Shown in pieces: positions 1 to 32,871 of a stretch of DNA of 32,871 nucleotides. The notes under the pieces were generated by a model, which was not told the origin of the DNA, ran no database searches, and saw nothing but the letters and a program-made list of their open reading frames with translations. Source of the DNA: an uncultured archaeon (GTDB taxonomy: Archaea > Halobacteriota > Methanosarcinia > Methanosarcinales > Methanoperedenaceae); NCBI GenBank assembly GCA_902386205.1, contig CABMIH010000061.1, forward strand, positions 1 to 32,871, written 5' to 3'. Both the position numbers and the translations under genes were made by a program. How positions within the stretch are numbered: the first letter of the stretch is position 1; each line of letters starts with the position of its first letter.

Positions 1-628
1 CTGAGAGACCGCCGAATTTATTGCCAAGTATGGGATAGCCGCTTTCGATGTCGATAGCCATGCCCCGTAATGTATTGATCGCAACGACGGCATCGGCCCC
101 GCCGCGCTGGGCCGCAAGGCCTATGCTCTTTATATCCGTGACATTGGGCGTGAGTTTCACCCAGACCGGAACCTTCGTGGAGCTTTTGACAGCTCTGGTA
201 ACATCTTCTACAACAGCAGGGTCTGTCCCGATCTCGGCGCCGTATCCGTGGGCATGGGGGCAGCTCACGTTAAGCTCAAAAGCATCTGCATGAAGTGCGC
301 CTGCGATTTCTGAAAAATCAAGGGAGCAGCCGCCGAAGATACTCGCGATGACGGGCACGCCCCCAACTTTAGCCTCATCGATCTCATCCTGGAAATTCCT
401 GTAAGAAGGATTGGGGAGACCCATGGCGTTCAGGTAGCCGCAGTCCACTTCTATCATGCTCGGGTTGCTGTGGCCTGCCTTTGGCTCCATACCTATGGAT
501 TTTGTGACAACAGCACCTGCCCCGCTTTCTGCAATCCTCTTAAGGGATCTTCCTGTCGTGCCCATTATGCCGGCAGCAAGCATAGTGGGATTTCTAAGTT
601 CCAGTCCTGCCAGGGTTAGTGAAAGCAT
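1..628 (-). CDS. pyrD: Dihydroorotate dehydrogenase (5' part; 3' end outside window)
   Basis: Reading leftward from an ATG at 628 gives about 209 residues that run off the left edge, so the C-terminal third is missing. The enzyme oxidises dihydroorotate to orotate in pyrimidine synthesis, using FMN. Visible family signs are the N-terminal LAGLELRNPTMLAAG segment, the TKSIG loop, and NVSCPHAHGYG, which carries the catalytic Cys typical of class 1 (1B-like) enzymes. VWVKLTPNVTD follows. The start at 628 is chosen because an ATG pair about 15 bases upstream is closed by a stop after four codons. A class 1B enzyme would need a PyrK partner, which is not seen here. Family assignment is secure; the subclass is inferred. 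Confidence 0.93.
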   Translation of the reverse strand, partial: MLSLTLAGLELRNPTMLAAGIMGTTGRSLKRIAESGAGAVVTKSIGMEPKAGHSNPSMIEVDCGYLNAMGLPNPSYRNFQDEIDEAKVGGVPVIASIFGGCSLDFSEIAGALHADAFELNVSCPHAHGYGAEIGTDPAVVEDVTRAVKSSTKVPVWVKLTPNVTDIKSIGLAAQRGGADAVVAINTLRGMAIDIESGYPILGNKFGGLS

Positions 629-731
629 TATAAGTTCATCATGTATGGTTAATACTTAGTTTTTTTGTTTCAGGAAAAGACAGGTCGGAAATGAAACTTA
701 AAATCGTTTTTTTCTAAAAAAGGAAAAGATT

Positions 732-752
732 GTGATGTGAAGTCCACATCAC
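732..752 (-). terminator. Hairpin terminator downstream of ftsZ
   Basis: GTGATGTG and CACATCAC form an 8-bp perfect inverted repeat with a 5-nt loop. It lies 15 bases past the ftsZ stop. On the minus strand it is followed by a T-rich stretch (positions about 727-703), as expected for a terminator separating ftsZ from pyrD. Confidence 0.55.
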
Positions 753-767
753 GCGAATTTACTGAAT

Positions 768-1748
768 TTACTGTCCTTCCATGAACGGGCTCTTGACCCC
801 TGTCAGAACCGCCATTACACGTACCCTGCCTGTGAGCTGGTCATCAACTTTTGCGCCCCAGATAACCCTCTTTGTGTTCGGGACCTTATCCATGATCAAC
901 TCGCCGGTCACTGCTACTTCTTCGAGTGTCAGGTCTTCGCCACCTACGATGTGGATGAGCACGCCGTATGAAGCTGACATGTCTGAGATATCAAGCAGCG
1001 GGACTGCAAGCGCCTGTGAAACCGCTTTTGTTACCCTGTCCTCTCCGTCGCCTTCGCCAATGCCTATTGACGAAATGCCTCCTCTCTCCATGACCGCGCG
1101 AAGATCTGCGTAGTCAAGGTTGATAAGACTTGGCTGGGTGATCGTTTCGGTTATGTTCTTTACGAAAGCGCCTATCAGTGCGTTCGCTACGGCAAGGGCC
1201 TCTTTCAATGGCAGGTTGCCTGCAACTTCCCTTAACTTTGAGTTATCGATCACGATGGTCGAGTCGCAACTCTCAGTGAGGGCCTTTATGGCTTCTCTCG
1301 CTTTTTCTCTCCTGAATTGTTCGATCTTGAAAGGAATCGTGACACATGCGATCGTAAGTGCTCCGACTTCCCTTGTAACTTCTGCGACAACCGGTATTGC
1401 CCCTGTACCTGTTCCTCCGCCCAATCCTGCCACAAGGAACACAAGGTTCGTACCTTCTAAATCTGCTTTAATTTCTGCAAGATTTTCCTTGGTTGCCTGG
1501 GCACCCATTTCAGGGTATCCGCCGCATCCATGTCCCTTGCATATTTTTTCACCGAGCAGGATCAGTTTATCAGCTTTGCTCATTGTACTTAAGTGATTTA
1601 CATCAGTATTAGCTGCGATGATCTTGCCGCCGACCATTCCTTTTTCTGCTATCCAAGTCGTTATGTTGCATCCAGCACCACCAAGCCCGACTACGGCCAC
1701 AGATGGTTTTGATGTCTTTACAAGCTCTGCTAATTTTTCATTAACCAT
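768..1748 (-). CDS. ftsZ: FtsZ-family tubulin-like GTPase
   Basis: This 326-residue protein is a tubulin/FtsZ GTPase that polymerises at mid-cell during division. The N-terminal nucleotide loop VGLGGAGCN is at about residues 20-28, NTDVNHL at 47-53, and the tubulin signature GGGTGTG at 110-116. The T7 synergy loop NLDYADL, with acidic residues D212 and D215 that would activate GTP hydrolysis, is at 210-216. The protein ends soon after the globular C-terminal domain (LTGVKSPFMEGQ). It therefore lacks the long linker and conserved FtsA/ZipA-binding tail of bacterial FtsZ. The start has a strong GGAGG site nine bases or so upstream and a TATA-like element near 1790-1803. Archaea often carry two FtsZ paralogues; I cannot tell which one this is. 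Confidence 0.9.
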   Translation of the reverse strand: MVNEKLAELVKTSKPSVAVVGLGGAGCNITTWIAEKGMVGGKIIAANTDVNHLSTMSKADKLILLGEKICKGHGCGGYPEMGAQATKENLAEIKADLEGTNLVFLVAGLGGGTGTGAIPVVAEVTREVGALTIACVTIPFKIEQFRREKAREAIKALTESCDSTIVIDNSKLREVAGNLPLKEALAVANALIGAFVKNITETITQPSLINLDYADLRAVMERGGISSIGIGEGDGEDRVTKAVSQALAVPLLDISDMSASYGVLIHIVGGEDLTLEEVAVTGELIMDKVPNTKRVIWGAKVDDQLTGRVRVMAVLTGVKSPFMEGQ

Positions 1749-1789
1749 ATTATAGCCTCCTTCAATTGTGGCTTACTATATTTACACCT

Positions 1790-1803
1790 TTTAAGTATAT
1801 AGA
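1790..1803 (-). promoter_or_regulatory. TATA-box promoter of ftsZ
   Basis: On the minus strand the stretch reads CTATATACTTAAAA. It lies about 42 bases before the ftsZ ATG, leaving room for a short leader that carries the GGAGG ribosome site at 1757-1761. Confidence 0.45.
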
Positions 1804-1846
1804 TTTGATTGCTGAAGACGTGTGAAATGGATGATACACCTGTGAA

Positions 1847-3256
1847 TTATTTCGGCTTAGGTGGCCAATTTTTTTCCATCCATCCAGGTATGCGTCCTGA
1901 GTCCGGCGGGCCGATCATTACCCGAAGACCAGTCACATCTTCCACATCTCCCTGCAGTCTTGCTGCAAGCCCCGGTAAAACGATCGTATTATGAGAGGTC
2001 TTCTCCTTGAAATCAAAACCTGCCTTCTGGAAGTTATCCTTTATCTTTGCTGCCGTCAACTGCCCGCCTGCCACGGATGCTTCAACACCGATGCCGTCTG
2101 TATCCACTGCTGCAAGATAACAATTTATCTTGTTGGATGAAAGGTCGCTTTCCACGGTATAATATGTGAGAGCGAAGTTCGTTGTGACTATCACAGGTGA
2201 ATCCTTTGTCGGCGTTCCGACTTCATTTACACCAGGCGCAACTTTCACCGGCGTCCTTGGATCGGTATATATCGTATCGCGAAGGTGTACTTCGGGAAGC
2301 ATTGCATACGGCTCAAGGCTGTGAAGTATCATTATGTCCCCGTACCTTACAGTGAATACCGAAGCAAGCACGGTCTCCCAGTAGGAAGCAGTGACCGCAT
2401 CCTTATAGACCGCCCATGCGTTCAGCGGGACAGCCATGATAGGATAAGCGATGTCCTTCTGTACTTCTTTTATCCCTGCCCTTCGAAGTTTTATAAATTT
2501 CTCAAAAGTTTCTTTAAGTTGCTTCCCCTGCGGATACGTACCAGGATCAAGTACAAGGTCTTTGATACCCATTTCCCTGAAAGTCAACGCAAGGGATTTG
2601 AGTTTATCCAGATCCTGTGAGAACAATACCACCGGGACTTTATAATTCAATGCAAGCTCAGATACTTCTCCCCAGTTCTTCTCGGTAGCTGCATATATCA
2701 GCGGATTTTTATCCTTTACAACTTCAAGCCCGGATTTTAGCACGGCAGGGTCAAGGGAACACAGTATCAGCGGAAGTTTCGTGGTTTCGCTGACTTTCTT
2801 TACAGCACCGGCAAACTTTGTGGCATCACCGGAAACACATCTCACAGCCACCATGTCAACTGTCAGGAATTTTCCTACATAGAATTTCTTGAAGTTTGAT
2901 ATCTTATTCACTCTTTCAACAAGTTCAGTCTCAGGCATCGTATCCCATACGTCATAGGCAAACGCTGTCGGGTCAAAAAACGTTAACTGGTGGCGGTAAA
3001 GTACATCATCGCCCCCGATTTTTTTGGCGCGTTCTCCCTTTCCTATTATGATTTCACGGATCTCAGGTGCAAGAAGCGACTGGAGCTCCAGATATTTTTT
3101 CTTGTACTCATCCTTGAGGATAGGGGGACAATCCTCAAGCTTCTTTGACCTGTCGATAAGATGGGCCGCAAAAGCCATGCATGTCGCATCCCCGCATTCT
3201 GCGCAGTTTATCTGGGGCAGGAATTTGTAAACCTGGAGCGGGCTGTTTAATTTCAT
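1847..3256 (-). CDS. cdhE: Acetyl-CoA decarbonylase/synthase gamma subunit (corrinoid iron-sulfur protein, large subunit)
   Basis: This 469-residue protein is the cobamide-carrying subunit that passes methyl groups between tetrahydrosarcinapterin and the acetyl-CoA synthase active site. The N-terminal 4Fe-4S motif is C18-x2-C21-x4-C26-x16-C43 (NCAECGDATC ... DCPP). This cluster keeps the corrinoid in its Co(I) state. The rest is a TIM-barrel-like domain followed by the C-terminal cobamide-binding domain (AGGQLTAAKI ... HNTIVLPGLAARLQGDVED). The length matches the family. The start overlaps the cdhD stop by one base (TAATG), so the two are translationally coupled. The alpha, beta and epsilon subunits are not in this window. 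Confidence 0.95.
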   Translation of the reverse strand: MKLNSPLQVYKFLPQINCAECGDATCMAFAAHLIDRSKKLEDCPPILKDEYKKKYLELQSLLAPEIREIIIGKGERAKKIGGDDVLYRHQLTFFDPTAFAYDVWDTMPETELVERVNKISNFKKFYVGKFLTVDMVAVRCVSGDATKFAGAVKKVSETTKLPLILCSLDPAVLKSGLEVVKDKNPLIYAATEKNWGEVSELALNYKVPVVLFSQDLDKLKSLALTFREMGIKDLVLDPGTYPQGKQLKETFEKFIKLRRAGIKEVQKDIAYPIMAVPLNAWAVYKDAVTASYWETVLASVFTVRYGDIMILHSLEPYAMLPEVHLRDTIYTDPRTPVKVAPGVNEVGTPTKDSPVIVTTNFALTYYTVESDLSSNKINCYLAAVDTDGIGVEASVAGGQLTAAKIKDNFQKAGFDFKEKTSHNTIVLPGLAARLQGDVEDVTGLRVMIGPPDSGRIPGWMEKNWPPKPK

Positions 3257-4539
3257 TATATCACCGCCGAAACCCAGTTATCTATGTTTACAGGTTCTGT
3301 TTCCTTCAAGCCGTACAATGTCTGGGTAATTTCTTTCAAGACGTGGACAGCTCCCGGGTGCATCATCATAAAAAGATCGTTTCCCGCAAGCGATAATGTC
3401 AATCCTGTAATAATTTCCCAGATAGGACCCCTGTACTCGCGCGGCCCCCAGTCGGAGTCTTCCTTCAAGGGTGAGGAAACCATCCAGGCCTCGCGCGCCT
3501 CCCATGCATTGGTAGTGCCGCTTGACATCGGGAAATTGAGTTCCGTATCTCCTGTAAGGCCAGCCAGTCTTATCCGTTCCATATTCGTATAGGCATAATC
3601 AAGCCCGTATCCCAGGGCTGCGGTCGTCGGGTCCATAAGGATATTCTCCCGCGCCACGCCGCACTGCTTCATCAGTTTCCGGTTCAGTTCTTTTTGCGCG
3701 TTTATTTCAAGCTGTGTCCATGAGAGAACGACGTGATTGTATTTCTTTGCAGCTTCCGCTATCCGTGCATAGTCAAGGTTCAGGCTCGCGGATGCAAGCA
3801 GGCACCGCTCACCCTCTGCAACCTCGGCAGCTTTTTCAAGCACCGCAGGGTCTTTCTCCGGATTGCCGGAGCCTCCGATAACGATAGGAACGTCAACGGC
3901 CTGGAGAACCTCTTCCACGGTTTTTGCTGCATCAGCCGGCGATGTGTCCTTGATATTCGGGTCTGTGCTGATAAGATGAATAGTGACCATGTCGGCCCCG
4001 AAGTCGCGCACGACTTTTTTCGCCCATTCTGCCGGGCTGTTGATCACATCCTCGTAATTGGATTTGACGGCCTTTGCCATGTTGATGGGCATGTCAAAAA
4101 CGTCCATGGTTATGTGGTTGCGGTGGGGCATCGGGCTATCAAAATAATAAGGCAGCGAACCTTCTCCTCCCAGTGTCACCGTGCTTTTTCGTGAACCCCC
4201 GTCCGATGAAGTGGCACCGAGCACAACTTCCTGTATTGGAGTTTTCCACTCTTCTATCCTCCCAACACTGAATTTTGATTCGATCAACTTTGAGAGCTTT
4301 TTGGGCTGGGGTGCGGCTGCACCCATCTGTTCCACAGGATAGCCCAGGATCCTGGAAATATTCATCAAATGGAACGCTATCTGGGCGGTCTCATGACCCA
4401 GCGCATATGCCATCTGTGGATTTAATCCCAACTGTCCGAGGTCAATCTCCACATCTCCTTCGATCTTTACTCCCTCAAGGGCTTCAATATCGCCCCCGAA
4501 AAGGCTTCCGAGTTCTGAGAGTTTAATCTTTTTTGTCAT
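3256..4539 (-). CDS. cdhD: Acetyl-CoA decarbonylase/synthase delta subunit (corrinoid iron-sulfur protein, small subunit)
   Basis: This 427-residue protein partners CdhE as the methyl-carrier (TIM-barrel) half of the corrinoid iron-sulfur complex. Recognisable stretches are [11 protein letters not shown] (residues about 124-134), [29 protein letters not shown], and [26 protein letters not shown]. It opens a two-gene minus-strand unit with cdhE directly behind it. Upstream there is a ribosome site (AGGATG) and a TATA-like tract near 4586-4600. In known methanogens cdhD and cdhE close the cdhABC operon; here they have their own upstream spacer, so the rest of the complex must be encoded elsewhere. 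Confidence 0.95.
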
Positions 4540-4585
4540 GGTTACATCCTGGTTTACACTATTAATCGTTCAAGATAGAGCCTAC

Positions 4586-4600
4586 TACATATATATTTTG
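4586..4600 (-). promoter_or_regulatory. TATA-box promoter of cdhD-cdhE
   Basis: Minus-strand AAAATATATATGTAG lies about 47 bases before the cdhD start. This suits a standard archaeal promoter with a short leader. Confidence 0.45.
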
Positions 4601-4669
4601 GGCCATGATATAATTTATGTATGAGGGAAAGCTATTTGCAATACAAAATCTATAAATCCAAAAACAATT

Positions 4670-4858
4670 ATGAATGAAAAAAGTCCTTATTTTACTGCTT
4701 CTGTGGCATCACTGGCCTATTTTGTCACTTTTATTGTGCTAAAATTTTTTCTCCAGGACAAAACCGTGGATTTGTTAGGGGCACTGGCAGGTGCGGTCGT
4801 ATTCTGGATCGTGATTTTTCTGGTCCATAAAATCCTTGAAAGAAGAAATATTGAATAA
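4670..4858 (+). CDS. Small two-helix membrane protein, unknown function
   Basis: The 62-residue product has two hydrophobic segments (about residues 8-27 and 36-54). It ends in a basic-acidic cap (HKILERRNIE). I do not recognise a family. The gene sits about 17 bases behind a TATA-like CTATAAATCC with no ribosome site, which fits a leaderless archaeal message. It is divergent from cdhD and convergent with the next tiny gene. Confidence 0.55.
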   Translation: MNEKSPYFTASVASLAYFVTFIVLKFFLQDKTVDLLGALAGAVVFWIVIFLVHKILERRNIE

Positions 4859-4863
4859 CATTT

Positions 4864-5019
4864 TTACAGCAGCTTTTTCAAAATCAGGTAGATGATATAT
4901 GCAGATAATAATATTATTGATAATTTTATGAACTGAAAGAGAATGAACCATAAAATATTGATAAAAATATAAGCAAGAACCAGAGCAATTATCGCAATAA
5001 CAATATCCCGGAGTTTCAT
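4864..5019 (-). CDS. Tiny hydrophobic membrane protein, unknown function
   Basis: A 51-residue reading frame runs from ATG (5019) to TAA (4864). After a basic start (MKLRD) it is almost entirely hydrophobic, with two likely helices broken around FQFIK, and it ends ILKKLL. Positive charges lie at both ends, as in genuine small membrane proteins. It converges on the 4670-4858 gene with only five bases between the stops, so the two could share a terminator zone. No family is recognised and AT-rich DNA can produce such frames by chance, so this is tentative. Confidence 0.42.
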   Translation of the reverse strand: MKLRDIVIAIIALVLAYIFINILWFILFQFIKLSIILLSAYIIYLILKKLL

Positions 5020-5080
5020 ACAGACCAGATAATTTTTGATGCTTAAATCCTTAACGTATTAAAGGTGAATATATTACTCG

Positions 5081-6193
5081 ATGCGAATAGGAATCATACT
5101 CCATGGCCCTGAGATTATAGATGAAGGTTCAGCAGAGCGGATTATCCGGATATTCAAGATGGGACATGAAGTTATTGCCAGGCTGGGGGGGACAATGGGA
5201 CGGACAGCCGTTCTTGATTCAGGACTTGAAGATGTAATTGACATATCACAGGGTCTCACGCCAAGTGAGACAATAATAGCACTCGGGGACAGTATTGACT
5301 TTGCGATACTGCTCAATAACGGAAAAACCCTGGAAACAGGGCGCTATTTCGGACGGATTGTGGCATCGAAATTACCACAGCATTCAAAACCCTTTATCCA
5401 TATCGAGCGCCCCGGCTCAGGGGGAAGGATAATATATTATTGCTCGCGGGCGAAACAGTGCGCATACTATGTTAAAAAAATACTTATGAAGTACTGTGAA
5501 GATTACGACCTTCCCATAGAACGGGGCATACCGTTGCCGCCGCATGTCAGAGCCGAAGGAGATATGCTCATCCGCCGCATTTATGGAGCTTTCCCGGGGG
5601 AAAACATTCGTCTTGATGGGATAGTTATCGGGACAGTAACAAACCCTGAACCTGAAATCGTATGCATGGAGGGAAGGGTGGTGGAGGTCCGGGGGATCAA
5701 TATAAAACCGCACGGCCTGGAAAAACTCGCAAACAGGAAGATTTATCTCTCCACTGCAAAGGTCAAGACAGGGAACATAAGGAGGACGCGGCACAAACCG
5801 CTTATGAAGAAAGCGCAGGGTGGAATATCCTCAAAAACGGTCGCCATCATCGATCATTGCGCAGAATCCACGTTCGAACTGATAAAAGATGCAGGACTTG
5901 TCATTACTGTGGGTGATGACACTACGGCAATAGCAGCAGATATCCTGGTGCGTTTTGGCATCCCTGTTATCGGGATAACGGACGGGGATCCTGACAATGT
6001 TCTTGAGGATACGTCTGTGCCTGCCGGCTCTGTGATTATCCGGGTAAGGACCGGATTTGATGATATTATTGGAAAGGAGGTTTTTGAGAAAATTTTGCGA
6101 GGTAAACAGAAAATCCACATGCCTGGAAATGATATGCTTTCACGGATACTTATGCTGGCCGGAAAAAATGTAATTGAAATAAAATACTATTAA
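5081..6193 (+). CDS. DUF2117-like protein of methane-metabolising archaea
   Basis: This 370-residue soluble protein starts MRIGIILHGPEIIDEGSA and contains GGTMGRTAVLDSGLEDVI. A mid-section is rich in charged beta strands (HIERPGSGGRIIYYCSRAKQC). The C-terminal part (TVGDDTTAIAADIL ... GIPVIGITDGDPDNVL) resembles a nucleotide- or metabolite-binding alpha/beta domain. The pattern matches what I recall of the DUF2117 family, which is largely confined to methanogens and has no established function. No transmembrane segment or signal peptide is visible. It stands alone, with the DUF350 gene converging from the other side. Confidence 0.6.
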   Translation: MRIGIILHGPEIIDEGSAERIIRIFKMGHEVIARLGGTMGRTAVLDSGLEDVIDISQGLTPSETIIALGDSIDFAILLNNGKTLETGRYFGRIVASKLPQHSKPFIHIERPGSGGRIIYYCSRAKQCAYYVKKILMKYCEDYDLPIERGIPLPPHVRAEGDMLIRRIYGAFPGENIRLDGIVIGTVTNPEPEIVCMEGRVVEVRGINIKPHGLEKLANRKIYLSTAKVKTGNIRRTRHKPLMKKAQGGISSKTVAIIDHCAESTFELIKDAGLVITVGDDTTAIAADILVRFGIPVIGITDGDPDNVLEDTSVPAGSVIIRVRTGFDDIIGKEVFEKILRGKQKIHMPGNDMLSRILMLAGKNVIEIKYY

Positions 6194-6218
6194 ATAAAAA
6201 ATAAAAAGGGTAAATGAT

Positions 6219-6725
6219 TTAGAATAATGCGGCTGTTATACCCTGCACACCTGACTGGATAATGATCGCGGTTGTTATTATCACGCCCGCCATCTCAAGT
6301 GCCACAGCTACATTTCCCTTCTTGAGCTCTTCGAATTCTTCTATTCCCTTTGTCAGTTTGTCAAGAATATTCAATGCAAGATAGATTGCGACGATAGCAA
6401 GCCCTATTCCAAGCAGTAGTTGAACAATGCTTAATACGATTGCAATTATTCCTGCCGGAGAAAGGAGACCCTCGTTCCATGCAGTTGACAGGCCTCTTGA
6501 AACACCCGCAACTCCTGACTGGACCACTATTGCTATCGCAAAGAACACTGATGCGACAAGAATACCCACGGCAGTGTTGCCCCTGGCGATTTCTTTTTCT
6601 TCGTCAATTCCTTTAGTTATTTTCCCTAATACGGAAAAACCAATATACAGCGCTGCCACTGCAAGTACAATGGAAATAACTAATTGAATAATGCCTACTA
6701 TTGCATTTCCTATACTTACTACCAT
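6219..6725 (-). CDS. Tandem DUF350 membrane protein
   Basis: The 168-residue product is two copies of the same membrane unit. Residues about 8-75 and 90-165 align over IYxxxxVLxKxTKGIxExxE, then GNxAV, then IQSGVxGI. Each half holds roughly three hydrophobic helices joined by the acidic-basic KxTKGIDEE loop. This is the DUF350 (UPF0719) pattern of inner-membrane proteins with unknown function. The internal duplication is clear from the paired QSGV(A/Q)G(V/I) ends. A GAGGTGA ribosome site precedes the start. Confidence 0.75.
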   Translation of the reverse strand: MVVSIGNAIVGIIQLVISIVLAVAALYIGFSVLGKITKGIDEEKEIARGNTAVGILVASVFFAIAIVVQSGVAGVSRGLSTAWNEGLLSPAGIIAIVLSIVQLLLGIGLAIVAIYLALNILDKLTKGIEEFEELKKGNVAVALEMAGVIITTAIIIQSGVQGITAALF

Positions 6726-6880
6726 ATTTTCACCTCACGCTTAAAGCGTACCCCTGTATAATGGTAGTAAGGTATTATAAAATTATTGTGATACATTTTA
6801 GAGTTTATTTATATTATTCTGTAATTGAAAATGGTGATTCAACAACAAAATAGTCAGGTTGACCCTGTACTCTGAAAGCA

Positions 6881-6910
6881 CTATATAAATAGTCCCAGAT
6901 ATAAGGAGGA
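6881..6910 (+). promoter_or_regulatory. TATA box and ribosome site for the PAPS-reductase-like gene
   Basis: CTATATAAAT at 6881-6890 is followed by AAGGAGGA at 6903-6910, just before the ATG at 6914. The two are close together, so the leader would be very short. Confidence 0.5.
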
Positions 6911-6913
6911 AGC

Positions 6914-8800
6914 ATGACCCATTACCTTGGCGAATTGCTGTTATACTGGTGCACTTCCTGCAATCTTCCTGTTCTCGGGAAAACCTGCAATTGCAGGGCA
7001 AGCACAAAAAAAATAGAAATAACCCCGCCGGGCGATGTCAGGCCCGCTTTCCAATACGATATCGATCTTATTAACAGGGCCACTGAAAGACAATTTGGCA
7101 TAAAACTCGTTCCTGATGGCAGGCTTGTGGTGCTGAACAAGGCGCCTTATGAGGACAGGATGGACGAGGTGATATTCGACGGCGCAGTGATGGGGTCCCT
7201 GCGTTTTGAACTTGAGAAAATGGAATGGGTATTCATTCCCAGGCTTGATGGGGCAAGACGGCTCGTGCCGGGACGTAATTGGATAATAGTCGATAAAGGA
7301 GCGGTTGAATTCATACTTAAGGGAGCTTCGGTACTAGCGCCTGGCGTGAATGATGCGGATGTCGGTATAATGGAGAACGACGAGGTCATTGTACTGACGC
7401 AGGATATGGAAGTGATAGCCACAGGCAGGGCGAGGATGAGCGCACAGAGGATGCTTTCGCATGAAAAAGGCATGGCTGTGAAGACACGCTGGAACGGCAG
7501 GCTGGAACCTATGGGACAGTTCCCTGAGCAAAAAAGTACCTGGGACGACGCAGTGCGGGCAAATCTGCATATACTGGAAAAATTTGAAAAAAAAGCCCAC
7601 GGTTTCATAAAAAACGTTGTAGAGACGACAAAAAGGCCGGTAAGCGTTTCGTACTCCGGCGGAAAAGACAGCCTTGCTACCCTGCTCCTTGTCAGGGATG
7701 CTGTTCCGGAATTCGATATACTTTTCGCTGATACGGGTCTTGAGTTTTCCGAGACGATGGAGAACGTAAAACAGACCGCACAGGAACTTTCTTTGCCATT
7801 GAAGATCCAGTCCTCGAATGATGCCTTCTGGCAATCCATAGGACATTTCGGGCCACCGACAGTTGAAGCCAGATGGTGCTGCAAGGTATGCAAGCTCGGG
7901 GCCATCACGCAGCTTATCGAAAAAAACTACGAAAACGGCTGCCTTACATTCATAGGCCAGAGAAAATATGAAAGCGAGGTAAGGGCAAACAGTGACAGTA
8001 TCTGGAAGAATCCCTGGGTCGGAAACCAGATAGGAGCTACCCCCATCCAGAACTGGACAGCCCTTCACGTGTGGTTGTATCTTTTCCGGAAGAAAGCAAA
8101 GTACAATCCTTTATACGAGAAAGGTTTTGACAGGATAGGGTGCTGGCTGTGCCCTTCGGCAAGCATGGCGGATTTCTTGCGCTTGGAGGAACTGCACCCT
8201 GAGCTGTACATGAAACTTGAAACATATCTCCTGGATCACGCTGAAAAGAACGGGCTGCGGGAAGAGTGGGTAACATACGGTTTCTGGCGCTGGCAGGTTC
8301 TTCCAAAGTCAATAAGGATGCTTGCTGAGAAAAAAGGAATAAACCTTATCCCGAAAAACGGGAAGAAACCGGTCAATTTTACAATGACCGCAGGATACCG
8401 GCCATGCAAAGCCGGGGGGATGACAGCAGAAGGAAGTTTTGGTGCACCGTTGAATCTTTCCCTGATCATGGAAACCTCCCTTATGAGGATAATCGGGGAG
8501 ACAAATTCCATCGACGGTATGGTTCTTGCCTGGCGCGGGGATGAAACCGTGCATGTTTATGCAAGCGGCACGGTCGTGGCAAGGAGCAGGGATGAAGAAA
8601 ATGCAAGGGAACTGATCGGCCTTGCTGAAAAGACGATACGGCGCGCCTTATCGTGCACAGCATGCGGTGTGTGTGTAGGCCAGTGCAAAGAGCATGCGAT
8701 CAGTGTTAATGGCACTGCACGGGTCAGTCAGAAATGCACACACTGCGGGAAATGTACCTGGGCCTGCCCGGTTGTAAAGTTCGGTTCATCTCCTGAGTAG
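6914..8800 (+). CDS. Zinc-ribbon / PUA / PAPS-reductase / 2x[4Fe-4S] fusion protein
   Basis: This 628-residue cytoplasmic protein has four parts. An N-terminal zinc ribbon uses C13, C16, C25 and C27. A PUA-like domain (about 120-190, with VLAPGVND and ATGRARMS) often binds RNA. A PP-loop ATPase of the PAPS-reductase family carries SGGKDS at about 248-253 and downstream Cys pairs (RWCCKVCK and GCWLCPSA). The C terminus has two ferredoxin clusters (CTACGVCVGQC from 581 and CTHCGKCTWAC from 608). Similar proteins occur in methanogens and are named PAPS reductase by similarity. PUA plus PP-loop plus Fe-S could equally mean a sulfur-inserting RNA or cofactor enzyme. Its 3' end overlaps the convergent GXGXG gene by 15 bases. 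Confidence 0.85.
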   Translation: MTHYLGELLLYWCTSCNLPVLGKTCNCRASTKKIEITPPGDVRPAFQYDIDLINRATERQFGIKLVPDGRLVVLNKAPYEDRMDEVIFDGAVMGSLRFELEKMEWVFIPRLDGARRLVPGRNWIIVDKGAVEFILKGASVLAPGVNDADVGIMENDEVIVLTQDMEVIATGRARMSAQRMLSHEKGMAVKTRWNGRLEPMGQFPEQKSTWDDAVRANLHILEKFEKKAHGFIKNVVETTKRPVSVSYSGGKDSLATLLLVRDAVPEFDILFADTGLEFSETMENVKQTAQELSLPLKIQSSNDAFWQSIGHFGPPTVEARWCCKVCKLGAITQLIEKNYENGCLTFIGQRKYESEVRANSDSIWKNPWVGNQIGATPIQNWTALHVWLYLFRKKAKYNPLYEKGFDRIGCWLCPSASMADFLRLEELHPELYMKLETYLLDHAEKNGLREEWVTYGFWRWQVLPKSIRMLAEKKGINLIPKNGKKPVNFTMTAGYRPCKAGGMTAEGSFGAPLNLSLIMETSLMRIIGETNSIDGMVLAWRGDETVHVYASGTVVARSRDEENARELIGLAEKTIRRALSCTACGVCVGQCKEHAISVNGTARVSQKCTHCGKCTWACPVVKFGSSPE

Positions 8801-9292
8801 CCTTTCAACCAGCCCCCGCTTGAACTTCATGCCATTTATGAAAATATCAGCCCCCTGGGTTTTTGAGATTTTATCCACTTTTTCTGTAATGATCCGCCCC
8901 CCTATGGTATTGCCGATGCTTTTTATCTCTTCTGCGATTATTTCTCCTCCCGACATTCCACTTCCTGTTTCTTCCCCTGCCTTTTTTACGACGATTTTCC
9001 CGCCCTTCATGCATGTTCCAAGATTTTTCCCTGCTGTTCCAGTCTCGATATTGCCTTTTTCAAGCTCAAATCCTATATAATCGAGACCGTCCTTTTCAAG
9101 ATGAAAGGTTTCAGGATACATATATTCAGCGCAAAGTGAGGTGAGAAAGCCGACCACCATTTTTTCATACGGGTCTTTAGGGTTTGATTTCATGATGATT
9201 TCTTTGATCTCTGTGCAATCTTCAGATGCTATCCTTTTTATTTCTCCTTTGCTGACATTTCCAATTTGTTTGATGATACCTTCAAGATCCAT
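8786..9292 (-). CDS. GXGXG-motif beta-helix protein
   Basis: The 168-residue product has a helical N-terminal part (MDLEGIIKQIG ... YEKMVVGFLTSL). From residue 80 it has regularly spaced glycine turns (GNIETGTAGKNLGTCMKGG, TGSGMSGGEII, IGNTIGGRII). That pattern is the GXGXG single-stranded beta-helix of glutamate synthase C-terminal domains and formylmethanofuran dehydrogenase subunit C. The protein is much shorter than either enzyme and has no catalytic domain, so its role is unknown. It may be a small assembly or binding partner. It converges on and slightly overlaps the preceding gene. Confidence 0.7.
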   Translation of the reverse strand: MDLEGIIKQIGNVSKGEIKRIASEDCTEIKEIIMKSNPKDPYEKMVVGFLTSLCAEYMYPETFHLEKDGLDYIGFELEKGNIETGTAGKNLGTCMKGGKIVVKKAGEETGSGMSGGEIIAEEIKSIGNTIGGRIITEKVDKISKTQGADIFINGMKFKRGLVERLLRR

Positions 9293-9401
9293 AATTTGAA
9301 AATATTCTCCCGGGCAAATGACGTATACTAAAGATTACTGCTCTTAATAAATCATATTTTTATCGCTATCTTTTTCATGAAAAGAAATAATTTAAGAGCC
9401 A

Positions 9402-9890
9402 ATGATTTTCCTTGAAGGCACTTTATTCATAGAGAATGTGGAAGATTTCCTGCATAAGCTCAAACAAATAAGCAAAGAGAAAAACATAACTATCCAGGCG
9501 CTGGATGCCGATAAACTGGCAGGTGAAGAGCATCTGAGATTTGCGATAGAAAAAGCAATGAACTCATTCAGGAAGGAAACCAACATTGCAAGTGACCTCG
9601 CCCATGAAATAATTCTTTATGCAGCGGGCACGCGGCAGATAAGCAGGGCGATGAAGCTCGGGATACACAGGGGTCATAATGATATAGTGCTGGTGGTAGT
9701 GGGAGAAAACGCCGATCTTTCTGATCTGGTTGAAATTACCCCAAAGCCTGTGCTTCAATATGACCAATCCAAGAAAGAAGCCATAATGGAGGTATTTAAC
9801 ATAACAAAGGAGGAAATAGAGGCAGCGGGTGAAGAGAAAATCCCGGAGCTTGTGCTGGAAAGGGTGGCGCTTGTTGATGTGCTTAAATAG
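9402..9890 (+). CDS. cgi121: KEOPS complex subunit Cgi121-like
   Basis: The 162-residue product matches Cgi121, the KEOPS subunit that helps bind tRNA for N6-threonylcarbamoyladenosine formation. Key stretches are LDADKLAGEEHLRFAIEKA (residues about 34-52), then the conserved ASDLAHEIILYAAGTRQISRA with the following MKLGI helix. The C-terminal helix (EEIEAAGEEKIPELVLERVALVDVL) is also family-like. Length is typical. The other KEOPS genes are not adjacent. It is transcribed toward trxB, with the two stops 28 bases apart. Confidence 0.88.
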   Translation: MIFLEGTLFIENVEDFLHKLKQISKEKNITIQALDADKLAGEEHLRFAIEKAMNSFRKETNIASDLAHEIILYAAGTRQISRAMKLGIHRGHNDIVLVVVGENADLSDLVEITPKPVLQYDQSKKEAIMEVFNITKEEIEAAGEEKIPELVLERVALVDVLK

Positions 9891-9918
9891 AGTGAAATGG
9901 ATCAGAAGCTGGTTTGCT

Positions 9919-10827
9919 TCATAACCCTTCAATATATCTCTCAGCAGACACCGCGGCTATGGCCCCATCGCCTACTGCTGTGACTATTTGTCGAAGCGGC
10001 GTGACGCGGCAATCCCCGGCCACGAAGATGCCTTTTACCGAAGTCGCCTGGGCCGCGTATGGGATTATAAATCCGCCTTCGTCTTTTTTGACATCTGCAA
10101 AACCTGTGTTTGGTATCAGGCCGACGTATATGAACACCCCGTCAGTTCTTATTTCTGAAAGTTCTTTTGTCTTTACGTTCCTGATAATAGCTTTCTCCAC
10201 GACCTGTTTTCCTGCGATTTCTTCGATAACTGAATCCCACACAAAGCTGATCTTCGGATTGGCAAAAGCATGCTCCTGGTTTATCTTTTCAGCCCGCAAC
10301 CTGTCCCGCCTGTGGACAACATATACTTTCTTTGCCATCTTTGTTAAGAAGATGGCTTCGGTGATCGCAGAATCCCCTCCGCCCACTACTACCACGGTTT
10401 TATCCCTGAAAAAGAATCCGTCACATGTGGCGCAATAAGACACTCCCTTGCCTGTGAACTGGAGTTCTCCTTTTGCCCCCAATTTCTTGGGCGTGGTGCC
10501 GGATGCGATTATCACGGTTTTTGTCTCGATATCACCGTTTGTCGTTTTCACGACTTTTGTTTTTCCCCTGTCCTCAATTCCAGTGGCATCAACCATATTC
10601 TTTGTCTCAAGCCCGAATTTTAGGGCATGCAGTTCGAACTTTGCCGCCAGGTCGGCGCCAGAGATCTCAGGGAAGCCGGGGAAATTCTCAACAAGATCGG
10701 TTACGATTATCTGCCCGCCAATTCCCATTCTCTCCAGAAGGAGTGTTTTTAGCATCGCGCGTCTTGCATATATCCCTGCGGTAAGACCTGCCGGCCCCCC
10801 TCCGATTATAACTACGTCATATACCAT
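9919..10827 (-). CDS. trxB: Thioredoxin reductase
   Basis: This 302-residue FAD enzyme transfers electrons from NAD(P)H to thioredoxin-like proteins. The FAD Rossmann motif GGGPAGL is at residues 9-15, the redox pair C132-A-T-C135 lies in the central domain, and a second nucleotide loop GGGDSA is at 149-154. The HRRDRLR segment (172-178) normally reads the NADPH 2'-phosphate. The second FAD motif IFVAGD is near the end. Length is standard for low-molecular-weight TrxB. A GAGGTAG ribosome site precedes the start. It probably supplies reducing power to the disulfide oxidoreductase at 12320-12982 or to the CcdA-type protein, though that link is inferred. Confidence 0.94.
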   Translation of the reverse strand: MVYDVVIIGGGPAGLTAGIYARRAMLKTLLLERMGIGGQIIVTDLVENFPGFPEISGADLAAKFELHALKFGLETKNMVDATGIEDRGKTKVVKTTNGDIETKTVIIASGTTPKKLGAKGELQFTGKGVSYCATCDGFFFRDKTVVVVGGGDSAITEAIFLTKMAKKVYVVHRRDRLRAEKINQEHAFANPKISFVWDSVIEEIAGKQVVEKAIIRNVKTKELSEIRTDGVFIYVGLIPNTGFADVKKDEGGFIIPYAAQATSVKGIFVAGDCRVTPLRQIVTAVGDGAIAAVSAERYIEGL

Positions 10828-10931
10828 AATCTACCTCTGTCCATTTGTTTTCAGATACCTAAGATGCATAATTAACTTAATAGCTTTTTTCCAGTCGAAA
10901 TCTTTATACCTTAGTAATATAAAGTATAGTA

Positions 10932-10948
10932 TGTAAGAAAAACTTACA
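10932..10948. promoter_or_regulatory. Palindrome TGTAAG-N5-CTTACA upstream of PepSY-type gene
   Basis: A perfect 6-bp inverted repeat with an A5 spacer lies about 30 bases before the next start, just downstream of TATA-like sequence (10896-10930). It could be an operator or an RNA hairpin. Its arms resemble the half-sites of the TTTACA-N5-TGTAAA motif in reversed order. Confidence 0.35.
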
Positions 10949-10978
10949 CATGAAATAAACAATAAAAAGGTGAAAAAC

Positions 10979-11752
10979 ATGAACGTAAAGACAATTGTGG
11001 CAATCGCGGCGATCCTTGCTGTTCTCGGAGCCGGCTATGCAGTGGCAAGACCTACTAATGCGGGCTTCTTGAATGGCATGATGGGCGGCTTTGGTAGTAT
11101 GATGGGGAACAGCGGAATGATGGGAAACTATGGAAACGGAAAAATAGGCTATGAAGGTATGATGGGCGGCGGCATGATGGGTAACGGAAACGCCGGGGGA
11201 ATGATGGATGGCAACGGTGCAGGATACTGCGGCGGTTATGGGGCTGACGCCGCAGCTTATAAGGGAAACGCCACTCCCATAACCATTGAAAAAGCAAGGG
11301 AATCAGTGGAAAAATATCTTAACTCGACCGGGAATGCTGACCTTCAGCTTACAGAGGTCATGGAATTCAGCAACCACTTCTATGCAGAGGTAAAAGAGAA
11401 AAGTACCGGCGTACATTCCTTCGAACTGCTGGTCAACAAATATACGGGAGCCGTAGCTCCAGAGATGGGGCCGAATATGATGTGGAACACAAAATACGGA
11501 CCTATGAGCACGGGAACGCAGGCTGGGGCTTCTATAACGAAAGAGCAAGCATTAAAAAATGCACAGGAATATCTTGACCTGAAACTTCCAGGAACAAGCG
11601 CAGCGGATGCAGAGGCTTTCTATGGATATTACACCATCCATGTGCTTCAGGATGGCAAGATCAGTGGAATGCTCAGCGTCAACAGCTACACCGGTGCAGT
11701 CTGGTACCATAGCTGGCACGGGGAATTCATAAAAATACTGGATGTGGAGTAA
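10979..11752 (+). CDS. Exported Met/Gly-rich protein with PepSY-like domains
   Basis: The product (257 residues from the ATG at 10979) has a signal peptide (about 1-25, ending AVARPTNA). A Met/Gly/Asn-rich stretch follows (repeats of MMG, GMMGN and GGMM, about residues 30-85). Then come two PepSY-like units, each beginning with an ITxExA helix: ITIEKARESVEKYLN, and ITKEQALKNAQEYLDL. Both end in the same VNxYTGAV strand. Met clusters of this kind bind Cu(I) or Ag(I) in exported proteins. A GTG nine bases earlier is an alternative start, but GGTGA at 10969 fits as ribosome site for the ATG. The ArsR-type operon follows and may respond to the same metal. Confidence 0.7.
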   Translation: MNVKTIVAIAAILAVLGAGYAVARPTNAGFLNGMMGGFGSMMGNSGMMGNYGNGKIGYEGMMGGGMMGNGNAGGMMDGNGAGYCGGYGADAAAYKGNATPITIEKARESVEKYLNSTGNADLQLTEVMEFSNHFYAEVKEKSTGVHSFELLVNKYTGAVAPEMGPNMMWNTKYGPMSTGTQAGASITKEQALKNAQEYLDLKLPGTSAADAEAFYGYYTIHVLQDGKISGMLSVNSYTGAVWYHSWHGEFIKILDVE

Positions 11753-11795
11753 AACATCCAGTGCTATTTTTGAAAAAGTCCAAACCAAAATAATA

Positions 11796-11805
11796 TTTTA
11801 TATAT
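11796..11805 (+). promoter_or_regulatory. TATA box of the ArsR-type/PDO operon
   Basis: TTTTATATAT lies about 30 bases upstream of the GTG at 11836, a standard archaeal distance. Confidence 0.45.
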
Positions 11806-11835
11806 GTTCAACTTCTTTTAGTAATCGGTGAAAAG

Positions 11836-12123
11836 GTGGATAAACGAAGGCTTGCAGAAATCCTCGATGCACTTGGGAATGAGCATAGCCTTGGTATCAT
11901 GGCCGTCCTGGCTGAAGGTGAGTGCTATGTTTCAGAGCTTGCCAAATATGTCGGGATATCCCGTCCCCTGCTTTACCTGCATCTTAAAAAACTTGAAAAT
12001 GCAGGTCTTGTGGAAAGCGAGATAAGACATTTCGAGGAACCGCCTTATACCAAGAAATTTTACAAAGCAAAGAATTTTGAATTAATACTGTCATTGGATA
12101 GGATAAAGGAACTTAAGAAATAG
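11836..12123 (+). CDS. ArsR-type winged-helix transcriptional regulator
   Basis: The 95-residue protein is a single winged helix-turn-helix: KRRLAEILDALGNEHSLGIMAVL, then CYVSELAKYVGISRPLLYLHLKKLENAGLVES as recognition helix and wing. No CxC metal-binding motif is visible; C29 is the only Cys, so it may sense redox state or a ligand other than a metal. The GTG start has GGTGA upstream. It leads a compact unit with the small membrane protein and the disulfide oxidoreductase (11-base gap, then overlap or near-contact), so it probably controls that unit. Confidence 0.8.
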   Translation: MDKRRLAEILDALGNEHSLGIMAVLAEGECYVSELAKYVGISRPLLYLHLKKLENAGLVESEIRHFEEPPYTKKFYKAKNFELILSLDRIKELKK

Positions 12124-12134
12124 GAGAAAAGATT

Positions 12135-12314
12135 ATGGCGATGATGGAAGATATGTTTGGTTCGACTTCGCAGTGGCCGATATATACTCTTGTAGTAGTG
12201 GTAATCATTTTTGGCCTGATATCCATTTATTTGAATTATATGATGCTGACTGAACTCAGGGATTCGAAAAAATCCCTTGAGAGACTGGAAAAACTTCTTA
12301 AATCAGTTGAGTGA
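12135..12314 (+). CDS. Small single-pass membrane protein
   Basis: A 59-residue product starts at the ATG at 12135, with GGAG five bases or so upstream. It has a Met-rich start (MAMMEDMFG), one clear transmembrane helix (about residues 16-34) and an amphipathic, coiled-coil-like tail (LRDSKKSLERLEKLLKSVE). It sits tightly between the regulator and the disulfide oxidoreductase. It may be a partner or membrane adaptor for either one. No family is recognised. Confidence 0.65.
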   Translation: MAMMEDMFGSTSQWPIYTLVVVVIIFGLISIYLNYMMLTELRDSKKSLERLEKLLKSVE

Positions 12315-12319
12315 GGAGT

Positions 12320-12982
12320 ATGGTTCTTTCGGATGCTCAAAAAGCGCTACTGAAAAAACAGTTCGAAAAGCTGACAAGGGACGTGGAGCTTATCGTATTT
12401 ACCCAGGAAAATGAATGCCAGTTCTGCAAAGATACTAAGGAAGTGGTTCTTGAGGTTGCATCATTATCCCCAAAAATCAAGACAAAGGTTTATGATTTTG
12501 TCATAAATGGCGATGAAGATATAAAATACAACATCAAAAAAATCCCGGCGATCGCAATCGTTGGGAAAACAGATTATGGCGTAAGGTATTATGGCGTCCC
12601 GGCAGGTTATGAATTTGCCGCGTTTGTTGAGGATATTATCGATGTTTCCAGAGGGACGACTTCTTTGCCTGATGGTATCAAGGCAAAACTGGCAGAAATA
12701 AAAAAGCCAGTCCATATACAGGTATTTGTTTCACCTACATGCCCGTACTGTCCTAAAGCAGCGCGGATCGCACACCAGTTCGCGATCGAAAACGAGTTCA
12801 TACGGTCTGATGTTATCGAAATGACAGAATTCCCTTATCTTGTCCAGAGGTACGCAATAATGAGCACGCCTCATATAGTTATCAATGAAGATACCTCCTT
12901 TCTTGGGGCCCAGCCGCCAGAGGTATTCATAGAGCAGATAGCTATGGCGCTGAGGCAGGGCTATAATCCCATGTACTCATAA
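12320..12982 (+). CDS. Glutaredoxin-like protein disulfide oxidoreductase (PDO)
   Basis: The 220-residue protein is two thioredoxin folds in tandem. The N-terminal redox pair is C33-Q-F-C36 and the C-terminal pair is C141-P-Y-C144, each with a downstream cis-Pro (KKIPAIAI and MSTPHIVI). This is the archaeal PDO family, which makes, reduces or shuffles protein disulfides. The start MVLSDAQKALLKKQF is preferred over a GTG nine bases upstream because it matches known PDO starts and has GAGG in front. It lacks a signal peptide, so it acts in the cytoplasm, perhaps fed by trxB. Its 3' end overlaps the convergent methyltransferase by 22 bases. Confidence 0.9.
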   Translation: MVLSDAQKALLKKQFEKLTRDVELIVFTQENECQFCKDTKEVVLEVASLSPKIKTKVYDFVINGDEDIKYNIKKIPAIAIVGKTDYGVRYYGVPAGYEFAAFVEDIIDVSRGTTSLPDGIKAKLAEIKKPVHIQVFVSPTCPYCPKAARIAHQFAIENEFIRSDVIEMTEFPYLVQRYAIMSTPHIVINEDTSFLGAQPPEVFIEQIAMALRQGYNPMYS

Positions 12983-13605
12983 TCCCTGACTGCCTGAATG
13001 ATGAACTCGTCAGCAAACAGGTTTTTCCAGAGCACTGCCAGCCTGTGCCAAATGAAGTTCAATTTCTCCTTATAAAGATAGATGCTTGGTGTAACTTCCA
13101 GCCGAACAATCCTGTATCCGGAATCTATTGCAAGTTTTTTTGCAGAGTTAAGATTATAAAAACGCAGATGGGTCTTATCGAAAACACCGCTTTCTGCATA
13201 TTCGAATTTCCCTGAAAAAATGGTCAGCCTGGAATGCCAGTTGACAATATTCGGCAGGGAATATATCAAAAAACCATCTTTTGAAAGGTAATTTTTAAGG
13301 TAGGACAAGATCTTTGAAGGTTCCTTCATATGTTCAAGGACATTTCCGAGAATAATGCTTCCAAAGGCTCCATGTTCGTAAGGCAGCGCCATGTTTTCGA
13401 TATCAATGTTGAGCATTTCCGCGCATTTGTTATTTCCGATGGCTGCCAGTGCCGGGTCTTTCTCAACGCAGTACACCCTGCATTTTTTCTTGATCGCCAG
13501 TAGATTTGCAAGCCTGCCTGAACCGCACCCGATTTCCAGCACTTTTGAACCTTCGGGTACCTGCCTGAAGATCATGCAGCGTGATGTGTAGGTATCAATG
13601 TACAT
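12961..13605 (-). CDS. Class I SAM-dependent methyltransferase
   Basis: The product (about 214 residues from the ATG at 13605) has a Rossmann methyltransferase core: VLEIGCGSGRLANLL (motif I), VYCVEKDP, ALPYEHGAFGSIILGNVLEHM (motif IV) and LIYSLPNI. This is the Methyltransf_11/23 pattern of small-molecule or lipid methyltransferases; the substrate cannot be told. A TTG at 13620 would add five residues. The ATG is preferred since it lies about 22 bases from a TATA-like ATGATATAAC, suggesting a leaderless message. The C-terminal part (SIYLYKEKLNFIWHRLAVLWKNLFADEF) resembles glycan-cluster methyltransferases. Confidence 0.8.
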   Translation of the reverse strand: MYIDTYTSRCMIFRQVPEGSKVLEIGCGSGRLANLLAIKKKCRVYCVEKDPALAAIGNNKCAEMLNIDIENMALPYEHGAFGSIILGNVLEHMKEPSKILSYLKNYLSKDGFLIYSLPNIVNWHSRLTIFSGKFEYAESGVFDKTHLRFYNLNSAKKLAIDSGYRIVRLEVTPSIYLYKEKLNFIWHRLAVLWKNLFADEFIIQAVRDYEYMGL

Positions 13606-13726
13606 GGTTGGTAGCTTCAAATGTTATATCATTCTATGGATAAATTTGTTGGTGTGTGGAAAATGCATCCGAAGCAGTTATTAACTAAAAAAGAGATGTT
13701 AATTTATAAAGTTAAGGGAGGATAAT

Positions 13727-14938
13727 ATGAAAAAATCAATGAAGATGGCAGCAGTTATGCTTGCTGTTATTACGTTGGCTCTACCTGTTTATGGACAAAT
13801 AGGCGGCGGCATGATGGGTGGAAAAGACATGACAGGCGCCGGCATGATTGGCAGCGATATGATGCGCGGAATAGCAAAAGATATGATGAACCAGGGACGC
13901 GAGATGCGAGACCTTGAAGGAATGGCCGGGATGGGATTCATGCACAGCGGGAAGAACAGCTACGGCAATTATGTAACTTTTTCTGTGGATAATACCACGG
14001 GAGCTGTGATGAATTACGGCATATCTGGCATCACCATCTTTGATTCAATAAAAGTCGCCAACTTTGATTTCAAAGATTCGACAACAATGGGTGCCCTGAC
14101 AAGAATTGCGAACAAAGACGGCTCTGTTGTGGTGCAATTACATGATAATCCTGCCTCGGTTATCAACATCAAGGTAAGAGCAGCCACTACTGTCACTTTC
14201 GATCTCGCCAACGGCGTGAATGCCTCAAACGAAGATAATGTAGTGAAAATAGATACAGATAATTTGACCGCATTTATCGTATCAACGAACTCTACCTCTG
14301 TAAGTATTGAAGGCGGAACTGTCAGGATAGGACCCGGAAGTGGAAATGTAATTTTCAGGGCCGTGCCAGTGAATATGCCGGAGAACGGGATGTATCAAAA
14401 GTTCATGGGAGAGATGATGAGGAACAGGGCAGGAGCAGAGGTTTCTGTGGGTATGTCAGATAAATATTCCGTCATCAACTATTCAGAGAATATGAACGTC
14501 ATGATAAGATCCATGGAGAAGAATCGTATGAGGATGGCGATCAATTCTACTGACCCCTCAGGGAAATTTGTTATGATGAACATAGATAACAGTTCTTTAG
14601 TGTGGAATGAAAATCAGAGAGTGCGCTTATACATTGACAACAAGCCAATGAGACAGGTCATGACCGAACAGGAGTTGTACAATGCGAATGAGTCTTCTTT
14701 CTGGCTTACAATGCCCGGCGGGAACCGTATGCAAGCGATGATTTACATAGCCAATTTCTCTGAACACGTGGTGGATATCGTAGTTGAAGATAATGCAACG
14801 CCGACCCCGACACCTGAAACCATTACCACTACTACTCAGGTAGCAAAAACACCTGGTTCAACGCCCGCAACACCCGGCTTTGAGATTGCTCTCGGACTGC
14901 TTGGTGCAGGCATTGCGTATCAGTTGAGACGAAAATAG
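13727..14938 (+). CDS. Surface-anchored Met-rich protein with PGF-CTERM-like tail
   Basis: The 403-residue product begins with a signal peptide (about 1-24). A Met/Gly-rich segment follows (GGGMMGGKDMTGAGMIGSDMM, kept here in part). A long, beta-strand-rich domain with many N-glycosylation sequons covers about residues 75-355. Near the end are a Thr/Pro linker (TPTPTPETITTTTQ), a short PGF motif, one hydrophobic helix (EIALGLLGAGIAY) and a basic end (QLRRK). This tripartite end is the archaeosortase recognition layout, so the protein is probably cleaved and lipid-anchored outside the cell. GGGAGG precedes the start and a TATA-like TTTATAAAG lies near 13704. The function of the middle domain is unknown. 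Confidence 0.75.
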   Translation: MKKSMKMAAVMLAVITLALPVYGQIGGGMMGGKDMTGAGMIGSDMMRGIAKDMMNQGREMRDLEGMAGMGFMHSGKNSYGNYVTFSVDNTTGAVMNYGISGITIFDSIKVANFDFKDSTTMGALTRIANKDGSVVVQLHDNPASVINIKVRAATTVTFDLANGVNASNEDNVVKIDTDNLTAFIVSTNSTSVSIEGGTVRIGPGSGNVIFRAVPVNMPENGMYQKFMGEMMRNRAGAEVSVGMSDKYSVINYSENMNVMIRSMEKNRMRMAINSTDPSGKFVMMNIDNSSLVWNENQRVRLYIDNKPMRQVMTEQELYNANESSFWLTMPGGNRMQAMIYIANFSEHVVDIVVEDNATPTPTPETITTTTQVAKTPGSTPATPGFEIALGLLGAGIAYQLRRK

Positions 14939-14952
14939 CGGTGGATAGCCGG

Positions 14953-15342
14953 TCATTTACTGACTGTAGCATCCACTACCTTTTTTATCTTATTCTCAAC
15001 CTGCTCAGCGATAGGTAAAAGCTTCGGGTTACCAACTTTTCCAAGCTGTACTGTAGGTAAGACTGCGCTGACAAATGTTTTTCCACCCTGGGCATAGACG
15101 ATGACGTTGCAGGGGAGCAATACCCCGATATCCCGCTCGGCAGTTAGCGCCTGGTAAGCCAGCGGCGGATTACATGCTCCCAGGATTATATAATCCTCAA
15201 AATCTACATTAATTTTGGTCTTAAGGGTTTGCCTGACATCTATTTCTGTGAGAACCCCGAAACCTTCTTTTTTCAGTTCTTCCTTTATTTTCGCAACAGT
15301 ATCTGAGTAGCCCAAGGTAGTTGATTTTTTGTAGTTGTACAT
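14953..15342 (-). CDS. DUF302 protein
   Basis: The 129-residue product matches the DUF302 fold: GYSDTVAKIKEELKKEGFGVLTEIDV, then YIILGACNPPLAYQALTAERDIGVLLPCNVIVY. The conserved GxCNPxxA loop and the LPCNV Cys are both present. The family is common in organisms facing redox or sulfur stress, but its reaction is not established. The gene lies 23 bases behind the SHOCT protein gene and is preceded by GGAGGT, so the two form an operon. Confidence 0.85.
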   Translation of the reverse strand: MYNYKKSTTLGYSDTVAKIKEELKKEGFGVLTEIDVRQTLKTKINVDFEDYIILGACNPPLAYQALTAERDIGVLLPCNVIVYAQGGKTFVSAVLPTVQLGKVGNPKLLPIAEQVENKIKKVVDATVSK

Positions 15343-15365
15343 TTAAAATTTACCTCCATCTCCTT

Positions 15366-15599
15366 TTATAACAGGTCTTTCTTTTTCTCTTCAAATTCTT
15401 CTTTACTTATCTCTCCCCTGGCGTACTTTTTCTTCAGGATCTCAAGCGCTGATTCCTCTTCTCTTCTGGCTCCGCCGCCCTGCCACAGGTACCTGATAAG
15501 CAGAACCAGCCCTATGATCACAAGTATCCAGAATAACAGCCAGAGTATCCCATAGCCCATCATCCCGGATCCGTAACCATCCATCATTCCGGATTGCAT
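15366..15599 (-). CDS. Membrane protein with C-terminal SHOCT domain
   Basis: The 77-residue product has a Met/Gly-rich start (MQSGMMDGYGSGMMGYG), one long transmembrane helix (about 18-41) and a C-terminal SHOCT helix pair (ALEILKKKYARGEISKEEFEEKKKDL). SHOCT-tailed membrane proteins of this size are often found beside heavy-metal transporters. The GMMG motifs are like those in the two exported Met-rich proteins nearby. It has its own GGAGGT and a TATA-like tract near 15635-15647. Confidence 0.82.
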   Translation of the reverse strand: MQSGMMDGYGSGMMGYGILWLLFWILVIIGLVLLIRYLWQGGGARREEESALEILKKKYARGEISKEEFEEKKKDLL

Positions 15600-15668
15600 A
15601 TTTAACCTCCACTAATAATAATTGATTTTTGTACTATAAAAAGATGTATTAGAATATGCACCATAGCT

Positions 15669-17831
15669 TTATATTTTCTTAAAATACCCGGGATTTAACA
15701 CCGCCAGCCTCATCGCATTCACTATCACAAGAAGGGATAGACCCATATCTCCGAAAGCCACTGCCATCCAGAGCGTCACTATTCCAGGAAAAGCAAGAAC
15801 AGCAAAGCTCCCTTTTACTGCAATTGAAGTAAAGATATTCTCCTTAACTATCCCAAGTGTCTTTTTACTAAGCTCAAATAAATAGGGCAATTTTGATATA
15901 TCATCATGCATTAACGCTATATCGGCTGTCTCAAGTGCAACATCACTGCCGATAGCACCCATCGCAATGCCGACAGCCGCCTTTGCCAGTGCAGGTGCAT
16001 CGTTCACTCCATCACCTACCATAACTACCTTACCGTATTTATGATCCAGTTCTTCAACAATCCTGACCTTATCTTCAGGAAGAAGGCCTGCATGGTATTC
16101 ATCAATCCCAAGCTTGTTTGCAATTGATCCTGCAATCAGTTCATTGTCGCCTGTCAGCATCACCACTTTCATCCCTTTCTTCTTTAACATGTTTATGGTT
16201 TCAGGCGCAGCATCCCTGACCTTATCCATGATTGCAATAATTCCCATGCATTCCCGGTTCCCTATAAGAATCGCAGTTTTACCATCACTTTCAAGCTCCC
16301 TGACTTTTTCTTCCGGGAATGGAATTGATAGCCCGGAAAACATGGCAGGGCTGCCGATACAATAGGTGCTTCTGTCTATAACCCCTTTTACACCTTTGCC
16401 TGGAGTAGCTTTAAACCCGCTGACAGGTTTTAAACTCACTCCATCGCTCATGGCTTTTGAAACCATAGCCTTTGCCAGCGGATGTTCGGATAATGCCTCT
16501 ATGGATGCGGCCGTCTCAAGAATCTCTCTTGCTGAATAGTTATTTACTTCTATCGTATCCGTTACCACCGGTCTTCCTTCAGTCAGGGTGCCGGTTTTAT
16601 CAAAAACAAATACCTTTGCCTTTGCCATTTCCTCTATGTAATTTCCTCCTTTTATTAAGACCCCGTTCTTTGCAGCACCTGTTATTCCCGATACCATAGA
16701 GACAGGCGTGGAAATGGCAAGGGCGCAGGGGCAGGAAATAACCAGAAGGACCAGGGCTTTGTAAAGCCATTCATCAAAAGGCTGGCCGAAAACAAGGCAT
16801 GGAACAACCGCCACACCCATTGCCAAGAAGATCACTACAGGGGTATAATAACGGGCAAATTTATCAACGAACTTCTCGGTCGGGGATTTTTTTCGTTCAG
16901 CCTCCTCAACCAGCCTGACGATTTTTGAAAGTACCGTATCTTGCGACCTTTTTGAAACTCTAATTTCAAGATAGCCGTGTTCATTCAGTGTTCCAGCATA
17001 GACAGGGTCGCCTGTCTCTTTATGAACTGGCATCGATTCACCAGTAATCGCGGCCTGATTTACACTCGATTCCCCGCTCATCACAATACCGTCAAGAGGT
17101 ATTTTCTCACCCGGTCTGACAACTGTAATATCATTGATATTCGCATCATGAACGTGTACGTTGACCTCTTTACCGTCCCTTATTACAATGGCTGTCTCAG
17201 GCGCAAGCTTAACAAGCGCCCCTATGGATTTTCGTGCCCTTTCGCCTGCATAGTCCTCCAGGAACTCGGCAATGAAGAACAGATAAAGCACAGATGCCCC
17301 TTCTTCCCCGTAACCGATGGAGAAAGCTCCAACCGCGGCAATTGTCATCAGGAAATTCATATCAAGGTGTTTTTTAAGGAGCGAAGATATGCCCTTTTTA
17401 GCTATGCTGTATCCTGAAATTACTCCCACGAAAAGGAAAAGAATATGAGATAAAGCTTTCAATTCCGTTACGTATTCTATGTAAAGCCCAAGAACCAGTA
17501 ATACGGACGAAAGTACTATGATACGTATATTCTGCTGCTTCCAGAGAGGAAGTTTTTCCTCAAAAATATCTGTTGAACATGAGGAACAGCTTACTTCGTG
17601 ATCATCCTTCCCGTCTTCAAGAGCGGTATATCCTGCTTTTTCAATAGCCTCCCTGATTTCTAATGTGTTGGTGAGGGACGGGTCATACTTTATCGCTGCT
17701 TTTCTCGTAATGAAATCCACGTTTATCCCGGCGATACCGTTCAGTTTCCTGACTGCATTTTCCACGTTCATGGCGCAGGAAGGGCAGTCCATGCCTTTGA
17801 TTTTTGATTCAAAGTCCTTTAGCTCAACCAT
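15669..17831 (-). CDS. Heavy-metal P1B-type ATPase, probably Zn/Cd/Pb exporter
   Basis: This 720-residue membrane pump has an N-terminal HMA domain (GMDCPSC, C16 and C19), followed by a second Cys pair (SCSSCSTD, about residue 82-89). After the eight-helix core the usual motifs appear: TGES actuator loop, CPC in helix 6 (SCPCALAIS), the phosphorylated Asp in DKTGTLTEG, HPLA (SEHPLAKA) and GDGVNDAPAL. In the last helices, a Lys in IAVKGS and the DMGLSLLVIVNAMRL stretch fit the P1B-2 subgroup, which moves Zn2+, Cd2+ or Pb2+, rather than the Cu(I) subgroup. The upstream NikR-like gene, transcribed the same way, may regulate it. Confidence 0.93.
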   Translation of the reverse strand: MVELKDFESKIKGMDCPSCAMNVENAVRKLNGIAGINVDFITRKAAIKYDPSLTNTLEIREAIEKAGYTALEDGKDDHEVSCSSCSTDIFEEKLPLWKQQNIRIIVLSSVLLVLGLYIEYVTELKALSHILFLFVGVISGYSIAKKGISSLLKKHLDMNFLMTIAAVGAFSIGYGEEGASVLYLFFIAEFLEDYAGERARKSIGALVKLAPETAIVIRDGKEVNVHVHDANINDITVVRPGEKIPLDGIVMSGESSVNQAAITGESMPVHKETGDPVYAGTLNEHGYLEIRVSKRSQDTVLSKIVRLVEEAERKKSPTEKFVDKFARYYTPVVIFLAMGVAVVPCLVFGQPFDEWLYKALVLLVISCPCALAISTPVSMVSGITGAAKNGVLIKGGNYIEEMAKAKVFVFDKTGTLTEGRPVVTDTIEVNNYSAREILETAASIEALSEHPLAKAMVSKAMSDGVSLKPVSGFKATPGKGVKGVIDRSTYCIGSPAMFSGLSIPFPEEKVRELESDGKTAILIGNRECMGIIAIMDKVRDAAPETINMLKKKGMKVVMLTGDNELIAGSIANKLGIDEYHAGLLPEDKVRIVEELDHKYGKVVMVGDGVNDAPALAKAAVGIAMGAIGSDVALETADIALMHDDISKLPYLFELSKKTLGIVKENIFTSIAVKGSFAVLAFPGIVTLWMAVAFGDMGLSLLVIVNAMRLAVLNPGYFKKI

Positions 17832-17897
17832 GCAGACCTGTATTACACTCTTTTAAAAGTAGATTGTGCTAAGAAACTGGCGCAAAGTTAATAAAGA

Positions 17898-18275
17898 TCA
17901 GACTGAACAGCGGCAGATCACGACATCCTTTACCGCTGATATGCGCTCTACGAACTGTTTGATGCTGTCATTATCTCCCTGGAGAATTACCCATTCGGCG
18001 CACCTGTCGCCAAAATGCGTGTGGGTTGCAGACTTTACAATATTTTTAAAATCGTGGATTATGTTGTGTACCGGCTGTTCTCTTTTATCGTCATAAACAA
18101 TAGTAGCGATGAAGGGAGTACTACTATCAATATGCTCTATCCATTTATTCTGGGCAACGAATCTATGAAGGGCTTCACGGACTGCATCCGAACGGCTGGA
18201 GAAACCCAGTTTATTCGTGATATTATCGAATTCCTTTAATTCCGGGCCTGAGAGTGATATGCTTATAACTACCAT
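17898..18275 (-). CDS. NikR-like ribbon-helix-helix metal regulator
   Basis: The 125-residue product has an N-terminal ribbon-helix-helix DNA-binding domain (VVISISLSGPELKEFDNITNKLGFSSRSDAV in two parts) and a C-terminal ACT-like metal domain. Candidate ligands are H70 or H74, then H85-T-H87 and C92, then a CRC end (C121, C123). E. coli NikR uses H87-x-H89 and C95, with five residues between the second His and the Cys. Here there are four. Metal preference is therefore uncertain; nickel is a default guess only. Its position upstream of the P1B ATPase suggests it senses the pump's substrate. Confidence 0.78.
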   Translation of the reverse strand: MVVISISLSGPELKEFDNITNKLGFSSRSDAVREALHRFVAQNKWIEHIDSSTPFIATIVYDDKREQPVHNIIHDFKNIVKSATHTHFGDRCAEWVILQGDNDSIKQFVERISAVKDVVICRCSV

Positions 18276-18348
18276 TAAAAACCTTTATAACACTTGTTTA
18301 TCTGAAATAGTTATCTTTTAGCGGACACTTTATTCAGAATTATCCGTT

Positions 18349-18564
18349 TTAGCTTCTTGCCGTTGCCATATATCCGAGATCGTTCACAGCTTTTGCTATT
18401 TCTGATGGTGTCACTATTGCCGGGTCGTACTCCACGACTGCCATTCTTTCATTCAATGAAACTTTCGCGCTCCTGACCCCTTTCTTTTTTCCAAGAGCGA
18501 GTTCTATGCCCGCTGAACATGAGCCGCAGCGCATTCCTGCTATATCAAGGATCACTTTTTCCAT
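18349..18564 (-). CDS. Small HMA-domain metallochaperone
   Basis: The 71-residue protein is a single ferredoxin-like HMA fold: KVILDIAGMRCGSCSAGIELAL with C13 and C16, then AKVSLNERMAVVEYDPAIV. This matches CopZ/Atx1-type carriers that deliver soft metals to P1B pumps. GAGGTG precedes its start. It is divergent from the 18772-19011 gene, and a TTTACA-N5-TGTAAA palindrome sits in the shared promoter region. Confidence 0.9.
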   Translation of the reverse strand: MEKVILDIAGMRCGSCSAGIELALGKKKGVRSAKVSLNERMAVVEYDPAIVTPSEIAKAVNDLGYMATARS

Positions 18565-18639
18565 ATTGCACCTCGTTTTTCATTTCATAAGTATTATTGA
18601 TCGTGTTCTCCTTTGGTCGCATTTCTTTTCTTGAACAAC

Positions 18640-18656
18640 TTTACAAGCAGTGTAAA
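18640..18656. promoter_or_regulatory. Palindromic operator candidate TTTACA-N5-TGTAAA (copy 1)
   Basis: Perfect 6-bp arms with spacer AGCAG. It lies between divergent genes, about 76 bases from the HMA-chaperone start and just downstream of a TTTTTAAAAG tract read on the minus strand. The same palindrome occurs twice more, at the ccm operon promoter. Confidence 0.6.
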
Positions 18657-18771
18657 CCTATGTACTTTACGCTTTTAAAAATTAAAATTAATTGGATTTT
18701 TTATCATATTTTTAAAGCGCAAACAAGATGAATAAACGGAGAAAAAGCTATGTTACAAGGAGAGACGAAAG

Positions 18772-19011
18772 ATGTCTATAATCGAATTAATGCTGGTCGT
18801 TTTCCTAATCAACCTGCCCTTTGGCTACTGGAGGTTCAATGCCGCCAGATTCTCAAGGCAATGGATGATGGCCATACATATTCCTGTGCCATTTGTGTTT
18901 TTATTGAGGATATTCGGAGGTTTTGGCTGGAAGGTTATACCGCTGCTCATGATATCCTTCGCCGCCGGACAATTCGCAGGTGGGAGACTTAGAAAATTTT
19001 ACACTCACTAA
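18772..19011 (+). CDS. Small integral membrane protein, unknown function
   Basis: The 79-residue product has about three hydrophobic segments (residues 4-19, 32-47, 52-67) and aromatic-basic turns (GYWRFNAARFSRQW). It ends in a basic tail (GGRLRKFYTH). AAGGAGAG lies before the ATG. A competing frame that starts 22 bases upstream lacks such a pattern and was set aside. I do not recognise the family. The divergent promoter shared with the HMA chaperone suggests a role in metal handling. Confidence 0.65.
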   Translation: MSIIELMLVVFLINLPFGYWRFNAARFSRQWMMAIHIPVPFVFLLRIFGGFGWKVIPLLMISFAAGQFAGGRLRKFYTH

Positions 19012-19133
19012 CGATACAGGTTTAAAATTTAAAAATAATCAGGTTAAAAATCTTACAAATTTAAAGCAAAACGACCATTAATAGAGGCAATGCATAACTG
19101 TACATAATAATATATCTTAAGGAGAATTGAAAA

Positions 19134-19328
19134 ATGGACTGTTGCGGATCAAGTAAACCGAAAGAAAACGACAAAGATGCAAAAATAGATCAAAAGAGCA
19201 ATGAAAATAATCCCGTCCAGAAAGAGCACGGCGGCGGTTGCTGCGGCGGCACCGGCAAGGGCATGTGGCTGCACCTGATACTGATGATCATCGTATTTTT
19301 AGCGATATCATATATCACAAGGAGATAA
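19134..19328 (+). CDS. Small Cys-rich tail-anchored protein
   Basis: The 64-residue protein starts MDCCGSSK. It has a charged linker (about 8-30) and a second Cys pair in GGGCCGGTGKG. A C-terminal transmembrane helix (about 45-60) is followed by TRR. The two CC pairs face the same side and could bind one soft metal. TAAGGAG lies about ten bases before the start, with a TATA-like ATAATATAT near 19106. It is probably co-transcribed with the exported protein that follows after 5 bases. Confidence 0.68.
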   Translation: MDCCGSSKPKENDKDAKIDQKSNENNPVQKEHGGGCCGGTGKGMWLHLILMIIVFLAISYITRR

Positions 19329-19333
19329 AGAAC

Positions 19334-19681
19334 ATGAACAAAAAAACTCTTCTGGCAATCGGGATCCTTGGAATATTGCTGGTATTTGGCGCCGCAGTCG
19401 CACTGGCGCAGAATGCAAGTGAGAAGACAAAGGATGCAGAAAATCATGAATGCACATCTTTGATGATGGAGAATATGCCGGAAAACTGCCCGGATCAAAT
19501 GATGCAATCCGGCGCCTGTGAAAATATGATGGATGGCGCAAAAGGCTGCGGTGAAATGATGGACAAAAAAGAGCCGGCAGTGAGTAATACGGATAAGGCA
19601 GGAGAAAATCATTGCAGTGATATGGATTCTGGCATGGAATCGATGATGACAAAGCCTATGAAACGAACTCCGGTAGCGTGA
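19334..19681 (+). CDS. Exported Met/Cys-rich protein
   Basis: The product (115 residues from the ATG at 19334) has a clean signal peptide (MNKKTLLAIGILGILLVFGAAVALA in two parts). The mature part is acidic and rich in Met and Cys (ECTSLMMENM, CPDQMMQSGACENMMDG, GCGEMMDK, HCSDMDSGMESMM). The regular C-x(n)-MM spacing suggests exported binding of Cu(I) or another soft metal. An in-frame upstream extension exists but would overlap the preceding gene; AGGAGA at 19320-19325 supports this start. No family is recognised. Confidence 0.7.
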   Translation: MNKKTLLAIGILGILLVFGAAVALAQNASEKTKDAENHECTSLMMENMPENCPDQMMQSGACENMMDGAKGCGEMMDKKEPAVSNTDKAGENHCSDMDSGMESMMTKPMKRTPVA

Positions 19682-19732
19682 GTTCATATTAAGTTCGTAC
19701 TGTTAGTTGTTAATTTTTTTCATATCAGGGTT

Positions 19733-19760
19733 CACAGAGAGGATTATTTTTTTCTCTGTG
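19733..19760 (+). terminator. Hairpin downstream of the Met/Cys-rich gene
   Basis: CACAGAGA and TCTCTGTG form 8-bp perfect arms around a 12-nt T-rich loop, 51 bases past the stop at 19681. The position fits a terminator or processing hairpin, though no T-run follows directly. The surrounding 19682-20043 gap holds this, the 19899-19954 repeat and the ccm promoter, but no gene. Confidence 0.4.
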
Positions 19761-19898
19761 CTCTCATTTTTCAAATCAGAACATCATAAAAAATCTCGAT
19801 TCAACTCTTAACCGGTGATATATGAAAACAAATCAGTGTTTTAATTTACAATCTTAAACCACAACCTGCTTAAAAACGCAGTTTCTAATAAGTAAATC

Positions 19899-19954
19899 GG
19901 TGACCGGAAAAATTGCAGCATGAAACTTTTAACTTTTTTCCATCTTCGGTCACC
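19899..19954. repeat. Imperfect long inverted repeat upstream of the ccm promoter
   Basis: GGTGACCG pairs with CGGTCACC. Inside that, GGAAAAA can pair with TTTTTTCC past a short bulge. It ends about 20 bases before the ccm TATA box. It could be a regulatory site, a terminator or a trace of a small mobile element. Confidence 0.4.
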
Positions 19955-19974
19955 CTACCTATCCATTAACCGTA

Positions 19975-19984
19975 AACTATATAT
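19975..19984 (+). promoter_or_regulatory. TATA box of the ccm operon
   Basis: AACTATATAT precedes the two operator copies. Transcription would start near 20003-20010, inside or just past the first operator. Confidence 0.55.
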
Positions 19985-19988
19985 GGAC

Positions 19989-20005
19989 TTTACATCCATT
20001 GTAAA
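19989..20005. promoter_or_regulatory. Palindromic operator candidate TTTACA-N5-TGTAAA (copy 2)
   Basis: Perfect 6-bp arms with spacer TCCAT, extended by a C/G pair on the outside. It lies directly behind the TATA box, where a bound protein would block RNA polymerase. Confidence 0.65.
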
Positions 20006-20013
20006 GTTAAAGG

Positions 20014-20030
20014 TTTACAACCTTTGTAAA
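20014..20030. promoter_or_regulatory. Palindromic operator candidate TTTACA-N5-TGTAAA (copy 3)
   Basis: Perfect 6-bp arms with spacer ACCTT. Its centre is 25 bp from that of copy 2, and it ends 13 bases before the ccmE start. The pair looks like a double repressor site. Confidence 0.65.
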
Positions 20031-20043
20031 AGAGAGGATATGG

Positions 20044-20454
20044 ATGAACAAAAAGCAAAAAAACATGTTTGGCATCGGGATCGTAGCAATATTAATCCTG
20101 TACCTGAGCGCCCAGAGCTTCACCAATGCCCTCTCATATTACTATGAGGTCAGCGAATTCGTTGAAAAAGCGGATTCATTGAACGATAAAATCGTGAACG
20201 TGAACGGCAGCATAGTAAAAGGTTCGACAATATGGGAACCGGAAAAAGCAAGATTGACATTCAACCTGACAGATAAAAATGCCACCATCACGGTCGTATC
20301 GAACGAGGGGATGCCGGGGAATTACAAGGAAGGCATACCTGCGGTTGTGACCGGCTATTTCATAAACGGTACATTTGTCGCAAACCAGGTCGTCACGAAA
20401 TGCCCCTCAAAATACGGCGGGGATCTTGATCACGGAGACCATAACGAAACATAA
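20044..20454 (+). CDS. ccmE: CcmE-like haem chaperone, CXXXY type
   Basis: The 136-residue protein has an N-terminal membrane anchor (about 8-27) and an OB-fold beta barrel outside the membrane (DKIVNVNGSIVKGS ... ATITVVSNEGMPGNYKEG ... GIPAVVTGYFINGTFVANQV). The haem-binding end is C120-P-S-K-Y124. Classical bacterial CcmE binds haem covalently through His in HXXXY. Archaeal and some delta-proteobacterial proteins use Cys in CXXXY, and this one matches that type. The tail is His/Asp-rich (LDHGDHNE). It opens the operon, behind a GAGAGGA ribosome site. Confidence 0.88.
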   Translation: MNKKQKNMFGIGIVAILILYLSAQSFTNALSYYYEVSEFVEKADSLNDKIVNVNGSIVKGSTIWEPEKARLTFNLTDKNATITVVSNEGMPGNYKEGIPAVVTGYFINGTFVANQVVTKCPSKYGGDLDHGDHNET

Positions 20455-20466
20455 AGGAGAATTTTA

Positions 20467-22452
20467 ATGGAATTAGGAGAAACGGCATTAATCGTCGCGC
20501 TAATATTGACAATATACTCAGTTGCAGCGCACATATTAGGTATCTGGAAAAAGAAGAAAGAGCTGTTTGACAGCGCCAGGATCGCCATAATCGGTATCGC
20601 CGTGCTGCTTACCATAGCATCCATCTGGCTTTTTAACCTTTTCATAACCCGCAATTTCCAGTATGAATATGTCGCTCTATACAGCAGCCTGGATCTGCCA
20701 ATGGCCTACACGATTTCAGCGTTCTGGGCAGGGGCCGACGGCTCGCTGCTCCTGTGGGCATGGCTCATCTCCATTTACATCGCCGTGATCGCAGCGAGAG
20801 GAAAATCCTACGACAACCTGATAAAACATGCGATGCCTGTGATCCTTGCCACTCTCGCTTATTTACTCTTTATGCTGCTTACAGTGTCCCGCCCTTTCAG
20901 GATGCTTGATTTCATTCCAACCGATGGCAATGGCCTGAACCCCCTGCTTCAGGATCCTGGCATGTTCTTCCACCCACCCACCCTTTTCTGGGGCTACGCC
21001 GGGGTAATAATCCCGTTCGCCCTTATGATCGCGGGCATCTATCTTTCAGATAACACCTGGACATACCGTGCAAGGCGCTGGGCTCTGTGGGCATGGCTCG
21101 GGCTGGCCCTTGGCAACATGTTCGGAAGCTACTGGGCTTATACTGTACTTAACTGGGGCGGGTTCTGGGGCTGGGACCCGGTTGAGAATGCCTCATTCCT
21201 TCCCTGGCTCACACTCACGGCGTTCTACCACAGTACCATGATACAGGAACGAAAAGACGGGATGAAATTCTGGAACATCCTGCTGATACTTCTAACATGG
21301 GAACTCACTGTGTACGGGACGCTGCTAACAAGAAGCGGGATAATAGCATCGGTCCATACCTTCGGCCAATCCATAACCGCTCCTTATTATATCAATTACA
21401 TGGTCGTTGTGGCTGCGGCAACGCTCATACTTGTTGCATGGAAATATAACTCGATAAAGAGCAAGAAGATCTTTGAGTCCTTTGTCTCAAGGGAAGCAAG
21501 TTTCCTTTACAACAACTGGATATTTATGGCTTCCACGGCTTCGGTGCTGTGGGGTACGACATATCCACTGCTTTCCGAGGCGCTCCGGGGCTACAAGGTC
21601 ATGGTCGGCCCGACCTTCTACAACCAGATAAACGTGCCACTTGGAATAGCACTTCTTTTACTGATGGGCATCTGCCCCCTGATAGCCTGGAGGAAAGCAT
21701 CTGTATCGCATCTTGAGAGGAACTTCACAAAACCCCTTGCAGCAGCCGTTATCATAATGGCCGTCACCTTTGTCCTGGGGATACGTGACATGTATGCCCA
21801 GATAGCGGTCTTTGGAAGTGTGCTTGTAATATCCACACACCTGGTGGATATATCCAGGATAGTGAAAAAGCAGAAAAAGATCGAGGACAGGGGAGCTTTA
21901 AAGAACTTTTCAAGGGCTTTCTGGAACAACCGCCGCACTTTTGGCGGCTACATGTGCCATATCGCAATTCTTATGATAATCGTAAGCGCAGCGGGCGCTG
22001 TCGTCTATGAAAAGGCAGAGACCTTTAATATCAGGGTCGGAAGCACGGTCAGCCTCGGAGATTACGACCTCAAGATGACAAAGATAGACCAGTACACAAA
22101 AGACAACAGGGAAGTGACGGCGGGCCTGTTCGATGTATATAAGAATGGCGAGAAGGTACTGACCAATGCCAACGCACGGATGTACTATTATGAGAAGCAG
22201 GATAGCACGAACGTCAAGCCTATGGCCTATACGGTAGGCATGGACGACCTCTATTTTTCAGCGCAGGCTTTTGCCGGCGACAGTGCCACGGTCAAGATCA
22301 AGGTGATGCCCATGATGTTCCTGATGTGGATTGGAGGATTCTACGTCCTTATCCTCGGGATACTGGTATGCGTGTCAACAACCGTACCAATTAGAAACAA
22401 AATATCCGATGAGATGAATATAAATATAACTAATAAAATGGAGAATGTATGA
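20467..22452 (+). CDS. ccmF: Cytochrome c haem lyase subunit CcmF
   Basis: This 661-residue multi-pass membrane protein moves haem from CcmE to apocytochrome c. The tryptophan-rich haem-handling motif WGGFWGWDPVENASFLPW (about residues 229-246) is intact. His residues in the flanking loops (PPTLFWGY, then FYHSTM and SVHTFG) fit the family. The early ENPF-like region reads WAGADGSLLLWAW. A late extracytoplasmic domain (NIRVGSTVSLGDYDLKMTKIDQ, split) is typical. AAGGAG lies nine bases before the start; the stop overlaps the next ATG by four bases. Confidence 0.95.
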   Translation: MELGETALIVALILTIYSVAAHILGIWKKKKELFDSARIAIIGIAVLLTIASIWLFNLFITRNFQYEYVALYSSLDLPMAYTISAFWAGADGSLLLWAWLISIYIAVIAARGKSYDNLIKHAMPVILATLAYLLFMLLTVSRPFRMLDFIPTDGNGLNPLLQDPGMFFHPPTLFWGYAGVIIPFALMIAGIYLSDNTWTYRARRWALWAWLGLALGNMFGSYWAYTVLNWGGFWGWDPVENASFLPWLTLTAFYHSTMIQERKDGMKFWNILLILLTWELTVYGTLLTRSGIIASVHTFGQSITAPYYINYMVVVAAATLILVAWKYNSIKSKKIFESFVSREASFLYNNWIFMASTASVLWGTTYPLLSEALRGYKVMVGPTFYNQINVPLGIALLLLMGICPLIAWRKASVSHLERNFTKPLAAAVIIMAVTFVLGIRDMYAQIAVFGSVLVISTHLVDISRIVKKQKKIEDRGALKNFSRAFWNNRRTFGGYMCHIAILMIIVSAAGAVVYEKAETFNIRVGSTVSLGDYDLKMTKIDQYTKDNREVTAGLFDVYKNGEKVLTNANARMYYYEKQDSTNVKPMAYTVGMDDLYFSAQAFAGDSATVKIKVMPMMFLMWIGGFYVLILGILVCVSTTVPIRNKISDEMNINITNKMENV

Positions 22453-22865
22453 TAAAAAAGATAATAGCCATTTTGTTCTTCCTGACGGTGACTGCAATAC
22501 CGGTATTGGCCGTAACCGAAGAAGATATCACGGCAAACCTGAACTGCCCGGACCAGGGAGGCTGCGTAATGATAGTGATCGATTGTACCTGCCCGAGCTC
22601 ACTTGAAATAAAAGACAAGGTCAGAGCGATGCTGGGTCAGGGTATGTCTGAAAAACAGATATACACCAAACTTTCTGAGGAATACGGCAGGGAGGTACTG
22701 GCAACCCCACCCAAGGAAGGGTTTGACTGGATAGTCTGGCTCGCGCTACCAGTTGGAGTCATTGTGGGCGGCGTTGTTGTTTATAAGATCAGTAAGAAAA
22801 AAATGGATGAGAACGAGATATTTGAATATGAATACCAGAAATTCCTTCAGGAGAAAAAACAATGA
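22449..22865 (+). CDS. CcmH-like thiol protein, copy 1 (modified Cys motif)
   Basis: The 138-residue product has a signal peptide (about 1-21), an extracytoplasmic CcmH/NrfF-type helical domain and a C-terminal transmembrane helix (about 94-113). The C-terminal half of the domain is conserved (IKDKVRAMLGQGMSEKQIYTKLSEEYG, then VLATPP). The usual LRCxxC motif is replaced by LNC33-x5-C39-x6-C46-T-C48. Family members keep apocytochrome Cys residues reduced for haem attachment; four Cys here suggest altered chemistry or metal binding. It overlaps both neighbours by four bases. A second copy lies at 24492-24977. Confidence 0.8.
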   Translation: MIKKIIAILFFLTVTAIPVLAVTEEDITANLNCPDQGGCVMIVIDCTCPSSLEIKDKVRAMLGQGMSEKQIYTKLSEEYGREVLATPPKEGFDWIVWLALPVGVIVGGVVVYKISKKKMDENEIFEYEYQKFLQEKKQ

Positions 22866-24499
22866 ATAAATTATTTTATGTTTTAATCACTCTCATGATC
22901 CTGGGTAATGCTGCTTCAGCGGTAGAGATCAGCGGCAGCGTTACGTCTCTCGGCAAAAAGCTCGCAGACCAGAAAGTCATGCTGAGCAAAGTGAACGCCA
23001 CACAGAGTCCCGAAACCGGGGTCGTATATGATTTCACATTACTGGCAGAAACAACCACGGATAAAGATGGGGCTTATGCTTTTAGCAACCTCAACAACGG
23101 GATGTACAGGATCAATGTTACCTACGATGGGATAACATACGGGGAAAATACCGGCCTCCAGGGAAATGCTGTCATGGATTTTAACCTCTCTGGAAAGCTG
23201 GATGGATATGTTCTTAAAGAAAACAGGACACTTGAAAGGATACCTGTCAGGCTGATCGATGCGACAGGTATCGAGGTCATGAACACTCTCACTGATAAAA
23301 GCGGGAAATACTCTTTTAATAAAGTCGATGCAGGCAAGAGTTATTTTGCAGAGGCAAATTATTCAGATGTACCTTACACACAGGAGGTAAATGGATCTGA
23401 AATGGTTAATTTCACGGTTTATGAATCCACCAAAGAAGGAGACATAATCAGCGTGAATATTGACCATATCGTCTTTTCCAGGGCGCCGAATGGTATAAAA
23501 GTTGATGAGTACGTTGAGTTCACAAATACCGGGAACAAGGTGTTCTTCAGCAAGGACCGTGTATGGTTTGGGATTTCAACACCCGAAGGGATAACACGGT
23601 TCCAGACGGATGCAATGGAATGCTGCCTGCAAAGGGAGAAGGATGCTGCCTGGATAGACCCCATGAAGCCCATCATGCCCGGGGAGGCGTTCAGCGTACA
23701 GATATCCTATGTATTTAATCCAGAATCATCTAAAAATACGTTTTATAAAGACATGATTTATAACGCATCCTACCTCACCATGCTTTCGGAAAAAAACAAT
23801 GGTTTCGGGATTGAAAGCCAGAATGGCAAGAAGGATATAGTCCCAAATGAAGGGAAGGAATTTGAAGTCCTGAGCTTTTCCGGCCTCCCGAAAGGTGAGA
23901 AAATAGATGTCAGGATAACAGGTTATGTTCCTTCAACGACCGGCATCGGAGGGGAGTCCAGCTATCTGATACCTCTTGCTGCAATAGTGCTGATCGGGGC
24001 AGTTTCCTATCCGCTGCTCAAAAACAGGCTGGCAAAAAAACCTAAAAGGCGTTTTATCAGGCCTGCAACCCAGAACACGACCGGTGAGCCAGAAGGAGCG
24101 CCGATGGAAGGCATTCCGCAAACAGTTCCGGAGTATGTGCCGGGAAGAGATATCAATGAAATGTCATTCGATGAATTGCTCGCTGAGAAGAATGCCACGT
24201 TCGAATCGATCATGAGCCTTGAAACTAAATTCAATGCAGGGGAAATCCAGGAAAAAGAATATAAAGAGCGGAAGAAGGAAAACAGGGAGAAATCATTGCT
24301 TGTCATAAAACAATTAAAGGATGCGGCTTCAAATCTTGACCTTCAGCAGCCGGTCCCTGTCCTTGAAAAAGCAATAGCGCATATAGACGACATAGACATC
24401 CTTGAAGACCTGCTGGAGCGGGAAACGGAAGGAGAGAACAGGGATGAACTGAAGGAGATGATCGGGCAGAGAATAGAAGATATCGAACAAAATGAGTAA
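22862..24499 (+). CDS. MECC-motif membrane protein, long form with Ig-like repeats
   Basis: The 545-residue product has a signal peptide (1-20). Two carboxypeptidase-regulatory-like beta domains follow (about 21-110 and 111-187, with TTDKDGAYAFSNL and LTDKSGKYSFNKV). A core domain of about 190-345 carries the vicinal pair M252-E-C254-C255-L. One transmembrane helix (about 365-383) leads to a charged cytoplasmic coiled coil. The core aligns closely with the protein at 24974-25852 through IDHxxF, SKDxxxF, ISTP, MECCL, MDPM and IYN. I know no named family for the core. Its place behind a CcmH-like gene suggests it binds or passes thiols or haem outside the membrane. Confidence 0.72.
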   Translation: MNKLFYVLITLMILGNAASAVEISGSVTSLGKKLADQKVMLSKVNATQSPETGVVYDFTLLAETTTDKDGAYAFSNLNNGMYRINVTYDGITYGENTGLQGNAVMDFNLSGKLDGYVLKENRTLERIPVRLIDATGIEVMNTLTDKSGKYSFNKVDAGKSYFAEANYSDVPYTQEVNGSEMVNFTVYESTKEGDIISVNIDHIVFSRAPNGIKVDEYVEFTNTGNKVFFSKDRVWFGISTPEGITRFQTDAMECCLQREKDAAWIDPMKPIMPGEAFSVQISYVFNPESSKNTFYKDMIYNASYLTMLSEKNNGFGIESQNGKKDIVPNEGKEFEVLSFSGLPKGEKIDVRITGYVPSTTGIGGESSYLIPLAAIVLIGAVSYPLLKNRLAKKPKRRFIRPATQNTTGEPEGAPMEGIPQTVPEYVPGRDINEMSFDELLAEKNATFESIMSLETKFNAGEIQEKEYKERKKENREKSLLVIKQLKDAASNLDLQQPVPVLEKAIAHIDDIDILEDLLERETEGENRDELKEMIGQRIEDIEQNE

Positions 24500-24977
24500 A
24501 CTTGAAAGAACATATGTGATGAAAAACGGTCCAAAGATAATACTGTTTATATTTTTCGTATCGTTATTTCATCAGGCAAATACGGCTATGGCGGATGAGG
24601 ATATGACATCTCACCTGATATGCCCTTGCGAATGCGCCATGATTATTTCAACATGCGATTGTTCTACTGCGATACAGGTCAAAAAAGAGATTAACCAGAT
24701 GAAGGAAAGCGGTTTTTCAGAAAAACAAATATTTTCAGCGCTTCAGGCGGAATACGGCATTGATATCCTTATGCACCCTGAGAAAGACAACCCGATACCA
24801 GTGTGGCTGGCAGGTATACCATTGGTCTTCATATTTGTTTTTCTTGGATACATAATGGCCAGGAAACCAAATCCGGATATTATACCCGTTACTGATAAGA
24901 AAATGTACGAACAGCGCTTTGAAGAGGAATACCGGAAATTTGTTTCTGATGAACCCGAAGATAAGGAGGAATTGTGA
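24492..24977 (+). CDS. CcmH-like thiol protein, copy 2
   Basis: The 161-residue product (or 152 from the ATG at 24519, which places the signal peptide better) is a paralogue of the 22449 gene. Its Cys cluster is C44-P-C46-E-C48 and C55-D-C57, with the shared (V/A)MI(V/I)xxxC(T/D)C pattern. Then follow GFSEKQIFSALQAEYGIDILM, a transmembrane helix (about 104-122) and a charged tail with EEYRKF, matching YEYQKF in copy 1. It has one more Cys than copy 1. It overlaps the preceding stop by eight bases if the first ATG is used. Confidence 0.8.
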   Translation: MSKLERTYVMKNGPKIILFIFFVSLFHQANTAMADEDMTSHLICPCECAMIISTCDCSTAIQVKKEINQMKESGFSEKQIFSALQAEYGIDILMHPEKDNPIPVWLAGIPLVFIFVFLGYIMARKPNPDIIPVTDKKMYEQRFEEEYRKFVSDEPEDKEEL

Positions 24978-25852
24978 GAGCGATATTTCCTGTGTTCATG
25001 GGACTATTGTATTTATTAAGTGTGATCTCAGCGCACGCCAGCGAAAGTCTTAAAGATGATAAAAATTTTACAAACACCGGACATGTTAACCAGAGTTTTG
25101 ATATAAGGGTTGTTATTGACCACGTTTTTATTAAAAAGGAAAACAATTCCCTTAAAATTTCAGAGAGCGTTGTTTTCAGGAATGAAGGCCCTGAGATTTT
25201 CTACAGTAAGGATAACCACACCTTTTTTGCCATATCAACGCCGCATTACGTGAAAAACCTGAAAACCCGGGTGATGGAGTGCTGTCTTGTGCAGGAAGAA
25301 GGGGTTGTATTGATGGATCCGATGCAGTCCGTTAAGTCCGGTGAAACTTTTGAAATGCAGGTAGATTATACAATCCTGCCGGGAAGGCTGGAGTATGTGT
25401 TCAATAAAACCGCCATTTACAATACTACTTCTCTTTTATTATTCGTTGACAGGAAAAGCGGGATTGTCAGTGAAGGCCAGTACAAAACTGTAACGCTCCA
25501 GGGAAATGAATATAACGTTATTGCTTTTAATAATCTTGGAGCAGGGGAGATAATAAGCGTTCCTATAAAAATGACACAGGAGCAGGGCTTCTTATATGCG
25601 GGGATCGGCCTTTTCATTTTAGTTTCAGCAGGTCTGGTTTATTATTATAAGTTCAGGATATCAGGGAAAACAAAAGAGCACACCCTGGCTGAACTTGAGC
25701 TTGAGAAAGAAAAGATTTTCCGAACTATCAGGAGTTTTGAAAAACATGCGGGGGCGGAAAAATCCGAAGAATTCGGGAAACTGATGGAGGAATACAGGCA
25801 AAAAGCGATCCAGGTATTTATTAAAATTGATAAAATAAAAAACAAAACCTGA
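24974..25852 (+). CDS. MECC-motif membrane protein, short form
   Basis: The 292-residue product starts at a GTG overlapping the preceding TGA. It has a signal peptide (1-22), then directly the MECC core (about 44-200, M101-E-C103-C104-L). One transmembrane helix (about 209-226) leads to a cytoplasmic coiled coil (HTLAELELEKEKIFRTIRSFEK). Compared with the 22862 protein it lacks the two Ig-like domains. Core similarity includes VxIDHVF, FYSKDN, FAISTP, MECCLVQEE, LMDPM and TAIYNTTSLL. The pair of CcmH-like + MECC genes is thus duplicated in tandem. Confidence 0.72.
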   Translation: MRAIFPVFMGLLYLLSVISAHASESLKDDKNFTNTGHVNQSFDIRVVIDHVFIKKENNSLKISESVVFRNEGPEIFYSKDNHTFFAISTPHYVKNLKTRVMECCLVQEEGVVLMDPMQSVKSGETFEMQVDYTILPGRLEYVFNKTAIYNTTSLLLFVDRKSGIVSEGQYKTVTLQGNEYNVIAFNNLGAGEIISVPIKMTQEQGFLYAGIGLFILVSAGLVYYYKFRISGKTKEHTLAELELEKEKIFRTIRSFEKHAGAEKSEEFGKLMEEYRQKAIQVFIKIDKIKNKT

Positions 25853-25867
25853 TCAGGAGGGTTATGT

Positions 25868-26344
25868 ATGTCAAAGTCAAAAAAACATAAAGAAAGGGTA
25901 CTGAAAACAAATCAAAATGACAGGGCGAAAAAATTGCCGCTTAAGAGCATTTTGTTCATGGTTATCGTTATTGCGATTTTCGGTTCTGCACTGTATTTGA
26001 TCATAAGCAAATCAGCGTCTTTAGACCCGGTTGACAAAGATGCAATCAAAATGACAATTACTATGGCAGGTTTTGAACCCAATGTGATAAGAGCAAAGGC
26101 AGGGCAGCCTGTGACCATAAACCTGATCAACCCTGATAATTCGCATCACACCGATGGCGGCGGTGTTCACAATTTCATCCTTGAAAGTGGGGGTCTTGGC
26201 AAAGTGAACATCACAGTCCAGCCTGAAAGCCAGGATGTCTTTACCTTCACACCTACCCTGGCCGGGGAATATCACTGGTACTGCGATTCATGCTGCGGGG
26301 GCAGGGAGAATCCGAATATGCACGGGACACTCATAGTAGCCTGA
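25868..26344 (+). CDS. Membrane-anchored cupredoxin-domain protein
   Basis: The 158-residue product has a basic start, a transmembrane anchor (about 27-46) and a cupredoxin fold. Likely copper ligands are H101 (in GGGVHNF), then C139-D-S-C-C143-G, M151 and H152 in the C-terminal loop. The C-x3-C-G spacing recalls the binuclear CuA site (CxxxCGxxHxxM), but the next His is nine residues on instead of four. Mononuclear, CuA-like or another copper site are all possible. GGAGGG lies before the ATG. It follows the second MECC gene by 15 bases, and may pass copper or electrons in the same compartment. Confidence 0.78.
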   Translation: MSKSKKHKERVLKTNQNDRAKKLPLKSILFMVIVIAIFGSALYLIISKSASLDPVDKDAIKMTITMAGFEPNVIRAKAGQPVTINLINPDNSHHTDGGGVHNFILESGGLGKVNITVQPESQDVFTFTPTLAGEYHWYCDSCCGGRENPNMHGTLIVA

Positions 26345-26354
26345 AGGAAATACA

Positions 26355-27050
26355 ATGGCGATCGACCCGCAAACATTAACATTTCCACTTGTGATTATTG
26401 CAGGCTTGGTTGACGGCTTTAACCCCTGTGCTTTTGCAGTCCTGCTGCTGTTTATAACTTTCACCATGGGCATGCTCCAGGTGCAGACAAATTACAGGTA
26501 TGAACTGATGAAGGTGGGTTCGATATACATAAGCGGCATATTCGTTACCTATGTGTTAATAGGTGTAGGTATTTTAAGCGCGATATCCTTCTTTTCCACA
26601 ACCCATGCTGTGGGCAAGGCGGCCGCCTTAATTTCCATGCTGCTCGGCGTGGTCGTCATGAAGGATTACTTCGTACCCAGCGGTTTTGGTCTGGCGATAC
26701 CGGCAGGCATGCACAACTCGATAAACCGCTGGTTAAAAAAAACTTCCGCACCCGGGGTTTTTGGTGCCGGGGTACTTGTCGGCCTTTGCACGGTTCCATG
26801 TAGCGGCGGCATATATCTTGCTGTCCTGGGATTACTCACACTTCAAGCCACACAGGCAGAGGGGATAGTTTACCTTTTTATTTACAACCTGATGCTTATA
26901 GTGCCTCTTGTTACCGTGCTTCTTGCCTCATCAAACAGGATCGTGGTTGATAAAATGGTTGCATGGCAGTCAGGGAACAAGAAAAAGATGAGACTGTTAA
27001 TGGGTTCATTCATGGTGGCCATGGGATTTGTGATACTATTTATAATATGA
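26355..27050 (+). CDS. CcdA/DsbD-type transmembrane thiol transporter
   Basis: The 231-residue protein has about six transmembrane helices and the two Cys-Pro segments of CcdA: N-P-C25-A-F in helix 1 and L-C145-T-V-P-C149-S-G-G in helix 4. The family carries reducing equivalents from cytoplasmic thioredoxin to thiol proteins outside. C145 may replace or assist C149, since CcdA normally has one Cys per segment. Between the two halves is a longer loop (KKTSAPGVFGAG). In this operon it most likely keeps the CcmH-like and MECC Cys residues reduced. Confidence 0.85.
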   Translation: MAIDPQTLTFPLVIIAGLVDGFNPCAFAVLLLFITFTMGMLQVQTNYRYELMKVGSIYISGIFVTYVLIGVGILSAISFFSTTHAVGKAAALISMLLGVVVMKDYFVPSGFGLAIPAGMHNSINRWLKKTSAPGVFGAGVLVGLCTVPCSGGIYLAVLGLLTLQATQAEGIVYLFIYNLMLIVPLVTVLLASSNRIVVDKMVAWQSGNKKKMRLLMGSFMVAMGFVILFII

Positions 27051-27063
27051 GCCGGGGAATTCT

Positions 27064-27540
27064 ATGAAACCAAAAATTATTTTCGGTGCAACTGCTGTGG
27101 TGATCGGCCTGGTGATCGCCTACATATTGTTTGGCGGTGTGCAAATATTCGCTGGTGGTGAAAAAATAGCAGGCAATAACACAAAAAAACCTGCAAAGCC
27201 CGAACTTCCGGAATTCGCACAAAAGACCTCCCGTGTGGCTGAAGCATACATCTATGCTGCGCAGAACCAGGATAAAGTCATGTATCTTGCCTGTTACTGC
27301 GGCTGCGCAGGAATGCAGCATTCCAGCAAACTCATTTCGCATAAGAGCCTGAAGGATTGCTATATCAAACCTGACGGCAGCTATGAACCGCATGCTGCTG
27401 AATGCAAGCTGTGCAATGACATAACACTGGAGGCAAGGGACATGTTGATGAAGGGAAATTCGCTGAAAGATGTCAGGAAAACGATTGATGACGAGTATTC
27501 AGGCAGGGGTGTCGGTACGGATACGCCAATGCCGCCGTAG
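27064..27540 (+). CDS. PCYCGC-motif membrane protein
   Basis: The 158-residue product has an N-terminal anchor (about 5-27), a Lys/Pro linker and an outside domain with LAC77-Y-C79-G-C81-AGM. C99 (HKSLKDCYI) and C114-K-L-C117 follow, then a helical tail with DVRKTIDDEYSGRG. This is the PCYCGC family pattern (PF13798-type; here Ala replaces the first Pro). Its function is unknown. The CYCGC cluster resembles the Cys clusters of the two CcmH-like proteins in the same operon. It is the last operon gene, 13 bases behind the CcdA-type gene. Confidence 0.8.
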   Translation: MKPKIIFGATAVVIGLVIAYILFGGVQIFAGGEKIAGNNTKKPAKPELPEFAQKTSRVAEAYIYAAQNQDKVMYLACYCGCAGMQHSSKLISHKSLKDCYIKPDGSYEPHAAECKLCNDITLEARDMLMKGNSLKDVRKTIDDEYSGRGVGTDTPMPP

Positions 27541-27662
27541 CATTTAGCAAAATTTCATTTCTGTCACTTGGCTGCAACGATGCGATTATCTTGAAGATTG
27601 ATCCTTCTACCCTCCTCCCGGCACCCCAACCTCTCACCCGCTGGAACAGATCCTTGTGCAAA

Positions 27663-27704
27663 TTTCCATCGGAAGCCGAATACACACACCATTTCCGATG
27701 GAAA
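27663..27704. terminator. 12-bp perfect inverted repeat downstream of the ccm operon
   Basis: TTTCCATCGGAA and TTCCGATGGAAA pair perfectly around an 18-nt loop, about 120 bases past the PCYCGC gene. A stable hairpin is expected; it may end or protect the operon transcript. The 27541-27767 gap holds no gene that I can support. Confidence 0.5.
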
Positions 27705-27767
27705 AAACCTCTAACAAAAATTATACTCAGTCAGCTATAATACTTCATATTTCGAATACATCGATAT

Positions 27768-28421
27768 ATGCAAGCAAATTACAAAAAAAATATCTTTGAT
27801 ATATTAACTTTGGCGGCGGCTTCTAATATTGCATTTACAATATTTCTTCTAATGTTTATCGGACACATTACAGGTAATCTGGTACTGGAAAGCAAAATTA
27901 TTCCAGGCAATACTTTTGAAAGTGAATTTGACCTCACAAATCTTAAGGAAGTAACCCTGATCTTTGAAAATTCAAAGACAGAATGGGACGGTTATCCTCT
28001 TTATGAAATATTGGATATTACCATACTGGGTCCGAAGGGCAATGTTGTATTATCCCAGATAAAAGAAATTGGTTTCTCCACAACAGAAACAGAAAGACCG
28101 GATAAGCCAATGGCCTTAATTCAGAGTTCAACTGATACGAGCAGCTTTTTCGTACCTGAAACAACAGGAAAATATCATGTTAAAATAAGCAATGCGAACT
28201 TCCCTTCCAGTTTGTCTATAAGTTCAGGAATGATAAATCCTGCAAAAGGACCACTTAATTACATTATATCGCTTTTATTATGGTTTGCTGTATTGCTTGT
28301 CCTCTCAATTAATTATAACAGGAATCATGAATTTTGTTATCCATCTAAAAAACAGGTGATTATTGCGCTACCGATCGGTCTGATTACAGCAGCCGTAGCA
28401 TTATACTTATCATCTTTATAG
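27768..28421 (+). CDS. Membrane protein with extracytoplasmic domain, unknown function
   Basis: The 217-residue product has an N-terminal helix (about 15-34) and an outside beta-rich domain (about 40-160: NTFESEFDLTNLKEVTL, FFVPETTGKYHVKISN). Two C-terminal helices follow (about 165-180 and 193-215). The outside part resembles general ligand- or carbohydrate-binding beta sandwiches, without a motif I can name. No ribosome site is visible. Codon use is more AT-rich than in the ccm operon, and it is separated from that operon by a strong hairpin. Confidence 0.62.
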   Translation: MQANYKKNIFDILTLAAASNIAFTIFLLMFIGHITGNLVLESKIIPGNTFESEFDLTNLKEVTLIFENSKTEWDGYPLYEILDITILGPKGNVVLSQIKEIGFSTTETERPDKPMALIQSSTDTSSFFVPETTGKYHVKISNANFPSSLSISSGMINPAKGPLNYIISLLLWFAVLLVLSINYNRNHEFCYPSKKQVIIALPIGLITAAVALYLSSL

Positions 28422-28465
28422 GAGTATCACAGCCATTCGTGAGAATATGCTGTGGTTCAATATAA

Positions 28466-28588
28466 GGATGCAATCTGGATATCTTCTGGCAGTTCCATAC
28501 ACTGATAGATAACAAATTCATGTCCTGGCTCGGTGCGAACGGCATCAATAACGATGACGTTGAACATAAAGTCGTAGGCTCTAAATGA
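28466..28588 (+). pseudogene. 3' gene remnant, possibly of a type-3 copper (haemocyanin/tyrosinase-like) protein
   Basis: About 40 codons with no usable start read GCNLDIFWQFHTLIDNKF, then MSWLGANGINNDDVEHK and a TGA. The DxFWxFHxxIDxxFxxWL pattern resembles the second copper-binding helix of haemocyanin and tyrosinase-type proteins. The frame is closed by TAA at 28463-28465. The stop lies inside the left arm of the hairpin at 28581-28610, as expected for a true gene end. The family link is a guess from a short stretch. Confidence 0.3.
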
Positions 28589-28610
28589 GAAGAATTATCT
28601 TCTCATTTAG
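28581..28610. terminator. Bidirectional hairpin between convergent 3' ends
   Basis: Two perfect 13-bp arms, CTAAATGAGAAGA and TCTTCTCATTTAG, surround a 4-nt loop. Each arm reads AAATGA in its own direction. It therefore holds the TGA of the remnant on the plus strand and the TGA of the MauG-like gene on the minus strand. Confidence 0.65.
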
Positions 28611-29958
28611 GTGGAATAAATCCATCCGATAATGTTTTCAAGAAAGCTACTATATCTTCCTCCTCTTCATCGGTCAATCCCAGATTACCAACCTTCGGAT
28701 TTGCATTTAATGCCACCTCAGGCAATGGCCAACAATTCTTGCCGACAACACTACCGCTAAAGCCGCAAACAGGCAAGACATCTCTGGTATTATAGAAATG
28801 AACCACGTCTTCTATGCTGCTAAAGAAACCGTTATGCATATATCTTTTCACAAATGTTTCATTCGGTCTCTTATCAATGTTTCTCAAAGTTGGTACTCTG
28901 AACTTGCCATAATTTATCCTTTGATATTTCAACAATTTCGGATCATTTTGTATATGGCCGGCAAGACCCGGATCTATATATGCAGCACCCAGCGGATTGA
29001 ATTCAGTTTCATTATAGAAAGGATTTTGCGGATTTCTGGGAGTTCCTGGATCTCCATAGATGAAATTGGTAAACAATGGATGTTGTCCGTCAGGGCCGGG
29101 GTCTGCTATATGACATTCATCGCATATGGCTTTTCCTTTGAATAGCTTTAATCCTTTCATTTCTTTACGGGTTAATTTGACTTTCCCGTCAAGGTATGCA
29201 TCATATTTTGAAGTAAATGGAGTTACCTCTTTTGACGCCTCGAAAGCAACGATTGAGAAGGCTATATAGTCAAATGCTTTGTTCTTATCTCCACAGGCAT
29301 TGCTTCCCCATACCTGCTTAAATAAATCTGCATAACTGGACGTACATACTTTATTCACAACCGCATCCCCATCTGGATTGTTCATCTCCAGAGGATTCAG
29401 GAAAGGTGCAGTGGCCTGATCTGCGGCGGCGGTCCCTCTTATTTTTCCAGTTGCCCTGCCATCCCAGAATTCTCCTCCGACGAATGCTCCTGTAGTTGCA
29501 TTATCTAACCGGAAATTTGGTGCAAAAGTTGAGTATGCAATTGTAGGAGGTTTGCGATTTCCAAATCTTGATACATTTGCTCCGTGATAAACTCCCCCTC
29601 TAAGTACATTTGATGCTTCATTTGGACCGGACCAGCCCACATCTTTACCATGACAATCTTCACAGGCCTGACCTTTCGGTTCTGACAAGTTGGCATCGAA
29701 GAATATGAGTTCTCCAAGTAGCTCTTTGGGTGTGAGCTTTGATTCTCCATTTCCCATATCAGTAGTCATTTTTTCATGTTTAACATTTAATTCTATATTC
29801 CCCACCTTAGCGTTCATTTCATCAGGTGCGATATTCAGCCCTATGTTCCCCACATTGGCAGTTATCGTTTCAGATGTCGGCTCCGCCACGGCTGCCGTTC
29901 CCACCGTAGCGGTAATCAGCAAAACCGCTGCACACATCAATATTTTCTTGCTTAACAT
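28603..29958 (-). CDS. MauG/CcpA-type di-haem cytochrome c peroxidase family protein
   Basis: The 451-residue product has a signal peptide (about 1-25) and two haem c sites, C99-E-D-C102-H103 and C279-D-E-C282-H283. The family signature blocks are present: GELIFFDANLSEPKGQACEDCH (shown in part), PPTIAYSTFAPNFRLD, GEFWDGRATG, PFLNPLEMNNP, FRVPTLRNIDKRP, YMHNGFFSSIEDVVHFYN and EEEDIVAFLKTL. Members reduce peroxide or oxidise protein side chains. Between signal peptide and catalytic part is a short repeat (NVGNIGLNIAPDEM, KVGNIELNVKHEKM), unusual for the family. AAGGAGGA precedes the start. Haem attachment would need the ccm system encoded nearby. Confidence 0.92.
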   Translation of the reverse strand: MLSKKILMCAAVLLITATVGTAAVAEPTSETITANVGNIGLNIAPDEMNAKVGNIELNVKHEKMTTDMGNGESKLTPKELLGELIFFDANLSEPKGQACEDCHGKDVGWSGPNEASNVLRGGVYHGANVSRFGNRKPPTIAYSTFAPNFRLDNATTGAFVGGEFWDGRATGKIRGTAAADQATAPFLNPLEMNNPDGDAVVNKVCTSSYADLFKQVWGSNACGDKNKAFDYIAFSIVAFEASKEVTPFTSKYDAYLDGKVKLTRKEMKGLKLFKGKAICDECHIADPGPDGQHPLFTNFIYGDPGTPRNPQNPFYNETEFNPLGAAYIDPGLAGHIQNDPKLLKYQRINYGKFRVPTLRNIDKRPNETFVKRYMHNGFFSSIEDVVHFYNTRDVLPVCGFSGSVVGKNCWPLPEVALNANPKVGNLGLTDEEEEDIVAFLKTLSDGFIPPK

Positions 29959-30075
29959 ATCTTTGAATTCCTCCTTATTTTCAAGTTTCTTTTTAGATCA
30001 AGAATACCGGCGGGCGAAATCAAAATGCATAATCTCTACTCTTGGATATCCGTGTTAGTTACTGCCCCGTTTTCC

Positions 30076-30101
30076 CAACAGTCTGCTACTGTTGAGCAGA
30101 C
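30076..30101. repeat. Overlapping, mutually exclusive hairpins
   Basis: CAACAGT (30076-30082) pairs with ACTGTTG (30088-30094), while GTCTGCT (30081-30087) pairs with AGCAGAC (30095-30101). Only one can form at a time. This lies in the upstream region of the MauG-like gene and could act as an RNA switch or a compound operator. Confidence 0.4.
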
Positions 30102-30133
30102 CTGCATGATGTATATTGTACATGCTCATGTAA

Positions 30134-30346
30134 ATAAGTTATGTCGAAAAAATATCAGGCTCTTGTTATTACATGGGTCGTGATATGAAGACTGCGCATG
30201 CCGGACTCGGTATTACTGAAAAGGAGTGGGAAGCAAATATGAAATACATAGCAGATGCGCTCGATAAATCCAAGGTACCTGAAAAAGAAAAAGAAGAGGT
30301 GCTCACGATTGTAGAAGGTCTCAAACGAGATATTATTGAAAAGTGA
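30134..30346 (+). pseudogene. 5'-truncated group I truncated haemoglobin
   Basis: The open frame reads SGSCYYMGRDMKTAHAGLGI, then TEKEWEANMKYIADALDKS, then KVPEKEKEEVLTIVEGLKRDI, and ends at TGA. YxGRDMKTAHAGLGI and the KVPExEKxE(L/V)L helix are the C-terminal half of group I truncated haemoglobins (TrHbN), including the proximal-His helix. A full protein needs about 120 residues, but the frame is closed by TAA at 30131-30133, so the N-terminal half with the distal pocket is missing. Homology begins before the first ATG (30173), which argues for a truncated remnant and not a short gene. Confidence 0.72.
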
Positions 30347-30486
30347 CCCAATTAGTACTTTATTTTCAAATTCATGACCGATTCAACCTTGATTTAATAA
30401 ATTTGTAATATCTCTTTCTCAGAGCATCCTTTTCTCCAATAAAGGGATACGGTGGACACTACGTGGGGACATACTTCAATATATTT

Positions 30487-31635
30487 TCAAGGCTTCGGGC
30501 AATTCTTTGTTGGCGTTGGACTGAAACCGGATTGAGTTCCGTAACAGTTACCGTTAAGATCTATATTAGCTCCCCCTGGAAGAGTCTTACTGATGTGCTC
30601 CACAATACCTGTGCACCGATTTAGATAGTTGCCATCACCACCGTTCATGATGTCGTAGTGGGCATTACCATGAATATTGTAATCCTTAACGCTAATGTCG
30701 TGGGCTCCATTTATGATAGCAATACCAGAAATAAAGTCTATCCTAAGACCGGTTGGTTTTCTGATTCCCGTTTCAGGATCCATTCTGCATATGGGTCCAT
30801 TCCCGGCAGCAATGCCGTTGATTAATGTCACATTGTAGCTTTCATTTCCATCTATGACAATGCCACCACTATCATCAGCACTTGTTATTGTGTATTGAAC
30901 TAACACATCATGAGAATTATTGATCCAAATGCCCCTCCCATCATCGTAGGTGAACGCGTTGCAGTCAGTGCCTGTGGCCAGGTTACATTGGGAGCCAATT
31001 GTTATGTGATGGCTGTTCTGCATTAGGACTCCATCTCCGTCGGCCTTTAGCTTGCTGCGGATAATATTGATATGATCAGACGAATTCAAAAGAATCCCAT
31101 GATCTCCTATTCTATTGAGGCTTAACCTATCCAAACTTATATTGCCGGATAAGTCTAGCTGAATTCCGATTACGCCAAATGCGTCCCGTGAGTTCCCTGC
31201 CACATCCGAGATTGTGGTGGGTGTATGAATATTAACAAGCCATATTAACTTGGCGCCTGTTGCTGGAACCTGTGCGAAGTTTGATTGGATGCAGCCGATT
31301 TTGAAGAACTTTGTTATTTCTCCTTCCGAATTATCGACTTTTATTGCATACCCGGGTGTGAGGTTTTTGATCTGCCAATTGCTAATCAAGTAGGGATCCG
31401 AAGCTGTCCCGGTTCCCGAAACTACACCATTGGTGTGGGTAAAATCATTGTCACTGGTGATAAGGATCGGTTCATGAGGCAACGGATTGCAGAGAGAAGA
31501 TGCAGTTGCTGGTGTAACTGAAACCGCGACCTCAAATACCAAAAGGAATAGAAAGAAACCAACTACAACAGCCATAATTCTATGATCGATTTTTCTCAAG
31601 GTCGCTATTTTCCATTTAAAGAGCACAATGTTCAT
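30487..31635 (-). CDS. NosD-like exported parallel beta-helix protein
   Basis: The product (382 residues from the ATG at 31635) has an N-terminal signal/anchor (about 17-46). Then follow beta-helix (PbH1) repeats with regular turns: GIQLDLSGNISL, GILLNSSDHINIIRSKLK, GVLMQNSHHITIGS, GIWINNSHDVLVQYTI, GIVIDGNESYNVTLI and GIAIINGAHDISVK. Similar proteins include NosD, the copper-loading factor of nitrous oxide reductase, and archaeal surface proteins. No nos genes are next to it, so a surface role is as likely. The ATG has GGAG five bases before it and is preferred over the GTG at 31641. Confidence 0.72.
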   Translation of the reverse strand: MNIVLFKWKIATLRKIDHRIMAVVVGFFLFLLVFEVAVSVTPATASSLCNPLPHEPILITSDNDFTHTNGVVSGTGTASDPYLISNWQIKNLTPGYAIKVDNSEGEITKFFKIGCIQSNFAQVPATGAKLIWLVNIHTPTTISDVAGNSRDAFGVIGIQLDLSGNISLDRLSLNRIGDHGILLNSSDHINIIRSKLKADGDGVLMQNSHHITIGSQCNLATGTDCNAFTYDDGRGIWINNSHDVLVQYTITSADDSGGIVIDGNESYNVTLINGIAAGNGPICRMDPETGIRKPTGLRIDFISGIAIINGAHDISVKDYNIHGNAHYDIMNGGDGNYLNRCTGIVEHISKTLPGGANIDLNGNCYGTQSGFSPTPTKNCPKP

Positions 31636-31871
31636 AATCACTCCATTTAATCATCAACTGTAATTACCCCATTCAATCATTGATGGCCATCATATATGAA
31701 ATTATCTATATTTGAGTATATTTCCTCAGCATACTAGTTTCTTGCATGAACTGCGTATAACGGTTATTGGATGAACAAAACTCAGCTGGATTTTCGGGCC
31801 CAACTTGGAAAGGGGACCCTGAGCAACATCCCGGTCCAGTTCTTATTCCCTCTAACCATGCCCGATCATCC

Positions 31872-31889
31872 TTGTTATAAGGATAACAA
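31872..31889. repeat. Small inverted repeat TTGTTAT-N4-ATAACAA
   Basis: Perfect 7-bp arms with a 4-nt loop in the gene-poor stretch 31642-32129. It may be a terminal remnant of the mobile element just beside it. No other feature than the transposase remnant is supported in this stretch. Confidence 0.35.
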
Positions 31890-31924
31890 AAAGGATAAAT
31901 GGTATAAAAAATTTTATAATTAAC

Positions 31925-32097
31925 TTAAATAGGCTTCAAAGAAGGATAATCTATTGCCAGAACAAGTTTGAATCCAAGATCATGTCCTTTCGAGGAAGAA
32001 AAAACCCATTTGAAACCCCGATTTTTCAGGTCACTCTTTCTATAGTATTCCTGAACCAGTTTATATCTACACAAACATCAGTAGAATCAATTATATA
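31925..32097 (-). pseudogene. Frameshifted transposase remnant
   Basis: On the minus strand the first part reads YIIDSTDVCVDINWFRNTI. After a frame change it continues KSDLKNRGFKWVFSSSKGHD, then LGFKLVLAIDYPSLKP and a stop. IDSTDVxVDxNWFR and SKGxxxGFKLxLxxxYPSLKP are catalytic-core segments of a DDE transposase group common in Methanosarcinales. About 55 codons remain of several hundred, so the element is dead. It marks past insertion in this accessory region. Confidence 0.68.
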
Positions 32098-32129
32098 TCA
32101 AGTAATAATTAACTAACATCTTGAAAATT

Positions 32130-32438
32130 ATGATTAGAAACGTAAGACTATATTTCTTCGGACTTGTGTTCGCATTATTAACGATATCTTTCCTGTTGAT
32201 GTTCCCAAAACAAAAAACACTGGAGCTGCTTGTTGTTATCCTGACTATAATAGCTTCGATCTATCTGGGCTTTGCGCTGTCTGACGGGCGGAGAAAGGAA
32301 ATAATTATCGAAATATCAGCTATGATCTTTTTCATAGCCCTGGCGGTTCTGGGCATGTGGATTTCCCCGTATTTTCTAATCGCGGGTTATTTGCTCCACG
32401 GCCTCTGGGACATTATTCATAATCCGGGAATTATATAA
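32130..32438 (+). CDS. Small membrane protein ending HGLWDIIHNPG
   Basis: The product (102 residues from the ATG at 32130) has about four hydrophobic segments. It ends with YLLHGLWDIIHNPGII. The AHGxWDxxHxPG-like end recalls the DUF6010-type membrane family, of unknown function; that link is from memory and weak. A TTG nine bases upstream is an alternative start. TATA-like ATTATATATC lies near 32090-32099. Confidence 0.6.
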   Translation: MIRNVRLYFFGLVFALLTISFLLMFPKQKTLELLVVILTIIASIYLGFALSDGRRKEIIIEISAMIFFIALAVLGMWISPYFLIAGYLLHGLWDIIHNPGII

Positions 32439-32561
32439 AGTTTTATGTATGGTTTACGATTGGGTTATGGCAGTTTTCATATTGGTGTGGATGTAAGAAT
32501 TAATCTGAAATTATTTTGAAAAAGTATTCATTAAAATATTAAGACATTTCGGGAGAGCTGT

Positions 32562-32780
32562 CTATCTTCTCAGCCATGAGGATTCATTCATCCTTTTAAA
32601 ATAATACACTTTTTGCTCGCCCGAATTAAGTGAATTAATTTCCCATGCTACAATTCCTTTATCATCAATCATTCTTCCCTCAACTGGTAGACCTCCATCA
32701 TATATCATAATTGGCTGGTTTATCCATGACCCATTTTTTAATTGTTTAAACCGTAACTCTGCCTGATTTAGGTAATATTT
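32562..32780 (-). pseudogene. 3' remnant of an exported-type protein
   Basis: An open stretch of about 72 codons without a plausible start reads QAELRFKQLKNGSWINQPI, then MIYDGGLPVEGRMIDDKGIV, then AWEINSLNSGEQKVYYFKRMN, ending at TAG. The strand-turn pattern with DDKGxVxWxINxLxxGEQKVYYF suggests the last beta-sandwich domain of a surface protein. The frame is closed upstream by TGA at 32781-32783. The gene was probably cut by rearrangement or by the element at the right edge. Confidence 0.4.
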
Positions 32781-32823
32781 TCATAAATTCAGCCAACTCA
32801 TGTTGAAAGGTTTATTTATATGT

Positions 32824-32841
32824 ATTACGTATATACGTAAT
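32824..32841. promoter_or_regulatory. 18-bp perfect palindrome before the edge gene
   Basis: ATTACGTATATACGTAAT is its own reverse complement. It lies between TTTATTTATA (32811-32820) and the ATG at 32844, where an operator or the transcription start would be. Confidence 0.5.
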
Positions 32842-32843
32842 TT

Positions 32844-32871
32844 ATGGGACATCCGGATTGGGTATTGAAAC
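32844..32871 (+). CDS. First codons of a gene running off the right edge, possibly an IS transposase
   Basis: Only MGHPDWVLK is visible. HPDWVLK-type starts occur, from memory, in IS1634/IS4-like archaeal transposases. The TATA-like TTTATTTATA lies about 25 bases upstream, with no ribosome site, so a leaderless message is likely. Nine codons cannot settle the identity. Confidence 0.3.

Follow-up and report, generated by a model that had tools for sequence, protein, structure and literature searches.

Repressors of the BlaI/CopY group bind operators given as TACANNTGTA, refined to RNYKACANNTGTMRNY, which have the form TACA-N2-TGTA (PMC7253601), and CopR of Pyrococcus furiosus recognises TTNNCAWWWTGNNAA (PMC7830388). 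CcmH is already known in ANME-2d, unlike in most archaea (PMC9012536), and the Ccm system of Methanosarcina has been the subject of an earlier genetic study (PMC9084895). The window considered here, i.e. the whole stretch of 32,871 nucleotides that was analysed (contig CABMIH010000061.1, from an uncultured member of the Methanoperedenaceae), contains the palindrome TTTACA-N5-TGTAAA, whose half-site is identical to that of the BlaI/CopY operators while the spacing differs by 3 bp. We consider it probable (about 0.8), on the sequence evidence given below, that this palindrome serves as operator for a winged-helix repressor of the BlaI/MecI type that is autoregulated, has an expanded regulon in the Methanoperedenaceae and has a membrane peptidase as its partner. 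A literature search on the palindrome in archaea and on Methanoperedens regulators gave nothing relevant, and, within an incomplete coverage, no BlaI-type regulator was found described for Methanosarcina or Methanoperedens.

The three perfect copies in the window are located where the initial annotation had placed them, and all three are intergenic, in line with the promoter location claimed for them (Table 1). The further statement that the window holds no other copy is correct for perfect copies but not for degenerate ones, as a copy matching at 10 of 12 positions, scored with a consensus derived from the relatives, is found upstream of the ccm pair. This degraded copy means that operators stand on both sides of the ccm TATA box, the order being operator, TATA box, operator, operator. 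With up to two mismatches allowed, the window gives seven matches against 2.16 expected, a number reached in none of 100 shuffles; the other near-matches fall within coding sequence (that at 18034-18050, for instance, in the gene for the NikR-like protein) and are probably fortuitous.

Table 1. Putative operators, promoter elements and neighbouring genes in the window
Feature	Position	Strand	Evidence or context
Operator 1, TTTACAAGCAGTGTAAA	18640..18656	none	between the divergent genes for HMA chaperone and small membrane protein
Degenerate operator TATCCATTAACCGTAAA, 10/12 positions	19960..19976	none	overlaps BRE; precedes operator 2 by 29 bp
ccm promoter BRE/TATA CCGTAAACTATATATG	19970..19985	+	sequence; relatives arranged alike
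Operator 2, TTTACATCCATTGTAAA	19989..20005	none	directly 3' of TATA box
Operator 3, TTTACAACCTTTGTAAA	20014..20030	none	25 bp from operator 2; predicted start/leader region
HMA metal chaperone	18349..18564	-	PF00403 E=7e-15
79-aa small membrane protein	18772..19011	+	divergent from operator 1; 14 cases beside site in relatives
ccmE, first gene of ccm operon	20044..20454	+	PF03100 E=1.6e-20
ccmF	20467..22452	+	PF16327 and PF01578
ccmH-like	22449..22865	+	PF03918 E=5.7e-14
Second ccmH-like	24492..24977	+	PF03918 E=3.8e-9

The promoter block at operator 1 reads towards the HMA metal chaperone gene, and this orientation makes the chaperone the predicted target. In the relatives the block of promoter and site is flanked by the genes for an ABC ATPase and for the 79-aa membrane protein, the latter having no match in Pfam or NCBIfam. 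Two other genes of this region may be mentioned. A P-type ATPase with an HMA domain (15669-17831, minus strand) scores best as Zn/Cd/Pb-type (PRK11033) and not as a copper exporter, and its promoter carries no operator. The gene for a small Cys/Gly-rich membrane protein (19134-19328, plus strand; MDCCGSSKPKE...) has no operator in the window, and similar small proteins in three relatives (G002, G010 and G026) have one 12-44 bp upstream.

Beyond the window, the organism's own genome (Candidatus Methanoperedens-type) contains 7 perfect copies against 1 for a reversed-pattern control, and 13 against 3 for the form TTTACR-N5-YGTAAA. The 34 Methanoperedenaceae genomes together have 193 perfect sites and 21 control matches, counts that are not independent across the family since one genus dominates it, and the corresponding numbers for 26 genomes from other families of the order are 15 and 10. 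One family member (G005) is without any perfect copy, and the R/Y consensus gives 8 sites there against 2 for the control, with sites of this form at the BlaI, thioredoxin and ccdA genes. The genomic context was examined for 205 unique sites. As many as 169 of the 190 family sites precede an ORF start by no more than 150 bp and seven lie solely inside ORFs, where many of the genomes are draft metagenome assemblies and gene starts were taken from simple ORF calls; one site within a beta-helix gene (C83:10479) was set aside as chance. The two checks proposed with the initial annotation, for copies within coding sequence and for conservation in related genomes, have thus been run, with the outcome that the sites are upstream of genes and kept in many relatives. 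The spacers of the family sites are of 105 different kinds, so that the two arms are conserved and the bases between them vary.

The genes downstream of the sites were identified with Pfam and NCBIfam, and counted by site, not as independent events, they are those for a CopR-like regulator (29), a LolD-type ATPase of a LolD/FtsX-type ABC transporter (28), CcmE (28), a thioredoxin lipoprotein (26), CcdA (20), a NapH-like membrane Fe-S protein of about 553 aa (15), the 79-aa membrane protein (14), HMA proteins (6) and CcmH (5). These recurring targets have unrelated spacers. In the aligned promoter classes the site comes directly after the TATA element, as in AACCACAATCCTTATATnACTTTACAnnnnnTGTAAA at the thioredoxin gene, and a second operator is found at -29 in 16 of 29 ccmE/ccmH promoters (11/24 for ccmE and 5/5 for ccmH). 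Pairs 24-25 bp apart are present at several ABC and ccmE promoters, the NapH-like gene sometimes has a second operator at 53-54 bp, and the number of extra operators per promoter is 0.39 as compared with 0.035 in shuffled flanks. Sites directly after the TATA element, together with second operators at fixed offsets, would fit a repressor that covers the promoter. The idea that the ccm operon has one regulator site in common with the region of the metal chaperone, placed so as to cover the start site, is supported by conservation in many relatives.

Some copies of the NapH-like protein (L066:10987-12642 and relatives) have a Met/His-rich N-terminus. Two apparent targets, "HdrC" and "CarA", were at distances of 115-311 bp and turned out to reflect a small ORF, some 52 codons long, that had been overlooked. 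Its conserved, unannotated product (MTRQSRRKTTDRLHCTFSAIIDIFEMENNREPT...), which has no Pfam match, begins 2 bp downstream of a perfect operator and occurs in about 14 genomes (e.g. L157 2201, L175 2201 and L170 2201). A second palindrome, TTCGTA-N4-TACGAA, is present just upstream at these loci, and we take it to resemble an MsvR site.

As regulator, the initial annotation had offered a NikR-like or an ArsR-type protein nearby, or neither. The NikR-like ribbon-helix-helix protein (17898-18275, minus strand) matches PF08753 and PF01402, and apart from these matches it has only its closeness to the operators in the window in its favour. Its gene is patchy within the genus, being detected in roughly one in three of the 34 family genomes and in none outside the genus, and its own promoter has no site; this distribution largely refutes it, and we regard its role as regulator as scarcely credible. 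An ArsR-family match was not found among the window proteins scanned. It is the third option, "neither", that agrees with our data, the best candidate being a BlaI/MecI-type protein of 119 aa encoded outside the window on another contig (G000:C4:8267-8623).

The gene for this protein is present in all 34 Methanoperedenaceae genomes and in several other Methanosarcinales. The exact arrangement of operator, three nucleotides and ATG is found at the BlaI-type gene in 33 of the 34 genomes, where the control gives zero matches, and in the remaining genome TTTACR-N5-YGTAAA is separated from the ATG by 4 nt. In a named collection comprising Candidatus Methanoperedens, ANME-2, Methanosarcinaceae, Methanolobus and Methanosarcina, the operator is located 2-4 bp before the gene in 46 of 51 loci and in four more with one mismatch, the only named locus without it being an Archaeoglobaceae homologue. 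In family f2 the genomes that have the BlaI-type gene have sites at this gene, and those that lack it have no excess over the control. The same operator placement is seen for the Methanosarcina and Methanolobus proteins at about 60% identity, and this conservation is the strongest independent support for the BlaI-type protein as the probable regulator.

The assignment to the BlaI/MecI family is itself modest. The protein scores 37.2 bits against PF03965 (Penicillinase_R; cut-off 22.6, E=4.3e-9), the best of the competing HTH profiles, of which MarR and TrmB also score, and in Foldseek the structure model (pLDDT 82.8) matches MecI (1sd6) with a TM of 0.52 while MarR structures rank higher. An Asn-Phe pair (N111-F112) near the C-terminus is nearly invariant and may be a counterpart of the Asn-Phe bond at which BlaI/MecI are cleaved. 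The protein is cysteine-free in the own genome and in nearly all relatives, which makes direct thiol sensing or metal sensing of the CopY type unlikely. In two genomes (G003:C71, L122; G023:C214, L097) the CopR-like gene is immediately preceded by a second BlaI paralogue, which carries an operator of its own. Another class of PF03965 proteins (about 150 aa, E ~1e-21, L225-L231) was considered as regulator and rejected, the upstream regions having no such operator; in some genomes these form a separate PF03965 and M56 pair with GATAGTA-type repeats upstream, presumably a different operator.

The most frequent downstream gene encodes a CopR-like protein, and this product was first favoured as the sole regulator, i.e. 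as a copper-sensing, autorepressing Lrp/AsnC-TRASH protein that would control the whole regulon. The protein (G000:C4:6624-7223) is of the Lrp/AsnC type with a C-terminal TRASH domain, and its gene is preceded by a perfect site at a distance of 9 bp from the start codon. Of 33 near full-length orthologues, 30 show such a site at 5-9 bp from the ATG, which would fit CopR autoregulation as well. The P. furiosus site, with the operator pattern TTNNCA-N3-TGNNAA, has a half-site compatible with the palindrome (PMC7830388), and several of the regulon targets handle metal. However, its spacer is 3 as compared with 5 here, a homologue with 43% identity (G034) has no site, and the site in Methanosarcina is located at BlaI. 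Moreover, at least four genomes with a completeness of 93-97% are without an intact CopR-like gene (G002, which has a fragment only, G013, G015 and G026) yet still carry sites at their ccm, ccdA, thioredoxin, HMA or NapH-like genes, which the distribution of the CopR-like gene leaves unexplained. Since these genomes keep their sites and the BlaI-type gene is in all genomes, the CopR-like protein was dropped as sole regulator, and we find this explanation very unlikely. A variant in which both proteins share the operator, competing for or co-occupying tandem sites with a metal-dependent output, is also unlikely; in G000 the two genes lie close together, in G003 and G023 they are next to each other, with the BlaI paralogue first, and the half-sites TTTACA and TTNNCA are compatible, but the CopR-like gene as a target of BlaI is the simpler reading.

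The BlaI-type repressor, which we thus prefer, has a putative partner encoded next to it. In nearly all Methanoperedenaceae loci read, its gene overlaps by 4 nt (ATGA) with that of a membrane protein with an HExxH motif (HEAWH or HESWH), and in Methanosarcina the same membrane-protein gene follows closely 3' of the BlaI-type gene. The protein of 226 aa scores 35.1 bits against M48 (PF01435, cut-off 20.3) and 20.1 bits against M56 (PF05569), below the cut-off of 31, and the profile search gave no penicillin-binding sensor or other domain. Its model has N-terminal helices and a gluzincin domain, with HtpX, BlaR1 and ZMPSTE24 as the top structural matches, all weak (E>0.001). The peptidase gene of the organism's own genome is followed by one for an HtpX-like M48 protein.

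In Methanosarcina the operator region is common to the BlaI-type gene and a divergent operon for an FtsX permease, a LolD-like ATPase and an FtrD-like protein, which has two more operators 28 bp apart, and there are few other sites in those genomes. With these parts the operon may resemble the Campylobacter P19 and E. coli Fet iron-copper uptake systems, from which it would differ in being controlled by a BlaI-type protein. We infer an ancestral circuit of repressor, protease and ABC transporter, to which the Methanoperedenaceae added cytochrome c, disulfide and CopR-like genes.

The system can be compared to staphylococcal BlaI-BlaR1 and MecI-MecR1, which sense beta-lactams. A PF03965 repressor with autoregulatory placement of the operator, the TACA/TGTA half-site and a linked membrane gluzincin peptidase are common to both, whereas the operator spacing is N2 there and N5 throughout here, the archaeal peptidase of about 226 aa is without the penicillin-binding sensor and scores as M48 and not M56, the targets are cytochrome c maturation, disulfide and metal genes, and the promoters are archaeal. 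The copper repressors CopY/TcrY are of the same superfamily, with the same half-site and some metal-handling targets, but differ in operator spacing, and the C-terminal CxCxxxxCxC metal site of CopY is missing from nearly all Methanoperedenaceae copies. The archaeal protein scores 20.4 bits on the CopY profile, far below the cut-off of 121.95.

The sequences establish the palindrome, its promoter position, its targets and, across genera, its autoregulatory placement, and from them we infer that the BlaI-type repressor binds the palindrome and that the direction of control is repression. A dimer bound downstream of the TATA box and ahead of the start codon, and in the case of ccm over the BRE as well, would block TBP/TFB or RNA polymerase. 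In this way the repressor would control its own gene and, in the Methanoperedenaceae, the ccmE/ccmH operons, ccdA, thioredoxin lipoproteins, the LolD/FtsX-type ABC transporter, the HMA chaperone and the CopR-like regulator. The membrane M48/M56-type peptidase translated from the overlapping start may relieve the repression, as BlaR1/MecR1 do for BlaI/MecI, a step to which we give roughly even odds, and the signal could be the extracytoplasmic metal or thiol-redox state. More tentatively, the Methanosarcinales may have a BlaR1-like transmembrane signalling pair of repressor and protease, without antibiotic sensor, that reads the extracytoplasmic metal or thiol-redox state, with control of an FtrD-type ABC metal transporter as the ancestral function and later recruitment in Methanoperedens, where the pair would set the capacity for the cytochrome c maturation that serves extracellular electron transfer.

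As far as our incomplete literature coverage goes, no description seems to exist of how methane-oxidising archaea regulate cytochrome c maturation, and our analysis provides a defined operator, a named candidate regulator and a list of targets. Genetics exist for Methanosarcina, and the orthologue there makes the system testable although Methanoperedens has no genetics. Overall, the data suggest that BlaI-protease signalling in archaea may serve an envelope purpose in which antibiotics are not involved.
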